Assembly (NCBI RefSeq): GCF_030813695.1
Contig: NZ_JAUSVA010000002.1
Coordinates: 2,666,001-2,730,000, forward strand
Direction: 5' to 3'
DNA length: 64,000 nucleotides
Source: Kitasatospora herbaricolor
Lineage (GTDB): Bacteria; Actinomycetota; Actinomycetes; Streptomycetales; Streptomycetaceae
Below the pieces are notes generated by a model, which saw only the letters and a program-made list of their open reading frames with translations, had not been told where the DNA came from and made no database searches. Every line of letters begins with the position of its first letter. The first letter of the stretch is position 1. The position numbers were made by a program, and so were the translations under genes. This document shows, in pieces, positions 1 to 64,000 of the stretch.

Positions 1-432
1 GCGCGGGGCCCGCAGGTAGGAGACGGCGACCCCCTCGCGGCGCCAGGGCAGCAGCGAGGCGTGGTGCTCGGTCTCGAAGACGAAGACCCGGGTGCCGGCG
101 GGCAGGGCGCCCGCCAGCAGGTTCAGCGAGTCGGTGGTGGCGCGGGTGAAGACCACCTGGTCGCCCTCGCGCAGGTCGAGGAACTCCCCGACGGTGCGGC
201 GGCTCTGCTCGAACAGGTCGGTGGACAGCTGCGAGAGGTAGCCGGCGCCGCGGTGCACGCTGCCGTAGTAGGGGGCGTAGGCGGCGACGTCGTCCCAGAC
301 CCGCTGGAGCGCTGGGGAGCTGGCGGCGTAGTCCAGGGCGGCGTAGGCGACCTTCTCGCCGTTGACCAGCGGGACCTGGACGTCGTGGCCGAGGACGGCG
401 AGCGGGGCGCAGAGATCGGTGGTCACAGACAT
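1..432 (-). CDS. Aminotransferase class V family protein (3' end outside window)
   Basis: The first 144 codons of a PLP-dependent fold-type I enzyme of the class V aminotransferase/cysteine desulfurase group are visible, starting at ATG 432. The N-terminal region reads LDYAASSPALQRVWD, then YYGSVHRGAGYLSQ, and later FTRATTDSLNLLAGAL and FETEHHASLLPWR. These correspond to the substrate-binding loop, the small-domain start and the cofactor-stacking His of this family. The PLP lysine lies beyond the edge, so desulfurase, selenocysteine lyase or another activity cannot be told apart. A GAGGAG ribosome site lies 9 bases upstream. The leader is a SAM-IV riboswitch with its own promoter, so expression should fall when S-adenosylmethionine is plentiful. 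That points to sulfur or methionine metabolism (inference). The gene is downstream of trpD, but a terminator separates them. Confidence 0.85.
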   Translation of the reverse strand, partial: MSVTTDLCAPLAVLGHDVQVPLVNGEKVAYAALDYAASSPALQRVWDDVAAYAPYYGSVHRGAGYLSQLSTDLFEQSRRTVGEFLDLREGDQVVFTRATTDSLNLLAGALPAGTRVFVFETEHHASLLPWRREGVAVSYLRAPR

Positions 433-438
433 GGGAGT

Positions 439-470
439 GCACTCCTCTGAGGTCAGGACCCCGGGAGTGC
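439..470 (-). promoter_or_regulatory. Putative riboswitch expression platform: Shine-Dalgarno-sequestering hairpin
   Basis: GCACTCC (minus strand, 470-464) is perfectly complementary to GGAGTGC (445-439), which contains the GGAG of the ribosome site. The loop is 18 bases. Formation of this hairpin would hide the ribosome site, suggesting translational control by SAM. How it alternates with the pseudoknot is inferred. Confidence 0.5.
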
Positions 471-482
471 GAGTACGCCGGT

Positions 483-600
483 GGTCCGCGCTTGCCACGC
501 GGACGGACTGCCGCGTGACCCGGTCCTCACCCAGGGCACCCCGCCACGGACGGAGGGTTGCCGGACAGCAAGCTGGGGCTTGTCGCTGTCACTCATGACC
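483..600 (-). ncRNA. SAM-IV riboswitch (S-adenosylmethionine aptamer)
   Basis: Read on the minus strand from 600 to 483, the RNA begins GGTCATGAGTGACAGCG and carries the SAM-IV hallmarks in order. P1 pairs GGTC at 600-597 with GACC at 525-522. P2 pairs GACAGC at 590-585 with GCTGTC at 569-564. The core GGCAACCCTCC follows and closes with GGGTGCC at 540-534. A 7-bp stem, CACGCGG/CCGCGTG, comes next, then the terminal GGCAAGCGCGGACC that forms the SAM-IV pseudoknot side. Recognition is by comparison with the actinobacterial SAM-IV consensus recalled from the literature, not by a covariance search. The aptamer begins at or within a base of the predicted transcript start. Confidence 0.9.
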
Positions 601-608
601 TGGCGAAA

Positions 609-637
609 ACATTAGGTGGCGCCCGCCTGATGGTCAA
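609..637 (-). promoter_or_regulatory. Sigma-70-like promoter of the riboswitch/aminotransferase transcript
   Basis: On the minus strand, TTGACC (637-632) and TAATGT (614-609) are separated by exactly 17 bases. This is close to the housekeeping HrdB consensus. The expected transcription start, about 601, falls at the first base of the SAM-IV aptamer. Confidence 0.75.
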
Positions 638-686
638 ACAGGAGTCCGGCATGTGGACGGGCGGCGGCCTCCGGCCGGCACGGCGA

Positions 687-715
687 AGGCCCGCGGAGCG
701 TCGCTCCGCGGGCCT
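687..715 (-). terminator. Stem-loop downstream of trpD
   Basis: A 14-bp perfect inverted repeat (687-700 and 702-715, rich in G and C) sits just past the trpD stop and upstream of the riboswitch promoter. It has no clear U-tract, as is usual in streptomycetes. Confidence 0.6.
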
Positions 716-736
716 CGGACGCCTCGGCGCCGGCGG

Positions 737-1813
737 TCAGCGCCGGCTGCTGGCCTCGGCCCAGTGCTTCAGCAGGGCCTGCGCCGCGCCCGAGTCGACG
801 GCCTCGGCGGCCCGCGCCATCCCGGCCGCCAGCTGCTCGGCCAGCGGTGCCCCGGTCAGGTCGAGCGCCACCAGGGCGGCCGCGGTGTTCAGCAGCACGG
901 CGTCCCGGACGGGCCCGCGCTCCCCCGCCAGCAGCCGGCGCGCGACGTCCGCGTTGTAGGCGGCGTCCGCCCCGCGCAGCGCCTCGATGCCGACCGGCTC
1001 GATGCCGACCTCGCGCGGGTCGAAGGAGGTCTCGGTGACCACACCGCCCTGCACGATCCAGACCCGGGAGGTGGTGGAGATGGTCAGCTCGTCCAGGCCG
1101 TCGTCGCCGCGGAACACCAGCGCGGTCGAGCCGCGGCGGGCCAGTACGCCGGCGATCAGCCCGGCCAGCCGGGTGTCGAAGCAGCCGACCGCGTGGGCGG
1201 TCACCCGGGCCGGGTTGGTGAGCGGGCCGAGGATGTTGAAGGCCGTCGGTACGCCGAGCTCGGCCCGGGCGGTCGCGGCGTGCCGCATCGCCGGGTGGAA
1301 CTTCGCCGCGAAACAGAAGGTCAGGCCGACCTCCTCGGCGATGTCGGCCACCCGCGCGGCCCTCAGGTCGAGGCTGATGCCGAGCTTCTCCAGCACGTCC
1401 GAGGAGCCGCTCGCCGAGGAGGCGGCGCGGTTGCCGTGCTTGACCACCTTGGCACCTGCGGCGGCCGCGACGATCGCCGACATGGTGGAGATGTTGACGG
1501 TCTTGGCGCGGTCGCCGCCGGTGCCCACGATGTCGACGGCCGGGCCGGGGATGTGCAGCGGCTCGGCGTGCGCGTACATCGCGTCGACCAGGCCGGTGAT
1601 CTCGTCGACCGTCTCGCCCTTGGCCCGCAGCGCCACCATGAAGCCGGCCACCTGCGCGGGGCTGGCCTCGCCGCTCATGATCTGGTCCATCGCCCAGGCG
1701 GTGTCGTCCTGGGTGAGGTCCTCGCCCCTCAGCAGTGCGGACAGGAGATCCGGCCAGACGCGGACCACCTGCACGGGGTCGTTGCCGCCGTTCGCAGGGT
1801 GCGCGTTCACCAT
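737..1813 (-). CDS. trpD: Anthranilate phosphoribosyltransferase
   Basis: TrpD transfers the phosphoribosyl group of PRPP to anthranilate, the second step of tryptophan synthesis from chorismate. The 358-residue protein has the full family signature: an N-terminal helical domain with [41 protein letters not shown], then VGTGGD (96-101), KTVNIST (104-110) and [18 protein letters not shown] (125-142), which bind PRPP, magnesium and anthranilate. The length is usual for the family. No other trp genes are in the window, so trpD is unlinked from the rest of the pathway here. It is followed by a stem-loop and by the riboswitch-controlled aminotransferase gene. Identification is firm. Confidence 0.95.
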
Positions 1814-2034
1814 GGCTGACTCCAGCTCTCGTCAGTGTCGCCGGAAGGGCTCCGGGAACCAGGAGGCCAGCCTATCCAGCGGCGCGGCAGGGCAGCCCAC
1901 GCCCGCGCCCCTCTTCTCTAGTACTGAGACAGCGGTGCCGCAGCGGCAGTACCCACGGACGTGCCGCAGGAGCGGCGCCGGGCCGTCGCCCGCGGCGGGA
2001 GCGCCGGGCCGGGCCGGCGGGGGCGGACGCCAGG
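1814..2034. other. Intergenic region upstream of trpD
   Basis: No gene is seen. The segment presumably holds the trpD promoter. An imperfect hairpin with GTACTG/CAGTAC arms lies near 1921-1954, around the AGTACTGAGACAG stretch. No tryptophan-rich leader peptide or T-box was found. Confidence 0.4.
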
Positions 2035-2089
2035 GCGCCCGGCGCCCCCGTACGGCGGCGGGCGCCGACCGTACGGGGGCGCCGGGCGC
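2035..2089 (-). terminator. Perfect 21-bp stem-loop after the receiver-domain gene
   Basis: Arms 2035-2055 and 2069-2089 are perfect reverse complements over 21 bp with a 13-base loop. It lies 22 bases beyond the stop codon at 2112 and upstream of trpD. It should end the receiver-gene transcript or act in both directions. Confidence 0.7.
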
Positions 2090-2111
2090 GGGGCGCACCG
2101 GGCCCGGTCCG

Positions 2112-2537
2112 TCAGTGGGTGGCCGGGGTCCGGCCCGCGATCCGGTTGCGGAGCAGGGTGGCGGCGGCCTCGGCCAGCGCCACCGGGTCCACCGGGTGGG
2201 AGATGGCGGCGTCCGCCCGGCTCCAGGCGGCCAGCCAGGAGTCCTGCGGCCGGCCGATCAGCACCAGCACCGGCGGGCAGCCGTAGATCTCGTCCTTGAG
2301 CTGGCGGCCCAGGCCCAGCCCGCCGGCCGGGACGGCCTCGCCGTCCAGGACGCAGAGGTCCACGCCGCCCTTCTCCAGGGCGCGGAGCACGGCGGGCGTG
2401 GTCGCGCATTCCAGGTAGTCGAGTTCGGGAAGGTCCGCGGCCGGGCGCCGGCCGAGGGCCGTCCGCACCTGCTCGCGGGTGTTGCGGTCATCGCTGTAGA
2501 CGAGGACGGTGAGCGTCTCGTCGGTCGTGTGCGCCAT
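2112..2537 (-). CDS. Degenerate receiver-domain (response-regulator-like) protein
   Basis: A 141-residue single-domain protein with the pattern of a CheY-like receiver and no output domain. The acidic pair is D16-D17 (VLVYSDDRNT), and the phosphoacceptor position is D65 in DLCVLDGEA. The later conserved positions are altered: after LVLI the usual Thr/Ser is G95, and the conserved Lys of the KP motif is H114 in ISHPVDP. Phosphorylation-dependent switching may therefore be lost, and it is best described as an atypical receiver. ATG 2537 was chosen because GAGGGAG lies 7 bases upstream. It is divergent from ctaE across 438 bases. Its partner is unknown, but the position beside cytochrome genes suggests a link to respiration (inference). 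Confidence 0.7.
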   Translation of the reverse strand: MAHTTDETLTVLVYSDDRNTREQVRTALGRRPAADLPELDYLECATTPAVLRALEKGGVDLCVLDGEAVPAGGLGLGRQLKDEIYGCPPVLVLIGRPQDSWLAAWSRADAAISHPVDPVALAEAAATLLRNRIAGRTPATH

Positions 2538-2975
2538 GGGGCCCTGCTCCCTCAGATGTGATCCGGACCACGTCCACCTGCTCCGGATGCTACTCCCGAT
2601 CACCCGCCGTGGAGCCCCTCCCGCGCGATCCGGCCCGCAGTGATCGGCGGGCGGACCGGACGGCGCCGGTTCCAAGGCGCCGCGCTGAACCGTCACCCGC
2701 CCGGGGGCACCGCGTCACCCTGACGCACGAAGACCACCCGTACGGCGGACCCGCTAGCCGACCCGGTGGGCCGCGGGGCCCCCGACACGCAGGGCAAAGG
2801 AGTGCTCGGGGCCCTCCGGAGGGCGCCGGGGGGCCCGAACAACCGTCAGAAAACGGACATAGCCGCGCCGACCGCCCCGCCGGACCCGCTCTCGGACCTC
2901 AACGGGGCATATCGCACGCACCGGACACTCCGAGGGAGACCCCCCGGCGTGAAGACGGAATAAGGGACCGACATA
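2538..2975. other. Divergent intergenic region, receiver gene / ctaE
   Basis: 438 bases without a gene. It must contain the promoters of both the receiver gene and the cytochrome operon. Visible structure: ATCCGGA and TCCGGAT near 2563-2590, and a perfect 14-base palindrome GCCCTCCGGAGGGC at 2811-2824. No confident promoter hexamers were recognised. Confidence 0.5.
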
Positions 2976-3596
2976 ATGTCCGTCGTGGCGACAGCAACAG
3001 CAGTAGAAACCGGGCACGCGCACGGATCGGTCAACCGGCCGAACATGGTCAGCGTCGGAACGATCGTCTGGCTGAGTTCCGAGTTGATGTTCTTCGCGGC
3101 CCTCTTCGCGATGTACTTCACTCTCCGCTCCGTGAAGGGGGCGGAGTTCTGGAGCGAGAAGGCGCACGCGCTCAACGTGCCCTTCTCCTCCGTCAACACC
3201 ACGATCCTGGTGCTCTCCTCGCTGACCTGCCAGCTCGGCGTCTTCGCCGCCGAGCGCGGTGACGTGAAGAAGCTCCGCTCGTGGTTCGTCATCACCTTCG
3301 TGATGGGCGCGATCTTCATCGGCGGCCAGATCTTCGAGTACACCGAGCTGGTCAAGAAGGACGGCCTGTCGCTGTCCTCCGACCCGTACGGCACGGTGTT
3401 CTACCTGACCACCGGCTTCCACGGTATGCACGTGACGGGCGGTCTGATCGCCTTCCTGCTGGTCCTGGGGCGCACGTACGCTGCCAAGCGCTTCACGCAC
3501 GAGCAGGCCACGGCCGCCATCGTGGTGTCGTACTACTGGCACTTCGTCGACGTCGTGTGGATCGGCCTGTTCGCGACCATCTACCTGATCAAGTAA
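2976..3596 (+). CDS. ctaE: Cytochrome c oxidase subunit III
   Basis: Subunit III of the aa3-type cytochrome c oxidase in the actinobacterial bcc-aa3 supercomplex. The 206-residue protein is wholly hydrophobic after a short polar start (to about residue 23). It has five membrane segments typical of the short actinobacterial form: [76 protein letters not shown] and a last segment with [20 protein letters not shown]. The conserved [14 protein letters not shown] and [10 protein letters not shown] motifs identify COX3. The start ATG is preceded by AAGGGA. It leads the qcrCAB genes with a 186-base gap. Confidence 0.96.
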
Positions 3597-3782
3597 CCAG
3601 CTGATCAGGTCGCTGGCCGCCGGCCGCGGGGCGCCCTCACCGAAGACGACCCTGCTGCCGGTGAACGACGCACCCACCGACCGACCGCGCGCGCAGCCCT
3701 AGACAGGCAGCCTGCCGTTCCGGCCAGACCGGCCGCCGGGCGCACCCACCAGTCGACCAGATCCTGACACCGGGGTTATTCC

Positions 3783-4589
3783 GTGAAAAAGCTCTCCGCA
3801 CGACGGCGCCACCCACTGGCGGCGCTGGTCGTCCTACTTCTCGCCCTGGCGGCCACCGGGGGGCTGTACGCCGCGTTCGCGCCCGCCGAGAAGGCGCAGG
3901 CCGACACCGCCGCGCAGTCGCTCGCGATCGACGAGGGCAAGAAGCTCTTCGCGGTCGGCTGCTCCTCCTGCCACGGCCTCAACGGCGAGGGCAGCAGTGA
4001 CGGTCCGAGCCTGGTCGGCGTCGGCTCCGCCGCGGTCGACTTCCAGGTCGCCACGGGCCGCATGCCGGCCCAGCAGCCCGGCGCCCAGGTGCCGAAGAAG
4101 AAGAACATCTACACCCAGCACGAGATCGACCAGCTCGCGGCGTTCGTCGCGTCGCTCGGCCCGGGCCCGGTGGCGCCGACCGAGAAGCAGTACACCTCGA
4201 CCAACCCGGACGACGTGGCCGCGGGCGGCGAGCTGTTCCGCACCAACTGCGCCCAGTGCCACAACTTCGCCGGCCAGGGTGGTGCCCTCACCCAGGGCAA
4301 GTACGCCCCCTCGCTGGAGGGCGTGGAGGCCAAGCACATCTACGAGGCCATGCAGACCGGCCCGCAGAACATGCCCTCGTTCCCGGACACGACCATGCCC
4401 GAGGAGCAGAAGCGCCAGATCGTGGCGTTCGTCCGCAACCTCAACGAGGAGCCCAACCCCGGCGGTCTGACCCTGGGCAGCCTCGGTCCGGTGACCGAGG
4501 GTCTCTTCGGTTGGATCTTCGGTCTCGGCGTTCTCATCGCGGTCGCGATCTGGGTCGCCGCCCACACCACCAAGGCCCGGAAGTCATGA
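3783..4589 (+). CDS. qcrC: Diheme cytochrome c subunit of the bcc complex
   Basis: The QcrC protein of actinobacteria replaces both cytochrome c1 and soluble cytochrome c, carrying electrons from the Rieske protein to the CuA centre of CtaC. In its 268 residues there is an N-terminal membrane anchor (about 11-32). Two c-type heme sites follow, C60-S-S-C-H64 and C156-A-Q-C-H160, each in a class I cytochrome c fold with a later Met (TGRMPAQQ and GPQNMPSFP). A C-terminal membrane helix (about 240-262) ends in a short basic tail. Start is GTG 3783. The stop overlaps the qcrA start by four bases (ATGA), showing translational coupling. Confidence 0.96.
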   Translation: MKKLSARRRHPLAALVVLLLALAATGGLYAAFAPAEKAQADTAAQSLAIDEGKKLFAVGCSSCHGLNGEGSSDGPSLVGVGSAAVDFQVATGRMPAQQPGAQVPKKKNIYTQHEIDQLAAFVASLGPGPVAPTEKQYTSTNPDDVAAGGELFRTNCAQCHNFAGQGGALTQGKYAPSLEGVEAKHIYEAMQTGPQNMPSFPDTTMPEEQKRQIVAFVRNLNEEPNPGGLTLGSLGPVTEGLFGWIFGLGVLIAVAIWVAAHTTKARKS

Positions 4590-5653
4590 GCCACGACATG
4601 TCAGAAGACAAGCTCCCGGAGTCGCACGGCTCCGCAGGGCAGCACGAGGTCGCCTCGCACGGTGACCCGTTCGCCGACCCGGGCCTCCCGGCCCACGAAC
4701 CGCGTCGCACCGACATCGACGAGCGGGCGGCCAAGCGCGCCGAGCGCCAGGTCTCGCTGATGTTCGTCGTGTCGATGCTCGCCACGGTGGGCTTCATCGC
4801 CTCCTACGTGGCGATCGACGCGGACAAGATCGTCTACATCTTCCCGCTGGGCCACGTCAGCGCGCTGAACTTCGCGCTCGGCCTGACCCTCGGGGTGGCG
4901 CTGTTCTGCATCGGCGCGGGCGCGGTCCACTGGGCCCGCACGCTGATGTCGGACCACGAGCTCCCGGCGGAGCGGCACCCGATCGAGGCTGACGACGAGG
5001 TCCGCGCGGACGTCATCGAGCAGTTCAAGACCGGCGCCGCCGAGTCCGGCTTCGGCCGCCGCAAGATGATCCGCAACACCCTGATCGGCTCGATGGCGCT
5101 CGTCCCGCTGTCGGGCGTGGTGCTGCTGCGCGACCTGGGCCCGCTGCCCGAGAAGAAGCTGCAGCACACCGGCTGGGACCTGGCCACGCCGGAGCACCCG
5201 CTCCCGCTGGTCAACATGAACACCAACAAGCCGATGAAGGCCGAGGACATCGTCGTCGGCTCGCTGACCTTCGCCAAGCCCGAGGGCCTGGAGGAGGACG
5301 ACGAGACCTTCCAGCAGCAGATCGCCAAGGACGCGCTGATGCTCGTCCGGATCGCCCCGGAGAACATCAAGGACAAGGACTCCGCGGAGCTCGGCTTCGA
5401 GGGCATCCTGGCCTACTCCAAGATCTGCACGCACGTCGGCTGCCCGATCAGCCTCTACGAGCAGCAGACGCACCACGCGCTGTGCCCCTGCCACCAGTCG
5501 ACCTTCGACCTGGCGGACGGCGCCCGCGTGATCTTCGGCCCGGCCGGTCACCCGCTGCCGCAGCTGAAGATCACCACCAACGAAGAGGGCTTCCTGGTCG
5601 CCACCGGCGACTTCGCGGAGCCCGTCGGCCCGAGTTTCTGGGAGCGCTCATGA
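4586..5653 (+). CDS. qcrA: Rieske iron-sulfur subunit of the bcc complex
   Basis: QcrA holds the [2Fe-2S] cluster that takes electrons from menaquinol. At 355 residues it is the long actinobacterial form with three membrane segments: MFVVSMLATVGFIASYVA, LNFALGLTLGVALFCIGAG, and one around LIGSMALVPLSGVVLLRDL. The cluster motifs are C281-T-H-V-G-C286 and C300-P-C302-H303-Q-S near the C-terminus. The two middle Cys form the usual disulfide and C281, H283, C300 and H303 are the expected ligands. ATG 4586 overlaps the qcrC stop. A longer in-frame extension upstream lies inside qcrC and is not a start. The stop overlaps the qcrB start (ATGA). Confidence 0.96.
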   Translation: MSHDMSEDKLPESHGSAGQHEVASHGDPFADPGLPAHEPRRTDIDERAAKRAERQVSLMFVVSMLATVGFIASYVAIDADKIVYIFPLGHVSALNFALGLTLGVALFCIGAGAVHWARTLMSDHELPAERHPIEADDEVRADVIEQFKTGAAESGFGRRKMIRNTLIGSMALVPLSGVVLLRDLGPLPEKKLQHTGWDLATPEHPLPLVNMNTNKPMKAEDIVVGSLTFAKPEGLEEDDETFQQQIAKDALMLVRIAPENIKDKDSAELGFEGILAYSKICTHVGCPISLYEQQTHHALCPCHQSTFDLADGARVIFGPAGHPLPQLKITTNEEGFLVATGDFAEPVGPSFWERS

Positions 5654-7308
5654 GTGCCGCGAACAGCGCCACCAGTGGCGCGTCCAAGCCGGCCAGCACC
5701 CGCGAAAAGCCCGCCAACAAGGCCGAGGCCGTAGCGGACTGGGCGGACGGCCGGCTGGGGATCTACTCCCTCGCCAAGGCCAACCTGCGCAAGATCTTCC
5801 CGGACCACTGGTCCTTCATGCTCGGTGAGATCTGCCTCTACACCTTCATCATCATCATCCTGACGGGCGTCTACCTGACGCTCTTCTTCAACCCCAGCAT
5901 GGGCGAGGTCGTCTACCACGGCTCCTACGCCCCGCTGAACGGCATCAGGATGTCGGAGGCCTACGCCTCCACGATGGACATCAGCTTCGATGTCCGCGGC
6001 GGTCTGCTGATCCGCCAGATCCACCACTGGGCCGCGATCGTGTTCGTCGCCGCGATGCTCGTGCACATGATGCGCGTGTTCTTCACCGGCGCGTTCCGCA
6101 AGCCCCGTGAGGTCAACTGGATCTTCGGGTTCCTGCTGCTCTTCCTGGGCATGTTCGACGGCTTCATGGGCTACTCCCTGCCGGACGACCTGCTCTCCGG
6201 TACGGGTATCCGCTTCATGGAGGGCGCGATCCTCGCCGTCCCGCTGGTGGGCACCTACCTCCAGTTCTTCCTGTTCGGCGGGGAGTTCCCGGGCACGGAC
6301 ATCATTCCGCGCTTCTTCACCATCCACATCCTGCTCATCCCGGGTGTGATGGTGGGCCTGCTGGTGGCGCACCTGATCCTGGTCTTCTACCACAAGCACA
6401 CCCAGTGGGCCGGGCCGGGCAAGACCGAGAAGAACGTCGTCGGCATGCCGCTGATGCCGGTCTACATGGCCAAGGCCGGTGGCTTCTTCTTCCTGGTCTT
6501 CGGCATCATCTCGGCGATGGCCGCGATCGCGACCGTCAACCCGATCTGGGCGTACGGCCCGTACCGCCCCGACCAGGTGTCGACCGACGCCCAGCCGGAC
6601 TGGTACATGGGCTTCTCCGAGGGCCTGATCCGCATCATGCCGGGCTGGGAGATCCGCGCCTGGGGCCACACCCTGAACATGGGTGTGTTCGTGCCGCTGA
6701 TGATCTTCCCGCTGGTGCTGGCCGTCATCGCGGTCTACCCGTTCATCGAGTCCTGGGTCAGCGGTGACAAGCGCGAGCACCACATCCTGGACCGCCCGCG
6801 CAACGCCCCGGTCCGCACCGGCCTCGGCGCGGCCTGGATCAGCCTGTACCTGGTGCTGCTGATCGGTGGTGGCAACGACCTCATCGCGACCCACCTGCAC
6901 CTGTCGATCAACGACATCACGTACTTCGTCCGGGTCGGCTTCTTCGTCATCCCGGTGATCACCTTCGTGATCACCAAGCGCTGGTGCCTCGGCCTCCAGC
7001 GCCGTGACCGGGACAAGGTGCTGCACGGCCGCGAGACCGGTGTCATCAAGCGCCTGCCGCACGGCGAGTTCGTCGAGGTGCACGCGCAGCTGCCGCAGGA
7101 CAAGCTGCACAAGCTCACCGCGCACGACCAGCCGCTGCCGATGGAGCTGCCGGCCGAGGTGGACGAGAACGGTGTCGCCGCCAAGACCGGCATCCTCACC
7201 AAGACCCGTGCCAAGCTCTCCCACGGCTTCTACGGCGAGGGCAGCCAGATCGCCAAGCCGACCGCCGAGGAGCACCACGAGATCACCAGCGGCCACGGCC
7301 ACCACTGA
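5650..7308 (+). CDS. qcrB: Cytochrome b subunit of the bcc complex
   Basis: The menaquinol-oxidising, heme b-binding membrane core of complex III. It is 552 residues long, as expected for actinobacterial QcrB with a long soluble C-terminal tail (from about residue 425). Heme ligand histidines are seen in HHWAAIVFVAAMLVHMM (H125/H126 and H139) and in TIHILLIPGVMVGLLVAH (H226 and H241). The quinol-site motif is PDWY (316-319), the actinobacterial variant of the PEWY of mitochondria. It is the last gene of the ctaE-qcrCAB block, translationally coupled to qcrA, and a strong terminator follows. Confidence 0.96.
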   Translation: MSAANSATSGASKPASTREKPANKAEAVADWADGRLGIYSLAKANLRKIFPDHWSFMLGEICLYTFIIIILTGVYLTLFFNPSMGEVVYHGSYAPLNGIRMSEAYASTMDISFDVRGGLLIRQIHHWAAIVFVAAMLVHMMRVFFTGAFRKPREVNWIFGFLLLFLGMFDGFMGYSLPDDLLSGTGIRFMEGAILAVPLVGTYLQFFLFGGEFPGTDIIPRFFTIHILLIPGVMVGLLVAHLILVFYHKHTQWAGPGKTEKNVVGMPLMPVYMAKAGGFFFLVFGIISAMAAIATVNPIWAYGPYRPDQVSTDAQPDWYMGFSEGLIRIMPGWEIRAWGHTLNMGVFVPLMIFPLVLAVIAVYPFIESWVSGDKREHHILDRPRNAPVRTGLGAAWISLYLVLLIGGGNDLIATHLHLSINDITYFVRVGFFVIPVITFVITKRWCLGLQRRDRDKVLHGRETGVIKRLPHGEFVEVHAQLPQDKLHKLTAHDQPLPMELPAEVDENGVAAKTGILTKTRAKLSHGFYGEGSQIAKPTAEEHHEITSGHGHH

Positions 7309-7331
7309 TCCCGTACGCACCCCGCGTCACC

Positions 7332-7380
7332 CCCGAGGGCCGCTGACCAGACTTCCCTGGTCGGCGGCCCTCGGGCTTTT
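7332..7380 (+). terminator. Rho-independent terminator after qcrB
   Basis: A 19-bp stem (7332-7350 with 7357-7375, one G-T wobble) with a 6-base loop is followed by CTTTT. It ends the ctaE-qcrCAB transcript and lies 34 bases upstream of the GntR gene start at 7414. Confidence 0.9.
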
Positions 7381-7413
7381 CCGCACCGTCCCCGCCGTCC
7401 GTCAGGAGCCCTC

Positions 7414-7785
7414 GTGCAGCTGTCCGTCGACCCCGAAGCCGCCACTCCCCCGTACGAGCAGATCCGGTCCCAGATCGCCGGGCAGGCCCGCAGCGGCGAG
7501 CTGCCCACCGGCCTCAAGCTGCCCACCGTACGGGCGCTGGCCGAGCAGCTCGGGCTGGCCGCCAACACCGTGGCCCGCGCCTACCGGGAGCTGGAGGCCG
7601 AGGGCGTGGTCGAGACGCACGGCCGGCGCGGCACGCTGATCGCCGCCACCGGCGACACCGCCCACCGCCTCACGGCCGCCGCCGCCACCGAGTACGCGGA
7701 GCGGGCCCGGCGCCTCGGCGTCCCCCGGGCGGACGCCGAGGCCGCGGTCGCTACGGCCCTGCGGATGGCCTACGAGGCCTCCTGA
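7414..7785 (+). CDS. GntR-family transcriptional regulator, YtrA subfamily
   Basis: A 123-residue regulator with an N-terminal winged helix-turn-helix: PPYEQIRSQIAGQARSGELPTGLKLPTVRALAEQLGLAANTVARAYRELEAEGVVETHGRRGT is a canonical GntR domain. The short remainder, about 50 residues with a helical AERARRLGVPRADAEAAVATALR segment, is the dimerisation tail of the YtrA type, too short for a FadR or UTRA ligand domain. YtrA regulators usually sit beside ABC transporter genes, but none is here. Start is GTG 7414 with CAGGAG upstream. It follows the qcrB terminator and converges on the L,D-transpeptidase gene. The target is unknown. Confidence 0.85.
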   Translation: MQLSVDPEAATPPYEQIRSQIAGQARSGELPTGLKLPTVRALAEQLGLAANTVARAYRELEAEGVVETHGRRGTLIAATGDTAHRLTAAAATEYAERARRLGVPRADAEAAVATALRMAYEAS

Positions 7786-7867
7786 CCGCCCGGCGGGCGG
7801 CCGCCTCCCCCGCGCGCTCCCCGCCCGGGGCCGGACGGGGCACCGGGGAGGCCGCCCACCCCGCCTG

Positions 7868-9133
7868 TCACAGCTGCGGGAGGATCACCGCGGCCGCCTG
7901 GCCCTGGCCCACCGGGCCGTCGGTGCTGACCGGCTTCCCCGTGGCGCTGTGCTTGACCCAGTCGTCCCAGGTGAGGTTCCAGTCGCCGAACCCGTTGCCG
8001 AAGGGCTCCATGCCGGCGCCCTGGCTGTTGACCACCTGGACGAGGTCGCCGACCCGGGTCTGCTCGTAGAACCACTTGGCGTTCTCGGTGCTCATCCCGG
8101 TACAGCCGTGGCTGACGTTGTCGACGCCCTGGGAGGCCACCGACCAGGGCGCGGCGTGCACGTACTCGCCGCTCCAGGTGACCCGGGTGGCCCACTCGAC
8201 CTGGAGGTCGTAGGACTCCGAGCTGCCGGCCGCGATCCCGATCGACTCCCCGCTCATCCGCACCGAGCGCTCCTGGCCGAGCACCACCTTGATGCCGTTG
8301 CGGGTGGAGAAGCCGGGCTTGCCGGTGGTGACCGGGATGGTGCGCACCGGCTGGCCGTTGCGGGTGAGGGTCAGCTCGTGGGTGGCGGCGTCCACCACGC
8401 TCTCGACCCGGTCGCCGGTCTTCAGGGCCAGCGTGGCCGGCGGCCCGCCGTACAGGCCGTCGGAGATCCGGACGCCCTCGCCGTCGAAGCTCAGCGCCAC
8501 CGTGGCGTTGGCCGGCCAGTAGTCCTTCGGCCGGAAGTGCAGGTTCTGGTCGTCGACCCAGTACCAGGCACCGATGACGGCGGGCTGGGAGACCACCCGC
8601 AGCGCGCTCTCGACCTCCTGGCGGGCGGCCGGGTCCTTGACCGCCTCGGAGAGCTTCACGGTGAGCGGCTGGCCCACCCCGTAGACGCCGCTGCCCGAGG
8701 AGTCCGGGCCGAGTTCGGCGGTGAGCAGCCGCTGCGCCGCGACGGTGCTGAAGGTGGAGCTGGTCTCGCCCCGGCCGCCCTTGCCGTCGTCGGCGGCGAT
8801 CCTGACGGTGTAGCTGGTGGCGGCCTTCAGATGGCCGGTGCTCTGCCAGCTGCGCTGGTCCTCGGAGAGCTTCCCGGCGACCAGGTGCCCGTCCGGCCCG
8901 CTGAGCGTGACGTCGGTGAGCCGGGTGCCGGGCTCGGCGGTCACGGTGAGGGGCTGGGAGGGGTCGAGGCCACCGGCGGCCGAGGTGTGCACCAGCGGCG
9001 CCGCGTCCACCGTCCGGGAGGGCTCGGTGGCCTGCTCCGGGCCGCCCGAGGAGCAGGCGGCCAGCGGGGTTATGCAGATGAGTGCGAGGGAGATGCTGCT
9101 GCGTATGCCTGAGGTTCCGCGCCTGCCGGTCAT
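7868..9133 (-). CDS. Lipoprotein L,D-transpeptidase (Ig-like domain plus YkuD domain)
   Basis: A 421-residue surface lipoprotein that should form 3-3 cross-links in peptidoglycan. The signal peptide ends in the lipobox LAAC with C27. Residues from about 45 to 290 hold two Ig-like/LDT-associated modules, and the C-terminal YkuD catalytic domain carries H (YVHAAPW) and the S341-H342-G-C344 nucleophile motif (VSHGCTGMS). A C-terminal extension follows. ATG 9133 places the signal peptide correctly. Upstream in-frame codons lack a signal sequence. It lies downstream of ctaF on the same strand but is separated by a stem-loop. It resembles mycobacterial LdtMt2-type enzymes in domain order. Confidence 0.92.
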   Translation of the reverse strand: MTGRRGTSGIRSSISLALICITPLAACSSGGPEQATEPSRTVDAAPLVHTSAAGGLDPSQPLTVTAEPGTRLTDVTLSGPDGHLVAGKLSEDQRSWQSTGHLKAATSYTVRIAADDGKGGRGETSSTFSTVAAQRLLTAELGPDSSGSGVYGVGQPLTVKLSEAVKDPAARQEVESALRVVSQPAVIGAWYWVDDQNLHFRPKDYWPANATVALSFDGEGVRISDGLYGGPPATLALKTGDRVESVVDAATHELTLTRNGQPVRTIPVTTGKPGFSTRNGIKVVLGQERSVRMSGESIGIAAGSSESYDLQVEWATRVTWSGEYVHAAPWSVASQGVDNVSHGCTGMSTENAKWFYEQTRVGDLVQVVNSQGAGMEPFGNGFGDWNLTWDDWVKHSATGKPVSTDGPVGQGQAAAVILPQL

Positions 9134-9250
9134 GCCCGCCTCCGAGGGGTCGCACGATTGTTCAGATCGTAGGAACACCACGCGGATAGCGACATCCGGA
9201 GGACCTCGCGCTGAGCCGGAGGAGTGAGGCCGCCACCCGGGGGACGCAGC

Positions 9251-9284
9251 AGGGCCGGGCGCCCCTTGCGGGGAGCCCGGCCCT
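9251..9284 (-). terminator. Stem-loop between ctaF and the L,D-transpeptidase gene
   Basis: AGGGCCGGGC and GCCCGGCCCT arms, extended by CCCC/GGGG, form a stem of about 15 bp around a short TTGC loop. It lies 20 bases beyond the ctaF stop and probably ends the ctaCDF transcript. Confidence 0.7.
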
Positions 9285-9303
9285 GTGGATGAGCGGGAGG
9301 AAC

Positions 9304-9720
9304 CTACTGGTTCTGGTCCTCGCCCCGGTAGAACTCGAAGACCCAGCCGTACAGGCCGATCAGGATGATCGGGATCGACCAGTACAGCAGCCACCAACCG
9401 AAGATCACGCCGCAGAAGGCGAGCGCGCCGCCGATCGCGAGCGCGAGCGGCTGCCAGCTGTGCGGGGCGAAGAAGCCCAGCTCGCCGGCGTCGTCCGCGA
9501 CCTCCGCCTCGGGGTTGTCACCCGCGCCGCTGTCCACCCGGCGGGCGGTGAAGGCGAGGTAGTACCCGATCATGGCGCAGAGGCCGAAGGCCAGGACCAG
9601 CGCGGTGGTACCGGCCGCCTCGAAGCCGAGGTCGCTCTTCGAGGTCCAGATGCCGTACGTGATGGCCATCGCGAGGATGAAGACCGCGAAGCCCCCGAAG
9701 ATCTTGCCCTGTTCCTTCAT
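9304..9720 (-). CDS. ctaF: Cytochrome c oxidase subunit IV, actinobacterial type
   Basis: A 138-residue protein with four predicted membrane helices (about 7-26, 38-57, 91-109 and 110-128) that matches the actinobacteria-specific subunit IV of the aa3 oxidase. The motifs [40 protein letters not shown] and GVIFGWWLLYWSIP are typical. It has no redox centre and is taken to be structural. Its start shares a base with the ctaD stop (TGATG), so it is the translationally coupled third gene of ctaC-ctaD-ctaF. Confidence 0.93.
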   Translation of the reverse strand: MKEQGKIFGGFAVFILAMAITYGIWTSKSDLGFEAAGTTALVLAFGLCAMIGYYLAFTARRVDSGAGDNPEAEVADDAGELGFFAPHSWQPLALAIGGALAFCGVIFGWWLLYWSIPIILIGLYGWVFEFYRGEDQNQ

Positions 9721-11498
9721 CAGGCGTCGCCGTCCTTCTTGCCCTTGCCCAGCTGCGGGTTGTCGTACTTGGCCGGGGTCACGCCGGCGAAGTGCTTGGC
9801 CGGCTCACCGTGCGCCTCCAGGTAGTCCAGCGCGGCGATCTCCGGGTGGTGCAGGTCGAACGCCGGGGATTCCGAGCGGATGCGCGGGAGGGTGAGGAAG
9901 TTGTGCCGCGGCGGCGGGCAGGAGGTCGCCCACTCCAGCGAGCGGCCGTAGCCCCACGGGTCGTCGACCTCGATCTTCTCGCCGTACTTGGCGGTCTTCC
10001 AGACGTTGTAGAGGAACGGCAGGATCGACAGGCCGAGCAGGAAGGAGCCGATGGTGGAGACGGTGTTCAGGGTGGTGAAGCCGTCCGAGACCAGGTAGTC
10101 GGCGTAGCGGCGGGGCATGCCCTCGGCGCCGAGCCAGTGCTGGACCAGGAAGGTCGCGTGGAAGCCGATGAACAGCGTCCAGAAGGTGATCTTCCCGAGG
10201 CGCTCGTCGAGCATCTTGCCGGTCATCTTCGGCCACCAGAAGTGGAAGCCGGCGAACATCGCGAAGACGACGGTGCCGAAGACCACGTAGTGGAAGTGGG
10301 CGACGACGAAGTACGAGTCCGAGACGTGGAAGTCGATCGGCGGGGAGGCCAGCAGGACACCGGTGAGGCCGCCGAAGAGGAAGGTGACCAGGAAGCCGAT
10401 CGTCCAGAGCATCGGGGTCTCGAAGCTCAGCGAGCCCTTCCACATGGTGCCGACCCAGTTGAAGAACTTCACCCCGGTCGGGACCGCGATCAGGAAGGTC
10501 ATGAAGGAGAAGAACGGCAGCAGCACCTGCCCGGTGACGTACATGTGGTGCGCCCACACCGTCACGGACAGACCGGCGATCGCGATGGTGGCCGCGATCA
10601 GGCCGGAGTAGCCGAACATCGGCTTGCGGCTGAAGACCGGGATGATCTCCGACACGATGCCGAAGAACGGCAGCGCGATGATGTAGACCTCGGGGTGGCC
10701 GAAGAACCAGAACAGGTGCTGCCAGAGCAGCGCCCCGCCGTTGGCCGGGTCGAAGACGTGAGCCCCGAACTTTCGATCCGCCTCCAGCGCGAAGAGCGCG
10801 GCGGCGAGGACCGGGAAGGCCAGCAGGACGAGCACCGCGGTCAGCAGGACGTTCCAGACGAAGATCGACATCCGGAACATCGTCATGCCGGGCGCGCGCA
10901 TGCAGATGATCGTGGTGATGAAGTTGACGGCGCCGAGGATGGTGCCGAAGCCGGAGAAGGCCAGACCCATGATCCACATGTCGGCGCCGATGCCCGGCGA
11001 GCGGACGGCGTCGGACAGCGGCGAGTACGCGAACCAGCCGAAGTCGGCCGCGCCCTGCGGGGTGACGAAGCCGGCCACCGCGATCGTCGAGCCGAACAGG
11101 TAGAGCCAGTAGGCGAACATGTTCAGTCGCGGGAACGCCACGTCGGGCGCGCCGATCTGCAGCGGCATGATCCAGTTCGCGAAGCCCGCGAAGAGCGGGG
11201 TCGCGAACATCAGCAGCATGATCGTGCCGTGCATCGTGAACGCCTGGTTGAACTGCTCGTTCGACAGGATCTGGGTCCCGGGACGAGCCAGCTCGGCGCG
11301 CATGACCAGCGCGAGGATGCCACCGATCAGGAAGAAGGCGAAGGACGTCCCCAGGTAGAGGGTGCCGATCGTCTTGTGGTCGGTGGTGGTCAGCCACTTG
11401 ATGATGGTGGAACCCGGCTTGCGGGTGCGCTGGCCCCCGCCGACCGTGACGGCCCCGGCGCCCCCGCCGGCCGCGGCGGGCTCGTTGAGGATGGTCAC
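9720..11498 (-). CDS. ctaD: Cytochrome c oxidase subunit I
   Basis: The catalytic subunit of the aa3 oxidase, holding heme a and the heme a3-CuB site where oxygen is reduced. In 592 residues and twelve predicted helices there is H90 ([11 protein letters not shown], heme a). The motif GH268PEVY272 supplies the cross-linked His-Tyr pair, H317-H318 ([10 protein letters not shown]) the CuB ligands, and H401/H403 ([11 protein letters not shown]) the heme a3 and heme a ligands. All are intact. The GTG start at 11498 overlaps the ctaC stop (TAGTG). The C-terminal about 40 residues are charged and vary in the family. Confidence 0.97.
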
Positions 11499-12349
11499 TA
11501 TTCTTCACTTCCCATGGTCGTGATGCCGGAGGGCACCGCGCCGGTCTGGCCCTTGGCCCGCAGGTCCGCCAGGTGCGCGTCGTAGTCCGCGCGGGACACG
11601 ACCTTCACGTTGAAGAGCATCCGCGAGTGGTCGACGCCGCAGAGCTCGGCGCACTTGCCCTTGTACTCGCCGATCTGGGTCGGCGTGACCTCGAACTTGT
11701 TCACCACGCCCGGCACGACGTCCATCTTCATCAGGAAGTTGACGGGCCAGAAGTCGTGGATGACGTCCCGCGAGGTGAGGACGAACTTGACCGACTCGTT
11801 GACCGGCAGGTACAGCGTCGGCGGCTCGGCGGGCGTGCCCACCTCGTACGCCGCCGTGGTGCTGGTCGGGTCGGGCTTCTCGGTGTTCTCGTAGTTGAAC
11901 GCCCAGCTCCACTGGAAGCCCACCACGTTGACCGTGTGCGCGGGCTTCTCGGAGGTGGAGGTCAGCCGCGTCTCGTCGCGGGCGACGAAGTAGAAGAGCA
12001 CCGACACGATGACGATGGGGACCGCGGTGTAGAGCGCCTCGATGGGCACGTTGTACCGGGTCTGCGGAGGGATCTGGATACCGGTGCGGCTGCGCCGGTG
12101 GAAGATCACGCTCCAGATGATCAGACCCCACATCAGTGCGCCCACTGCCAGCGCCGCGATCCACGAGCCCTGCCACATGTGGAGGACCAGGGGCCCTTCC
12201 ACCGTGACGGGCTTCGGGAGGCCAAGCCTGGGGAGGTCATTGGCCGAGCAGCCGGTAGCGGTCGCGATGACGAGGCCCAGTGCCAGCGCCTGAGGCAGCT
12301 TCCGCCGCATCGTGCGCCGCGGCGAGCGGTCGGAGCCGTTGGGACTCAC
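11498..12349 (-). CDS. ctaC: Cytochrome c oxidase subunit II
   Basis: The CuA-bearing subunit that accepts electrons from QcrC. It is a 283-residue lipoprotein-type precursor: a basic N-terminus and hydrophobic stretch end in TATGC (C34), two helices follow (about 59-83 and 106-122), then the cupredoxin domain. CuA ligands H198 (DVIHDFWP), C233, E235, C237, H241 and M244 ([13 protein letters not shown]) are complete. GTG 12349 was chosen because the peptide [12 protein letters not shown] precedes the signal region as in related streptomycetes. ATG 12310 is an alternative. It is first gene of ctaC-ctaD-ctaF. Confidence 0.95.
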
Positions 12350-12707
12350 GTAGCGCCTTCCCGAAGTCTCGCCCGCCTTCGCGTCGCTCCGAAGAGGGTG
12401 GTGACCCTCCCCGGCGACCCGACCACGGGCACGGTTTGAATGCTTATGCGGGCCAAACCCTACTCCAGCCTTATGCGCTGCTGACGGGCAGGTCCCGGTA
12501 ACGCGCCGCCCGGTCGCCCGATCAGGCCCGGCCGGGGCGGATTCCCAGGTCACAGCAGACTTTCGAGGGTCGTACGCCCGATCGGGGGACACGCCCCCGG
12601 GAGGTGGGTGACGACCCGTCGGGTGCGGACGAATCGGACAAACCGGGTGATCGACTGACGGGCGGTGAGACGCCGGGTCGGGACCGGGTCTGTAGTTGAA
12701 TGATCCC
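12350..12707. other. Divergent intergenic region, ctaC / cysteine desulfurase
   Basis: 358 bases without a gene. Two direct copies of CTTATGCG lie at 12443-12450 and 12470-12477, 27 bp apart. On the minus strand TAGGGT lies between them and could be the ctaC -10 element. A possible -10 (TTGAAT, 12696-12701) lies six bases before the plus-strand gene. Confidence 0.45.
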
Positions 12708-14228
12708 GTGTACTTCGACGTGGCCTCCACCGCCCCGCTTCACCCGGTCGCCCGGCAGGCGTTGACCGCCGCGCTGGACGAGGGCTGGGCCGACCCCGCC
12801 CGGCTCTACCGCTCGGGCCGGCAGGCCCGGATGCTGCTCGACGCCGCGCGCGGGACGGTCGCCGAGGTCCTGGGGGTGCGGGCCGACGAGGTGTCGTTCA
12901 CCGCCAGCGGCACCCAGGCCCTGCACCTGGGGATGCTCGGGGCGCTGGCCGGAAACCGTCGCCGCGGCGCCCACCTGGTGCACTCCGCCGTGGAGCACTC
13001 CGCGGTGCTGCACACCGCCGAGCGGTGGGAGCGCACGCCGGCCGGGAGCGGGACGGGCCGGGTCACCGTCGTCCCGGTGGACCGGCTCGGGCGCGCCGCC
13101 CCGGCGGACTTCGCCGCCGCCCTGCGGCCGGACACCGCGCTGGCCGTCCTGCAGTCCGCCAACCACGAGGTGGGGACCGTCCAGCCGGTCGCCGAGGTGG
13201 CCGGGGTCTGCGGCGACGTACCGCTGCTGGTGGACGCCGCGCAGAGCGCCGGGCGGACGGCCGTCCCGCCCGGCTGGTCCCTGCTGACCGCCAGCGCCCA
13301 CAAGTGGGGCGGGCCGGCCGGCGTCGGGGTGCTCGTCGTCCGCAAGGGCGTCAGGTACGCCTCGCCGCTGCCCGCCGACGAGCGCGAGGGCGGCCGGGTG
13401 CCCGGCTACGTGAACGTGCCGGCGATCGTGGCGGCGGCCGCCTCGCTGCGCGCCGTCCGGGCCGAGGCCGAGCGGGAGAACGCCCGGCTGCACGGGCTGG
13501 TCGAACGGATCAGGACGCGGGTCCCGCAGCTGGTGCCCGAGGTGGAGGTGGTCGGCGACCCGGTCGGGCGGCTGCCGCACCTGGTCACCTTCTCCTGCCT
13601 GTACGTGGACGGCGAGGTGCTGCTGGCCGAGCTGGACCGGGCCGGCTTCGCGGTCTCCTCCGGCTCCTCCTGCACCTCCTCCACCCTGACCCCGAGCCAC
13701 GTGCTGGCCGCGATGGGGGTGCTGACCGAGGGCAACGTCCGGGTCTCGCTGCCCTTCGACGCCGCCGGGGCGGAGGTCGAGCGGTTCCTCGCGGTGCTGC
13801 CGGGGATCGTCGCCGGGGTCCGGGCCCCGCTCGGACTGGACCTGCCCGCCCCGGCGGGGAGCGCCCCCGTGCCGCTCCGCGGCCCGGCGCCGGACGCCGG
13901 GGAGCCGGACGGCGGAGCGGCGGGGGGCGAAGGAGCGGACGGCGAGGTGGCGGACGGCGGGGCGCCGGTGCTCGACGCCCCGGTGCTGGTCGCGCTGGTG
14001 CTCGACGCGCTGGGCAAGCGGTGCCCGCTGCCGGTGATCGAGCTGGCCAGGCGGATCGGCGAGGTGCCGGCCGGCGGGACGGTCGCGGTGCTGGCCGACG
14101 ACGAGGCGGCCCGGCTGGACATCCCGGCCTGGTGCGGGATGCGCGGGCAGGAGTACCTGGGCGAGGCCCCGGCCGCCGGCTACGGCGGCGACCGGGGTGT
14201 GGCCTACCTGGTCCGCCGCACCGCCTGA
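12708..14228 (+). CDS. Cysteine desulfurase fused to a C-terminal TusA-like sulfur carrier domain
   Basis: A 506-residue two-domain protein. Residues 1-375 are a class V PLP enzyme of the NifS/IscS type: YFDVASTAPLHP at the start, SAVEHSA, NHEVGTVQPV, the PLP lysine K199 (TASAHKWGGPAG) and the catalytic Cys C322 in SSGSSCTSST. A Gly/Ala/Pro/Asp-rich linker (about 376-425) leads to a TusA/SirA-type domain with LDALGKRCPLPVIELARR, whose Cys (C439) would accept the persulfide. The fusion implies direct hand-over of sulfur from desulfurase to carrier. GTG 12708 was chosen because families begin at YFD and a TTGAAT -10-like hexamer sits six bases upstream with no ribosome site. TTG 12696 is an alternative. 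ErpA, an Fe-S carrier, is 2.4 kb away. Confidence 0.88.
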   Translation: MYFDVASTAPLHPVARQALTAALDEGWADPARLYRSGRQARMLLDAARGTVAEVLGVRADEVSFTASGTQALHLGMLGALAGNRRRGAHLVHSAVEHSAVLHTAERWERTPAGSGTGRVTVVPVDRLGRAAPADFAAALRPDTALAVLQSANHEVGTVQPVAEVAGVCGDVPLLVDAAQSAGRTAVPPGWSLLTASAHKWGGPAGVGVLVVRKGVRYASPLPADEREGGRVPGYVNVPAIVAAAASLRAVRAEAERENARLHGLVERIRTRVPQLVPEVEVVGDPVGRLPHLVTFSCLYVDGEVLLAELDRAGFAVSSGSSCTSSTLTPSHVLAAMGVLTEGNVRVSLPFDAAGAEVERFLAVLPGIVAGVRAPLGLDLPAPAGSAPVPLRGPAPDAGEPDGGAAGGEGADGEVADGGAPVLDAPVLVALVLDALGKRCPLPVIELARRIGEVPAGGTVAVLADDEAARLDIPAWCGMRGQEYLGEAPAAGYGGDRGVAYLVRRTA

Positions 14229-14299
14229 CCCGGCCGAGCCGGACCGGTCAGGGCCGGGCCCACGACCGGGGCGGCGGGGCACAGGCGGTGCGGGCGGGA

Positions 14300-15277
14300 C
14301 TACTTGACCAGGTGCGCCCGGATGTCGGCCGCCGCCTCGGCGCCGTACGCGTTCTCGAAGCGCTGCAGGAACGCGGAAGGGCGCAGCTCGTACTCCTGGG
14401 TGCCGACGGTCTCGATCACCAGGGTGGCGAGCATGCAGCCGAGCTGGGCCGAGCGCTCCAGATCGAGCTGCCAGGACAGGCCCGCCAGGAAGCCGGCCCG
14501 GAACGCGTCGCCGACACCGGTCGGGTCGGTCTTGCGCTCCTCGGGGGCGCAGCCGACCGTGATGGGCGCCTCGCCCTTGCGGTCGATCCGCACGCCCTTG
14601 CTGCCGAGGGTGGTGACCCGGGTGCCGACCCGGGTGAGGATCTCGTCGGCGTCCCAGCCGGTCTTGCTCTCGATGAGCGCGGCCTCGTACTCGTTGGTGA
14701 AGAGGTACGCGGCGCCGTCCACGATCTCGCGGATGTCGTCGCCCTCCAGGCGGGCCAGCTGCTGGGAGGGGTCGGCGGCGAAGGCGTAGCCCCGGGTGCG
14801 GCACTCCTGGGTGTGGCGGACCATCGCCTGCGGGTCGTCCGCGCCGATCAGCACGAGGTCCAGGGCACCGACCCGGTCGGCGATCGGCTTGAGCTCGATG
14901 TAGCGGGCCTCGGCCATCGCCCCGGTGTAGAAGGAGGCGATCTGGTTGTGGTCCTCGTCCGTGGTGCACATGAAGCGGGCGGTGTGCCGGGTCTCGGAGA
15001 TGTGCACGGACTCGGTGTCCACGTTGTGGCGCTGCAGCCAGCTGCGGTACTCCGCGAAGTCCGCCCCGGTGGCGCCGACCAGGATCGGGCGCAGGCCCAG
15101 GACACCCATGCCGAACGAGATGTTCGCGGCGACCCCGCCCCGACGGATGTCGAGGGTGTCGATCAGGAAGGACAGCGACACCGTGTGCAGCTGCTCGGCG
15201 ACCAGCTGGTCGGCGAACCGGCCGGGGAAGGTCATCAGGTGGTCGGTGGCGATCGAGCCGGCGACGGCGATACGCAC
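14300..15277 (-). CDS. adoK: PfkB-family carbohydrate kinase, adenosine kinase type
   Basis: A 325-residue ribokinase-fold kinase. Signature 1 is GGVAANISFGMGVLG (47-61) and signature 2 is D251-PTGVGD257AFRAGFL, with D257 the catalytic base. The N-terminus MRIAVAGSIATDHLMTFPGRF and the stretch ISETRHTARFMCTTDEDHNQIASF closely match the mycobacterial adenosine kinase AdoK as I recall it. That gene also lies near ctaC in mycobacteria. The likely reaction is ATP-dependent phosphorylation of adenosine to AMP (salvage). A ribokinase activity on another sugar is possible. It converges with the desulfurase gene across 71 bases. Confidence 0.82.
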   Translation of the reverse strand: MRIAVAGSIATDHLMTFPGRFADQLVAEQLHTVSLSFLIDTLDIRRGGVAANISFGMGVLGLRPILVGATGADFAEYRSWLQRHNVDTESVHISETRHTARFMCTTDEDHNQIASFYTGAMAEARYIELKPIADRVGALDLVLIGADDPQAMVRHTQECRTRGYAFAADPSQQLARLEGDDIREIVDGAAYLFTNEYEAALIESKTGWDADEILTRVGTRVTTLGSKGVRIDRKGEAPITVGCAPEERKTDPTGVGDAFRAGFLAGLSWQLDLERSAQLGCMLATLVIETVGTQEYELRPSAFLQRFENAYGAEAAADIRAHLVK

Positions 15278-15513
15278 GGGGTCTCCTCAGAGTGGCGGCA
15301 GGGCCAGGGGCAGCGGACGAACCTCCCCACGGTACCCGCCCGGGGCACCCGGGCCGTAGACGCCGGCGGCCCGGCACGAACGGGTACTACCTCCGGGTAG
15401 CACTGGTCCCCGCCCGGCGGGCGTCCTAGGGTCGCAGCAGAGGGGCCCGTCAGCGGCCCCCGTCCACGTCCGTGGCACCGTCGCCACGGCACGGTGATCG
15501 GAGCGATGACCCG
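15278..15513. promoter_or_regulatory. Divergent region upstream of adoK and a small gene
   Basis: 236 bases. On the plus strand TAGGGT (15427-15432) could be a -10 element for the 72-residue gene. CGTGGC/GCCACG arms near 15470-15490 form a short hairpin in its leader. Confidence 0.35.
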
Positions 15514-15732
15514 ATGAATTCCAGTCAGCACCCCTTGCGCGTCTCCCCCGCCCTGCGGGGTGACACCGACCTGGACACCCTGGACGCGCTGGTGAGTTCG
15601 TCCCGTCGGCTGGGCCGCTTCTGGCCGCCGTCCGCCGTCGGCGAGGAGGCGGTGGTGACGGCCGGACCGGGCTTCGCGGTGTCGTCCGGGGCGCAGCGGC
15701 TGGTCGCCGCGATGGCCGAGTACGGGGTGTAG
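15514..15732 (+). CDS. Small hypothetical protein (72 aa)
   Basis: An unrecognised 72-residue protein, MNSSQHPLRVSPALRGDTD onward, with no signal peptide, membrane segment or Cys. The middle is acidic-helical (DTDLDTLDALVSSSRRLGRFWPP) and the end, GAQRLVAAMAEYGV, is also predicted helical. Third codon positions are strongly G/C and GGAG lies upstream of ATG 15514, supporting a real gene. A very long hairpin follows immediately and separates it from the lipoprotein gene. The function is unknown. Confidence 0.55.
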   Translation: MNSSQHPLRVSPALRGDTDLDTLDALVSSSRRLGRFWPPSAVGEEAVVTAGPGFAVSSGAQRLVAAMAEYGV

Positions 15733-15742
15733 GCCCCCGCCC

Positions 15743-15842
15743 GCTGGGCGGCGCCGCCTCCCCCGCGGCACCCGGTGGAACCGGACTCCTCCGGGGCACG
15801 TCAAACCGGCGCGGTGCCGCCGGGGAGGCGGCGCCGCCCAGC
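15743..15842. repeat. Long inverted repeat (30-nt arms)
   Basis: Arms 15743-15772 and 15813-15842 are complementary at 29 of 30 positions, with a 40-base loop. It fills the gap between the 72-residue gene and the lipoprotein gene and ends only 18 bases before the lipoprotein start. It could be a terminator, an attenuator or a processed RNA structure. Confidence 0.8.
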
Positions 15843-15859
15843 CCTCGGGAGGAAGTCCA

Positions 15860-16561
15860 GTGAACGATCTGCAGACGAAGGCCCGGCCGGGGCGGAACCC
15901 CGGCTCCGCCCGCCTCGCCGGACGACGGGCGGCGGCCCTGGTCGGCGTGGCCCTGGCGTTCGCGGCGGTGGCCGGCTGCGGGGGTGGCGGCCCGGCCGCC
16001 TCAGACACCGCGGCGACGGCCTCGCCCTCCGTCACGGCGCCCTCGGACCCTTCGGCCGCCGGATCGGGGCCGGGGATCGCGCCCGGGGAGCCCGCGCCCA
16101 CCCCGTCGGCGCCGGATCCGCGGCCGACCGGCCCCTCCGCGAGCCCCTCCGCCGCACCGACCCCGGGCACCCGCCCGACGCCCGGTGCCGGCCCGGACGG
16201 TCCCGCGCCGTCCGGCCCGGGGATCGCTCCCGGGGAGCCCGCGCCCGTCCCCGGAGCCCGGCAGACCATCGGGTACCAGCTGAGCGGGAACCGGCTGACC
16301 GTGCTCTTCTACGGCGGCATCTGCGAGACGTACGGGCTGAAGGCGGACGAGTCCCAGCCCGGCCGGGTGACCGTCCGGATCGTGGTGGCCGCCCCGATGC
16401 CCGCGGGCACGGCCTGCGCCGCGGTGGCCAAGCGGCAGGCGGTGACGGCGGACCTCAAGGGCCCGCTGATGGGCCGCGCCGTGGTGGACGGCTCCACCGG
16501 TGCCGAGGTGCCGCTGGAGGCCGAGGTCGCGGGCGGGCCGCCGGTGCCGGCCGACAAGTAG
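15860..16561 (+). CDS. Putative lipoprotein with Pro/Ala-rich linker
   Basis: A 233-residue exported protein of unknown function. A basic N-terminus (RLAGRRAAALVG) and hydrophobic stretch end in the lipobox AVAGC, C40. Residues 41-135 are a low-complexity Pro/Ala/Ser/Gly spacer that contains two copies of GPGIAPGEPAP (70-80 and 119-129), suggesting an internal duplication. The compact C-terminal domain (about 135-228) begins TIGYQLSGNRLTVLFYGGICETYG and has two Cys (in GGICET and GTACAAV) likely to form a disulfide. The beta-rich pattern resembles small streptomycete secreted domains. GTG 15860 has GGAGGAAG upstream. Confidence 0.75.
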   Translation: MNDLQTKARPGRNPGSARLAGRRAAALVGVALAFAAVAGCGGGGPAASDTAATASPSVTAPSDPSAAGSGPGIAPGEPAPTPSAPDPRPTGPSASPSAAPTPGTRPTPGAGPDGPAPSGPGIAPGEPAPVPGARQTIGYQLSGNRLTVLFYGGICETYGLKADESQPGRVTVRIVVAAPMPAGTACAAVAKRQAVTADLKGPLMGRAVVDGSTGAEVPLEAEVAGGPPVPADK

Positions 16562-16596
16562 GGGCGCCCGCCGCTGCCGCGACGGCGGCGGGCACG

Positions 16597-16637
16597 ACGA
16601 AGGCGGCCCCGGGACAGGATCCCGGGGCCGCCTTCGT
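16597..16637. terminator. Bidirectional terminator between the lipoprotein gene and erpA
   Basis: Arms 16597-16613 and 16621-16637 form a perfect 17-bp stem with a 7-base loop, between two convergent genes. A second, smaller hairpin of CCCGCCGC/GCGGCGGG type lies just upstream at about 16566-16592. Confidence 0.85.
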
Positions 16638-16644
16638 GGTGCTG

Positions 16645-16998
16645 CTAGCTGAACGAGTCGCCGCAGGCGCAGGAGCCGGTGGCGTTCGGGTTGTCGATCG
16701 TGAAGCCCTGCTTCTCGATCGTGTCCACGAAGTCCACCGTGGCGCCGCCGAGGTACGGGGCGCTCATGCGGTCGGTGACGACCTTGACGCCGTTGAAGTC
16801 CTTGAGAACGTCGCCGTCGAGCGAGCGCTCGTCGAAGAAGAGCTGGTAACGAAGGCCGGAGCAGCCACCGGGCTGGACGGCGACGCGAAGCGCCAGGTCC
16901 TCGCGGCCTTCCTGCTCCAGCAGGCCCTTGACCTTGGCCGCGGCGGCATCGGTAAGGAGCAGACCACTCTCGACGGTGGTCTCGTCCTGGACGGTCAT
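16645..16998 (-). CDS. erpA: Iron-sulfur cluster carrier protein ErpA (A-type, HesB/IscA family)
   Basis: A 117-residue A-type carrier that delivers Fe-S clusters to apoproteins. The three cluster-binding cysteines are present: C46 (QPGGCSGLRYQ), and C110 and C112 (GSCACGDSFS) at the C-terminus. The length and the terminal CxCGxSF signature are those of ErpA/HesB. ATG 16998 was chosen, with GGGAGTAAG upstream. A longer in-frame reading has no family similarity. Likely clients in this window include the NadA, LipA and QcrA proteins (inference). A possible redox-sigma promoter lies 43-69 bases upstream. Confidence 0.92.
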   Translation of the reverse strand: MTVQDETTVESGLLLTDAAAAKVKGLLEQEGREDLALRVAVQPGGCSGLRYQLFFDERSLDGDVLKDFNGVKVVTDRMSAPYLGGATVDFVDTIEKQGFTIDNPNATGSCACGDSFS

Positions 16999-17040
16999 CT
17001 GCTTACTCCCGGTCGTTGACGACGATCTGCCGCCAGTACC

Positions 17041-17067
17041 AACCAGCGGCCACCCGGATTCATTTCC
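17041..17067 (-). promoter_or_regulatory. Possible SigR-type promoter of erpA
   Basis: On the minus strand, GGAAAT (17067-17062) and GTT (17043-17041) are separated by 18 bases. This is near the streptomycete SigR pattern GGAAT-N18/19-GTT but with one base off. It would give a leader of about 36 bases. Confidence 0.35.
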
Positions 17068-17209
17068 CCGGGCGGTGGTTCTTTCGGGGGACGGGATTCG
17101 CGGCCCGTTCCCGCACATTCCCCATGCTCGCACACCACGCGGGTATGGTCATCGCCCGATCCGCGGGAACCACCCACCCGGGGCGCCCCCGGTTGCCAGG
17201 ATGGGTGCC

Positions 17210-18097
17210 ATGATCCTGCGCCAGGTACGGGACAGTGCCGCCGACGCCGAGGCCGTGCGGCGGATCGCCCGCTCGGCCTTCCAGGACCTGGCCGCCCGGA
17301 CGGGCGACGCCGAGCGGTCGCAGGCACCCGAGGAGGAGGCGCGTACCGTCCAGCAGCTCGCCCGGACCAGGCATCTGGCCCGGACCGACCCGCAGGGGTG
17401 CTGGATCGCCGAGCACGACGGCGAGGCGGTGGGCGCGGCCCTGTCGATGCGCCGCGAAGGGGTGTGGATCCTGGCCCTGTTCGTGGTGCTGCCCGCCGCC
17501 CAGGGGCAGGGCGTGGGGCGGCTGCTGCTGGAGCAGGCGGCGGCCCACGGCCGCGGCTGCCTGCGCGGGCTGCTCTGCGCCTCGCCCTCCCCCGCCGCGG
17601 CCCGGCGCTACCGGCGGGCCGGGTTCACCCTGCACCCGGCGATGACCCTGGCCGGCCGGGTGGACCGGGCCGGCCTGCTGGACCCGGGCGACATCCCGGT
17701 GCACCCGGGCGGTCCGGTGCACCGGCACCTGCTGGACTCGGTGGACCGCAGCGCCCGTGGGGCCGCCCACGGGCCGGACCACGACTTCATGCTCGCCCAC
17801 TACGACGAGCTGCTGGTCGCGGACACCCTCGCGGGCAGCGGCTACTGCTACCGGGACGGCGGTTCGGTCAAGCTGCTGGCCGCGACGTCCAAGCGGATCG
17901 CCACCCGTCTGCTGCGCGAGGCGCTGGCCCGGGTGCCGGACGGCACGCAGGCCGATGTGGAGTTCCTCACCGCCGAGCAGGAGTGGGCCGTGGACGTGGG
18001 GCTGGAGGTCGGCCTCGCACTGGGGACGCGGGGGTACCTGGCGGTCCGGGGCATGCGTCCGCCGGCGCCGTACATCCCCAGCGGCGGCTTTCTCTGA
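17210..18097 (+). CDS. GNAT-family N-acetyltransferase
   Basis: A 295-residue protein with an N-terminal GNAT domain (about 1-150). The acetyl-CoA loop is seen in LALFVVLPAAQGQGVGRLLLEQAAAH, and the following strand in ARRYRRAGFTLHPAM. The C-terminal half (about 160-295; SVDRSARGAAHGPDHDFML, GYCYRDGGSVKLLAATSKRIATRLLREAL) repeats a GNAT-like pattern with a weak CoA loop, so a two-domain arrangement is likely. The substrate is unknown. ATG 17210 was preferred over 17201. No ribosome site is present, but a CAGGAT hexamer lies 7 bases upstream, typical of a leaderless transcript. It is divergent from erpA. Confidence 0.82.
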   Translation: MILRQVRDSAADAEAVRRIARSAFQDLAARTGDAERSQAPEEEARTVQQLARTRHLARTDPQGCWIAEHDGEAVGAALSMRREGVWILALFVVLPAAQGQGVGRLLLEQAAAHGRGCLRGLLCASPSPAAARRYRRAGFTLHPAMTLAGRVDRAGLLDPGDIPVHPGGPVHRHLLDSVDRSARGAAHGPDHDFMLAHYDELLVADTLAGSGYCYRDGGSVKLLAATSKRIATRLLREALARVPDGTQADVEFLTAEQEWAVDVGLEVGLALGTRGYLAVRGMRPPAPYIPSGGFL

Positions 18098-18110
18098 CCC
18101 CGGCCGGACG

Positions 18111-18144
18111 GCCCGTGAGCCCGCGGCTTCACGGGCTCACGGGC
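18111..18144. terminator. Bidirectional stem-loop between the GNAT and decarboxylase genes
   Basis: Arms 18111-18123 and 18132-18144 form a perfect 13-bp stem with an 8-base loop. The second arm belongs to a run of three direct CGGGCTCA repeats (18132-18155). Confidence 0.75.
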
Positions 18145-18176
18145 TCACGGGCTCGGCAGCCCGCCGGCTCATCGGT

Positions 18177-19544
18177 TCACGCCATGGTGTCGAGGATCTC
18201 CTGGACCATCTCCATCGTGGTGCCCGGGTGCAGGAAGGCGAACCGGGCCACCGTCTCGCCGTCCCAGCCGGTGGGGGTGACGAAGCCGATCTGGTCCGCG
18301 AGCAGCTGCTGCGACCAGCGGTAGTAGTCGTCGTGGGTCCAGCCCTTGCGCCGGAAGCAGACGGCGGACAGCTGCGGGTCGTGCAGCAGCTCCAGGTGCT
18401 CGGTGCCGCGGATCACCCGGGCGCTCTCCCGGGCCAGGCGCAGGCCCTCCTCGATCGCGTCGGTGTAGGCGTCGGTGCCGTGCACGGCGAGCGAGAACCA
18501 GAGCGGCAGGCCGCGGGCGCGCCGGGTGAGGTGGTAGGCGTAGTCGGTGGGGTTCCACTCGTCGCCCTCGGTGTGCAGGACGTCCAGGTAGGAGGCGTCC
18601 TGGGTGTGCACGGCGCGGGCCAGCTGCGGGTTGCGGTAGATCAGCGCGGCGCAGTCGAACGGGGCGAACAGCCACTTGTGCGGGTCCACCACGAAGGAGT
18701 CGGCGTGCTCGATGCCGTTGTAGCGCTCGCGGACGGAGGGGGCGAACAGCCCGGCCCCGCCGTACGCGCCGTCGACGTGGAACCAGAGTCCGCGCTCGCG
18801 GGTGACCTCGGAGAGGCCCTGGAGGTCGTCGACGATGCCCTCGTTGGTGGTGCCGGCGGTGCCGACGACGGCGATCACGGTCTCCGGGTGCGGGTCCGCG
18901 GCGAGGGCGGCGCGCAGCGCCTCGCCGGTGAAGCGGCGGTCCACGGTCGGGACGACGAACGCCTCGACGCCGATGATGTTGAAGGTGTTCTTGACGGAGG
19001 AGTGCACCTGGTCCGCGACGGCGATCCGCAGGGTGGCCTCGCGGCCCACGCCGAGCTTGCGGCGGGCGGTGTCGCGGGCGACGACCAGCGCGGAGAGGTT
19101 GCCGGCCGAGCCGCCGGAGACGAAGGTGCCGCCGGCCGTCTCCGGCAGGCCGGCCCGGTCCGCGATCAGGCGCAGCACCTGGTTCTCGGCGGCGATCGCG
19201 CCGGCCGCCTCCAGCCAGGAGATGCCCTGGAGGGAGGCGCAGGAGACCACCATGTCGAAGAGCAGCGCGGCCTTGGTGGGGGCGCAGGGGATGAACGAGA
19301 GGTAGCGGGGGCTGTCGGCGGAGATCACCGCGCGGGAGAGCTCGTGGTCGTACAGCTTGAGCACGTCGGCGGGGTTGTTGCCGGTGGCGTTCAGGACGCC
19401 GGCCAGCCGGGCCCGCAGGTGGTCGCCGTCGCCGGGGTGGTCGAGCGGCACCGGGTCGTACTGCAGCCGCTCGCGCATGTAGTCGAATACCAGGTCGACC
19501 AGCTCGCTGTCGGGCCGGTGCATGCGGTGGGGGGCTGCGGACAC
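18177..19544 (-). CDS. PLP-dependent group II decarboxylase (aromatic amino acid/diaminobutyrate type)
   Basis: A 455-residue PLP enzyme of the group II decarboxylase family. Signature regions are PRYLSFIPCAPTKAALLFDMVV, FVSGGSAGNLSALVVARD (phosphate loop), VGTAGTTNEGIVDD, WFHVDGAYGGAGLF and the PLP lysine K290 in VDPHKWLFAPFDCA. The last residues are DTMA. Substrates of the family include tyrosine, tryptophan, phenylalanine, glutamate and 2,4-diaminobutyrate. The sequence alone does not decide. GTG 19544 was chosen because GAGAGGG sits 6 bases upstream. ATG 19523 is an alternative. The Lrp-family gene upstream on the same strand is the likely regulator. Confidence 0.88.
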   Translation of the reverse strand: MSAAPHRMHRPDSELVDLVFDYMRERLQYDPVPLDHPGDGDHLRARLAGVLNATGNNPADVLKLYDHELSRAVISADSPRYLSFIPCAPTKAALLFDMVVSCASLQGISWLEAAGAIAAENQVLRLIADRAGLPETAGGTFVSGGSAGNLSALVVARDTARRKLGVGREATLRIAVADQVHSSVKNTFNIIGVEAFVVPTVDRRFTGEALRAALAADPHPETVIAVVGTAGTTNEGIVDDLQGLSEVTRERGLWFHVDGAYGGAGLFAPSVRERYNGIEHADSFVVDPHKWLFAPFDCAALIYRNPQLARAVHTQDASYLDVLHTEGDEWNPTDYAYHLTRRARGLPLWFSLAVHGTDAYTDAIEEGLRLARESARVIRGTEHLELLHDPQLSAVCFRRKGWTHDDYYRWSQQLLADQIGFVTPTGWDGETVARFAFLHPGTTMEMVQEILDTMA

Positions 19545-19700
19545 GGGTGTCCCTCTCGGCTGTCGGGGGTCGGGGAGGCGGGCCGCGCGGCTGGGGAGCG
19601 CGGGGCGGACCGGCATGATCAGCCTAGGCAGCGGGGCGGTCCGCACGCGCGTCGGAACCCGGCCGGTGGGGCAGCTTTCGGGCGTGTTCGGGGGCCTCCG

Positions 19701-19715
19701 CGCAGGATTCCTGCG
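19701..19715. promoter_or_regulatory. 15-bp palindrome upstream of the decarboxylase gene
   Basis: CGCAGGATTCCTGCG has perfect 7-bp arms around one central base. It lies 157 bp upstream of the decarboxylase start and 110 bp beyond the end of the Lrp gene. Its size fits an Lrp/AsnC operator, but no consensus is known to me for this regulator. Confidence 0.35.
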
Positions 19716-19824
19716 TGGGGCCGGTGGGGCGGGCGGTGCGGTGGGTGGCGGGCCCGGCGGGCGGCCCGAGGGGGCCGGTGGGGCCCGGGGGGGCCGAGCC
19801 CAGGACCGGGCCGGGCCCCGGCGC

Positions 19825-20289
19825 TCAGCCGATCAGGCGGGAGAGGACCACCGAGCTGCGGCTGCGCTGGACGCCCGGCTCCTTGCGGATCCGCTCGATC
19901 ACGGCCTCCAGGTGCCCGGTGTCGGAGGCCCGCAGGTGGACCAGCGCGTCGGGGTCGCCGGTGACCGTCCAGGCGGCGACCACCTCGGGGAACTGGCGCA
20001 GGCTGGCGAGGATCTCCTCGGGGGCGGTCCGCTCCCGGCAGTACACCTCGACGAACGCCTCGGTCTGCCAGCCGAGCAGCGCCGGGTCCAGCACGACGGT
20101 GAAGCCGCGGACGACTCCGCGGGCCCGCAACCGGTCGATCCGGCGGCGCACGGCGGTCGCGGAGAGGTTCACCAGCAGGCCGATCTCGGCGTACGAGGCG
20201 CGGCCGTCGCGGCCCAGCTGGGCGAGCACGAGCCGGTCGGTCTCGTCCAGGGAGGCTCCGCCCGGCTCCGGCGGTCGGCTCGTGCTCAT
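19825..20289 (-). CDS. Lrp/AsnC-family transcriptional regulator
   Basis: A 154-residue regulator. The N-terminal AsnC-type helix-turn-helix is LDETDRLVLAQLGRDGRASYAEIGLLVNLSATAVRRRIDRLRARGVVRGFTVVLDP. The C-terminal RAM/ligand domain runs from about residue 75 (TEAFVEVYCRERTAPEEILASLRQFPEVVAAWTVTGDPDALVHLRASDTGHLEAVIERI). Such proteins sense amino acids and form octamers. It lies upstream of the decarboxylase on the same strand with a 280-base gap, and control of amino acid decarboxylation is the simplest inference. GGGAG precedes ATG 20289. Confidence 0.9.
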   Translation of the reverse strand: MSTSRPPEPGGASLDETDRLVLAQLGRDGRASYAEIGLLVNLSATAVRRRIDRLRARGVVRGFTVVLDPALLGWQTEAFVEVYCRERTAPEEILASLRQFPEVVAAWTVTGDPDALVHLRASDTGHLEAVIERIRKEPGVQRSRSSVVLSRLIG

Positions 20290-20372
20290 CGGTGCGGGGC
20301 TCCCGGTCGTGCGGTGTGCTGGGCGGTGATCCGCGGAAACGGTTCACCGCCCATTCTGGGGGATCGGGCCGG

Positions 20373-21326
20373 TCAGTCCACCAGGAGCACGATCTTGCCC
20401 CTGGTCCGGCCCTCCGCGCTCAGCGCCTGGGCGGAGGCGGCCTGGGCGAGCGGCAGGGTGCAGGCGACGGTGACGGTGAGCCGGCCCTCGTCGGCGAGTT
20501 CGGCGAGCGCGGTGAGGTCCGCGGTGTCCGGGCGGCCCCAGACGTAGTGGCCGCCGCGGGCGACCACGCCGTAGTCGGCGACGGAGGCGATCCGGGCGGG
20601 GTCGGCGACCAGTCCGGCGGAGACCGCGACGGCGTCGCCGCCGACCAGGTCCAGGGCGGCGTCGACCCCCCGGGGGGCCAGCTCCCGGACCCGCTCGGCC
20701 AGTCCGTCGCCGTACGCGACCGGCTCGGCGCCGAGCTCCCGCAGGTAGGCGTGGTTGCGCGGGCCGGCGGTGCCGATCACCCGGGCGCCGAGCGCCCTGG
20801 CGATCTGGACGGCGAGGTGGCCGACGCCGCCTGCGGCCGCGTGCACCAGCACGGTCTCGCCGGCCTTGATCCGCAGGGCCTTGACCAGGCTCCGGTGGGC
20901 GGTGAGCCCGGCCAGCGGGAGGCCTCCGGCCTGTGCCCAGTCGAGCGCGGCGGGCTTGCGGGCCAGGGTGCGCACGGGCGCGGCGACCAGTTCGGCGTAG
21001 GTACCGTGCTCGACTGCGTCCTTGCGGACGTAGCCGATCACCTCGTCGCCGGGCGCGAACTCGGTGACCGCCCCGCCGACGGCCCGGACCACGCCCGCCA
21101 CGTCCCAGCCCGGGATCAGCGGGAAGCGCACGTCGAAGGTGCCGTCGAGGCGTCCTTCGCGGACCTTCCAGTCGACCGGGTTGACCCCGGCGGCCCGCAC
21201 CTCGACGAGCACCGAGTCCGGGCCGACCTTGGGGTCGGGGAGGTCGGTCCACTCGACGACCTCCGGGCCGCCGTACTGCCTGATCGCGATTGCCTTCATC
21301 CGGCCAGCCAACCTCAGGAGCCCCAT
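20373..21326 (-). CDS. NADPH:quinone oxidoreductase-like protein (MDR superfamily)
   Basis: A zinc-free medium-chain dehydrogenase/reductase of the quinone oxidoreductase type. The N-terminal GroES-like domain reads MKAIAIRQYGGPEVVEWTDLPDPKVGPDSVLVEVRAAGVNPVDWKVREG, then FPLIPGWDVAGVV and GDEVIGYV. The Rossmann NADPH-binding motif is ETVLVHAAAGGVGHLAVQIARALGARVIGTA. It ends GRTRGKIVLLVD, a usual C-terminus for this subfamily. ATG 21326 (317 residues) was chosen for its GGGAGG five bases upstream. ATG 21299, where homologues usually begin, is the alternative. It is divergent from nadA across a palindromic control region. The substrate is unknown. Confidence 0.85.
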   Translation of the reverse strand: MGLLRLAGRMKAIAIRQYGGPEVVEWTDLPDPKVGPDSVLVEVRAAGVNPVDWKVREGRLDGTFDVRFPLIPGWDVAGVVRAVGGAVTEFAPGDEVIGYVRKDAVEHGTYAELVAAPVRTLARKPAALDWAQAGGLPLAGLTAHRSLVKALRIKAGETVLVHAAAGGVGHLAVQIARALGARVIGTAGPRNHAYLRELGAEPVAYGDGLAERVRELAPRGVDAALDLVGGDAVAVSAGLVADPARIASVADYGVVARGGHYVWGRPDTADLTALAELADEGRLTVTVACTLPLAQAASAQALSAEGRTRGKIVLLVD

Positions 21327-21404
21327 GAACACCTCCCGGTACACGCCGGGAAGACTCCGCTTGGTCGAGCGGTTCTGATCACATCGACAGGACGGCCATC
21401 GTCA

Positions 21405-21442
21405 ATCTGACGCTAACCGGGTTATGATAGATAACGTCAGAT
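21405..21442. promoter_or_regulatory. Palindromic control region between the oxidoreductase gene and nadA
   Basis: An AT-rich island with an inverted repeat of ATCTGACG type (21405-21417 against 21430-21442, 11 of 13 positions). It overlaps a perfect inner palindrome GTTATGATAGATAAC (21421-21435). TATGAT (21423-21428) inside it could be a -10 element. The arrangement looks like an operator over a divergent promoter. NAD-responsive control of nadA is known in other bacteria, but the regulator here is not identified. Confidence 0.6.
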
Positions 21443-21495
21443 AGACGAGAAGGCCGCTTCGACAAAACCCGGCCGGCACAGGAGGGCACCCGCCC

Positions 21496-22677
21496 GTGAC
21501 CACCACCACTGAGACCTACGGCGTCGACCCCACCCCGACGCCGCTCGCGCTGCTGCTGCTCGGCCGCGAGGCCGACCCCAACAGCGAGCGCGGCGTCGAG
21601 TGCCCCGGGGACCTGCCCGCCGCCTCCGACCCCGATCTCGTCGAGCGGGCCCGCGCGGCCAAGGCCGCCCTCGGAGACCGCGTCTTCATCCTCGGCCACC
21701 ACTACCAGCGCGACGAGGTCATCGAGTTCGCCGACGTCACGGGCGACTCGTTCAAGCTCGCCCGGGACGCCGCCGCCCGGCCGGAGGCCGAGTACATCGT
21801 GTTCTGCGGCGTGCACTTCATGGCGGAGTCCGCGGACATCCTGACCGGCCCGGCGCAGCAGGTCATCCTCCCCGACCTCGCGGCCGGCTGTTCGATGGCC
21901 GACATGGCCACCGCCGAGCAGGTCGCCGAGTGCTGGGACGTGCTCACCGACGCCGGCATAGCCGATGTCACCGTGCCGGTCTCGTACATGAACTCCTCGG
22001 CCGACATCAAGGCCTTCACCGGCAAGCACGGCGGCACCATCTGCACCTCCTCCAACGCCGAGCGCGCGCTGGAGTGGGCCTTCGAGCAGGGCCAGAAGGT
22101 GCTCTTCCTGCCGGACCAGCACCTGGGCCGCAACACCGCCGTCCGCGAGATGGGCCTGTCGCTGGACGACTGCGTGCTCTACAACCCGCACAAGCCGAAC
22201 GGCGGGCTGACCGAGCAGCAACTGCGCGACGCCAAGATGATCCTGTGGCGCGGGCACTGCTCGGTGCACGGCCGGTTCTCGCTGGACTCGGTGAACGACG
22301 TCCGCGCCCGCATCCCCGGCGTGACGGTGCTGGTGCACCCCGAGTGCAAGCACGAGGTGGTCTCCGCGGCCGACATGGTGGGCTCGACCGAGTACATCAT
22401 CAAGGCGCTGGACGCCGCCGAGCCCGGCTCCAAGTGGGCCATCGGCACCGAGCTGAACCTCGTCCGCCGGCTCGCCAAGGCGCACCCGGACAAGGAGGTC
22501 GTCTTCCTGGACCGGGCGGTCTGCTTCTGCTCGACCATGAACCGGATCGACCTGCCGCACCTGGTCTGGGCGCTGGAGTCGCTGGTCGAGGGCCGGGTGC
22601 CGAACGTGATCACGGTCGACCCCGAGACCGAGAAGTACGCCAAGGCCGCGCTCGACCGGATGCTCGCCCTGCCGTAG
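21496..22677 (+). CDS. nadA: Quinolinate synthase A
   Basis: NadA condenses iminoaspartate with dihydroxyacetone phosphate to quinolinate in de novo NAD synthesis and needs a [4Fe-4S] cluster. The 393-residue protein has FILGHHYQRDEVIEFAD (65-80), C104 (VFCGVHFMAESA), DLAAGCSMADMA, PVSYMNSSADIKAF, C255 (WRGHCSVHGRF) and C343/C345 (AVCFCSTMNRIDLPHL). C104, C255 and one Cys of the last pair are the expected cluster ligands. Start is GTG 21496 with GGAGG 10 bases upstream. No nadB or nadC follows directly. Instead there is a strong terminator. Confidence 0.95.
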   Translation: MTTTTETYGVDPTPTPLALLLLGREADPNSERGVECPGDLPAASDPDLVERARAAKAALGDRVFILGHHYQRDEVIEFADVTGDSFKLARDAAARPEAEYIVFCGVHFMAESADILTGPAQQVILPDLAAGCSMADMATAEQVAECWDVLTDAGIADVTVPVSYMNSSADIKAFTGKHGGTICTSSNAERALEWAFEQGQKVLFLPDQHLGRNTAVREMGLSLDDCVLYNPHKPNGGLTEQQLRDAKMILWRGHCSVHGRFSLDSVNDVRARIPGVTVLVHPECKHEVVSAADMVGSTEYIIKALDAAEPGSKWAIGTELNLVRRLAKAHPDKEVVFLDRAVCFCSTMNRIDLPHLVWALESLVEGRVPNVITVDPETEKYAKAALDRMLALP

Positions 22678-22699
22678 CCGGCGGCGGGCCCCGCGGTCG

Positions 22700-22753
22700 C
22701 GGGCATGTGTGAGGGCGGGCACCCCGGGGGGTGCCCGCCCTCACACATGCCCG
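22700..22753. terminator. Perfect 26-bp inverted repeat between nadA and pspAA
   Basis: Arms 22700-22725 and 22728-22753 are exact reverse complements, separated by two bases. It lies 22 bases after nadA and 37 before the stop of the convergent pspAA, so it should terminate both. Confidence 0.85.
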
Positions 22754-22790
22754 TCCGCGTCCGGCGGCCGGCCGCAAGACCGCCCCGGAC

Positions 22791-23090
22791 CTAGCCGTAC
22801 TCGGGGATTCCCGGGATCAGCCCGTCGCCCTCGGCCCGCAGCAGCTGCCGGACCTCCTCGATGGTCGCCTCGGCGTCGGGGAGGATCAGGTCGGACGGCT
22901 CCAGCGAGTCGTCCGGCAGCGGACTGCCGAACTCCTTCACCGCCGCCAGCAGGCTGTCCAGCGCGGACCTGAAGTGCTCCTCGTCCCCCGACTCCAGCGC
23001 ACGCAGCAGATCGTCGTCCAGCTCGTTGAGCCGGTTCAGGTGGTCGTCGGCCACCTGGAACTGCCCTTCCCCCATGACCCTCATGATCAT
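22791..23090 (-). CDS. pspAA: PspA-associated protein PspAA
   Basis: A 99-residue acidic, helical, soluble protein encoded 46 bases downstream of pspA. The pattern MRVMGEGQFQVADDHLNRLNELDDDLLRALESGDEEHFRSALDSLLAAVKEFGSPLPDDSLEPSDLILPDAEATIEEVRQLL is that of the PspAA partner found beside PspA in actinobacteria. It is thought to work with PspA in the membrane stress response, but its exact role is not settled. ATG 23090 or 23084 may be the start. They differ by two residues. Confidence 0.82.
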   Translation of the reverse strand: MIMRVMGEGQFQVADDHLNRLNELDDDLLRALESGDEEHFRSALDSLLAAVKEFGSPLPDDSLEPSDLILPDAEATIEEVRQLLRAEGDGLIPGIPEYG

Positions 23091-23136
23091 GCCGCTGCGT
23101 CTCCCTGCTGTCGTGGCCGATGCCGTAGGAGTGGGA

Positions 23137-23937
23137 TCACTTGTTGTAGTTGATCGTCCCCGGTGTGTCCTGCTTGTCCTGCGTACCGGGCTTGCCCTGC
23201 TCGATGGCCGGCTGCGCGGCCGCGGGGCCGCCGGTGAGCTCGGCCTTCATCCGGGCCAGCTCCAGCTCGACGTCGGAGCCGCCGGCCACCCGCTCCAGCT
23301 CGGCCTCGATGTCGTCCTTGCGGCCGAGACCGCTGGCGTCGTCGAGCGCGCCGGAGGCCAGCAGCTCGTCGATCGCACCGGCCCGGGCCTGCATCTGGGC
23401 CGTCTTGTCCTCGGCCCGCTGGATCGCCAGGCCCACGTCGCCCATCTCCTCCGAGATCCCGGAGAAGGACTCCGCGATCCGGGTCTGCGCCTGGGCGGCG
23501 GTGTAGGTGGCCTTGATGGTCTCCTTCTTCGTCCGGAAGGCGTCCACCTTGGCCTGCAGCCGCTGGGAGGCGAGCGTGAGCTTCTCCTCCTCGGCCTGGA
23601 GCTGCTGGTACTGCGTCTCCAGGTCGGTGATCTGCGACTGCATGTTGGCCTTGCGGGTCAGGGCCTCGCGCGCGAGGTCCTCCCGGCCGAGCGAGAGCGC
23701 CTTGCGCCCCTGGTCCTCGTACTTCGCGGACTGCTGCTGCAGCTGGGTCAGCTGAAGCTCCAGGCGCTTGCGCGAGGTGGCCACGTCGGCCACGCCCCTG
23801 CGCACCTTCTGCAGCAGTTCGAGCTGCTTCTGGTACGAGTAGTCGAGCGTTTCACGCGGATCTTCTGCACGGTCCAGGGCCTTGTTGGCCTTGGACTTGA
23901 AGATCAGCCCCATACGCTTCATGATTCCGTCGCTCAT
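23137..23937 (-). CDS. pspA: Phage shock protein A homologue (PspA/IM30 family)
   Basis: A 266-residue peripheral membrane protein that binds stressed membranes through an amphipathic N-terminal helix and oligomerises. It begins MKRMGLIFKSKANKALDRAEDPRETLDYSYQKQLELLQKVRRGVADV, a hallmark of the family, followed by about 170 residues of coiled-coil helix (ATSRKRLELQLTQLQQQSAKYEDQG to RIAESFSGISEEMGD). A flexible C-terminal tail rich in Gly, Gln and Asp follows. ATG 23937 is used, and ATG 23922 is equally plausible. It is cotranscribed with pspAA and divergent from a membrane protein gene. Confidence 0.93.
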   Translation of the reverse strand: MSDGIMKRMGLIFKSKANKALDRAEDPRETLDYSYQKQLELLQKVRRGVADVATSRKRLELQLTQLQQQSAKYEDQGRKALSLGREDLAREALTRKANMQSQITDLETQYQQLQAEEEKLTLASQRLQAKVDAFRTKKETIKATYTAAQAQTRIAESFSGISEEMGDVGLAIQRAEDKTAQMQARAGAIDELLASGALDDASGLGRKDDIEAELERVAGGSDVELELARMKAELTGGPAAAQPAIEQGKPGTQDKQDTPGTINYNK

Positions 23938-24251
23938 GGGCCTCGGGTGCCCCCTTCTCCGGCCTGCGGTCTCAGTCTCGTTACCAGACACGACGAGTGT
24001 ATGTGCAGCGAGGCCATCGCCGCAGTGCACCTGCCTGCAACAAGACTGCTACAGCCACGGGTGCCGATGCCTCATCCCGGGGGTGGAAACCGACCCCGAT
24101 TTCATGATCCGGCAGGGGGAGGGAACCCCGTACTGGACGCGCCGGTCCTCAGGGCCGGAACCTCGGAAGATCCTCCTCGGAATCTTGATCGATATCTGTT
24201 TGGGTCCGACGGCACGGGAAGAAGCGTCCGCGCACCACGTACGCTGGGGGT
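23938..24251. other. Divergent intergenic region, pspA / DUF3043 gene
   Basis: 314 bases with no gene and a lower G+C content than its surroundings. TACACT on the minus strand (about 23996-24001) is a possible pspA -10 element. TACGCT (24240-24245) is 6 bases before the GTG of the membrane protein gene and suggests a leaderless start. No clear stress-sigma consensus was recognised. Confidence 0.4.
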
Positions 24252-24851
24252 GTGTTCCGACGCCGTTCAGACGATGCCACTGCCTCCGCCGCCGTGCTGG
24301 AGAAGCAGAGCGATACGAGCCAGGCCCGCGACCCGCAGGCGAAGAAGGGCCGGCCCACGCCCAGGCGCAGTGACGCCGAGGCCAACCGGCGCACCCGGGT
24401 GACCGTCCCCAAGGACCGCAAGGAGGCCGCCCGGCAGTCCCGCGAGCGGATGCGCTCCGAGCGGGAGAAGCAGCGCACCGCGCTGCTGGAGGGTGACGAG
24501 CGCTACCTGCCCGCCCGTGACAAGGGCCCGGTGCGCAAGTTCGTCCGCGACTACGTGGACGCCCGCTGGTCGCTCGCCGAGTTCTTCCTGCCCGCCGCCG
24601 TGGTCATCCTGATCCTCAGCGTGGTGCGGGTGCCGGCCCTGCAGCTCCTCTCCACCCTGCTCTTCCTCGCCTTCTTCGTCCTGGTGATCCTGGACTTCGC
24701 CCGCCTGGGCCTCGGCCTGCGCAAGCAGCTCGGCGAGCGCTTCGCCGGGCAGAACACCCGGGGCGCCGTCGCGTACGGCCTGATGCGCATCCTGCAGATG
24801 CGCCGACTGCGGCTGCCCAAGCCGCAGGTCAAGCGCGGGGCCAGGCCCTGA
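24252..24851 (+). CDS. DUF3043 family membrane protein
   Basis: A 199-residue actinobacterial protein of unknown function. The first about 105 residues are highly charged and presumably cytoplasmic (PKDRKEAARQSRERMRSEREKQRTALLEGDERYLPARDKGPVRKFVRDYVDARW). Then come two membrane helices, FFLPAAVVILILSVV and LLSTLLFLAFFVLVILDFARLGL, and a basic C-terminus (QMRRLRLPKPQVKRG). The RYLPARDKGPVR..DYVDARWS motif is characteristic of DUF3043. GTG 24252 has no ribosome site but a TACGCT hexamer 6 bases upstream. A methyltransferase gene follows 11 bases after the stop. Confidence 0.88.
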   Translation: MFRRRSDDATASAAVLEKQSDTSQARDPQAKKGRPTPRRSDAEANRRTRVTVPKDRKEAARQSRERMRSEREKQRTALLEGDERYLPARDKGPVRKFVRDYVDARWSLAEFFLPAAVVILILSVVRVPALQLLSTLLFLAFFVLVILDFARLGLGLRKQLGERFAGQNTRGAVAYGLMRILQMRRLRLPKPQVKRGARP

Positions 24852-24862
24852 CCGCCGAGCCG

Positions 24863-25729
24863 GTGAACTCGGGCTGGGCCCCTCCCACCTGGGAGGGGCC
24901 CGGCCTGTACGCGTTGCCGGGCCAGGGCGGCGGGGGCCACGACCGGCTCCCCTCGCGCAGCGGCTCGTTCGCCGGCGCCGGCCCGTCGCCGGAGCGCCAG
25001 GGCGGACTGCGCAACCTGGTCCGTCAGGAGATGGTGGCCAGGCAGCTGGCCGAACAGCTCGCCGGACGTACCGGCCAGCGCGTCCTGGACGTCGGCTGCG
25101 GCCAGGGCGTCCAGGCGCTGCGGCTCGCCAGGGCCGGCCACTTCGTCACCGGCATCGACTCGGACCAGTACGCCCTCGGGCTCGCCCAGGCCGCGCTGGC
25201 CGAGGAGCCCGACGAGGTCCGCGGCCGGGTCCAGCTGCTCAGCGGGGACGGCCACCAGTGCGGCCGCTGGTTCGGCGCCCGCAGCTTCGACGTGGTGCTC
25301 TGCCACGGCGTCCTGATGTACCTGCCCGACCCGGACCCGATGATCGCCTCGCTGGCCCGGCTGCTCGCCCCCGGCGGGGTGCTCTCGCTGCTGGCCCGCA
25401 ACCGCGACGCGCTGGCCATGCGCCCCGGCGCTGCCGGCGACTGGCGCGCGGCGCTGCACGCCTTCGAGAGCGACCGCTACTACAACCGGCTCGGGCTCAC
25501 CGCCCGCGCCGACCGGCTCGCCGACCTGGCCGTCACCCTCGCCGAGGTCTCGGTGCCGCTGAAGCACTGGTACGGCGTGCGGGTCTTCACCGACAACACC
25601 GCCGACGACTCCGCGCCCCCGGTGGACGGCCGGCGCCTCGCCCAGCTGCTGGACGCCGAGGAGCGGGCCGGCAAGACCGACCCGTACCGGCAGATAGCCG
25701 GGCTGCTGCACGTGGTGGGCGCGAAGTAG
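24863..25729 (+). CDS. Class I SAM-dependent methyltransferase
   Basis: A 288-residue protein. After a flexible Gly/Pro-rich N-terminus (about 1-45), the Rossmann methyltransferase domain begins GGLRNLVRQEMVARQLAEQL. Motif I is VLDVGCGQG (74-82), the acidic residue of motif II is in GHFVTGIDSD, FDVVLCHGVLMYLPDP is motif post-I/IV, and LARLLAPGGVLSLLARN is motif VI. The NLVRQEMV and YYNRLGLTARADR features recall the SmtA/CmoM-like group, in which some members modify tRNA. The substrate is not determined here. It is probably cotranscribed with the DUF3043 gene 11 bases upstream. Confidence 0.85.
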   Translation: MNSGWAPPTWEGPGLYALPGQGGGGHDRLPSRSGSFAGAGPSPERQGGLRNLVRQEMVARQLAEQLAGRTGQRVLDVGCGQGVQALRLARAGHFVTGIDSDQYALGLAQAALAEEPDEVRGRVQLLSGDGHQCGRWFGARSFDVVLCHGVLMYLPDPDPMIASLARLLAPGGVLSLLARNRDALAMRPGAAGDWRAALHAFESDRYYNRLGLTARADRLADLAVTLAEVSVPLKHWYGVRVFTDNTADDSAPPVDGRRLAQLLDAEERAGKTDPYRQIAGLLHVVGAK

Positions 25730-25861
25730 CGAGCCGCGCACCAGGCCCGCGCGCCGCCCGCCGGGCCCGCTCGTCGGCCGGGTGCCGAGCCGGGTGCCGG
25801 CCGGATCTCCCCGGCCGGACGGATCCGGCCGGGTACCGGGTGACTCCCGGACGGGGTGGTC

Positions 25862-26062
25862 TCAGCCCTCGTGCAGGCTCATCGAGTAGATGACCCGGTC
25901 GTCGTCGAGCAGCACGGCGTTGTCGACGCCGTCCTCGACCAGCTGCTTCCAGCTCTCGCCGATCCAGGACTCCGCGTCGCCCTGCCCCGGGAACTCCTCC
26001 TGGCCGCCCGCGGGGGTGACCAGCGTTCCGTCCGCCTTCTCGTACCGCCACGTCCAGACCAT
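25862..26062 (-). CDS. Small conserved hypothetical protein (66 aa)
   Basis: A 66-residue acidic protein, MVWTWRYEKADGTLVTPAG onward, with no Cys or membrane segment. The alternating pattern, with WIGESWKQLVEDGVDNAVLLDDDRVIYSM near the end, suggests a small alpha/beta fold. ATG 26062 has a strong GGGAGGAG six bases upstream, supporting translation. I recall similar short proteins near cobU in other streptomycetes but know of no function. It is divergent from cobU and converges with the methyltransferase gene. Confidence 0.7.
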   Translation of the reverse strand: MVWTWRYEKADGTLVTPAGGQEEFPGQGDAESWIGESWKQLVEDGVDNAVLLDDDRVIYSMSLHEG

Positions 26063-26200
26063 GCCCGGCTCCTCCCGCTGACGACTGGTTGGTCGTACCG
26101 CTCTGTCCCGCCGCACTCTCGTGCCGCTGCTGTGTCGTGCTGCGCACATTAGCCTGCCCGCCGCGATCATCCCTACGCCTCGTCCGGCAGGATGGACGCC

Positions 26201-26758
26201 ATGCCAATCCCCCGCACCCTGATCCTCGGCGGCGCCCGCTCCGGCAAGTCCACCCGGGCCGAGCAGCTGCTCGGCGGGTACGACGACGTTCTCTACGTGG
26301 CGACCGGCGGCACCCGGGACGGCGACCCGGAGTGGGCCCGGCGGGTCGACCTGCACCGCGAGCGGCGCCCGGCGAGCTGGCGCACTGCGGAGACCTGCGA
26401 CCTGGAGGGCGTGCTGCGGGACACCGCCGACCCGGCGCCGGTACTGATCGACTGCCTGGCGCTCTGGCTGACCACCGTGATGGACGAGTGCGACGCCTGG
26501 GACGACGCTGCCTGGGCCGCCGGCGGCGAACGGGCGGTCGGGCTGCGCTGCGCGGCGCTGGCCGAGGCCTGGGGGTCGACCGACCGCCGGGTGATCGCGG
26601 TGAGCAACGAGGTCGGGATGGGCGTCGTCCCCGCGACGGCCGCCGGACGGCGCTTCCGCGACACCCTCGGCCGGCTGAACATGGCGGTGGCCGACGCCTC
26701 GGAGCGGGTGCTGCTGGTGGTGGCGGGACAGGTGGTGACGGTGAAGCCCGCCTCCTGA
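26201..26758 (+). CDS. cobU: Bifunctional adenosylcobinamide kinase/guanylyltransferase
   Basis: CobU phosphorylates adenosylcobinamide and then forms adenosylcobinamide-GDP for the lower-ligand assembly of vitamin B12. In 185 residues there is the P-loop GGARSGKST (10-18), the guanylylated His H52 in DLHRERRPASWRT, VLIDCLALWLT (Walker B-like), SNEVGMGVVP and a C-terminal GQVVTVK. ATG 26201 is preferred over 26192: CAGGAT ends 7 bases before it, as in a leaderless transcript. It is first of cobU-cobT-cobS. No cobalamin riboswitch fits in the short upstream gap. Confidence 0.93.
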   Translation: MPIPRTLILGGARSGKSTRAEQLLGGYDDVLYVATGGTRDGDPEWARRVDLHRERRPASWRTAETCDLEGVLRDTADPAPVLIDCLALWLTTVMDECDAWDDAAWAAGGERAVGLRCAALAEAWGSTDRRVIAVSNEVGMGVVPATAAGRRFRDTLGRLNMAVADASERVLLVVAGQVVTVKPAS

Positions 26759-26805
26759 CAGGCCAGCCACCTGATCGCGCCCGACGCCGTGTAGCCTTCC
26801 CAGCG

Positions 26806-27933
26806 ATGGACACGACCGTGGATCTGGATACGTTCTCCTCGCTCGTCGAGCGCCCCGACGAGAGCGCCCGCCGGGCCGCCGACGAGCGCTGGCGGGCGCT
26901 CGACCGGCCGCGCGGCGGCCTCGGCCAGTTGGAGGAGCTGGGCAGCTGGCTCGCCTCCGTGCAGGGGCACTCCCCCGTGCGGCCGCTGTCGGCGCCCAAG
27001 GTGCTGCTGTTCGCCGGCGACCACGGGGTCGCCTCGCTGGGCGTCTCCGAGCTGTCCGCCGACGGCGGGACGGCCGGGCGGGTGCGCGCCGTCCTCGACG
27101 GCACGGCGCCGGTCGCGGTGCTCGCGCGGCGCTTCGGCGCCCGGGTACGCGTGGTCGACGTGGCGGTGGACGCCGATCAGGACGACTTCCCCGAAGAGGT
27201 GACCCGCTACCGGGTGCGCCGCGGCTCCGGCCGGATCGACGTCGAGGACGCGCTCAGCGCGGAGGAGGCCGCCCGGGCCTTCCGCGCCGGCATGGCGGTC
27301 GCCGACGAGGAGGCCGACGCCGGGACGGACCTGGTGGTGCTCGGCGACCTCGGGGTCGGCTCGACCACCGTCGCCGCCGTCCTGGTCGGCGCCCTCTGCG
27401 GGACGGACGCGGCGGCGGTCACCGGGCGCGGCTCCGGCATCGACGACCGGGTCTGGATGGTCAAGTGCGCCACCGTCCGCGACTCGCTGCGGCGGGCCCG
27501 GCCGGTGCTCGGCGACCAGCTGGCCCTGCTGGCGGCCACCGGTGGCGCGGACTTCGCCGCCATCACCGGCTTCCTGCTGCAGGCCGCGGTGCGCCGACTG
27601 CCGGTGGTGCTGGACGGCGTGGTCTCCGCCTCCTGCGCGCTGGTCGCGCAGCGGATCGCGTTCCGGGCCCCCGAGTGGTGGCGGGCCGGTCAGTCGACCG
27701 GCGAGCCCGCCCAGGCGAAGGCCTACGACCGGCTGACGCTGATCCCGCTGCAGGAGCAGAAGATCACCATGGGCGAGGGCGTCGGCGCGCTGATGTCGCT
27801 GCCGCTGCTGCAGGCGGCGGCGGACACGCTGGCCGAGGAGACGGCCGTGCTCCCCGGCCTGCCCGAGGCGCCGGCGCTGCCGCGGGTGCAGCCCAAGCTG
27901 CCCTCGGCGGCGGATCTGCTCGGCCGGGTCTGA
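26806..27933 (+). CDS. cobT: Nicotinate-nucleotide--dimethylbenzimidazole phosphoribosyltransferase
   Basis: CobT makes alpha-ribazole phosphate, the nucleotide loop of B12, from dimethylbenzimidazole and nicotinate mononucleotide. The 375-residue protein shows RWRALDRPRGGLGQLEELGSWLA, VLLFAGDHGVASLGVS, LGDLGVGSTTVAAVL, VTGRGSGIDD, ITGFLLQAAVRRLPVVLDGVVS and, near the C-terminus, KITMGEGVGALMSLPLLQAA with the catalytic Glu region. ATG 26806 lies 8 bases after TAGCCT (26792-26797) with no ribosome site, suggesting a separate leaderless promoter within the cob group. cobS begins four bases after the stop. Confidence 0.94.
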   Translation: MDTTVDLDTFSSLVERPDESARRAADERWRALDRPRGGLGQLEELGSWLASVQGHSPVRPLSAPKVLLFAGDHGVASLGVSELSADGGTAGRVRAVLDGTAPVAVLARRFGARVRVVDVAVDADQDDFPEEVTRYRVRRGSGRIDVEDALSAEEAARAFRAGMAVADEEADAGTDLVVLGDLGVGSTTVAAVLVGALCGTDAAAVTGRGSGIDDRVWMVKCATVRDSLRRARPVLGDQLALLAATGGADFAAITGFLLQAAVRRLPVVLDGVVSASCALVAQRIAFRAPEWWRAGQSTGEPAQAKAYDRLTLIPLQEQKITMGEGVGALMSLPLLQAAADTLAEETAVLPGLPEAPALPRVQPKLPSAADLLGRV

Positions 27934-27937
27934 GGCG

Positions 27938-28837
27938 GTGCCGGACGGGCCGGAGGCGGACGGGCCGAGGGCGGGCGGGCCCGGAGCGGACGCGGCCGAC
28001 TCCGGTGTCACCGGTACCGGTGTTTCCGGCACCGGTACGCCCGGGGCCCGGGATCCGCGTGCGAGCCGGTTGCGGTTCGAAGGGCTGAGGTTCGCCTTCG
28101 GCACGTTGTCCGTCCTCCGGGTGCGGGTCGAACGCTGGGACCGGCCGACCGCGGGGCGCGCGATGCTCTGCGCGCCGGTGGTCGGGATCGTGCTCGGGGC
28201 GCTCGCCGCCGCCCCCAGCACCCTGGTGGCCTGGCGGGCGGGCGGACCGCTCGGCGCGGTCACGGCGGTCGCGGCGCTCGCCGCCCTCACCCGGGGCCTG
28301 CACCTGGACGGCCTCGCCGACGTCGCCGACGGCCTCGGCAGCGGCAAGCCCGCCGAGGACGCCCTACGGATCATGAAGCAGTCCGACATCGGCCCCTTCG
28401 GCGTGCTCACCCTGCTGCTCACCCTGCTCGCCCAGATCGCCGCGCTGGCAGGCCAGTTCGAGCACTCCGCGGTACGCGGCGCGCTCTCCGTGCTCGCCTG
28501 CGCGGTCACCGCGCGCTGCGCACTCGCCTGGGGCTGCCTGCGCTCGGTGCCGGCCGCCCGGCCGGGCGGCCTCGGCGCGATGGTCGCGAGCACCGTGGCG
28601 CCCGCCGCGGCGCTCGCCGTCTCCGCCGCCGCCGCCGTGCTGCTCGCCCTGGCCGGCCTCACCGACGGCTGGTCCGCCCTGCGGCTCCCGCTCGCCCTCG
28701 TCGCCGGACTGCTCGGCGCCCGGCTCCTGCTGCGCCGCTGCGTGCGCCGCTTCGACGGCATCACCGGCGACGTCCTGGGCGCGACGGCGGAGACCGCCGC
28801 CACCTGCTGCCTGCTCACGCTGGCCCTGACGGGCTGA
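27938..28837 (+). CDS. cobS: Adenosylcobinamide-GDP ribazoletransferase (cobalamin synthase)
   Basis: CobS joins adenosylcobinamide-GDP and alpha-ribazole at the membrane, the last step of the nucleotide loop pathway. Family motifs: LRFAFGTLSVLRVRVERWDRPTAGRAM, the metal site HLDGLADVADG (122-132), ALRIMKQSDIGPFGVLTLLLTLLAQIAAL and a C-terminal RRCVRRFDGITGDVLGATAET. Six or seven membrane helices are predicted. The first about 45 residues are an unusual Gly/Thr-rich extension with near repeats (GVTGTGVSGTGTPG) absent from most homologues. A start nearer GLRFAFGTL cannot be excluded. It is coupled to cobT by a 4-base gap. Confidence 0.93.
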   Translation: MPDGPEADGPRAGGPGADAADSGVTGTGVSGTGTPGARDPRASRLRFEGLRFAFGTLSVLRVRVERWDRPTAGRAMLCAPVVGIVLGALAAAPSTLVAWRAGGPLGAVTAVAALAALTRGLHLDGLADVADGLGSGKPAEDALRIMKQSDIGPFGVLTLLLTLLAQIAALAGQFEHSAVRGALSVLACAVTARCALAWGCLRSVPAARPGGLGAMVASTVAPAAALAVSAAAAVLLALAGLTDGWSALRLPLALVAGLLGARLLLRRCVRRFDGITGDVLGATAETAATCCLLTLALTG

Positions 28838-29576
28838 CCGACCAGGGAACAGGCCGCGGGACCGGGCGCCTTCCTGACCGGCCGTCAGCGCGATGCCCGC
28901 AGCCGGACCTGGGCACCGAGAGCTCGGTCCGGCCCTGGAGCCGTCCGACGGAGGGGTCACCGGACCCCGGCCACCCGGGGCCGGATCGCCGGCCGAGGCC
29001 CACGGTCGCGGCTGGAAGCTGATGCTCGATCAACTTCTGTGCCCCGGACCGGCGCTGGAGCGGGATCGCCGCCCGGGTGCGTGGAGCGTCACCGGAGGGT
29101 GCGTCGGGCCCGCGCCGCTCCTCCCTCCCCCTTCGGCCCGCCTCGCGCGCGAACCCGCCCGCCCGGGCGGCGACCTGGGAAGGGCCGTCGTGGCTCGTGG
29201 CCGGTCGTGCCCGGCTCACCTCCCGCCGCCACCGTGCAGCGTCGCACCGAGGCGTCGTCGAGGCGGGGCCGGGGCCGAGGGCCGGTGGCGGGCCTGCCGT
29301 GGGACGACCGGTCAGGGCCGGGACCGGGGGCGGCGTGATCCCAGCATGCGGACTACCATGCGGGGAGCACCGTAGCCCTGCACCGTCGCGGGAACTGCCC
29401 GGCCGCTCTTCGCCGAGGAGCCGGGACCTCTGGTGTGTGCGGTCGCCGGAGGCGGCGCACGCGCCAGGGGTCCCGGAGCCGGAGCCGGCCGGGCGGGTCC
29501 CCGCGACCCGGGGGTACGCCGGTGCGGCATCACCGCCGCACCCGGCCGTGGACGCGAAAGAACAGGACGCAAATAC
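28838..29576. other. 739-base gap between cobS and pepA
   Basis: No convincing gene on either strand. Open frames here have biased composition and no recognisable family. The pepA promoter must lie near its right end. A relatively AT-rich patch at 29010-29042 (GGAAGCTGATGCTCGATCAA) stands out. The stretch could hold a non-coding RNA, but nothing was recognised. Confidence 0.4.
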
Positions 29577-31079
29577 GTGACTGCATTGTCTGTGAGCACC
29601 TCCTCCGCCGCATCGCTGCGCGCGGACGCCCTGGTGGTCGGTGTGGCGAAGGGCGCGAAGGGCATCGTGGTGGCACCCGGTGCCGAGGCCGTGATCGAGG
29701 CGTTCGACGGCAAGCTGGCCGAGGTCCTCACCACCCTGGGCGCCACCGGTGGCGAGGGCGAGGCCGTGAAGGTCCCCTCCCCCGCCGGCCTGAAGGCCCC
29801 CCTCGTGCTCGCGGTCGGTCTCGGCGACGCCGAGCAGGGCTTCTCCGAGGAGGCCCTGCGGCGCGCGGCCGGTGTCGCGGCCCGGACCCTCGCCGGCACC
29901 AAGAAGGTCGCGCTGGCGCTGCCGGCCGAGTCGGCCGAGGAGGCCGGCGCGATCGCGCTGGGCGCGCTGCTCGGCTCGTACTCGTACGGCACCTACAAGA
30001 GCAACGGCGCCGGCAAGGAGCCGGTCGGCGAGCTGGTCGTGCTGACCACCCGCAAGGGCAGCAAGGACGCCAAGGCCGCGGTCGAGCGCGCCACCGCGGT
30101 CGGCGAGGAGATGAACCGCGCCCGCGACCTGATCAACATGGCGCCGAACGACCTCAACCCGAAGGCCTTCGCGACCATCGCCCAGGCCGCCGGCAAGGAG
30201 CACGGCCTCAAGGTCGAGGTGCTGGACGAGAAGGCGCTCGCCAAGGGCGGCTTCGGCGGCATCCTGGGCGTGGGCGTCGGCTCGACGAACCCGCCGCGGC
30301 TGGTGAAGGTGGCCTACACCCACCCGAAGGCCAAGGCGACGCTCGCCTTCGTCGGCAAGGGCATCACCTACGACTCGGGCGGCATCTCGCTGAAGCCGGC
30401 CGGTCACAACGAGACCATGAAGTGCGACATGTCGGGCGCGGCGGCGGTCTTCGCGGCCGTGGTCGCGGCCAAGCGCCTGGGCCTGGCCGTCAACATCACC
30501 GGCTGGCTGGCGCTGGCGGAGAACATGCCGTCCGGCTCGGCCACCCGCCCCGGCGACGTGCTGCGGATGTACGGCGGCAAGACCGTCGAGGTGCTGAACA
30601 CCGACGCCGAGGGCCGGCTGGTGCTGGCGGACGCGATCGTGCGGGCCGGCGAGGAGAACCCGGACGTGATCGTCGACGTGGCGACGCTGACCGGCGCGAT
30701 GGTGCTGGCCCTGGGCACCCGCATCTTCGGCGTGATGTCCAACAGCGACGAGCTGCGCGAGACCCTGCACGCCACGGCGCAGGAGGCCGGCGAGCAGTCC
30801 TGGCCGATGCCGCTGCCGGTCGAGCTGCGCAAGGGCATGACCGAGTCGACCATCGCCGACCTGGCGAACATGGGCGAGCGGATGGGCGGCGGCCTGGTGG
30901 CCGGCCTCTTCCTGAAGGAGTTCGTCGCCGAGGGCATCGACTGGGCGCACCTGGACATCGCGGGCCCGGCCTTCCACGAGGGCGCGCCGTACGGCTACAC
31001 CCCCAAGGGCGGCACGGCGAGCGCGGTGCGCACGCTGCTGCGCTTCGCCGAGCGGACGGCCGCGGGCGACAAGGCCTGA
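29577..31079 (+). CDS. pepA: Leucyl aminopeptidase (M17 family, cytosolic)
   Basis: A two-zinc aminopeptidase that releases N-terminal residues from peptides in the cytoplasm. In 500 residues the N-terminal macro-like domain (1-170) is followed by the catalytic domain with K261 (FVGKGITYDSGGISLKP; D266, K273), D284 (KCDMSGAAA) and the signature NTDAEGRL (341-348) with R347. The C-terminal region WAHLDIAGPAFHEGAPYGYTPKGGTASAVRTLL is also typical. All metal and catalytic residues are intact. GTG 29577 is preceded by AGGA. Upstream in-frame codons belong to the gap and are not conserved. Confidence 0.95.
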   Translation: MTALSVSTSSAASLRADALVVGVAKGAKGIVVAPGAEAVIEAFDGKLAEVLTTLGATGGEGEAVKVPSPAGLKAPLVLAVGLGDAEQGFSEEALRRAAGVAARTLAGTKKVALALPAESAEEAGAIALGALLGSYSYGTYKSNGAGKEPVGELVVLTTRKGSKDAKAAVERATAVGEEMNRARDLINMAPNDLNPKAFATIAQAAGKEHGLKVEVLDEKALAKGGFGGILGVGVGSTNPPRLVKVAYTHPKAKATLAFVGKGITYDSGGISLKPAGHNETMKCDMSGAAAVFAAVVAAKRLGLAVNITGWLALAENMPSGSATRPGDVLRMYGGKTVEVLNTDAEGRLVLADAIVRAGEENPDVIVDVATLTGAMVLALGTRIFGVMSNSDELRETLHATAQEAGEQSWPMPLPVELRKGMTESTIADLANMGERMGGGLVAGLFLKEFVAEGIDWAHLDIAGPAFHEGAPYGYTPKGGTASAVRTLLRFAERTAAGDKA

Positions 31080-31128
31080 CGCTCCGTCCCGAACGGTTCC
31101 TCCCGCCCCCGGCCACCGGGGACGGCCC

Positions 31129-31174
31129 GGCCCGGCGCCCTTCAACGGGCGCCGGGCCTATTTCATTCCATTTT
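31129..31174 (+). terminator. Rho-independent terminator after pepA
   Basis: A perfect 12-bp stem (31129-31140 with 31147-31158) and a 6-base loop are followed by a T-rich tract (TATTTCATTCCATTTT). Confidence 0.9.
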
Positions 31175-31517
31175 CCGGTTACCTGGCGGTAATAAGTCCT
31201 GGAGGCCTCCGCACCCCTGTTCGCTGCGGGCGAAACTTTGTTCCACAAGGTGGAACTCCCCGGGCCACCGGCCCCGGACGGCCCGGCTCACCGCCCGGGA
31301 ACGACCCCTGTGAGCTGCGGCGATACCCTGACGTACGGGACGTTCGACCCCCCGCTACGGGGTGCCCCGATACCCTCGGGGCAGGCCGGGACATCAGCTG
31401 CCACGAACAAGTGCGAAGATGTATTTCCGGCACGACTGGGCGCCTTACAAAGGCTTCCCGACCCACCGGACCGCGACCGGCCCGGCGATCCGCACCCCTT
31501 TGCATGGAGGACGTGAC
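31175..31517. other. Intergenic region upstream of lpdA
   Basis: No gene. A 17-bp perfect palindrome GTTCCACAAGGTGGAAC (31240-31256) is listed separately. Two TACCCT hexamers in similar contexts (CGATACCCT at 31321-31329 and 31368-31376) could be -10 elements. The transcript would then have a leader of 135 to 190 bases before lpdA. Confidence 0.45.
31240..31256. promoter_or_regulatory. Operator-like palindrome upstream of lpdA
   Basis: GTTCCAC-AAG-GTGGAAC has perfect 7-bp arms and a 3-base centre. It lies 68 bp upstream of the first putative -10 hexamer. The binding protein is unknown. Confidence 0.5.
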
Positions 31518-32906
31518 GTGGCGAACGACGCCAGCACCGTTTTCGACGTTGTCATTCTCGGAGGCGGAAGCGGCGGTTACGCCGCGGCGCTCCGCGCCGC
31601 TCAGCTGGGCCTGAGTGTGGCCCTGATCGAGAAGGGCGAGCTGGGCGGCACCTGCCTGCACCGTGGTTGCATCCCGACCAAGGCTCTCCTGCACGCGGCC
31701 GAGGTCGCGGACGAGACCCGCGAGGCGGCGGACTTCGGTGTCCTCGCCACCTTCCAGGGCATCGACATCAAGGGCGTCCACAAGTACAAGGACGACGTCG
31801 TCTCCGGCCTGTACAAGGGTCTGCAGGGCCTGGTCGCCTCCCGCAAGGTCCACTACATCACCGGCGAGGGCAAGCTCTCCTCGCAGACCTCGGTGGACGT
31901 GAACGGCCAGCGCGTCGAGGGCCGCCACATCGTCCTCGCCACCGGCTCCGTGCCGAAGTCGCTGCCGGGCCTGACCATCGACGGCGACCGGGTGATCTCC
32001 TCGGACCACGCCCTCAAGCTCGACCGCATCCCGAAGTCGGCCGTGATCCTGGGCGGCGGCGTCATCGGCGTCGAGTTCGCGTCCGTCTGGAAGTCCTTCG
32101 GCGTCGACGTCACCATCGTCGAGGCCCTGCCGCACCTGGCCCCGCTGGAGGACGAGAACTCCTCCAAGCTGCTGGAGCGCGCCTTCCGCAAGCGCGGCAT
32201 CAAGTTCGAGCTGAAGGCCCGCTTCTCGGGCGTCGAGTACACCGCCGACGGCGTGCGCGTCTCCACCGAGAACGGCAAGCAGATCGACGCCGACCTGCTG
32301 CTCGTCGCCATCGGCCGCGGCCCGGTCTCGGCCGGCCTCGGCTACGAGGAGAACGGCGTCGCCACCGACCGCGGCTACGTCCTGGTCGACGAGTACATGC
32401 GCACCAACGTGCCCACCATCTCCGCCGTCGGCGACCTGGTCCCGACCCTGCAGCTGGCCCACGTCGGCTTCGCCGAGGGCATCCTCGTCGCCGAGCGCCT
32501 GGCCGGCCTCAAGGCCGTGCCGATCGACTACGACGGCGTGCCGCGCGTGACGTACTGCAACCCCGAGGTCGCGTCGGTGGGCATCACCGAGGCCAAGGCC
32601 GTGGAGCTGTACGGCAAGGACAAGGTCGTCACGCTCAAGTACAACCTGGCCGGCAACGGCAAGAGCAAGATCCTCAAGACCGCCGGCGAGATCAAGCTCG
32701 TCCAGGTCAAGGACGGCGCCGTGGTCGGCGTCCACATGGTCGGTGCCCGCATGGGTGAGCAGGTCGGCGAAGCCCAGCTCATCTACAACTGGGAGGCGCT
32801 GCCGGCCGAGGTCGCGCAGCTCATCCACGCGCACCCGTCGCAGTCCGAGGCCCTCGGCGAGGCGCACCTGGCGCTGGCCGGCAAGCCGCTGCACGCGCAC
32901 GACTGA
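31518..32906 (+). CDS. lpdA: Dihydrolipoyl dehydrogenase (E3)
   Basis: The FAD enzyme that reoxidises dihydrolipoyl groups of 2-oxo acid dehydrogenase complexes with NAD. The 462 residues include the FAD site [23 protein letters not shown] (9-31), the redox disulfide C46 and C51 in [20 protein letters not shown], the NAD site [20 protein letters not shown], the second FAD motif ISAVGDLV and the C-terminal catalytic segment [22 protein letters not shown] 31518 has GGAGG seven bases upstream. It is followed 61 bases later by sucB, whose lipoyl domains are its substrate. Confidence 0.96.
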
Positions 32907-32967
32907 TCGCGCGCCCCGCTTACTTCCCCCATCCCGTACGCAAGACTTGATAGGAGTCGCTGAAACC

Positions 32968-34746
32968 ATGGCGGTCTCAGTAACACTGCCCGCGCTGGGC
33001 GAGAGCGTTTCCGAGGGCACTGTCACCCGCTGGCTGAAGGCCGAGGGTGAGCGCGTCGAGGTCGACGAGCCGCTGCTCGAGGTCTCGACCGACAAGGTCG
33101 ACACCGAGATCCCGTCGCCGGTCTCCGGCATCCTCGCCGCCATCAAGGTCGCCGAGGACGAGACGGTCGAGGTCGGCACCGAGCTGGCCGTCATCGACGA
33201 CGGCTCGGGCGCCCCGGTCGCCGCTGCCGCGCCGGTCGCCGAGGCGGCCCCGGCCGCGCCGGCCCCCGTCGCCGAGGCTCCGGCCGCTCCCGCCCCGGTG
33301 GCCGAGGCCCCGGCTGCCGCGCCGGCCGCTGCCGCCCCGGCCGGCGACGCCACCCCGGTGCTGCTCCCCGCGCTGGGCGAGAGCGTCTCCGAGGGCACCG
33401 TCACCCGCTGGCTGAAGGCCGAGGGCGACACCGTCGAGATCGACGAGCCGCTGCTCGAGGTCTCCACCGACAAGGTCGACACCGAGATCCCCTCGCCGGT
33501 CGCCGGCGTGCTGGTGAAGATCCTCGTGGGCGAGGACGAGAGTGCCGAGGTCGGCGCCCAGCTCGCGCTGATCGGTGTCGCGGGCGCGGTCGCCGCCGCC
33601 CCGGCCCCGGCCGCCGCTCCGGCCCCGGCCGCGGCCCCCGCTCCCGTCGCCGCTCCGGCCGCTCCGGCCCCGGTCGCCGCCCCGGCCCCCGCGCCGGTCG
33701 CCGAGGCTCCGGCCCCGGCTGCCGCTCCCGCCCCGGTCGCCGCTCCCGCCCCGGTGGCTCCGGCCGCTCCGGCCCCGGTCGCCGCCCCGGCCCCCGTCGC
33801 CGCCCCGGCCGCTCCCGCCGCCGACAGCTCCGACGCCTACGTCACCCCGCTGGTGCGCAAGCTCGCCGCCGAGCAGGGTGTCGCCCTGGGCTCCGTCACC
33901 GGCACCGGTGTCGGCGGCCGGATCCGCAAGCAGGACGTCATCGCCGCCGCCGAGGCCGCCAAGGTGGTGGCCGCTCCGGCGCCCGCCGCTGCCGCCGCGC
34001 CGAAGGCCGCCGCCGCGCCGTCCCCGCTGCGCGGCCAGACCGTGCCGATGACCCGGGTCCGCAAGGCCATCGCCAAGCACATGGTCGACTCGCTCAAGGT
34101 GTCGGCCCAGCTGACCACCGTGGTCGAGGTGGACGTCACCCGCATCATGCAGCTGCGCAACAAGGCGAAGAACGGCTTCCTGCAGCGCGAGGGCGTCAAG
34201 CTCTCCCCGCTGCCGTTCTTCATCAAGGCCGCCACCGAGGCGCTCAAGGTCCACCCGGTCCTGAACGCCAAGGTCAACGCCGACGACACCATCACCTACC
34301 ACGACGTCGAGAACATCGGCGTCGCGGTGGACACCGACAAGGGCCTGTTCGTCCCGGTGATCCACGGCGCGGGTGACTTCAACATCGCCGGCATCGCGAA
34401 GAAGGTCGCCGACCTGGCGACCCGCACCCGCGACGGCGGCCTGAAGCCGGACGAGCTGGCGGGCGGCACCTTCACGGTGACCAACACCGGTTCGCGCGGC
34501 GCGCTGTTCGACACCCCGATCCTCAACCAGCCGCAGGTCGGCATGCTGGGCATCGGCGCCACCGTGCGCCGCCCGGTCGTGATCAACCACCCGGACCTGG
34601 GCGAGACGATCGCCGTCCGCGACATGGTCTACCTGGCCCTGTCGTACGACCACCGGATCGTGGACGGCGCCGACGCCGCCCGCTACCTCGGCACCGTCAA
34701 GGCCCGTCTGGAAGAGGGCGCCTTCGAGGGCGACCTCGGCCTGTAA
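32968..34746 (+). CDS. sucB: 2-oxoglutarate dehydrogenase E2 component (dihydrolipoamide succinyltransferase), two lipoyl domains
   Basis: The acyltransferase core of a 2-oxo acid dehydrogenase complex. The 592-residue protein has two lipoyl domains (about 2-77 and 128-203) with lipoylation sites K43 and K169, both in [12 protein letters not shown]. Alanine/proline-rich linkers follow each domain, the second about 85 residues of AP repeats. Then come an E3-binding domain (about 288-325; [23 protein letters not shown]) and the catalytic domain ending in H562-RIVD566G. The two lipoyl domains are also very similar in DNA, evidence of recent duplication or gene conversion. TAGGAG precedes ATG 32968. 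In actinobacteria the same E2 may serve both pyruvate and 2-oxoglutarate complexes. The exact acyl preference is inferred. Confidence 0.94.
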
Positions 34747-34776
34747 GGCCGTCAGCGGGCCGCGCCCGCTGCCGCG

Positions 34777-34811
34777 ACCCCCGCTCCGTCCCCGGACGGA
34801 GCGGGGGTTTC
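34777..34811 (+). terminator. Rho-independent terminator after sucB
   Basis: A perfect 15-bp stem (34777-34791 with 34794-34808) followed by TTT ends the lpdA-sucB transcript. Confidence 0.9.
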
Positions 34812-34870
34812 CGCGTTTCACGGCGACTTCGCATGCGTTTGCCCGAGTGAACAGGGATGCTGGAGCGGTG

Positions 34871-35386
34871 ATGTACGAGACGGACTTCTGGCAGATCATC
34901 GACGAGACCCGGGACGCCGCCGACGGCGACCCGGACGAGCAGGCCGACCGGCTGGTGGAGCGGCTCGCGCAGCTGACGCCGGACGACGTCATCGACTTCG
35001 CCCGGCTGTTCGAGGCGCGCTTCCAGCGCGCGTACCGGACCGACCTGTGGGGCGCCGCCCACCTGCTGCTGGAGGGCGCGTCGGAGGACGCCTTCGACTA
35101 CTTCCGCTGCTGGCTGATCGGCCAGGGCCGGGAGGTCTTCGAGGGCGCACTGCAGGAGCCCGACGACCTTGCGGAGCTGGTACCCGACTTCGACGAGGAG
35201 GAGGACGGCGACGCCGAGGACATCGGCTACGCCGCCGACGAGGCGTACGAGCAGCTGACCGGGCTGCCGCTGCCCGACCTCGGGCTGGACCAGCCGGCCG
35301 GGCCGCAGGGCGCACCGCTGGACTTCTCCGACACCGAGGCGATGGCGAAACGCTTCCCCCAGCTCTGGGAGCGCTTCGGCGAGTAG
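34871..35386 (+). CDS. DUF4240 domain-containing protein
   Basis: A 171-residue acidic soluble protein of the DUF4240 family. The N-terminus MYETDFWQIIDETRDAADGDPDEQADRLVERLAQLTPDDVIDFARLFEARFQRAYRTDLWGAAHLLLEGASEDAFDYFRCWLIGQGREVFEGALQEPDDLAEL is a typical match: FW.II..TR, the LWGAA motif and the FR.WLI.QG..VFE block. The C-terminal about 50 residues are acidic and variable. The molecular function is unknown. ATG 34871 is used, and GTG 34868 is possible. GGAG lies upstream. It converges with a DUF2510 protein gene. Confidence 0.88.
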   Translation: MYETDFWQIIDETRDAADGDPDEQADRLVERLAQLTPDDVIDFARLFEARFQRAYRTDLWGAAHLLLEGASEDAFDYFRCWLIGQGREVFEGALQEPDDLAELVPDFDEEEDGDAEDIGYAADEAYEQLTGLPLPDLGLDQPAGPQGAPLDFSDTEAMAKRFPQLWERFGE

Positions 35387-35437
35387 GCCGGGCCCGGGGC
35401 GTACCCCGTTCCCGGCCCCTCGGTCGGCCCCGGCCCG

Positions 35438-36544
35438 TCAGACCCCGCTGCCGGTGCCGTCCTGCTTGATGCCCTTGAGGATCTGGTCGAGGGCGGACGG
35501 GTCCGGCGCCTTCGGGTCCTCGTCCACCCCGCCGTTGAGGACGACGAAGCCGCCGCCCTCGGCCGGCACGGCCGCCAGCAGCACGTAGCCGGTGGTGCCG
35601 TCACTGGTGCGGACGTGCCAGCGCACCGCGTAGCCGGCGACGCCCGCCACCGTGGTCGCCGAGGAGCCGGCGTCGGTGTGCGAGGACAGGCCGGAGAAGA
35701 TCGCCTGCGCGTAGGCGGGGATCGCCGCCTCGGCCGCCGCCCGCGCGGTGGAGCCCTGGACGGGATCCGTCTTGATCGAGAACTGGCCCCGGACGCAGTC
35801 CCCGCCGCCCGGGCAGGTGTAGGGGCCGCTGGTCAGCGCGACGGTCGCGGTGCTGCCGGGCGTACCGGCCACCCACCCCGCCAGTACGGGGACGGTGATG
35901 GCGTGCTGGGCGTCGGGCACCGTCCCGGTCACCGCCACCGGGGCGGTGCTGCGCGGCGAGGCGGAGGGGCTGGGACGCCGGCTGGGCGAGCCGGCGGGGC
36001 TCTCCGAGGGGCCGTCCGGGAGGGTCGGCAGCGCGAGGGTCGGCGTGGGCCTGGGCTTGGGATCGTCGCCGCTGTTCAGGGCCACCCCCGCCGCGATGCC
36101 GCCGGCCACCAGGACGGCCACCACCACGCCGATGACCAGGCCGTTGCTGCTCCTGCGCGGGGCGGCCGGGCCGGGGTAGCCGGCGCCGGGCGGGTAGCCG
36201 GGCAGGCCCGGTCCACCCGGCTGGGCGCCGCCGGCCGGATAGCCGGACGGGTACCCCGCGCCGGGCTGCGGCGGGTAGCCGTAGCCCTGGCCGGGCTGGG
36301 CGGCGGGCCCGTAGCCGGGGGGCGCGGCCGGCGGCCCGTACCCCGGGGCGGCCTGCGGCGGTGCCGTGCTCTGCCAGGCCTGGGTCGGAGCATCGGCGAT
36401 CTGCCCGCCCGTGGGCGGGCCGCCGGCGGCCGGACGGACGTCGTTGCTCCAGGCGTTGCCGTCCCACCAGCGCTCGTGGGTGGCCGCGCCGTCCGGCCCT
36501 GTGCCCGGTACGGGATACCAACCGGGAGGCGTCGAGTTGCTCAC
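35438..36544 (-). CDS. DUF2510 domain-containing membrane protein
   Basis: A 368-residue single-span protein. Residues 1-40 are a DUF2510 domain (PPGWYPVPGTGPDGAATHERWWDGNAWSND). A long Pro/Gly/Tyr-rich cytoplasmic stretch with PGYGP and GYP repeats (about 50-128) follows, then one membrane helix (about 134-156, GLVIGVVVAVLVAGGIAAGVAL). A Pro/Ser-rich spacer leads to an extracellular domain of about 160 residues with one Cys pair (YTCPGGGDCVRG). The role is unknown. DUF2510 is common at the N-terminus of actinobacterial envelope proteins. GTG 36544 starts the DUF2510 motif exactly. Confidence 0.85.
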   Translation of the reverse strand: MSNSTPPGWYPVPGTGPDGAATHERWWDGNAWSNDVRPAAGGPPTGGQIADAPTQAWQSTAPPQAAPGYGPPAAPPGYGPAAQPGQGYGYPPQPGAGYPSGYPAGGAQPGGPGLPGYPPGAGYPGPAAPRRSSNGLVIGVVVAVLVAGGIAAGVALNSGDDPKPRPTPTLALPTLPDGPSESPAGSPSRRPSPSASPRSTAPVAVTGTVPDAQHAITVPVLAGWVAGTPGSTATVALTSGPYTCPGGGDCVRGQFSIKTDPVQGSTARAAAEAAIPAYAQAIFSGLSSHTDAGSSATTVAGVAGYAVRWHVRTSDGTTGYVLLAAVPAEGGGFVVLNGGVDEDPKAPDPSALDQILKGIKQDGTGSGV

Positions 36545-36724
36545 CGCCGTACCGTACCCGTCGTGGACCGCTCCCAGACAGGGCCTGCCGGTGACAGTAC
36601 GGTCCGGGTTGTCACGGTTCGGCCACTGCGCCCGGGTGCCCGGCGCGGGCGGGGCCGGGCCCGGCGGGCGTGGTACCGGGTACTCGGCGGGCGGTCGGCC
36701 CCGCTCGCGTGGGGTCGCCCCCCG

Positions 36725-37228
36725 TCAGTCCTCGGCGTCGAGCCGGCGGGCCATCCAGATGTCGTCCACGTACCGGCCGTCCAGCAGGAACTCCTCGCTC
36801 AGCGAGCCCTCGACGCGGAAGCCGCAGCGTTCGTAGAGCCGGCGGGCGGGCTCGTTGTGGCCGAGCACCCGCAGGCTGATCCGGCGGGCGCCGTCCGCCC
36901 GGGCCGCCGCGCAGGCGGCCTCGACCAGCGCGCGCCCGACGCCGCGGCCGCGGACCGACCCGTCGACGGCGAGGCCCTGGATCTGCCGGACGTGCCGGTT
37001 GCTGGCCAGCGGGGTGGGCGGCACCTGGCGCACGTAGCCCACCACCCGGCCGCCGATCAGGGCCAGCAGGTACTGCTCCGGCGGGTGCCGCTCGTCGAAG
37101 ACCCCGCTGTCCTCGGCGGGCCGGGGGGCGACGTCGCTCAGCCACGACCAGGCGGCGCGGTTGAGGTCTGCCAGTTCCCGTTCGTCCTCAGGGCGGGCCG
37201 ATCGGATGATCAGTTCGTCGTCTCGCAT
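36725..37228 (-). CDS. GNAT-family N-acetyltransferase
   Basis: A 167-residue acetyltransferase with a full GNAT fold: LIIRSARPEDERELADLNRAAWSWL at the N-terminus, YLLALIGGRVVGYVRQVPP (strand 2-3), IQGLAVDGSVRGRGVGRALVEAACAAARADGA (motif A, CoA loop RGRGVG) and LRVLGHNEPARRLYERCGFRVEG (motif B). The acceptor is unknown. ATG 37228 is preferred to 37237. TAGCAT lies 7 bases upstream on the minus strand and no ribosome site is seen, so a leaderless transcript is likely. It is divergent from the epimerase gene. Confidence 0.88.
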   Translation of the reverse strand: MRDDELIIRSARPEDERELADLNRAAWSWLSDVAPRPAEDSGVFDERHPPEQYLLALIGGRVVGYVRQVPPTPLASNRHVRQIQGLAVDGSVRGRGVGRALVEAACAAARADGARRISLRVLGHNEPARRLYERCGFRVEGSLSEEFLLDGRYVDDIWMARRLDAED

Positions 37229-37290
37229 GGGCGCCATGCTAGCCAGCGGCGTTCCCCGGCCGGGGCCGACGGAGCTGCGAGGATGGGCCC

Positions 37291-38196
37291 ATGCGCATCG
37301 CTGTCACCGGTTCGACCGGGTTCCTCGGGTCCGCACTCGTCCGCTCGCTGCTGGCCGACGGCCACCAGGTGGTCCGGCTGGTCCGGCACCGCAGCCGGAC
37401 CGGGCCGCAGGCCGACGGCACCACCGCCATCGGCTGGAACCCGCTGCGGATGGAGATCGACCGGGCCGGGCTGGCCGGGGTCGAGGCCGTGGTGCACCTG
37501 GCCGGCGCCGGCGTCGGCGACCACCGCTGGACCGACTCCTACAAGCGGGAGATCAGGGAGAGCCGGGTGCTCGGCACCGAGACCCTGGCCGCCGCGCTGG
37601 CCGCCGCCGACACCCCGCCCCGGGTGCTGGTCAGCGCCTCGGCGGTGGGCTACTACGGCCAGACCGGGGACCGGGTGATCGACGAGGACTCACCGGCCGG
37701 GGACGACTTCCTCGCCGAGGTCTGCGTGGAGTGGGAGGCCGCGGCCCGGCCCGCCGCCGACGCCGGCATCCGGGTCGTGCACCCGCGGACCGGACTGGTG
37801 CTGGCGACCGGCGGTGGCGCGGGCGCCAGGCTGTTCCCGCTGTTCAAGCTGGGGCTCGGTGGCCGGCTGGGGTCGGGCGACCAGTACTGGAGCTTCATCT
37901 CGCTGGCCGACGAGGTCGCCGCGCTGCGCTTCCTGATCGACCGGAAGGACATCGAGGGGCCGGTCAACCTGACCGCGCCCCAGCCGGTGACCAACCGTGA
38001 GCTGACGGCGGCGGTCGGGCGGGTGCTCGGGCGCCCGACGCCGTTCCCGGTGCCGGAGGCCGTGCTGAGGACCGTCCTCGGCGAGCTCGCGGTCGAGGTG
38101 GCCGGGAGCCACCGGGTGCTCCCCGCCCGGCTGACCGAGGCCGGCTTCCGGTTCCGGCACCCGGATGTCGAGTCGGCGGTGCGGGCGGCCCTCTAG
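37291..38196 (+). CDS. TIGR01777-family NAD-dependent epimerase/dehydratase-like protein
   Basis: A 301-residue extended short-chain dehydrogenase-fold protein of the SulA/YfcH type. The dinucleotide motif is GSTGFLGS (7-14). The TIGR01777 markers WNP, VVHLAGAGVGDHRWTDSYKREIRESRVLGTETL, VSASAVGYYGQTGDRVIDEDSPAGDDFLAEVCVEWEAAA and a C-terminal DUF1731-like part are present (VPEAVLRTVLGELAVEVAGSHRVLPARLTEAGFRFRHPDVESAVRA). The reaction is unknown in most members. ATG 37291 sits 6 bases after GAGGAT, consistent with a leaderless transcript. It is divergent from a GNAT gene. Confidence 0.9.
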   Translation: MRIAVTGSTGFLGSALVRSLLADGHQVVRLVRHRSRTGPQADGTTAIGWNPLRMEIDRAGLAGVEAVVHLAGAGVGDHRWTDSYKREIRESRVLGTETLAAALAAADTPPRVLVSASAVGYYGQTGDRVIDEDSPAGDDFLAEVCVEWEAAARPAADAGIRVVHPRTGLVLATGGGAGARLFPLFKLGLGGRLGSGDQYWSFISLADEVAALRFLIDRKDIEGPVNLTAPQPVTNRELTAAVGRVLGRPTPFPVPEAVLRTVLGELAVEVAGSHRVLPARLTEAGFRFRHPDVESAVRAAL

Positions 38197-38636
38197 CCAC
38201 GGCCCGGGCCGGCCCCGGGGCCCCTGGCGCCCCTGCGGGCCCGGGCGGGGGCCGGAGTGGCGGCCCGGCCCTGGGCGGCCGTCAGGGCGGCCCGCAGCGG
38301 CCCCGGCGCGGGGCCCGTGGCGACCTGCCGGACGGCCCGGCGCCCTCGGGGGCGAGGAGGGCGGAAACGGGAGCAGGGGGCGCACGGGAGCACACGAGAG
38401 GCGCGCCGCAGGTACCAGGTCACCGTGCGCGGCCGAGGGCCCGCCAACCGGGCGGCCCGGCGCACACTGCGTGACCGTGCCCCGGCCCGTGCCACCGAAT
38501 CCCGCCGCGCCCACGGATCCGGCCCGGCCCCGCTGTCTGATTCCGGCATTGACGGGGCATCACTTGGGCGGACCGTGTCCCGGCACCCCGCTGCCTGTGT
38601 CGGCCGAAGCTCCGGGACCAGGGAGGGAGCACGCCA
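38197..38636. other. 440-base gap upstream of the flavin oxidoreductase gene
   Basis: Very G+C-rich, with no recognisable gene on either strand. TTGACG at 38549-38554 may be a -35 element for the downstream gene, but no good -10 follows at 17-18 bases. Nothing else was recognised. Confidence 0.4.
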
Positions 38637-39968
38637 GTGCCCGCATACGACTTCACCCGCCGTACCCGCCGCCAGTCCGACCCCGACGTCGTGGTGGTGG
38701 GCGCCGGGGCGGCAGGCCTCGCCGCCGCCCGCGCGCTGACCGGCCACGGACTGACCGTCCAGGTGCTGGAGACCACCGGCCGGATCGGCGGCCGGATGGC
38801 CACCCGCGAGGTGGACGGGTTCCGGCTCGACCACGGCAGCCACCTGCTCAACACCGCCTTCCCCGAGCTGCGGCGCCGGCTGGACCTGGACCGGCTGGAC
38901 CTGCGCCCGCTCGCCCCCGGCGTCCTGGTGCACAGCGGCGGCCGGCGCTACCGGGCCGGCGACCCACAGCTGACCACCGCCCGCCAGGCGGCCACCCGCA
39001 CGCCCTTCGGCAGCCCGCTGGACAAGGCCAGGCTCGGCAGCTGGCTGAGCCGGCTGGCCGCCACCCCGGCCTCGCGGCTGCTGGCCCGCCCCGAGACCAC
39101 CGCCGCCCGCGCGCTGACCGAGCGCGGGCTGCCCGCCCGTACCGTCGACGGCGTGCTGCGACCCCTGCTGGGGGCGCTGCTCAGCGACCCCGGCCTCGGG
39201 ACCAGCAGCCGGGTCGCCGACCTGGTGCTGCGCTCGTACGCGCGCGGACGGCTCTGCCTGCCCGCCGCCGGGATCGCCGCCGTGCCCGCCCAGTTGGCCG
39301 CCGCCCTGCCCGCCGGCACCGTCCGGCTCGGGGTGCGGGTCACCTCGATCGCCGCCGACGGGGTCGAGACGGCGAACCACGGCCGGATCGGCGCCCAGGC
39401 CGTGGTGATCGCCACCGACGCGCCCTCCGCCGCCGAGCTGATGCCCGGTCTGCGGCTGCCCGCCTTCCACCCGGTGACCACGTACTACCACGCCGCCGAC
39501 CGGACGCCGGTGAACGAGCCGGTGCTGTTGCTGGAGGGCGACCGGACCGGCAGCGGACCGCCGCTGGTCTCCCACTCGCTGGTGCTGAGCGAGCTGCACC
39601 CCTCGTACGCGCCGGCGGGGCAGGCCCTGATCGCCACCACGGTGCTGGGGCGGCGCGGCTTCGACAGCGGCGGGGCGGCCGGGCTCGAACCGGCCGTCCG
39701 CGCGCGGCTGGCGGAGCTGTACGGGACCTCCACCACCGGGTGGGAGTTCCTGAGCGTGCGCCATGTGCCGGACGCCGTGCCCGCGATGCCGCCGCCGCAC
39801 AACTTCCGGCGGCCGGTCCGGGTGCTGGCCGGGCTGTACGTCTGCGGCGACCACCGGGACACCAGCAGCGTGCAGGGGGCCCTGGTCTCCGGCCGCCGGG
39901 CGGCCGACGCCGTCCTGCGGGACCTGGGGCTGCCTGCGGCCGGCCGCGAGGCGGAGGTGGCCGCGTAG
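38637..39968 (+). CDS. FAD-dependent amine oxidase/protoporphyrinogen oxidase-like protein
   Basis: A 443-residue flavoprotein of the amine oxidase superfamily. The FAD motif is PDVVVVGAGAAGLAAARALTGHGLTVQVLETTGRIGGRMATREVDGFRLDHGSHLL (about 17-72), with the GG-doublet RIGGRM. The second FAD contact region is GLYVCGDHRDTSSVQGALVSGRRAADAVL near the C-terminus. The middle part LVLRSYARGRLCLPAAGIAAVPAQLAAALPAG fits the phytoene desaturase/protoporphyrinogen oxidase group. No carotenoid or heme genes are nearby, so the substrate is open. Start is GTG 38637 with GGAGGGAG upstream. Confidence 0.85.
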   Translation: MPAYDFTRRTRRQSDPDVVVVGAGAAGLAAARALTGHGLTVQVLETTGRIGGRMATREVDGFRLDHGSHLLNTAFPELRRRLDLDRLDLRPLAPGVLVHSGGRRYRAGDPQLTTARQAATRTPFGSPLDKARLGSWLSRLAATPASRLLARPETTAARALTERGLPARTVDGVLRPLLGALLSDPGLGTSSRVADLVLRSYARGRLCLPAAGIAAVPAQLAAALPAGTVRLGVRVTSIAADGVETANHGRIGAQAVVIATDAPSAAELMPGLRLPAFHPVTTYYHAADRTPVNEPVLLLEGDRTGSGPPLVSHSLVLSELHPSYAPAGQALIATTVLGRRGFDSGGAAGLEPAVRARLAELYGTSTTGWEFLSVRHVPDAVPAMPPPHNFRRPVRVLAGLYVCGDHRDTSSVQGALVSGRRAADAVLRDLGLPAAGREAEVAA

Positions 39969-40102
39969 CCCCGGAGCCGGTCCGCACGGCCGGGGGAACC
40001 GGGACCCCCGGCCGCGCGGACCGGGAGGACCGGCGCCCCGCCGCGGCCCCGCGCGCCGTCCGCCGCCCCGACCCCTCGGCGGGGCGGCGGCCCGACGGGC
40101 CC

Positions 40103-41962
40103 TCAGACCACCCCGGCCTGGCGGGCGGCCTCCTCGAAGGCCCGGGCCACCGGGCTGCCGCGGTACGGCGTGAGCCGGCGGTGGAACTCGCGGACGTACT
40201 CCAGCGTGCGGGCGGAGCGCATCTCCCCGGCTGCCCGCAGCGCGTCGGTCGCCATCGTGCAGGCCTCGTCCAGGTCGCCCATGCCGAGCCGGGCGGTGGC
40301 CAGCACCAGCCGGCAGAAGATGCGGCTCCGGGCGTACGCGGGCGAGCGCAGGCGCAGCGACTTCTCGGCGTGCTGGGCGGCCGGCCGCCACTGCTGGAGG
40401 TCGCGGTAGCAGTGCGCGAACTCGTCGGCCAACTGGGCCTCGTCGAAGAACCGGGCCCACGGGGGCAGGTCGTCGCCCGGGCGGGCGGCGGCCAGCGAGC
40501 GCTCCGAGCGGACCAGCGCCGTGGTGCAGGCCCGGACGTCGCCGAGCAGCCCGTGGCCGCGCGCCTCGGCGGCGTGCAGCAGCGACTGAACGGCGGGGGG
40601 CACCGAGGTGCCGACGCCCTGCTGGGCGACCCGGGCCAGCTGGACCGCCTCCCGGCCGTGGCCGAGGTGCACCGCCTGCTGGCTCATGGTGACCAGCACG
40701 TAGCCGCCGAGCGCGCGGTCGCCGGCCGCCTGGGAGAGCCGCAGCGCCTGGACGAAGTAGCGCTGTGCCAGGCCGTGGGCGGCGATGTCGAAGGACGTCC
40801 AGCCGGCCAGCCGGGTGAGGTCGGCGACGGCGCCGAACAGCGCCCGGCCGATCTGCTCGCCGTACCGGCCGCGCAGCATCGGCTCGGCCTCGCTCTCCAG
40901 GTACCGCACCAGGGCCTGCCGGGCGTGGCCGCCGCCGTAGGCCTGGTCCAGGGCGCGGAAGAGGTCGCCGACCGCGCGGACGGCGGCGATGTCCCCGCGC
41001 CCGACCCGCAGGGCCGGGCGCGGTTCGCCCGACGGGTCGCCCGACGGCGGCTCGACCGCGACGGGCGGGCGCCGGTTCTGCAACGGGACCCGGCCGAGGG
41101 CGGGCTGGCCGGGTGCCACGCCCGGTCGCCGCTCGGGTGCCCGCTCGGGCCCCCGCTCACCGGGTCGGACCGGGGCCGCGGGGCCGGCCGGACCTCCTTG
41201 ACCGGGCGGGCCCGCCGCGGCACCGCCCGGACCGGGCGAGGGGTCGAGCAGGCCCGGCACCGAGCCGTCCCTGGCCACCCGCTCGTCCGTCCGGCCGATC
41301 AGCCAGTCCCGGCTCGGGACGACCAGGCCGGCCGGGGTGAAGGCGATCCGGCGCAGCTCGGACTGCGGGCCGCTGTCCTTGCGCCACATGCTGGCGACGA
41401 TCTCCACCGCCTCCTGCGGCGTCTCGGCGAACTCCAGCCCGGCGTAGACCGGCGCGCAGGCGTCCAGGCCGAGGTCCTGGGCGGTGAGCCGGCGGCCGAG
41501 CCGGCGGGTGAAGACCTCCGCGATCAGGGCCGGGGTGGCGCCGCGGGGCTGCTGGCCACGGAGCCAGCGGGTCACGGAGGTCTTGTCGTAGCGCAGGTCC
41601 AGGCCGTGTTCCAGGCCGAGCTGGTCGACCCGGCGGGCCAGGCCGGCGTGCGAGAAGCCGGCCTCGTCGATCAGCACGGCCAGCCGGCCGTTCTGCGGGG
41701 CGCCGGCGGCCGGCGGGTCGCCCGGCCCCGCGGCCGGCGCCCGCAGTCCGGCGCTGTCGTGGTGCCCCGGCTCGCCGGGGTGCGGGGCGCCGTCGGGCGG
41801 CCCGGCGGCGTCGGGCCGCCCCGCGTCCTGGGGCGGCCCGGGGGCGTCGTGCAGGGAGTCGGAGGCGTCCGTGAGGGCCGGCCCGTCCGGCCCAACGCGG
41901 GGGTCGAGCGGGTCGAGCGGTCCGTACGCCGGGCTGTCGTCTGTTGCGGGCCGTTGGGGCAT
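40103..41962 (-). CDS. Helix-turn-helix/TPR regulatory protein (NsdA-like type)
   Basis: A 619-residue protein. Residues 1-90 are a disordered Pro/Gly/Asp-rich tail. A DNA-binding-like domain follows (about 93-155: LAVLIDEAGFSHAGLARRVDQLGLEHGLDLRYDKTSVTRWLRGQQPRGATPALIAEVFTRRLGRRLTAQDLG). After a second Pro/Gly-rich spacer (about 233-310), the C-terminal half is all helical with TPR-like repeats (for example ALGGYVLVTMSQQAVHLGHGREAVQLARVAQQG and QWRPAAQHAEKSLRLRSPAYARSRIFCRLVLATARLGMGDLDEAC). This plan recalls streptomycete developmental regulators of the NsdA type. That link is from memory and not proven. GAGAGG precedes ATG 41962. It is divergent from a 3-hydroxybutyrate dehydrogenase gene. 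Confidence 0.78.
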   Translation of the reverse strand: MPQRPATDDSPAYGPLDPLDPRVGPDGPALTDASDSLHDAPGPPQDAGRPDAAGPPDGAPHPGEPGHHDSAGLRAPAAGPGDPPAAGAPQNGRLAVLIDEAGFSHAGLARRVDQLGLEHGLDLRYDKTSVTRWLRGQQPRGATPALIAEVFTRRLGRRLTAQDLGLDACAPVYAGLEFAETPQEAVEIVASMWRKDSGPQSELRRIAFTPAGLVVPSRDWLIGRTDERVARDGSVPGLLDPSPGPGGAAAGPPGQGGPAGPAAPVRPGERGPERAPERRPGVAPGQPALGRVPLQNRRPPVAVEPPSGDPSGEPRPALRVGRGDIAAVRAVGDLFRALDQAYGGGHARQALVRYLESEAEPMLRGRYGEQIGRALFGAVADLTRLAGWTSFDIAAHGLAQRYFVQALRLSQAAGDRALGGYVLVTMSQQAVHLGHGREAVQLARVAQQGVGTSVPPAVQSLLHAAEARGHGLLGDVRACTTALVRSERSLAAARPGDDLPPWARFFDEAQLADEFAHCYRDLQQWRPAAQHAEKSLRLRSPAYARSRIFCRLVLATARLGMGDLDEACTMATDALRAAGEMRSARTLEYVREFHRRLTPYRGSPVARAFEEAARQAGVV

Positions 41963-42294
41963 AGTCAGTCAACACCTCTCGAAGCGTCGCTCAGGCACAA
42001 TCCAGTCCCCCGGTGCCCGGGCGGCGCCCCCTGTCGGGAATCGGCGTGAATGTAGCGAGCATTCGGGCGCTATGTGCGGTTCTGGCCGGGCAATCCTCCG
42101 AACGGGTGAAGCAAGGGCGTCCATTGTGTTGAAGCGGGGGCGGCTGTGGTTTGCGTTGCCCAGGGCCGCCGGCCTGCCGCCCGGGACGCACGGGGTGCGA
42201 CGGGCCCCATGGCGGGCGTCGCCATAGCGGTCACGGACACTGTGGCGACGGGGACCATAGGAGAGCGGCCCGCGAATTCCTACCGTTCTGGCCC
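41963..42294. other. Divergent intergenic region, TPR regulator / bdhA
   Basis: 332 bases without a gene. TACATT on the minus strand (42054-42049) could be the -10 element of the regulator, giving an 80-base leader. TACCGT (42281-42286) lies 8 bases before the bdhA ATG. Confidence 0.45.
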
Positions 42295-43068
42295 ATGGAC
42301 ACCACTTCGGACCGGCCCCCCGCAGGCGGCCTCAGCGGCCGGACCGCCCTGGTCACGGGCGCGGCCTCAGGAATCGGCCTGGCCTGTGCCGAGGCCCTCG
42401 CCGAGGCGGGCGCCAAGGTCTACGTCGTCGACCTGGCGGCCGGCCCGGCCGGCGAGCTCGCCGAGCGGATCAACGGCGTGGCGCACGTCGTCGACCTCTC
42501 CGACCCGGCCGCGGTGGACTCCCTGCCGACCGACGCGGACATCGTGGTCAACAACGCCGGTCTGCAGCACGTCGCCCCCGTGCACGAGTTCCCGCCGGAG
42601 CGCTTCGCCCTGATCCAGCGGGTGATGGTGGAGGCCCCGTTCCGGATCCTGCGCCGCACCCTGCCGCACATGTACGCCCAGGGCTGGGGACGGGTCGTCA
42701 ACATCTCCTCCGTGCACGGGCTGCGGGCCAGCGCCTTCAAGTCCGCGTACGTCACCGCCAAGCACGGCCTGGAGGGCCTCAGCAAGACGGTGGCGCTGGA
42801 GGGCGCCCCGCACGGGGTCACCAGCAACTGCGTCAATCCCGGCTACGTCCGCACCCCGCTGGTGGAGCGGCAGATCGCCGCGCAGTCGCTCGCCCACGGC
42901 ATCCCCGAGGAGGAGGTGGTGGAGCGGATCATGCTGGACCGCACCGCCGTGAAGCGCCTCATCGAGCCCGGCGAGGTGGCGCAGCTGGCCCTCTGGCTCT
43001 GCTCCCCGCACGCCTCCTACCTGACCGGCGCCAGCCTGCCCCTGGACGGCGGCTGGACGGCGCACTGA
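42295..43068 (+). CDS. bdhA: 3-hydroxybutyrate dehydrogenase (short-chain dehydrogenase)
   Basis: A 257-residue classical SDR enzyme that should oxidise D-3-hydroxybutyrate to acetoacetate with NAD. The cofactor motif is TGAASGIG (21-28) with D46 downstream for NAD preference. NNAG (86-89) is followed by LQHVAPVHEFP, typical of 3-hydroxybutyrate dehydrogenases. Catalytic S139, Y152 and K156 (NISSVHGLRASAFKSAYVTAKHG) are intact, as is the substrate loop VNPGYVRTPLVERQI. It ends LPLDGGWTAH. ATG 42295 has no ribosome site, but TACCGT lies 8 bases upstream. A symporter and a PucR-type regulator follow on the same strand. Confidence 0.9.
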   Translation: MDTTSDRPPAGGLSGRTALVTGAASGIGLACAEALAEAGAKVYVVDLAAGPAGELAERINGVAHVVDLSDPAAVDSLPTDADIVVNNAGLQHVAPVHEFPPERFALIQRVMVEAPFRILRRTLPHMYAQGWGRVVNISSVHGLRASAFKSAYVTAKHGLEGLSKTVALEGAPHGVTSNCVNPGYVRTPLVERQIAAQSLAHGIPEEEVVERIMLDRTAVKRLIEPGEVAQLALWLCSPHASYLTGASLPLDGGWTAH

Positions 43069-43101
43069 CCGACCCGCGCCCGCCGTCTCCTCCCCGCACC
43101 A

Positions 43102-43141
43102 CTCCCCGTCCCCCGCTCCCCGCTCCCCGTCCCCCGCTCCC
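43102..43141. repeat. Tandem polypyrimidine repeat (21-bp unit, two copies)
   Basis: The 19-base segment CTCCCCGTCCCCCGCTCCC occurs at 43102-43120 and again at 43123-43141, in a wholly C/T-rich tract between bdhA and the symporter gene. The opposite strand is G-rich with several G-runs and could form quadruplex structure. Confidence 0.8.
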
Positions 43142-43210
43142 TCCCGTCCCGCCCCGGGCCCCCGCCCGGCCCCCGCCCCGCCTCACCCGCAGAGAAGACA
43201 GGTGGACCCC

Positions 43211-44590
43211 ATGGCCAGTTCTCCCGACGTAGCGAGAACCAGCTCCCCCCTCTGGAAGGTCGTCGGCGCGAGCCTGATCGGCACCACCATCGAGTGGTAC
43301 GACTACTTCCTCTACGGCACCGCCGCCGCGCTGGTCTTCGGCAAGGTGTTCTTCCCCAACAGCGACCCGCTGACCGGCACCCTGCTGTCCTTCCTCACCT
43401 ACGCCATCGGCTTCGCCGCCCGTCCGCTCGGCGCCCTGGTCTTCGGCCACTTCGGCGACCGGATCGGCCGCAAGAAGCTGCTGGTGGTGAGCCTGCTGCT
43501 GATGGGCGGCTCGACCACCCTGATCGGCTGCCTGCCGACGTACCACCAGGTCGGGGTGGCGGCCCCGATCATGCTGACGGCGCTGCGCCTGGTCCAGGGC
43601 TTCGCGCTCGGCGGCGAGTGGGGCGGCGCGGTACTGCTGGTCTCCGAGCACGGGGACGCCCGGCGGCGCGGCTTCTGGGCCTCCTGGCCGCAGGGCGGGG
43701 CGCCGGCCGGGAACCTGCTGGCCGCCGGTGTGCTGTCGCTGCTGACGGCCGTTCAGTCGGAGTCCACCTTCCTCTCCTGGGGCTGGCGGGTGCCGTTCCT
43801 GCTCTCGGCCCTGCTGGTGCTGGTGGGCATGTGGATCCGGCTGTCGGTGGACGAGTCGCCGCTGTTCCGGCAGGCGCTGGCGAACGCCGAGGCCCGCAAG
43901 GCCGCGCAGCAGACCGAGCAGCCGCCGCTGGTGGCCGTGCTGCGCCACCACTGGCGCGAGGTGCTGGTGGCGATGGGCGCCCGGATGGCGGAGAACATCT
44001 CGTACTACGTGATGACCACCTTCGTGCTGGCCTACGCCGTCACCCACGTCCACCTGCCCAAGCAGACCGCGCTGAACGCCGTCCTGGTGGCCTCGGCGAT
44101 CCAGTTCGCCCTGATCCCGCTGTTCGGCGCGCTCTCCGACCGGGTCGGGCGCAAGCCGGTGTACCTGGTGGGCGCGGTCGGGGTCGGCGTCTGGGCGTTC
44201 GTCTTCTTCACCCTGGTCGACGCGAAGTCCTTCGGCTCGCTGCTGCTGGCGGTGACGATCGGTCTGGTCTTCCACAGCATGATGTACGCCCCGCAGGCGG
44301 CGTTCTTCTCCGAGCTGTTCGCGACCCGGATGCGCTACTCCGGCGCCTCCATCGGCGCCCAGTTCGCCTCGGTCGCGGCCGGCGCCCCGGCGCCGCTGAT
44401 CGCCACCGCGCTGCTCAAGGACTACGGCAGCTCGACGCCGATCTCGGTGTACGTGGCGATCGCGGCGGTGATCACCGTGCTCGCGGTGCTCTGCGCCAAG
44501 GAGACCCGCGGCCGCGACCTGGCCGAGGTCGACGCCGCCCAGGGGGCGGCCGCGCCCGCCGCCGTCCCGGCGAAGACGCTCACCGTCTGA
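43211..44590 (+). CDS. MFS transporter, metabolite:proton symporter (MHS) family
   Basis: A 459-residue twelve-helix transporter. The MHS signature GTTIEWYDYFLYGTAAALVFGKVFFP opens the first helix. The loop 2-3 motif GHFGDRIGRKKLLVVSLLLMG, LRLVQGFALGGEWGGAVLL in helix 4 and the second-half repeat FGALSDRVGRKPVYLVG are all present. This family (KgtP, ProP, ShiA, citrate and similar) imports organic acids and compatible solutes with protons. Position after bdhA suggests uptake of 3-hydroxybutyrate or a related acid (inference). ATG 43211 has AGGTGG six bases upstream. GTG 43202 is less likely. Confidence 0.88.
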   Translation: MASSPDVARTSSPLWKVVGASLIGTTIEWYDYFLYGTAAALVFGKVFFPNSDPLTGTLLSFLTYAIGFAARPLGALVFGHFGDRIGRKKLLVVSLLLMGGSTTLIGCLPTYHQVGVAAPIMLTALRLVQGFALGGEWGGAVLLVSEHGDARRRGFWASWPQGGAPAGNLLAAGVLSLLTAVQSESTFLSWGWRVPFLLSALLVLVGMWIRLSVDESPLFRQALANAEARKAAQQTEQPPLVAVLRHHWREVLVAMGARMAENISYYVMTTFVLAYAVTHVHLPKQTALNAVLVASAIQFALIPLFGALSDRVGRKPVYLVGAVGVGVWAFVFFTLVDAKSFGSLLLAVTIGLVFHSMMYAPQAAFFSELFATRMRYSGASIGAQFASVAAGAPAPLIATALLKDYGSSTPISVYVAIAAVITVLAVLCAKETRGRDLAEVDAAQGAAAPAAVPAKTLTV

Positions 44591-44751
44591 GCGGGCCCCT
44601 GCCCAGACCGTCCGCCCCGGCGGCCGGCGCCCGGTCCACCCCGGGCGCCGGCCGCCGGTCGTCCCGGCCCCGCCAGGCGTACCATCGCGCTTCCGTCCCC
44701 GTGACCGGCCGACGTTCCCGAGGCCTGACTCTGCCGATTGGCGGCTGCACC

Positions 44752-46650
44752 ATGACCGACCCGACCCCGGGGGCGGCGCCCGCCCTGCGCCGGCTGCTCG
44801 ACCTGCTCGCCTCCGGCGCGGCCACCGAGGACTTCGCCGGGGTGCTCGCCGACGCCCGGCTGCGGGGCGAGCCCGTCGACGTCCTCGCGGAGATCGACGA
44901 CGCGACCTGGCTGGCCCTGCGGGTGCACCGGACGCTGCGCCAGCACCGGCGCCGGGAGGCCGAGCTGACGGCGCTCTTCGACACCGCCGGCGACCTCGCG
45001 GCCTCCCGCGACCTGGACGACGTGCTGCAGGCCATCGTGCGCCGGGCCCGGATGCTGCTCGGCACCGACACCGCCTACCTGACCCTGCCGGACGAGGCGG
45101 CCGGCGACACGTACATGCGGGTCACCGACGGCTCGGTCTCCGCGCTCTTCCAGAACCTGCGGCTCAGCCTCGGCGACGGCCTCGGCGGCCTGGTCGCGCA
45201 GAGCGCCCGCCCCTACGCCACCCCCGACTACCGCACCGACGGGCGCTTCCACCACACCGGACAGATCGACGCCGGGGTGCTGGACGAGGGCCTGGTCGCG
45301 ATCATCGGGGTGCCGCTGCTGCTCGGCGGGCGGGTGATCGGGGTGCTGTTCGCGGCCGACCGCTCGCCGCGCGCCTTCTCCCCCGACGAGGTGGCACTGC
45401 TCTGCTCGCTGGCAGCGCACGCCGCGATCGCCCTGGACACCGCCAAGTCGCTGGCCGACACCCGGGCCGCGCTGGAGAGCCTGAACAGCGCCAACGCGGT
45501 GATCCGGGCCCACTCGGCCGCCGTCCAGCGCGCCGAGCAGGCCCACGACCGGCTCACCGACCTGGTGCTGCGCGGCGCCGAGGTCGCCGACGTGGCCGCC
45601 GAGGTGGCCGCGCTGCTGGACGGCGGCATAGCGGTGCACGACGCCGACGGCAACGCCCTGGCCGGCCCGGCCGGGGGCGTCGAGGGGCTGGCGGAGGCCG
45701 TCGCCGTCTCCCGGGCCGAGGGGCGGGCGGTGCGCCGCGGGGACGCCTGGGTCTGCGTGGTGCTGGCCGGCCAGGAGCCGCTGGGCAGCCTGGTGCTGTC
45801 CGGCCGGCCGGGGCTGGACGATGCCGACCGCCGGCTGTTCGAGCGTGCCGGGGTGGTGACGGCGCTGCTCCTGCTGCTGCGCCGCTCGGTCGCCGAGACC
45901 GAGAACCGGGTCCGCGGCGAGCTGCTGGCCGACCTGCTCACCGCCCCCGACCGGGATCCGGTCGGGCTGGTCGCCCGCGGCCGCCGGCTCGGCGTGGACC
46001 TCGGCCGCCCGCACCTGGTGCTGGTCGCCGCGGCCGCCGGGCCGGCCGCCCGGGGCCGCCTCGCGGGCGCGGCCGGGCGCTACCTGTTCGGCTCCCGGGG
46101 CGTCAGCGCCGAGCACGGCGAGAACGTGGTGCTGCTGCTGCCCGACGACGGGTCCGCGAGCCCCGGCGAGGCCGCCGAGCAGGCCGCCGAGCGGCTGGCC
46201 CGGCTGACCGGGGTGCCGGTGACGGTGGGTGCCGGGCGCTCCGCCGCCGGGCCGCTCGCCCTGGCCGCCGCCCACGCCGAGGGGGTGCGCTGCGTCCGGG
46301 CGCTGCGGGTGCTCGGCCGCGACGGCGACGGGGCCTCCGCGCAGGCGCTGGGCTTCCTCGGCGTGCTGCTCGGGGACGGCCACGACGTGCACGGGTTCGT
46401 CGGCGCGACCCTCGGCCCGCTGCTGGACTACGACACCCGGCGCGGCACCGAGCTGGTCCGGACCCTGCGGGCGTACTTCGACAGCGGCAGCAGCCTGACC
46501 CGGGCCAAGGACGAACTGCACGTCCACGTGAACACCGTCGTCCAGCGGCTGGACCGGATCGAGGCGCTGCTCGGCCGGGACTGGAACCAGCCCGAGCGCT
46601 CGCTGGAGCTCCAGCTGGCCCTGCGGCTGCAGCTGCTGGCCGACGGCTGA
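44752..46650 (+). CDS. GAF domain transcriptional regulator with PucR-type helix-turn-helix
   Basis: A 632-residue regulator. A helical N-terminus (1-65) leads to a GAF domain (about 75-235: LTALFDTAGDLAASRDLDDVLQAIVRRARMLLGTDTAYLTLPD to GVPLLLGGRVIGVLFAADRSPRAFSPDEVALLCSLAAHAAIAL). A coiled segment and a middle GGDEF-like/CdaR region follow. The C-terminal PucR helix-turn-helix is seen in LVRTLRAYFDSGSSLTRAKDELHVHVNTVVQRLDRIEALLGRDW (about 578-621). Such proteins control catabolism of small carbon or nitrogen compounds, with GAF as the ligand sensor. The likely targets are bdhA and the symporter gene just upstream. No ribosome site is clear at ATG 44752. Confidence 0.88.
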   Translation: MTDPTPGAAPALRRLLDLLASGAATEDFAGVLADARLRGEPVDVLAEIDDATWLALRVHRTLRQHRRREAELTALFDTAGDLAASRDLDDVLQAIVRRARMLLGTDTAYLTLPDEAAGDTYMRVTDGSVSALFQNLRLSLGDGLGGLVAQSARPYATPDYRTDGRFHHTGQIDAGVLDEGLVAIIGVPLLLGGRVIGVLFAADRSPRAFSPDEVALLCSLAAHAAIALDTAKSLADTRAALESLNSANAVIRAHSAAVQRAEQAHDRLTDLVLRGAEVADVAAEVAALLDGGIAVHDADGNALAGPAGGVEGLAEAVAVSRAEGRAVRRGDAWVCVVLAGQEPLGSLVLSGRPGLDDADRRLFERAGVVTALLLLLRRSVAETENRVRGELLADLLTAPDRDPVGLVARGRRLGVDLGRPHLVLVAAAAGPAARGRLAGAAGRYLFGSRGVSAEHGENVVLLLPDDGSASPGEAAEQAAERLARLTGVPVTVGAGRSAAGPLALAAAHAEGVRCVRALRVLGRDGDGASAQALGFLGVLLGDGHDVHGFVGATLGPLLDYDTRRGTELVRTLRAYFDSGSSLTRAKDELHVHVNTVVQRLDRIEALLGRDWNQPERSLELQLALRLQLLADG

Positions 46651-46839
46651 CCCCGCCGCCGACCCCGGCCCCCGGCCATCCCCGCCCGCCCCCGCCCCGG
46701 CCCCGCCGCAGGCCCGCGACCTGCGCGGAAGCGGCCGGGCGGACGAACCGGGGACTGCCGGACGGACGGCCGGGACGGCCTTCACCCGGTCGGGCGTACA
46801 GTGGCGAGGTTGGTCTCGAACGCCTGGCAAGGAGCAGCG

Positions 46840-47637
46840 GTGAGCGAGAACGTACGGTTCGTACGCATGGGCATCGGCGATCGGTCGGTGCCGTACCAGG
46901 AGGCCTGGGAGGAGCAGCAGCGACTGCACGCCCTCCGGGTCGCCGACGAGATCCCCGACACCGTGCTGCTCCTGGAGCACCCGCCGGTCTACACGGCCGG
47001 ACGCCGCACCAACCCCGAGGACCGGCCGCTGGACGGCACCCCCGTGGTCGAGGTCAACCGCGGCGGCGAGATCACCTGGCACGGCCCCGGCCAGCTGATC
47101 GGCTACCCGATCGTGAAGCTGCCCGAGCCGATGGACGTCGTCGCGTACGTCCGCCGGCTGGAGGAGGCGCTGATCCGCGCCTGCGGCGAGTTCGGGGTGG
47201 AGACCACCCGGGTCGAGGGCCGCAGCGGGGTCTGGGTGCTCGGCGAGAGCCTCCCGGACGCGGTGGTGGACCCGGCCCAGGTGGTCGACATCGGCAGCCT
47301 GACCCTGCGGATGGGCCTGCCGCTGGGCATCGACCCCCGGCTGGCCGGGCCCGAGTACGCGGCGTCCAACGCCGGCCAGCGCGGCGACGACCGCAAGCTG
47401 GCGGCGATCGGCGTGCGGGTCGCGCGGGGCGTCACCATGCACGGCTTCGCACTGAACTGCGATCCGGACATGACCTGGTTCGACCGGATCGTGCCCTGCG
47501 GCATCCGGGACGCCGGGGTCGGCTCGGTCAGCACCGAGCTCGGCCGGACCTTCCCGGTCGGCGAGGCCCTGCCGGTGGTCGAGAAGCACCTCGCCGAGGT
47601 GTTCGCCGAACTCGCCGAGCCCGCGCTGGCCCGGTAG
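46840..47637 (+). CDS. lipB: Octanoyltransferase
   Basis: LipB moves octanoyl from acyl carrier protein to the lipoyl domains of target proteins, the first step of lipoate synthesis. The 265 residues contain [15 protein letters not shown], the signature [12 protein letters not shown] (74-85), YPIVKLPEP, the catalytic Lys K186 ([24 protein letters not shown]) and Cys C220 ([15 protein letters not shown]). About 45 residues between VEGRSGVWV and the Lys segment are an insertion relative to enterobacterial LipB and are usual in streptomycetes as I recall. GTG 46840 has AAGGAG six bases upstream. lipA follows after 145 bases. Confidence 0.95.
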
Positions 47638-47685
47638 GGAATCCCGGCCGGGCGGCGGATGTTGCCCGGACGGGCAGCCCGCGAG

Positions 47686-47709
47686 CCCGGGAATCCTGCG
47701 ATTCCCGGG
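47686..47709. other. Short hairpin between lipB and lipA
   Basis: CCCGGGAATC and GATTCCCGGG form a perfect 10-bp stem with loop CTGC. It could be a weak terminator or attenuator. TACCCT (47744-47749) downstream may be a lipA -10 element. Confidence 0.5.
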
Positions 47710-47782
47710 GCCGGGCCCGTGGAGAGCCGTACAAGCACAGGCGTACCCTGGGGGTACCCCGTCTAGTTCTTAGGAGTCGCAC

Positions 47783-48736
47783 GTGTCCGCTGTCGCACCC
47801 GACGGCAGGAAGCTGCTGCGCCTGGAGGTCCGCAACAGCGAGACCCCCATCGAGCGGAAGCCTGAGTGGATCAAGACCCGGGCGAAGATGGGCCCGGAGT
47901 ACACCGCGCTCCAGTCGCTCGTGAAGAAGGAGGGACTGCACACGGTCTGCCAGGAGGCCGGCTGTCCCAACATCTTCGAGTGCTGGGAGGACCGCGAGGC
48001 GACCTTCCTCATCGGCGGTGACCAGTGCACCCGCCGCTGCGACTTCTGCCAGATCGACACCGGCAAGCCCGCCGACTTCGACCGCGACGAGCCGCGCCGG
48101 GTCGCCGAGTCGATCGTCACGATGGACCTGAACTACGCGACCATCACCGGTGTCGCCCGCGACGACCTGCCCGACGGCGGCGCCTGGCTGTACGCCGAGA
48201 CGGTGCGCCAGGTGCACGCGCAGACGGCCGGCCGCGAGGGCGGGCGGACCGGCGTCGAGCTGCTGATCCCCGACTTCAACGCGGTGCCCGAGCAGCTGGC
48301 CGAGGTCTTCTCCTCGCGTCCCGAGGTACTGGCGCACAACGTCGAGACGGTGCCCCGGATCTTCAAGCGGATCCGCCCGGCGTTCCGCTACGAGCGCTCG
48401 CTGGACGTCATCACCCAGGCGCGGGCCGCCGGGCTGGTGACCAAGTCCAACCTCATCCTGGGCATGGGCGAGACCCGCGAGGAGGTCAGCCAGGCGCTGG
48501 CCGACCTGGTGGGCGCCGGCTGCGAGCTGATCACCATCACCCAGTACCTGCGCCCGTCGGTGCGCCACCACCCCGTCGAGCGCTGGGTGAAGCCGCACGA
48601 GTTCGTGGAGCTGCAGCAGGAGGCCGAGGAGCTCGGCTTCGCGGGCGTGATGTCCGGGCCGCTGGTGCGTTCCTCGTACCGGGCCGGCCGGCTGTACCGC
48701 CAGGCGCTGGAGCACCGCGAGAAGGCGACGGTCTGA
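47783..48736 (+). CDS. lipA: Lipoyl synthase
   Basis: A radical SAM enzyme that inserts two sulfurs into protein-bound octanoyl groups. In 317 residues, the auxiliary cluster motif gives C56, C61 and C67 ([16 protein letters not shown]) and the radical SAM motif gives C82, C86 and C89 ([12 protein letters not shown]). The C-terminal [10 protein letters not shown] region supplies the Ser ligand of the auxiliary cluster. All required residues are present. GTG 47783 has TAGGAG seven bases upstream. With LipB it supplies lipoate to the two-lipoyl E2 encoded 13 kb away. Confidence 0.97.
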
Positions 48737-48846
48737 GACCTGCCCACGACGGCCTCGCGGGGCGCGGTGCGATCCGCGCGGCGCGGGGACGGGCGTGAGG
48801 TTCGCCTCACCGGCCGGGCACGACGGCCGACGGCGATCGGTGTCAC

Positions 48847-48880
48847 CGGGAGGGGCGGGGCTTCGGCCCCGCCCCTCCCG
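48847..48880 (+). terminator. Terminator after lipA
   Basis: A perfect 15-bp stem (48847-48861 with 48866-48880) capped by a TTCG tetraloop, 110 bases beyond the lipA stop, then TCGTCGTT. Confidence 0.85.
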
Positions 48881-48984
48881 TCGTCGTTCCGGCCTGCCGG
48901 TTGTCGCCGCGGCGCCGTTCGCCCGCCCGGCTCCGTTCGGGGGCGTTCGGTTCCGCCAAAGGGGCGTCCGGCTTTCATCAGGCT

Positions 48985-49035
48985 TTGACGGCCTGGTCAC
49001 CGACTGGTAACACCAAGTGGTGACCATGTGATGGT
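48985..49035 (+). promoter_or_regulatory. Promoter with overlapping palindromes upstream of a small gene
   Basis: TTGACG (48985-48990) and TAACAC (49008-49013) are 17 bases apart. The region is covered by inverted repeats: TGGTCACC (48994-49001) with GGTGACCA (49019-49026), and ACCATGTGATGGT (49023-49035). This suggests a repressor site over the promoter. Confidence 0.55.
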
Positions 49036-49070
49036 CAGGACCTTCTCGACACCGAGGGGAGCTGTTCGGA

Positions 49071-49259
49071 ATGCAGGTAAGGATCCGATCGGTCGGCGGC
49101 ACCGCGCTGCGGCTGGCCGAGAGCGTGCTGCTGGCGAGCGGTCAGCGGCAGGCGCGGCAGAACGCCTGGGCGGCGGTCTGCGAGAACCGCCGACACGCCG
49201 AGGACCGGGCGCTGGGCACGGCCGTGACCGGCCCGGTGGCGGAGGCCGTCCGGCGCTGA
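49071..49259 (+). CDS. Small hypothetical protein (62 aa)
   Basis: A 62-residue basic, helical protein, MQVRIRSVGGTALRLAESV onward, with one Cys and no membrane segment. The stretch SGQRQARQNAWAAVCENRRHAEDRALG is predicted helical. A GAGGGGAG ribosome site, a recognisable promoter and G/C-rich third positions support it as a gene. I recall similar short proteins between lipA and the DUF4191 gene in other streptomycetes, but no function is known. It lies 104 bases before the DUF4191 gene. Confidence 0.68.
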   Translation: MQVRIRSVGGTALRLAESVLLASGQRQARQNAWAAVCENRRHAEDRALGTAVTGPVAEAVRR

Positions 49260-49363
49260 GACCCGACCGCCGGACCGCCGCCGTGGGCCGGCCGGATCAC
49301 GGTTCGGTGCGATCCGGCACCGTGCTTGGATATCCCGCGCTCCCGGCACGTACCATGAGCGTT

Positions 49364-50053
49364 ATGGCGAGGGAAACATCCGAGAACCCCGGGCGACTCA
49401 AGCAGATCCGTCTGGCATACCAAATGACCAAGAAGGTCGACACCAAGATCGGCCTGATCATCGCCGGCGTCGGCCTGCTGACCTTCGGCGTGTTTCTCGC
49501 CATCGGCTTTGCGATCGATCACCCGATCTACCTGGGCATCCTGGGCTTCATCGTGGCCTTCCTGGCCATGGCGATCGTCTTCGGGCGCCGGGCCGAGCGT
49601 GCGGCCTTCGGGCAGATGGAGGGACAGCCGGGCGCCGTGGCGGCCGTGCTGAACAACATCAAGCGCGGCTGGAGCGCCAACCCGACCCCGGTCGCGGTCA
49701 CCCGCAACCAGGACGCGGTCTACCGGGCGGTCGGCCGGCCGGGCATCGCGCTGATCGGCGAGGGCAACCCGAACCGGGTCCGCCAGCTGCTGGCCTCCGA
49801 GAAGAAGAAGATGGCCCGCGTCGTCGGCGACATCCCGGTCCACGACATCGTGGTGGGCACCGGGGAGGGTGAGATCCCGCTGAAGAAGCTGCAGATCCAC
49901 CTGATGCGCCTGCCCCGCGCGATCACCCCCGGCCAGGTCACCGAGACCAACGACCGGCTGCGCGCCCTGGGAGACCTGCTCTCCAAGGCGCCGATCCCCA
50001 AGGGCCCGATGCCCAAGGGCGCCCGGATGCCCAAGGGCGGCCAGGCTCGCTGA
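49364..50053 (+). CDS. DUF4191 domain-containing membrane protein
   Basis: A 229-residue protein with two membrane helices (about 27-48 and 53-72) near the N-terminus: IGLIIAGVGLLTFGVFLAIGF and YLGILGFIVAFLAMAIVFG. A basic cytoplasmic domain follows with RAAFGQMEGQPGAVAAVLNNIKRGW and GRPGIALIGEGNPNRVRQLLASEKKKMARVVGDIPVHDIVVG, typical of DUF4191. The C-terminus is a Lys/Gly/Pro repeat (KGPMPKGARMPKGGQAR). The function is unknown, but it is widely conserved next to lipA in actinobacteria. ATG 49364 lies 7 bases after TACCAT with no ribosome site. ATG 49355 is possible. Confidence 0.9.
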   Translation: MARETSENPGRLKQIRLAYQMTKKVDTKIGLIIAGVGLLTFGVFLAIGFAIDHPIYLGILGFIVAFLAMAIVFGRRAERAAFGQMEGQPGAVAAVLNNIKRGWSANPTPVAVTRNQDAVYRAVGRPGIALIGEGNPNRVRQLLASEKKKMARVVGDIPVHDIVVGTGEGEIPLKKLQIHLMRLPRAITPGQVTETNDRLRALGDLLSKAPIPKGPMPKGARMPKGGQAR

Positions 50054-50501
50054 CCGCTCCTCGCTCGAACACGACACGGCCCCGCCGCGGACACTTCGCG
50101 TCGGGGCCGTTTGACGTCCGCTTCGGGACGGTGCCGTTCGACCATTGCTTCAGAACGGCGCGTTCGATGTTCGCTCCGGTGCGCGGCCGGACCGGTCCTG
50201 ATCGACCTCGCCCGGGCGGACGGCCTCGGAGCCGGACCGTTCCGGTCCGAGGCTGTCCGCCGCGCGACCGCTTCCGACCGGCGTCCGGGCGCCGCTGCTT
50301 CGTCGGCGCGCGGCGACCCGTGGGGAGCGCCCGACCGGGACCGCGCCGGAGAGCCGTCCGGCGCGAGCTCAGGCCGAGCCCTCCGGGCGAGCTCAGGCCG
50401 AAGTCGGCCAGAACTCAGGCAGCGCTCGGCAGCGCTCGGGCCGAGCCGCCCCCGGGCGGCCCAGGCGGAGCCGTCAGGCCGAGCGGCGGGCCGGCCGCCG
50501 G
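50054..50501. other. Gene-free region with degenerate repeats, DUF4191 gene / RDD gene
   Basis: 448 bases without a credible gene. ACGGCCCCG/CGGGGCCGT arms (50076-50110) followed by TTTG may terminate the DUF4191 gene. Direct repeats include GCGAGCTCAGGCCGA at 50363-50377 and 50387-50401, and CAGCGCTCGG at 50420-50429 and 50430-50439. Open frames here are repetitive and unlike proteins. Confidence 0.55.
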
Positions 50502-50969
50502 TCAGATCCGGACCTCGACCGTGCCGACGGCCTTGTCGTGCAGGCCACGGGTGTCCCGGTCCCAGACCAGCGCCGGCACCGCCAGGCAGAGCAGCAGGGT
50601 GCGCAGCATCACCTGCGGGATGCCGGCCCGCCCGCCGTCCACACGCACCACCCGCAGGCCGAACAGTCGCTTGCCCATCGTGGTTCCGGTGGTGGCGAGC
50701 AGCAGCACGGTCACCACGAAGAAGATCGGGGTGGTCCAGAGGTTGGCCTGTGCCTGGTCGCCGCGCGAGACGAGGCCGTAAGCGATCAGCGCCACCAGCC
50801 AGCCGTCGACGAAGAGCGCGCCGATCCGGCGGCCGGGACCGGCGATCGAACCGGGACCCTCCTTGGGCAGGCCGAGGCGCTCGCCGCGGTGCCCGAAGTC
50901 GGCACCCATCTTCTCGGCGGCCGCCTTCGGGCCGTCGATCCACGATCCCAACGCTTCTCTGGTGTCCAC
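50502..50969 (-). CDS. RDD family membrane protein
   Basis: A 155-residue integral membrane protein with the RDD signature. The Arg and Asp residues appear in GPGRRIGALFVDGWLVALIAYGLV (about 44-67), followed by a second helix LWTTPIFFVVTVLLLATTGTTMGKRLFGLRVVRVDGGRAG and a third around QVMLRTLLLCLAVPALVWDRDTRGLHDKAVGTVEV. The N-terminal 40 residues are soluble (MDTREALGSWIDGPKAAAEKMG). RDD proteins are suspected transporters or ion exchangers, but this one is not characterised. It is divergent from glnA. A DasR-like palindrome lies 82 bp upstream of its start. Confidence 0.9.
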   Translation of the reverse strand: MDTREALGSWIDGPKAAAEKMGADFGHRGERLGLPKEGPGSIAGPGRRIGALFVDGWLVALIAYGLVSRGDQAQANLWTTPIFFVVTVLLLATTGTTMGKRLFGLRVVRVDGGRAGIPQVMLRTLLLCLAVPALVWDRDTRGLHDKAVGTVEVRI

Positions 50970-51050
50970 GAATCCACACTAACCGGGCCGCCGCGGCGCC
51001 CTGCCACCGCCTCCCCCGGCGGGTCGGGAGGGCCTTCACAGGGCCCCTCA

Positions 51051-51066
51051 AGTGGTCCAGACCACT
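51051..51066. promoter_or_regulatory. DasR-like (HutC/GntR family) operator
   Basis: AGTGGTCCAGACCACT has perfect 7-bp arms. It differs by one central base from the DasR-responsive element pattern A-S-TGGTCTAGACCA-S-T known for the GlcNAc-responsive regulator of streptomycetes. It lies 82 bp before the RDD gene and 76 bp before the GlnR box. Confidence 0.7.
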
Positions 51067-51141
51067 CGGATCGGACCCCGGTCGAGGGCGCGGCGATTTG
51101 CCCGGAACCGTACGACTTTGCCGCCCGCCCGACCGGGGTGG

Positions 51142-51179
51142 TTAACATTTAGGAAACACAGAAGTCACCAACAGGAAAC
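51142..51179 (+). promoter_or_regulatory. Double GlnR box in the glnA promoter
   Basis: Four 5-mers at exact 6-base spacing: TTAAC (51142-51146), GAAAC (51153-51157), GTCAC (51164-51168) and GAAAC (51175-51179). This is the gTnAC-n6-GaAAc repeat of streptomycete GlnR sites, in duplicate as in known glnA promoters. Confidence 0.9.
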
Positions 51180-51371
51180 GGGCCGTTCCTAGGGTGAGGC
51201 GCATTCCGCACGGAGGAGGCACTCGAAGATCGCCCCGGTGAGTGGCTCCCCCCACAGCCCGGCGCGCCATCGACGCGGCGCAGCGATCTCCGGTCCTGCG
51301 CCCTTACGATCCAAGGACGAAACTCCCCACCAGCTGAAGCCGGTGGTCCCCTTTCGGAAAGGCCAGATGGA

Positions 51372-52784
51372 ATGTTCAACAACGCCGCCGAGGTCAAGCA
51401 GTACATCGCGGACAACGATGTGAAGTTCATCGACGTCCGGTTCTGCGACCTGCCAGGCGTCATGCAGCACTTCTCGGTGCCTGCGGCGACGTTCGACCCG
51501 GCCGAGACCCTGATGTTCGACGGCTCGTCGATCCGCGGGTTCCAGGCCATTCACGAGTCGGACATGGCACTCGTCCCCGACCTTGCCACGGCCCGCCTGG
51601 ACCCGTTCCGCAAGGAGAAGCACCTCAACATCAACTTCTTCATCCAGGACCCGATCACGGGCGAGGCCTACAGCCGCGACCCGCGCAACGTCGCCAAGAA
51701 GGCCGAGGCCTACCTGGCCTCCTCCGGCATCGCCGACACCGCCTTCTTCGGGCCCGAGGCCGAGTTCTACGTCTTCGACTCGGTGCGCTTCGAGACCAGC
51801 GCGAACGCCTCGTACTACCACATCGACTCCGAGGCCGGCGCCTGGAACAGCGGCTCCGCCGAGGGCGACGCGCGCGGCTACAAGGTGAAGTACAAGGGCG
51901 GGTACTTCCCCATCCCGCCGGTCGACCACTTCGCCGACCTGCGCGCCGAGATGTCGCTGGAGCTCGCGGCCGCCGGCCTGGAGGTCGAGCGCCAGCACCA
52001 CGAGGTCGGCACCGCCGGCCAGGCCGAGATCAACTACAAGTTCAACACCCTGCTGCACGCCGCCGACGACCTGATGCTGTTCAAGTACATCATCAAGAAC
52101 GTCGCCTGGCGCAACGGCAAGACCGCCACCTTCATGCCGAAGCCGATCTTCGGCGACAACGGCTCGGGCATGCACGTCCACCAGTCGCTGTGGACCGAGG
52201 GCTCCCCGCTGTTCTACGACGAGCAGGGCTACGCCGGGCTCTCCGACACCGCGCGCTACTACATCGGCGGCCTGCTCAAGCACGCGCCGTCGCTGCTCGC
52301 CTTCACCAACCCGTCGGTGAACTCGTACCACCGCCTGGTCCCCGGCTTCGAGGCCCCGGTCAACCTGGTGTACTCGCAGCGCAACCGCTCGGCCGCGATC
52401 CGCATCCCGATCACCGGCTCGAACGCCAAGGCCAAGCGCATCGAGTTCCGCGCGCCCGACCCGTCCTCCAACCCGTACCTCGCCTTCGCGGCGATGCTGA
52501 TGGCGGGCCTGGACGGCATCAAGAACAAGATCGAGCCGCTGGAGCCGGTCGACAAGGACCTGTACGAGCTCGCCCCCGACGAGCACGCGTCCGTCCCCCA
52601 GGTCCCGGCCTCGCTGCCGGCCGTGCTGGAGGCCCTGGAGGCCGACCACGAGTACCTGCTGGCCGGCGGCGTCTTCACGCCCGACCTGATCGAGACCTGG
52701 ATCGACTTCAAGCGCACCAACGAGATCGCCCCGATCGCACTGCGCCCGCACCCGCACGAGTTCGAGCTCTACTACGACCTCTGA
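51372..52784 (+). CDS. glnA: Glutamine synthetase type I
   Basis: The main ammonium-assimilating enzyme, joining glutamate and ammonia with ATP, as a dodecamer. The 470 residues show [23 protein letters not shown] (N-terminal latch and active-site region), [12 protein letters not shown] (metal Glu), [50 protein letters not shown] and [34 protein letters not shown]. The adenylylation Tyr is Y398 in [10 protein letters not shown], so it is the GSI-beta type under GlnE control. ATG 51372 is preceded by GAAAGG. The GlnR box upstream indicates nitrogen control. A perfect terminator follows. Confidence 0.97.
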
Positions 52785-52805
52785 GCGGGCGACCCCGCAC
52801 GCGGG

Positions 52806-52858
52806 CGGACCGATGGCCCCGCCGCCTCCCCACGGAGAGCGGCGGGGCCATCGGTCCG
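52806..52858 (+). terminator. Terminator after glnA
   Basis: A perfect 20-bp stem (52806-52825 with 52839-52858) with a 13-base loop, 22 bases after the glnA stop. Confidence 0.9.
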
Positions 52859-52958
52859 TCCGGCGCCGGGCCCGGGAGGCCGGGGGCCGGCCCGGGGGGA
52901 AGTGACCCGTCCGGGGGACATTCGGCCGAGCGGGCGTCAGGCCGTGGTGGGCGGGCCG

Positions 52959-54659
52959 ATGATGGGGCGCGTGGTGACGAAGGAGATCGGCGTCGGCCTG
53001 GTGCACTGGGCGCGGCGCCTGGAGGACGCGCGGCGGCGGGTCCGGACCGGGCAGAGCCCCGACCGGGTGCGGTACGCGGCCCAGTGCCGGCGTGAGGCGT
53101 TCAAGTACCTGGTGACGGCGTGCGGGGCGCTGAAGGGGTGGCCGGTGACGGCCCAGGTCGGTCCGGAGGCCGTCCGCGGGGCGCACCGGATCCTGCTCGC
53201 CGCCGACGGGCCGGAGATCCGCCGGATCCTGCCGCTGGTGACCGCGGCCGCCCAGCAGTACCGGATCCCGTCCCTGCACCTGGCGGAGGCCGTCGACGCC
53301 CTCTGCGTCGCGGAGGGGCGCCCGCAGGTCTACGGCACAGTCGAGGGCCATCCGGTCGCGGACGAGGCGCGGCTGCGGGCCAAGCGGGCGGCGCTCGGCC
53401 TGCCGCCGCCCGGGCCCGGAGCCGGCCGGGGCGGGGACCGCCGGGCCGGGGCGGGCCGCCCCGGTGACGCGGCCGCGCCGCAGGCGGCGCTCGGGCTGGA
53501 CGTGCTGGACGGGCTGCTCGCCGGCCTCCCGCCGGTGCCGGCGCTGCCCCGGACCGTCCGGCGGACCGTCGACGCGGACGCCGACTGGGCCTGCGCGTAC
53601 TGCGGCGGGCCGGCGCCGGCCGGCTCCGCGGAGATCGAGGTCAGGACCCGGGTCTGGCGGATCTGCCAGGCCTGCGCCAGGTGCCCGGACACTCCCGAGC
53701 AGCGGCTGCTGGACATGCTGCGCACCAAGGGCGGTGTCCCCGAGGCGACCGCCCTGGCCACCGCCTGGCTGGCCCGGCACGAGGGCTGGAAGCTCCCGTT
53801 GCGCTACGAGGAGCCGCGGACCCGGCCCAACCGCCGGCCGCAGCCCCGGTGGGCGCACATCCCCGAGACGGCCGTCAGCACGCTCGTCCTGCTGGCCGAG
53901 CGGCACCCCGCGAGACCGGCGCCCCGGCGGCGCGGGCAACCGGGGCCCCTGGGGCGACCGGGAGCGGCGATGCCGCCGCCCGCGACCGCGCCGGCCGCCG
54001 TGGTCCACCGGCATCCGGGGCTGCTGGTCTCCGTCAAGGCCGCGGCCCTGCTCGCGCTGGCACCCGCGCAGGCGCTGACCGCCAAGCAGGTCGGCACGGC
54101 CCTGCAGCTCGCGCCGGACACCCTGGCCGCGCACGGTCTCAGGGTGGGCAGCGCGGGCGAACTACGGGACGTCTTCCTCGACCCGCCGCCGTGGCTGCTG
54201 GAGTTCCACCGGCGGCTGACGGCCCAGCGGGCGGCGAACCGCGCCCGGCAGTGCGGCGCCGTCGTACCGGAGCAGCGGGCGGGCGGGGACGGTCCCCCGG
54301 CCGGGGCCGAGCAGGCGGGCGGGGAGGCCGTCGTGCCCGGTCCGCCGCACCCGGAGATGCTGGTCTCCGGCCGCGCCGAGCAGGTGCTGGCCCGGCCGCA
54401 CGGCACGGCGCTGCAGCCGGGCGCGGTCGCAAAGGCGCTGCAGACCGCCCACGCCACCATCGTCAAGCAGCGCCTGCGGGTACGCACGGTCGGCGAGCTG
54501 GCCGCGGTCTTCCACCGGCCGCCCGGCTGGCTGCTCGACTTCCACCGCAAGCTGGCCGCCGAGCGGGCGGCCAACCTGCTCAAGCAGTCAGGCCGCTCAA
54601 GCGGTCCGGCGGGGCCCGCGGCCTCCTGCCCGCGCGGAGTCACACGGGTGACGGGCTGA
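52959..54659 (+). CDS. Unrecognised zinc-ribbon protein with duplicated C-terminal domain
   Basis: A 566-residue protein I cannot assign. The N-terminal about 145 residues are helical (EIGVGLVHWARRLEDARRRVRTGQ; HLAEAVDALCVAEGRPQVYGT) and faintly recall DUF6624. A zinc-ribbon-like segment has CAYC at about 212-215 and CQAC at about 236-239. The C-terminal third holds two related units of about 80 residues, 112 apart: ALTAKQVGTALQLAPDTLAAHGLRVGSAGELRDVFLDPPPWLLEFHRRLTAQRAAN and ALQPGAVAKALQTAHATIVKQRLRVRTVGELAAVFHRPPGWLLDFHRKLAAERAAN. They look like small helical domains, possibly DNA-binding. Linkers are Pro/Ala/Gly-rich. The start is uncertain (ATG 52959, ATG 52962 or GTG 52902). Its last 20 bases overlap the convergent phosphatase gene. 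Confidence 0.65.
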   Translation: MMGRVVTKEIGVGLVHWARRLEDARRRVRTGQSPDRVRYAAQCRREAFKYLVTACGALKGWPVTAQVGPEAVRGAHRILLAADGPEIRRILPLVTAAAQQYRIPSLHLAEAVDALCVAEGRPQVYGTVEGHPVADEARLRAKRAALGLPPPGPGAGRGGDRRAGAGRPGDAAAPQAALGLDVLDGLLAGLPPVPALPRTVRRTVDADADWACAYCGGPAPAGSAEIEVRTRVWRICQACARCPDTPEQRLLDMLRTKGGVPEATALATAWLARHEGWKLPLRYEEPRTRPNRRPQPRWAHIPETAVSTLVLLAERHPARPAPRRRGQPGPLGRPGAAMPPPATAPAAVVHRHPGLLVSVKAAALLALAPAQALTAKQVGTALQLAPDTLAAHGLRVGSAGELRDVFLDPPPWLLEFHRRLTAQRAANRARQCGAVVPEQRAGGDGPPAGAEQAGGEAVVPGPPHPEMLVSGRAEQVLARPHGTALQPGAVAKALQTAHATIVKQRLRVRTVGELAAVFHRPPGWLLDFHRKLAAERAANLLKQSGRSSGPAGPAASCPRGVTRVTG

Positions 54660-55743
54660 GGGCCAGCACCGCGAGGTCGTCGTGCAGCCGGCCGGCGTAC
54701 GCGGCGACGTCCCGGTCGAGGAAGGCGACCACCAGGTCGGGTGCGGACGTCCCCAGCGAGCCGAGGCGGCCGGCCAGCGGGTAGAAGGTGCCGGCGGCGT
54801 CCCGGGCCTCGCTGACCCCGTCGGTGTGCACCAGCAGGGTGTGGCCCGGCGGCAGCGGCACCCCGGTGGTCACGGCCGGCTCGGCGGGGGCGGCCAGGTG
54901 GCCGAGGCCGAGCGGGAGTTCGTCGGGGCAGGAGACGACGGCCACGGCCGTGCCGGAGAGCACCAGCGGGGCGAGGTGCCCCCGGTTGATCACGTCCACC
55001 CGGCCGGACCCGGTGACGTACTCCAGCAGCACCGCCGTCACGAACAGCTCCTCGTCGCCCCGGTCGATGGCCTCGCGCATCACCGTGCGGTCCAGTTGTT
55101 CGGCCAGCTCGGCCAGGCAGGCGGTGTCGTGGGCGGCCGCGCGGAAGGCCCCGAGCACCTCCGCCACCGTCCGGACGGCCTCCAGTCCCTTGCCCCGGAC
55201 GTCCCCGAGCAGGAGCCGGACACCGAACCGGGTGTCGCAGAGCGCGTACAGGTCCCCGCCGACCCCCGCGTCCGCGTGCGCCGCGCGGTACAGGGCGGCC
55301 ACCCGAAGGTCGCCGGCCCGCTCGGGCACCGGGCGCAGCACCGCGCGCTGCAGGGTCTCGGCGACGGTCCGGGCCCGGACCAGGCTCCGCTCCTGCCGGG
55401 TCCGCTGCCAGGCCAGCGCGGTGCCCATCCCTCCGGAGAGCAGCGTGGCGACGTAGATCCAGATGTGGTGCTGCTCGTCCAGATGGCCGGCGCGCGCGGC
55501 GAGGGCGATCTGGAGGCCGATCACACCGGCCGTGGACAGCAACGCCACCCTGGGTCCGTAGCTGAAGGCGACCACGACCGGGATCGGGGTGAGCAGGAAG
55601 CCGGCCGCGACGGCGCCGGGGAACGCGGCCTCGGCGACGATGTCGACGAGGAGCAGCAGAATCGGCAGCCACGCCACCCAGCGTGGGGCCTGCACACCCG
55701 GCGGGGCGGCCGGCCGCGGGGCCGGGCGGTTCGCAACGGGCAC
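54640..55743 (-). CDS. Membrane-anchored PP2C-type (SpoIIE family) serine phosphatase
   Basis: A 367-residue phosphatase. The N-terminal part has three or four membrane helices (about 23-60 and 65-113: RWVAWLPILLLLVDIVAEAAFPG, VALLSTAGVIGLQIALAA, WIYVATLLSGGMGTALAW). A short coiled linker (RTRQERSLVRARTVAETLQRAVLRP) leads to the SpoIIE domain. Metal motifs are GGDLY (162-166), GDVRGKG (180-186), HTDGVSEARD and a final DDLAVLAL. Such proteins act in sigma or anti-sigma partner switching or on other phosphoproteins. The target here is unknown. GTG 55743 has GGAGG nine bases upstream. The 3' ends of this gene and the zinc-ribbon gene overlap. Confidence 0.88.
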   Translation of the reverse strand: MPVANRPAPRPAAPPGVQAPRWVAWLPILLLLVDIVAEAAFPGAVAAGFLLTPIPVVVAFSYGPRVALLSTAGVIGLQIALAARAGHLDEQHHIWIYVATLLSGGMGTALAWQRTRQERSLVRARTVAETLQRAVLRPVPERAGDLRVAALYRAAHADAGVGGDLYALCDTRFGVRLLLGDVRGKGLEAVRTVAEVLGAFRAAAHDTACLAELAEQLDRTVMREAIDRGDEELFVTAVLLEYVTGSGRVDVINRGHLAPLVLSGTAVAVVSCPDELPLGLGHLAAPAEPAVTTGVPLPPGHTLLVHTDGVSEARDAAGTFYPLAGRLGSLGTSAPDLVVAFLDRDVAAYAGRLHDDLAVLALSPSPV

Positions 55744-55943
55744 GGCTCGGGCCTCCTGCGGTGCGGGAGCGGTCGGCGGCCCGGCGGCTGCCGACCGGCG
55801 GCCGGGGTGCCGGCCACCGCTCCCATCGTCGCGTATGTCACCGTTCGCCGGGTTCCCGTCACCCCGCCCGCCGGACCGGTCACGGGCCGCCGGACGCCTG
55901 CGGCTCCGGTGGCCCGTGGCTCCCGCCCGGGCGGGCAGCGGTG

Positions 55944-57161
55944 TCAGCGCAGCGTGACCGGGAGGGTCTCGAAGCCGCGCAGGACGAGACGGTCGCGCCG
56001 GGTCGGCGCACCGGCGGGGGCCAGCCGGGGGAAGCGGCGGAGCAGCGCGGGCACGGCCACGGCCGACTCCAGTTTCGCCAGCTGCGCGCCGAGGCAGTAG
56101 TGCGCGCCGCCGCCGAAGCTCAGCGGCTGGCTGTCCCCGCGGGTGGGGTCGAAGACCTCGGGGCGCTCGTAGCGGTCGGGGTCCCGGTTGGCGGCCCCGA
56201 TCAGCACGAACACCGCGCTGCCGGGCGGGGTCTCCACCCCCTCGACGGCGAGGCCGGGCGCGAGGGCGATCCGGGAGGTGAGCTGGACCGGGGAGTCGTA
56301 GCGCAGGACCTCGTCGGTGAGGCCGGCCGGGGTGACGGCGCCGTCCAGCAGGCCCGCGGCGGCCTCCGGGTGCTCGAAGAGCAGGGCGAGGCCGTTGCCG
56401 AGCAGGTTGGTGGTGGTCTCGAAGCCCGCCACCAGCAGCAGCACCAGGTTGGCCAGCAGCTCCTGCTCCGACAACCGGGTGTCGTCGGCCGCCGCCACCT
56501 CGACCAGCGCGCTGACCAGGTCGTCCTTGGGGCGGGCTCGGCGTTCCGCGGCGAGTTCGGTGAAGTACCCGGCCAGTTCGTCGGCCGCCTCGTCGGCGGC
56601 CGTCAGCTCGGAGGGGTCGGCGATGAACTCCAGGGCGGTGGTCAGGTCGGCGGCGAGGCCGCGGAACCGGTAGCGGTCGGCCTCCGGGACGCCGAGCAGT
56701 TCGCAGATCACGCCGACCGGCAGCCGGAAGGCGAAGCCGTCCATGAAGTCGACGGGGCCGCCGTCCGCCCCCTGGGCGGCCATCCCGTCCAGCAGGGCGT
56801 CGACGGCGGCGACCACGGCCGGCTCCAGCGCCGCCACCCGGCGGGCGGTGAAGACCGAGGCGATCAGCGACCGGACCCTGGCGTGGTGCGGGGCGTTGCT
56901 CTCCAGGACGGAGCGGCTGAGCAGCACCGCGGAGGAGTGGTTCAGGAACTCCGGGTCGAAGTCGGCCCGCATCCCGTGGTCGGCGACGCCGAAGGCGGGG
57001 TTGCGCAGGACCTGGTTGGCCGCCCGGTGGCCGACCGCCATGGCCATGCCGGGGCCGCAGGGCGCGACCGGTCCGAGGGCGTGCGCCCGCCGGTAGAGCG
57101 GGTAGGGGTCGGCCCGGCCCTCCCGGCCCATCAGCTGCCCGATGATCGCTTCGCCGTCCAT
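55944..57161 (-). CDS. Cytochrome P450
   Basis: A 405-residue soluble bacterial P450. All landmarks are present: the I-helix oxygen-activation motif AGFETTT (245-251), the K-helix E284-V-L-R287, the PERF-like region VFDPTRGDSQPLSFG and the heme-binding loop FGGGAHYCLGAQLAK with proximal Cys C356. The ALEFIADPSEL and RPKDDLVSALV segments fit the CYP107-like streptomycete group, but the subfamily is not determined. ATG 57161 has GGGGGAAG upstream. No ferredoxin or biosynthetic genes adjoin, so the substrate is open. It is divergent from an ArsC-like gene. Confidence 0.93.
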   Translation of the reverse strand: MDGEAIIGQLMGREGRADPYPLYRRAHALGPVAPCGPGMAMAVGHRAANQVLRNPAFGVADHGMRADFDPEFLNHSSAVLLSRSVLESNAPHHARVRSLIASVFTARRVAALEPAVVAAVDALLDGMAAQGADGGPVDFMDGFAFRLPVGVICELLGVPEADRYRFRGLAADLTTALEFIADPSELTAADEAADELAGYFTELAAERRARPKDDLVSALVEVAAADDTRLSEQELLANLVLLLVAGFETTTNLLGNGLALLFEHPEAAAGLLDGAVTPAGLTDEVLRYDSPVQLTSRIALAPGLAVEGVETPPGSAVFVLIGAANRDPDRYERPEVFDPTRGDSQPLSFGGGAHYCLGAQLAKLESAVAVPALLRRFPRLAPAGAPTRRDRLVLRGFETLPVTLR

Positions 57162-57276
57162 CCGCTTCCCCCTCCGCCGGCTCCGGTCCACCCGGTAGAA
57201 CCGTGGCCGCCCGGCGCGGAGTTCCCGCGCACCGGCGCTGCGTCGGCGGGGCACGCACGGTGGGTACCCTGACGGC

Positions 57277-57642
57277 ATGGAGATCTGGATCAACCCACGC
57301 TGCGGCAAATGCCGGTCCGCGCTCACCGAGCTGGAGGCCGTCGGGGCCGAGTACACCGTGCGGCGCTATCTGGAGGATCCGCCCTCGGCCGCCGAACTGG
57401 AGCAGGTGCTGGAGCGGCTCTCGCTCGAACCGTGGGACATCACCCGCCTGGACGAGCAGGCCGCCAAGGACGCCGGGATGAAGCAGTGGACGCGCGAGCC
57501 GGGCGACCGGGCCCGCTGGATCGCGGCCCTGGCCGAGCACCCGATCCTGATCCAGCGCCCGATCATCACGGCGGACGACGGCCACGCGATCGTCGCGCGG
57601 ACGCCGGAGGCCGTGAAGTCCGTCCTGCCCGCCAAGGGCTGA
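57277..57642 (+). CDS. ArsC/Spx-family protein (arsenate reductase-like)
   Basis: A 121-residue thioredoxin-fold protein of the ArsC family. The N-terminal motif is NPRCGKCRSAL with C9 and C12, then YTVRRYLEDPPSAAELEQVL, and the conserved LIQRPIITADDGHAIVARTPEAV in which the Arg fits the anion-binding loop. In true glutaredoxin-linked ArsC only the first Cys is needed, so the CxxC arrangement suggests either arsenate reduction or a redox/Spx-like role. No arsenic resistance genes are nearby. ATG 57277 follows TACCCT by 6 bases with no ribosome site, so a leaderless transcript is likely. Confidence 0.85.
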   Translation: MEIWINPRCGKCRSALTELEAVGAEYTVRRYLEDPPSAAELEQVLERLSLEPWDITRLDEQAAKDAGMKQWTREPGDRARWIAALAEHPILIQRPIITADDGHAIVARTPEAVKSVLPAKG

Positions 57643-57671
57643 GCCCCGGGCCACGGCCCCGCTCCCGCCGT

Positions 57672-57696
57672 CCCGTGCGGCCGCCGGCCGCACGGG
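57672..57696. terminator. Bidirectional stem-loop between the ArsC-like and PNPOx-like genes
   Basis: CCCGTGCGGCC (57672-57682) and GGCCGCACGGG (57686-57696) form a perfect 11-bp stem with a 3-base loop between convergent genes. Confidence 0.75.
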
Positions 57697-58167
57697 TCAG
57701 TCCCGCCGGACGGTGCCGACCGGCTCGCCGGGCCGCCAGGAGCGGATCACCAGGACACCCTCCTCGACCGTGGTCAGCACCGCCTGGTCGAGTTCCAGCC
57801 GGAAGGCGTGGAACGGGCCCGGCGGCGCGGTGGGCAGCTCCGACTCGTACGCCGTCAGCTCGACCTCGTCGGTGATCTCCACCGCCCGGCCGGCGAGCTT
57901 GGCGTCGCCGTCCGCCATCGTGCCGTCCCCCGGGTTGCTGTGCAGGGCGAAGCGCCCGTCCCGCCGGAGGTCGTGGGCCTTCACGGCCCCGTACATCGAA
58001 CCGAGCGTCAGGTCCGCGCCGATGAAGCGCACCTCCGTACCGCTCACCCTGGGCGCGCCGTCGAGCCGGAGCGTCGCCAGCACATGGTGCCGTGCGGCCT
58101 CGAAGCGGGCCCGCACGGCGGGGGCCAGGTCCGGTGCCTGCTGCTCGAAATCCTGCCAGGTAGCCAT
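57697..58167 (-). CDS. Pyridoxamine 5'-phosphate oxidase-like flavin/F420-binding protein
   Basis: A 156-residue split beta-barrel protein: MATWQDFEQQAPDLAPAVRARFEAARHHVLATLRLDGAPRVSGTEVRFIGADLTLGSMYGAVKAHDLRRDGRFALHSNPGDGTMADGDAKLAGRAVEITD is the usual pattern (HHVLATLR.DGAPR.S, K..DL.RD.R.AL). It lacks the full PdxH phosphate site and more probably belongs to the actinobacterial flavin/deazaflavin-dependent group that reduces or binds small metabolites. The substrate is unknown. ATG 58167 begins the fold. A longer reading adds only 14 unrelated residues. Confidence 0.85.
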   Translation of the reverse strand: MATWQDFEQQAPDLAPAVRARFEAARHHVLATLRLDGAPRVSGTEVRFIGADLTLGSMYGAVKAHDLRRDGRFALHSNPGDGTMADGDAKLAGRAVEITDEVELTAYESELPTAPPGPFHAFRLELDQAVLTTVEEGVLVIRSWRPGEPVGTVRRD

Positions 58168-58325
58168 GCCGCCAGTCTCGCACCGGGCTCCGACAGGGAG
58201 CCGTGGCAACGGGCCCCGGCGGCGAGCCGTGAAGAGGGCCGCCGGCGAGGCGCGGTGACGACAGGCCGCGGGCGGGGCACGGTGACGACGGGCCCGCCCC
58301 GCGGGGCCGGTGCCACACTGGGCGG

Positions 58326-58877
58326 ATGAGCGACACGACCTACATCGCGTTCCTGCGGGCCGTCAACGTGGGCGGACGCACCGTGAAGATGGAGCGGCTG
58401 CGCGAGCTGTTCACCGAGCTGGGGCTGGGCGAGGTCCGCAGCTACATCCAGAGCGGGAACGTCTTCTTCCGCACCGGGGAGAGCGACCGGGCGGCGCTGA
58501 CCCGGCGGATCGAGCAGCACCTGGAGGCCTCCCTCGACTACCCCGTGCCGACCATGCTGCGCACGGTGGACGAGGTCGCGGCCTTGCTCGACGCCGAGCC
58601 GTTCGCCGGCCACGAGGCCGGGCCGGACACCCGGCTGGTGGTGGTGTTCCTCTCCGAACCCCTGCCCGACGGCTACGAGCTGCCGCAGCGGTCCGCCAAG
58701 GGCGACTACGAGATCGTCGGCGCCGACCCGGGCGCGGCGTACGTGGTGATGCACCTGCAGAGCGGCCGGATGAGCACCAATCCGGGGGCCGTCTTCGGCA
58801 AGTCGTACCCGGGTCAGGGCACGGGGCGGTTCCTGCACACCCTGCACAAGATCCTGGCCGCGGCCCGGAAGGCCTGA
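58326..58877 (+). CDS. DUF1697 domain-containing protein
   Basis: A 183-residue protein with a complete DUF1697 pattern: YIAFLRAVNVGGRTVKMERLRELFTELGLGEVRSYIQSGNVFFRT at the N-terminus, then a helical middle and a C-terminal GKSYPGQGTGRFLHTLHKILAAAR. The FLR.VNVGG and YIQSGNV motifs are diagnostic. The fold is a ferredoxin-like duplication but no biochemical role is established. ATG 58326 has CACACT 6 bases upstream and no clear ribosome site. It lies alone between two unrelated genes. Confidence 0.92.
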   Translation: MSDTTYIAFLRAVNVGGRTVKMERLRELFTELGLGEVRSYIQSGNVFFRTGESDRAALTRRIEQHLEASLDYPVPTMLRTVDEVAALLDAEPFAGHEAGPDTRLVVVFLSEPLPDGYELPQRSAKGDYEIVGADPGAAYVVMHLQSGRMSTNPGAVFGKSYPGQGTGRFLHTLHKILAAARKA

Positions 58878-59019
58878 CGGCCGGACCTCGCCGGGACGGT
58901 CGGGCGGCGACGGGACCGATGGGGCGCGACGGGACGGAAGGAACGGCCGGCGGACGGACGGCCGCCGGCGGACCACCGGCTTCTGGACAGTGCGGTCCGG
59001 GCGGCCCGACAATCAGCGC

Positions 59020-59565
59020 ATGAGCACTCCTGATTTCCGGACCCGGGTGGAACGCCCGTCCGAGGCCGAGCGGGAGCTGGCGCTCGAAGTGCTGCGTGAG
59101 GGCGCCGGGAGCGGCCGGCTGTCGCACCACACCTTCATGACCCGGATGGAGATCGTCCTCCAGGCCCGCAGCCGGGCCGAGCTGGACGCCGTGCTGGCCG
59201 ACCTGCCGGGCGGCCGGCCGGTGTCCCGCCTGCTGCTGCGGACGGTGGGCCGGTTCTCGGCCTTCGGGGTCGGCCTGCGGGACGCCTGGCGGCTGGAGCG
59301 GCTGCCGGGCCTGCAACTGCCGGAGGCGGGCAGCGGACTGCTGACGATCGGCCGGCTCCCCGGCTCGGGCCTGCGGCTGAGCGACTCCTCGGTCTCGCGC
59401 GCCCATGCCGAACTGCGGCGCGAGGGCGCGGGCTGGGTCCTGTACGACCTGGGTTCGACGAACGGGACGCATGTGAACGGGCGGCGGGTGGCCGGCGCGG
59501 TCCGGGTCCGCCCCGGTGACCAGGTGCGCTTCGGTGACCTGGAGTTCCGGCTGGCCGCCGGCTGA
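59020..59565 (+). CDS. DUF1707 and FHA domain-containing protein
   Basis: A 181-residue soluble protein joining two domains. Residues 8-65 form a DUF1707-like region (RVERPSEAERELALEVLREGAGSGRLSHHTFMTRMEIVLQARSRAELDAVLADLP). Residues about 100-178 form a forkhead-associated domain that binds phosphothreonine, with G111-R112, S126-R127-A-H129 and STNGT (146-150) intact. It probably reads the output of a Ser/Thr kinase, perhaps in balance with a phosphatase such as the PP2C protein at 54.6 kb (inference). ATG 59020 lies 6 bases after GACAAT and lacks a ribosome site. Confidence 0.9.
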   Translation: MSTPDFRTRVERPSEAERELALEVLREGAGSGRLSHHTFMTRMEIVLQARSRAELDAVLADLPGGRPVSRLLLRTVGRFSAFGVGLRDAWRLERLPGLQLPEAGSGLLTIGRLPGSGLRLSDSSVSRAHAELRREGAGWVLYDLGSTNGTHVNGRRVAGAVRVRPGDQVRFGDLEFRLAAG

Positions 59566-59603
59566 GCCGCGGCGGCCTGCGCACCCGGCGGCCCCGCCGG
59601 GGG

Positions 59604-60566
59604 TCAGTGCGGGAACTGGCGCGGCGGGCGCCGCCCCGGCAGGCCGTCCCTGAAATCCTCGATCACCGAGCTGATCTGACGGGTCAGAACGGTGTCCTCC
59701 AGCCGGTCCAGGTAGAGGTTCCCGGCCGCCAGGGCCTCGACGGTGACAGCGAAGTAGAGGGTCATCAGCGGGTTGACGAAGAGCGCGCCGTGCCGGGTCC
59801 GCTCGGTGAAGCGGACGTCGCCGAACTCTCCGCGCAGGGCTGCGGCGACCGAACCGTGGACGATGCTCGGGTGCTCGGGGAAGGCCGCCCTGGCATGCTC
59901 GACGGCGTCCAGGTAGAGGGCCCCGGCCCGGCTCCCCCGGGGCAGCGAGAACGCGCCGAGGTAGCCGCCCGCACGGTCCAGGGCGGCCAGGTTCTCCAGC
60001 ACCAGCGAGTGGTTGACGCCGTGGTAGGCGTCGATCCCGAAGCCCAGGCACGCGACCAGGCGCTCGGGGACCTCGGAGAGGCCGGCCACCGCCCCGAGGC
60101 TGGCCATGTCCTCCTCGGGGGTGCCGAGGCCGGCTTCGTCGCCGCGCATCAGGATGTCGGTACCGCCGTCGACCAGCAGGATCGCGTCGATACCCAGCTC
60201 CGCGACCAGGGCGCGGTAGGCCGCCCGCAGCGGCCGGACGCCCACCGAGGCGAAGGCCCACACGGTGTCGGGCATGCGATGCAGGCGCAGCCAGCGGGCC
60301 AGCGTCCGCTCGGGGAAGTACCCCTCGGCGGAGCGGGTTTCGGGCCCGATCCGGGCGACGTCGGGTTCGAGCCAGACGTCCGCGTCCAGGCCGTACAGGT
60401 GGCTGAAGGACAGGTTGGCGAGGTGCACCTCCTTTCCGGCCTGGCGGAGCGCGAGCGCCAGGGGCAGGCCCGCGTAGACGTCGAACCCGCCGCCGGCGCC
60501 GGCGATCAGGATCCGGTCGGCGGCCAGGAGGTGGGTGAGCAACTGGGGCTCGAAGAGGGAGGTCAC
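59604..60566 (-). CDS. DUF1152 domain-containing protein
   Basis: A 320-residue protein of the DUF1152 family: ILIAGAGGGFDVYAGLPLALALRQAGKEVHLANLSFS near the N-terminus, ILLVDGGTDILMRGDEAGLGTPEEDMASL in the middle and GIDAYHGVNHSLVLENLAALDRAGGYLGAFSL after it. The AGAGGGFDVY and VDGGTD motifs are characteristic, with a Rossmann-like start. No activity is known to me for the family. Start is GTG 60566, with GAGG about 10 bases downstream only, so the initiation signal is weak. It is divergent from the DUF6891 gene. Confidence 0.88.
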   Translation of the reverse strand: MTSLFEPQLLTHLLAADRILIAGAGGGFDVYAGLPLALALRQAGKEVHLANLSFSHLYGLDADVWLEPDVARIGPETRSAEGYFPERTLARWLRLHRMPDTVWAFASVGVRPLRAAYRALVAELGIDAILLVDGGTDILMRGDEAGLGTPEEDMASLGAVAGLSEVPERLVACLGFGIDAYHGVNHSLVLENLAALDRAGGYLGAFSLPRGSRAGALYLDAVEHARAAFPEHPSIVHGSVAAALRGEFGDVRFTERTRHGALFVNPLMTLYFAVTVEALAAGNLYLDRLEDTVLTRQISSVIEDFRDGLPGRRPPRQFPH

Positions 60567-60637
60567 CGGCCGGACGATAGCAACGCAGCTGCCACCCGGG
60601 CGGTGGGTTTGTCCTGGGCGGGTGCGAGGATTCGCGC

Positions 60638-61210
60638 ATGACCCAGGAATCCGCCCTCGCCCCCGACGTACTGCACGATGCCCAGGAGCGCGCCCGGGAG
60701 CTGATCCGCGGGGGGTTCCAGGAGCCGGACGAGATAGTCGAGTCCCTGGTGGACTTCCTGGAGGACCAGGGGTTGACGGAGGAGCAGGCCGAGCAGATCG
60801 TCGTCCCGCTGTGGGAGGAGCGGCTGGCCGAGCAGGCCGGCTGGCCCGCGGTGACGGACGTCGACCGGCTGGTGGAGGCCTTCGACTCGCTGGAGGCGGA
60901 CGGCATCGTCGCCGCGATGGACTTCACCTGCTGCAGCAGCTGCGGTTACGCGGAGATCGGCGGGGAGGCGGACGAGGACTCCCGGGGCTTCGTCTTCTTC
61001 CACGAGCAGGACACCGAACGGGCGGTCGCCGGCGGTGGCCTGACGCTGCGCTACGGCGGATTCCGGCACTCCGAGGAGGAGACCGCGGAGGTCGGGCGCG
61101 ACGTGGTCGCCGCGCTGGCCGAGGCCGGACTGAACGCGCGCTGGACCGGCTCGCCGGACGAGACCATCACCGTCACCCCGCTGAACTGGCTGCACCGGCT
61201 GCCGGAGTAG
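60638..61210 (+). CDS. DUF6891-type hypothetical protein with a Cys-rich motif
   Basis: A 190-residue acidic protein. The N-terminal half is helical (ARELIRGGFQEPDEIVESLVDFLEDQGLTEEQAEQIVVPLWEERLAEQA), the middle has DFTCCSSCGYAEI (Cys at about 97, 98 and 101), and the rest is alpha/beta (GFVFFHEQDTERAVAGGGLTLRYGGF). This matches the pattern of DUF6891 as I recall it. The Cys cluster could bind metal. The function is unknown. ATG 60638 lies 6 bases after GAGGAT. It is followed 56 bases later by a GNAT gene on the same strand. Confidence 0.82.
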   Translation: MTQESALAPDVLHDAQERARELIRGGFQEPDEIVESLVDFLEDQGLTEEQAEQIVVPLWEERLAEQAGWPAVTDVDRLVEAFDSLEADGIVAAMDFTCCSSCGYAEIGGEADEDSRGFVFFHEQDTERAVAGGGLTLRYGGFRHSEEETAEVGRDVVAALAEAGLNARWTGSPDETITVTPLNWLHRLPE

Positions 61211-61266
61211 GACCGCGGAGAGCGCGATCGGGGGGACGTACGGACGACGGGGGAAGGGCGGAGCAG

Positions 61267-61755
61267 GTGGAGCTGGCACGGCTGAGGGCCGATCACGCGG
61301 GGGCCCTGCTGGCCTTCGAGCGGGAGAACCGGGAGTACTTCGCGCGCACCGTGCCGGACCGCACCGACGCGTACTTCACCGACTTCGACGCCCGGCACCG
61401 GGCCCTGCTCGCCGAGCAGGAGGCCGGCGTGTGCCACTTCCACGTCGTGCTGGACGAGCCGGGGGCATTGGTCGGCCGGGTCAACCTGGTGGACGTCGAG
61501 GACGGGACGGCCGACCTCGGGTACCGGATCGGCGAGCGCGCCGCCGGGCGGGGCCTGGCCACGGCCGTGGTCGCGGAGGTCTGCCGGCTGGCCGCCGCCG
61601 GGTACGGGCTGCGCGCCCTCACGGCGGCCACCACACCGGACAATCCGGCGTCCCGGACGGTGCTGGAACGCAACGGGTTCGTCGTGGTGGGCGACGTCGA
61701 CCTCGGCGGACGGCCCGGCCTGCGGTTCCGGCGCGAGCTGTCCGCCGCCGGCTGA
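61267..61755 (+). CDS. GNAT-family N-acetyltransferase (RimJ/RimL-like)
   Basis: A 162-residue acetyltransferase. The N-terminal ELARLRADHAGALLAFERENREYFARTVPDR is typical of the RimJ/RimL/MddA group. VGRVNLVDVEDGTADLGYRIGERAAGRGLATAVVAEVCRLAA gives motif A with the CoA loop GRGLAT, and TTPDNPASRTVLERNGFVVVGD gives motif B. RimJ/RimL enzymes modify ribosomal protein N-termini, but many relatives act on small molecules, so the substrate is unknown. GTG 61267 has GGAAGGGCGGAG upstream. It is probably cotranscribed with the DUF6891 gene. Confidence 0.87.
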   Translation: MELARLRADHAGALLAFERENREYFARTVPDRTDAYFTDFDARHRALLAEQEAGVCHFHVVLDEPGALVGRVNLVDVEDGTADLGYRIGERAAGRGLATAVVAEVCRLAAAGYGLRALTAATTPDNPASRTVLERNGFVVVGDVDLGGRPGLRFRRELSAAG

Positions 61756-61825
61756 CGCGCCCCGCCGCTCCACCCGCCCGGCTCCGCCCACCCGCTCCCC
61801 GGCCCACCTGCCCGGCGGGCCCCGG

Positions 61826-62476
61826 TCAGGCCGGTGGGGCGGGCCGCAGGACGACCTCGATCCCGGCGAGCAGGATGGCCAGCCCGCGCTCGAAGCGCTG
61901 CTCGTAGTCGGTGAACAGGACCTCGCTCGCGGCCGCCGCGAGCGGCCGGTCGGCGCCGATCCGCCCGGCCCGCCGCACCGGGTCGTACTCGGGCGCCGGC
62001 TGCTCGCCGGGCAGCGGGGCGACGGCCTGCTCCTCGATCACGAATCCGATCGTGTAGGCGTACGCGGTGAAGAAGGCCTGGACGGCGTCGGGGAGGGCGA
62101 ATCCCTCCTCGGTGAAGGCCGCCAGCAGGGCGTTCTGGCCCTCGCTGTGGCCGAGGTCGGTGAGCCGGGTGCCGCTGAAGACCTTGGCGCCGTCCCGGTA
62201 GCCGAGCAGGCTCGCGCGCAGGGTGCGGCAGGTCGCGGTGAGCGCCGCCCGCCAGCCCTCCGGAACGCTCCCGCCGCCGGCGCCCATCCGGCGCAGCATC
62301 TCGGTGGCCATCTCGTCGAGCAGGGCCTGCTTGCTGGCGAAGTGCCAGTACAACGCCGGTGCCTTGACGTCGAGTTCGGTGGCGATCCGGCGCAGGGTGA
62401 GGCCGTCGAGGCCGGTCTCGCCGAGCAGCCGCAGGGCGGTGTCGACCACCTGCGCCCGGTCCAGTTTCTGTGCCAC
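61826..62476 (-). CDS. TetR-family transcriptional regulator
   Basis: A 216-residue repressor of the TetR/TetR_C_1 type. The N-terminal helix-turn-helix is KLDRAQVVDTALRLLGETGLDGLTLRRIATELDVKAPALYWHFASKQALLDEMA, close to the tetracycline repressor class. The C-terminal ligand domain (about 60-216) includes WRAALTATCRTLRASLLGYRDGAKVFSG. GTG 62476 was chosen for AAGGA six bases upstream. An in-frame ATG at 62515 adds 13 residues and runs into the operator. It is divergent from the flavin monooxygenase gene and most likely represses it and itself through the two palindromes between them. Confidence 0.92.
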   Translation of the reverse strand: MAQKLDRAQVVDTALRLLGETGLDGLTLRRIATELDVKAPALYWHFASKQALLDEMATEMLRRMGAGGGSVPEGWRAALTATCRTLRASLLGYRDGAKVFSGTRLTDLGHSEGQNALLAAFTEEGFALPDAVQAFFTAYAYTIGFVIEEQAVAPLPGEQPAPEYDPVRRAGRIGADRPLAAAASEVLFTDYEQRFERGLAILLAGIEVVLRPAPPA

Positions 62477-62516
62477 GCCCGTCCTTCGTCTGGTCCCGTG
62501 AACCCCCCTTGACAAT

Positions 62517-62529
62517 TTAACACCGTTAA
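62517..62529. promoter_or_regulatory. TetR-type operator 1
   Basis: TTAAC-ACC-GTTAA, a perfect palindrome with a 3-base centre. It begins three bases after a perfect -35 hexamer TTGACA (62509-62514). Confidence 0.8.
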
Positions 62530-62553
62530 GTCCATCCTCGGGAACGCCAGCAA

Positions 62554-62568
62554 CTTAACAGCGTTAAG
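62554..62568. promoter_or_regulatory. TetR-type operator 2
   Basis: CTTAAC-AGC-GTTAAG, a perfect palindrome sharing the TTAAC-N3-GTTAA core with operator 1, centred 38 bp away. It overlaps the AAGGAG ribosome site of the monooxygenase gene, so binding could also block early transcription. Confidence 0.8.
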
Positions 62569-62576
62569 GAGATCTC

Positions 62577-64000
62577 GTGGACACCCCTCCCCCGGACGGC
62601 ACCGCCCTGAACGGCCCCCTGAACGGCGTCCCGGACGACACCGAGGTCCTGATCGTCGGCGCCGGGCCGACCGGCCTCACCCTCGCCTGCGACCTGGCCC
62701 GGCACGGCGTTCGGGCCCTGCTGGTCGAGCGGGCCGGCACCCTCTTCCCCGGCTCGCGCGGCAAGGGGCTCCAGCCCCGTACCCAGGAGGTCTTCGAGGA
62801 CCTCGGCGTCCTCGACCGGATCCACGCGGGCGGCAGCGCCTACCCGCTGATGATGGCCTGGGAGAACGGCGAGCGACTGGGCACCTGGGACCTCATCGAG
62901 CGCGGCACCCCCGGCCCGGCCGCCCCGTACGCCGACGTGTGGATGATCCCGCAGTGGCGCACCCAGGAGATCCTCCACGCGCGGCTGCTGGAGCTGGGCG
63001 GCCGGGTCGCCTTCGGCACCGCGCTGACCGGCCTGGAGCAGCACGCCGACCGGGTCGAGGCCGAGCTGACCGCGGCCGACGGCAGCACCCGCACGGTCGG
63101 CGCCGGCTACCTGGTCGGCGCCGACGGCGGGCGCGGCGCCGTCCGCAGGGCGCTCGGCATCGCCATGCGCGGTGAGGAGGTCGACCCCCGGCCGGCGCTG
63201 GTCGCCGACCTCCGGGTCGAGGGCCTGGACCGCGACCACTGGCACGTCTGGCCGAAGGCCCCCGGCGGCGCCCTGCTGCTCTGCCCGATGCCGGGGACGG
63301 CGGATTTCCAGCTGTTCGCCCAGCTGGAGGAGGGGCCGCCGGACACCTCGGCCGAAGGGGTGCGCGCGCTCGTCGCGGCCGGCACCCACCTGCCGGCGAG
63401 CGCCGTCACCGAGGTGCGCCGGGCCTCGGACTTCCGCCCCCGGGCGGCCGTCGCCGAGCGGTTCCGCGAAGGCCGGGTCTTCCTGGCGGGCGACGCCGCG
63501 CACATCCACTCCCCCGCCGGCGGGCAGGGCCTGAACACCAGCGTGCAGGACGCGTACAACCTGGGCTGGAAGCTCGGCCGGGTGCTGCGCGCGGGCGCCC
63601 CCGAGTCGCTGCTCGACAGCTACCAGGAGGAGCGGTACCCCGTCGCCGCCTCGGTGATCGACCTCAGCACCGGACTGCACCGGGCGGAGCGCGACGGCAC
63701 CGACGACCGGCGGGCGCGCCGGGGCAAGGACACCGACCAGCTGGACGTCGGCTACCGGGGCGGGCCGCTCACCGCGGAGCAGCGGCCGGGACTGGACGAG
63801 GAGGCCCTGCACGCGGGCGACCGGGCGCCCGACTCTCCGTACCGGGCGGCCGACGGCACGGCGCGGCGGCTGTTCGAGCTGTACCGGGGGACGCATCTGA
63901 CGGTACTCGCCGTGGACCGTGAGCTGCCCGCCCTGCCGGCCGGCGTCCGGGGCCTGCGGCTCGACGGCGGGCACGCCGCGGAGGCGTACGGGCCGGGGCT
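62577..64000 (+). CDS. FAD-dependent monooxygenase, aromatic hydroxylase type (3' end outside window)
   Basis: The first 474 codons of a class A flavin monooxygenase (PHBH fold, related to Rox/TetX, MhpA and polyketide hydroxylases). The FAD/NADPH motifs are VLIVGAGPTGLTLACDLARHGVRALLVERA (GAGPTG at 28-33), a DG motif in LVGADGGRGAVRRALGI and GDAAHIHSPAGGQGLNTSVQDAYNLGWKL (305-333). The end begins the thioredoxin-like C-terminal domain common in rifampicin and polyketide hydroxylases. Start is GTG 62577 with AAGGAG 6 bases upstream. Control by the divergent TetR gene suggests a drug- or aromatic-inducible oxygenase (inference). Confidence 0.92.
   Translation, partial: MDTPPPDGTALNGPLNGVPDDTEVLIVGAGPTGLTLACDLARHGVRALLVERAGTLFPGSRGKGLQPRTQEVFEDLGVLDRIHAGGSAYPLMMAWENGERLGTWDLIERGTPGPAAPYADVWMIPQWRTQEILHARLLELGGRVAFGTALTGLEQHADRVEAELTAADGSTRTVGAGYLVGADGGRGAVRRALGIAMRGEEVDPRPALVADLRVEGLDRDHWHVWPKAPGGALLLCPMPGTADFQLFAQLEEGPPDTSAEGVRALVAAGTHLPASAVTEVRRASDFRPRAAVAERFREGRVFLAGDAAHIHSPAGGQGLNTSVQDAYNLGWKLGRVLRAGAPESLLDSYQEERYPVAASVIDLSTGLHRAERDGTDDRRARRGKDTDQLDVGYRGGPLTAEQRPGLDEEALHAGDRAPDSPYRAADGTARRLFELYRGTHLTVLAVDRELPALPAGVRGLRLDGGHAAEAYGPG

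Follow-up and report, generated by a model that had tools for sequence, protein, structure and literature searches.

What a SAM-IV riboswitch does in front of a class V PLP enzyme, and at which level it does so, is the question raised by a minus-strand locus in the window, the stretch of 64,000 nucleotides of Kitasatospora herbaricolor DNA analysed here. The answer favoured here, with reasonable confidence, is that the riboswitch represses a SufS-like gene of the cysteine desulfurase type when SAM is plentiful. This class of riboswitch was reportedly discovered in the work published by Weinberg in 2008. SAM-IV aptamers have a pseudoknot between the P3 loop and the tail. In a covariance search the aptamer is a full-length match to RF00634 at 600-483 (minus strand, model positions 1-116), with 106.6 bits against a gathering threshold of 38 (E 1.3e-18), and it is the sole Rfam match at the gathering threshold within the window. 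The conserved core is present, no difference from the SAM-IV class was noticed, and binding of SAM is predicted. The P3 loop GUCCG (547-551) could pair with the tail CGGAC (488-484) to form the pseudoknot. A 50-base linker separates the aptamer from the ATG start codon at 432-430; the position 5' of a sulfur-metabolism-type (SufS-like) gene in an actinobacterium agrees with membership in the class. The nearest named relatives of the locus are from Kitasatospora.

Transcription probably starts with the first base of the aptamer or one adjoining it. The -35 hexamer TTGACC (632-637, minus strand) is followed after 17 bases by the -10 hexamer TAATGT (609-614). A TANNNT hexamer begins exactly 14 bases 5' of the aptamer in all 36 Kitasatospora-type leaders (34 of them distinct), and TTGA occurs 36-38 bases 5' of it in 34 of the 36. 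A strict sigma-70 consensus scan detected no promoter at the window leader, and TAATGT has only three of six consensus bases; the promoter is nevertheless well supported, because the hexamers are conserved across the related leaders. The likeliest +1 is A601, as judged from the spacing and from the CA that precedes the aptamer in the 36 leaders. The original prediction, made from the letters of the window, had named the same two hexamers and the same aptamer, both of which are upheld, the aptamer far above threshold. It had also put the start on the first aptamer base; the likeliest start, A601, lies one base earlier.

Two competing helices can be drawn in the linker and the adjoining aptamer tail, both on the minus strand. 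The Shine-Dalgarno (SD) region, AGAGGAGUGC, lies at 439-448, and its GGAGTGC (445-439) can be masked by the anti-SD strand GCACTCC (470-464). This pairing, also part of the original prediction, is present in the minimum-energy fold of the segment, where the hairpin extends inwards through GGGGU (462-458) with ACCUC (453-449). Across 34 Kitasatospora-type leaders (36 less two duplicates, with L089 left out) 95.0% of 403 cells are paired, against 39-66% when one strand is slid by 1-3 columns. The fold energy is unexceptional, for the hairpin (z -1.07, with 28 of 200 shuffles folding as well) and for the full leader (z -0.07). The hairpin is judged real by its conservation in the alignment, not by its energy. 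No both-sided changes occur in it among the 34 leaders, so that proof by covariation is absent within the genus.

The competing anti-sequestor helix joins GGACC (483-487), which includes the last bases of the aptamer tail, to GGUCC (460-456), and inside this CCGG (478-481) to CCGG (464-461). Its 3' strand, CCGGGGUCC (456-464), is partly shared with the inner stem of the SD-masking hairpin. In the 34 Kitasatospora-type leaders the GGAC(C)/(G)GUCC and CCGG/CCGG pairings are 94.9% paired, so that a conserved anti-SD helix faces a conserved competitor, the two elements of an SD-masking platform. The anti-sequestor also lacks both-sided changes inside Kitasatospora. The evidence for compensation comes from relatives. 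In 89 Streptomyces-type leaders 96.6% of 680 cells are paired, and changes such as GGACCCC/GGGGUCC to GGAUCCC/GGGAUCC keep the helix; in shuffles that ignore kinship, the nine both-sided cells were matched by none of 500, and the count of two pairs carrying such changes by 212 of 500. Other families have GGGCCCG/CGGGCCC or GGGUUCGC/GCGGACCC in this place. The helix is reduced to a run of four bases in L077 and is absent from four Streptomyces-type leaders (L034, L037, L133, L163). For the window alone, a run of five was reached by 34 of 100 shuffles of the locus. Such single-locus shuffles are weak in G+C-rich leaders, and for the anti-sequestor only conservation across loci counts.

These elements suggest an OFF switch. 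With SAM bound, the P3 loop would keep the tail CGGAC in the pseudoknot, the anti-SD strand would pair with the SD strand, and the ribosome could not start. Without SAM, the tail GGACC would pair with GGUCC; this would open the sequestering hairpin at its inner stem and free the SD. Binding of SAM can compete with the anti-sequestor because the 5' strand of that helix overlaps the aptamer tail. The two states of the window leader cannot be told apart by modelled energy, with -19.8 kcal/mol when the tail is held and -20.9 kcal/mol when the anti-sequestor is forced. The modelled openness of the SD is 0.20 in the OFF and 0.21 in the ON state for the window, and 0.26 and 0.44 for the mean of 33 leaders (one of the 34 was dropped from this test). 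In the window leader the ON state brings no gain in SD openness because GGAG UGCA CUCC can refold locally. Control of the gene is probably exerted by masking of the SD.

Other ways of reading the leader can be weighed against this. The hairpin over the ribosome site might arise incidentally where a leader is rich in G+C and its SD is conserved, the riboswitch acting in some other manner. The unexceptional fold energy and the lack of both-sided changes in the genus would fit, but the pairing is kept beyond the SD core, far above the slid controls, and an analogous CCCUCG/CGAGGG-like pairing is found in Streptomyces-type leaders (62% of 85 leaders have a run of at least six, against 12% after shuffling), which makes this explanation improbable. 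Alternatively, SAM might act mainly on transcription, the untranslated leader ending early through Rho or at a hairpin that lacks a T run, with masking of the SD as just the trigger. In the available part of a report on Streptomyces clavuligerus, a premature transcript with SAM-IV, its 3' ends lying before the gene, is described for the class V aminotransferase gene CRV15_21540, whose ratio of CDS to leader reads is among the most extreme (PMC8269248). The same logic, a translational platform combined with Rho, is described for the mycobacterial Mbox in the part of PMC12810186 that was available. A stem of at least four pairs also follows the stop codon of a mini-ORF in 89 of 89 Streptomyces-type leaders (0.37 when shuffled). 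The window leader, however, has no such mini-ORF between aptamer and gene, and the terminator scan found neither an intrinsic terminator with a T run nor any terminator-like site there. For this locus, early termination as the main effect appears rather unlikely, though termination may contribute. Translational control, as originally proposed, is still the best reading of the leader, weakened by the premature transcript of S. clavuligerus and by the undecided energies.

The identity of the enzyme presents a similar choice. The gene begins at 432 and runs off the window (1-432, minus strand); in the genome (L003:5053-6432, minus strand) it encodes a protein of 459 amino acids with the Pfam domain Aminotran_5. 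The best NCBIfam model is SufS (TIGR01979), and E. coli SufS matches with an E value of 1.8e-51. An alignment with 12 homologues that are 46-77% identical to the window protein has H60, R61, H123, N174, D199, Q202, H224, K225, R372, C377 and R413 invariant in all 13 proteins. K225 is the PLP lysine and C377 is the cysteine at the SufS loop position; the other SufS-type catalytic and cofactor positions, His, Asn, Asp and Gln, are in place as well. The loop motif R-x-G-x-F-C-A-H is found in all 151 loci compared and the strict pattern S-[AG]-H-K-[LMV]-Y in 143; the presence of HHA and HK-x-Y-A is uninformative in this set, whose loci were first selected by these two motifs. SufS enzymes are the nearest solved structures to the predicted one (mean pLDDT 80.7; best Z 39.7, rmsd 2.4 over 385 residues), which also has a segment of low confidence near 390-406, lacking in more distant homologues. 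The protein might instead be another PLP C-S lyase of the class V fold, or an aminotransferase using a sulfur amino acid. Its score of 259.8 bits does not reach the curated SufS cut-off of 475.1, while a separate SufS in the same genome (L180) scores 584.2, and its loop reads RDGLFCAHP where that of E. coli SufS reads RTGHHCAMP. Set against the conserved catalytic residues and the structural neighbours, this second identity is doubtful, and the enzyme is likely a SufS-like paralogue and cysteine desulfurase, though under the formal cut-off. The original prediction of a class V enzyme is upheld, and the PLP lysine and catalytic cysteine that it left to be looked for are both there; its vaguer label, aminotransferase-like, is better replaced by SufS-like.

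It had further been proposed that the switch would make the enzyme assignable to a pathway. A place in the sulfur or SAM economy is indicated; the step is not fixed. The genes around it, as far as tested, are not SUF genes, a difference from SufS itself. The upstream neighbour carries the Pfam domain Glycos_transf_3 and is presumably trpD-like, and a convergent gene on the other side has an Lrp/AsnC-type ligand-binding domain. The stretch from the trpD-like gene to the riboswitch promoter contains a G+C-rich inverted repeat of 13 bases (688-714), possibly an end-of-transcript hairpin to judge from its sequence; no T run follows it, and the terminator scan did not report it. A pathway could not be read from neighbouring genes: in eight loci of other families, compared by eye and with Pfam naming of three neighbours of one locus, none was common to different families. 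Two loci of one family (L173 and L176) have housekeeping-type neighbours in common.

The linkage of switch and gene is found well beyond this genome. SAM-IV was detected in 70 of 70 genomes searched in the genus, 197 of 200 in the family and 188 of 296 in the class. Among 86 loci chosen by their SAM-IV (the top-scoring ones and the two of this genome, not a random draw), 71 carry the enzyme, some of them in other families as homologues with 43-55% identity. Conversely, the SAM-IV core lies upstream in all of 80 loci chosen by the enzyme, the best 80 of more than 580 and close relatives of one another. In the 29 same-genus loci of the window kind (L001, L006-L033) switch and gene always occur together, which makes the role of the enzyme in the sulfur economy testable. 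The locus would thereby tie a conserved actinobacterial desulfurase-like paralogue to control by SAM. The pairing itself is already known: in the available parts of the two reports, SAM-IV precedes S. lividans SLIV_26975 (PMC8079986) and S. clavuligerus CRV15_21540 (PMC8269248), genes annotated as cysteine desulfurase or class V aminotransferase. From their annotation, both presumably belong to the window enzyme family.

Streptomyces-type leaders differ from that of the window in usually having a mini-ORF between switch and gene. A frame of six codons (x-x-x-R-M-R-stop), followed by a hairpin, faces the switch in 94 of 147 enzyme leaders (within L034-L063 and L097-L168, e.g., L050:1606-1704, between the riboswitch and the enzyme gene) and in none of 37 Kitasatospora-type leaders. 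The genomes searched in the same family, Streptomycetaceae, supply 29 of the 94; the other 65 come from named records and are Streptomyces apart from a few Actinacidiphila and Streptacidiphilus and a single record labelled Microtetraspora. In 89 aligned cases (five were removed as duplicates or cut ends) the start codon is GTG in 83, ATG in five and TTG in one, and two variable codons and CGA ATG CGN TAG follow. The last Arg codon varies silently (57 CGA, 19 CGC, 13 CGT). A constraint at the nucleotide level is also possible, because the CGA before ATG never varies. Altered forms occur in three further leaders (L055, L112, L138). The string CGAATGCGNTAGGGC is present once each in 64 of 150 family genomes and in none of 39 of the window's genus, and its reversed control matched three genomes; comparison of coordinates with the SAM-IV matches listed places it directly behind SAM-IV in at least 56 of the 64. 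The stem noted above starts no more than two bases from where the stop codon ends, has at least five pairs in 63 of 89 leaders (0.12 when shuffled), and is followed by sequence that is about 80% pyrimidine. The enzyme starts 57-291 bases after the mini-ORF in the 43 leaders with a match from residue 1. Four leaders (L103, L118, L130, L148) were left out of the mini-ORF count for their differing aptamer tail. In these the SAM-IV core is present, the tail is changed and shortened near the next SD and the usual anti-sequestor is seemingly missing; in three of the four a similar frame begins in the stretch compared.

In this arrangement the riboswitch would seem to gate the translation of a putative leader peptide, encoded by the mini-ORF, with an attenuator behind it. 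In the open-access literature searched, no paper describing SAM-IV together with a mini-ORF of this kind turned up. By analogy, the nearest precedents found would be two mycobacterial systems, the Mbox with a small upstream ORF (PMC12810186) and the B12 riboswitch-uORF (PMC11260477). As far as the available parts of these papers go, both combine a riboswitch with premature termination and with control of translation in or next to a small upstream ORF. Ligand and peptide are different, and the likeness is to the leaders of the Streptomyces relatives, not to that of the window.

A broader reading can be offered tentatively. In Streptomycetaceae SAM-IV may often gate a sulfur-amino-acid leader peptide instead of the main start, and the ribosome on that peptide would decide termination at the next hairpin. 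A single leader would then respond to SAM as well as to a charged sulfur amino acid; at the enzyme gene the window's genus would have a short form, with the SD hairpin placed directly on the gene. The leader peptide could be the six-codon Arg-Met-Arg-stop mini-ORF, or a longer one with an end of the D-L-x-R-x-x-x-x-L-C type behind other SAM-IV copies. One aptamer would be wired to two outputs in sister groups, direct masking of the SD and a mini-ORF with a hairpin. This contrast would be a natural experiment on how riboswitches gain leader-peptide attenuators, and the comparison of leader peptides is the part most deserving experiment.

The longer frames are exemplified by the second SAM-IV of the K. 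herbaricolor genome (79.1 bits; L004:5908-6143, G000:C2:6920908 onwards). It is followed by a frame of 31 amino acids ending ASSLCR and then by an AAA/LuxR-type regulator gene. The peptide passes NCBIfam NF042934, 'putative leader peptide', with 28.4 against a cut-off of 27. By score it resembles the cis_reg_atten leader peptides of that model; it differs in sitting directly behind a SAM-IV aptamer, and it lies outside the window locus. The genomes searched in the genus show 26 SAM-IV copies beyond one per genome, this one included. In the first 13 a frame ending LCR or LCPR follows SAM-IV in every case; six pass the NF042934 cut-off and seven score 15.4-20.8. Related frames (H-[IV]-D-L-x-R or L-D-I-D-L-x-R, then Cys) follow nine of the other 13, several of them running past the Cys. 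A Cys leader-peptide-like frame thus lies behind 22 of the 26 copies (L183-L207 and that of K. herbaricolor), and no Cys-type frame was found in four, the weak SAM-IV matches L197 and L198 and the strong ones L201 and L204. Divergent SAM-IV pairs about 250-265 bases apart occur in two genomes, L201/L202 (G052:C4 near 7566500) and L204/L205 (G066:C418 near 16700); in each pair a Cys-type leader frame was found at one copy and none at the other. No gene for this enzyme lies downstream of one further strong SAM-IV (L177/L207; G068:C5, the SAM-IV of L005; 113.1 bits); behind it comes a Cys-type leader frame, and the 11-kb stretch that contains it also has genes for luciferase-like monooxygenases.
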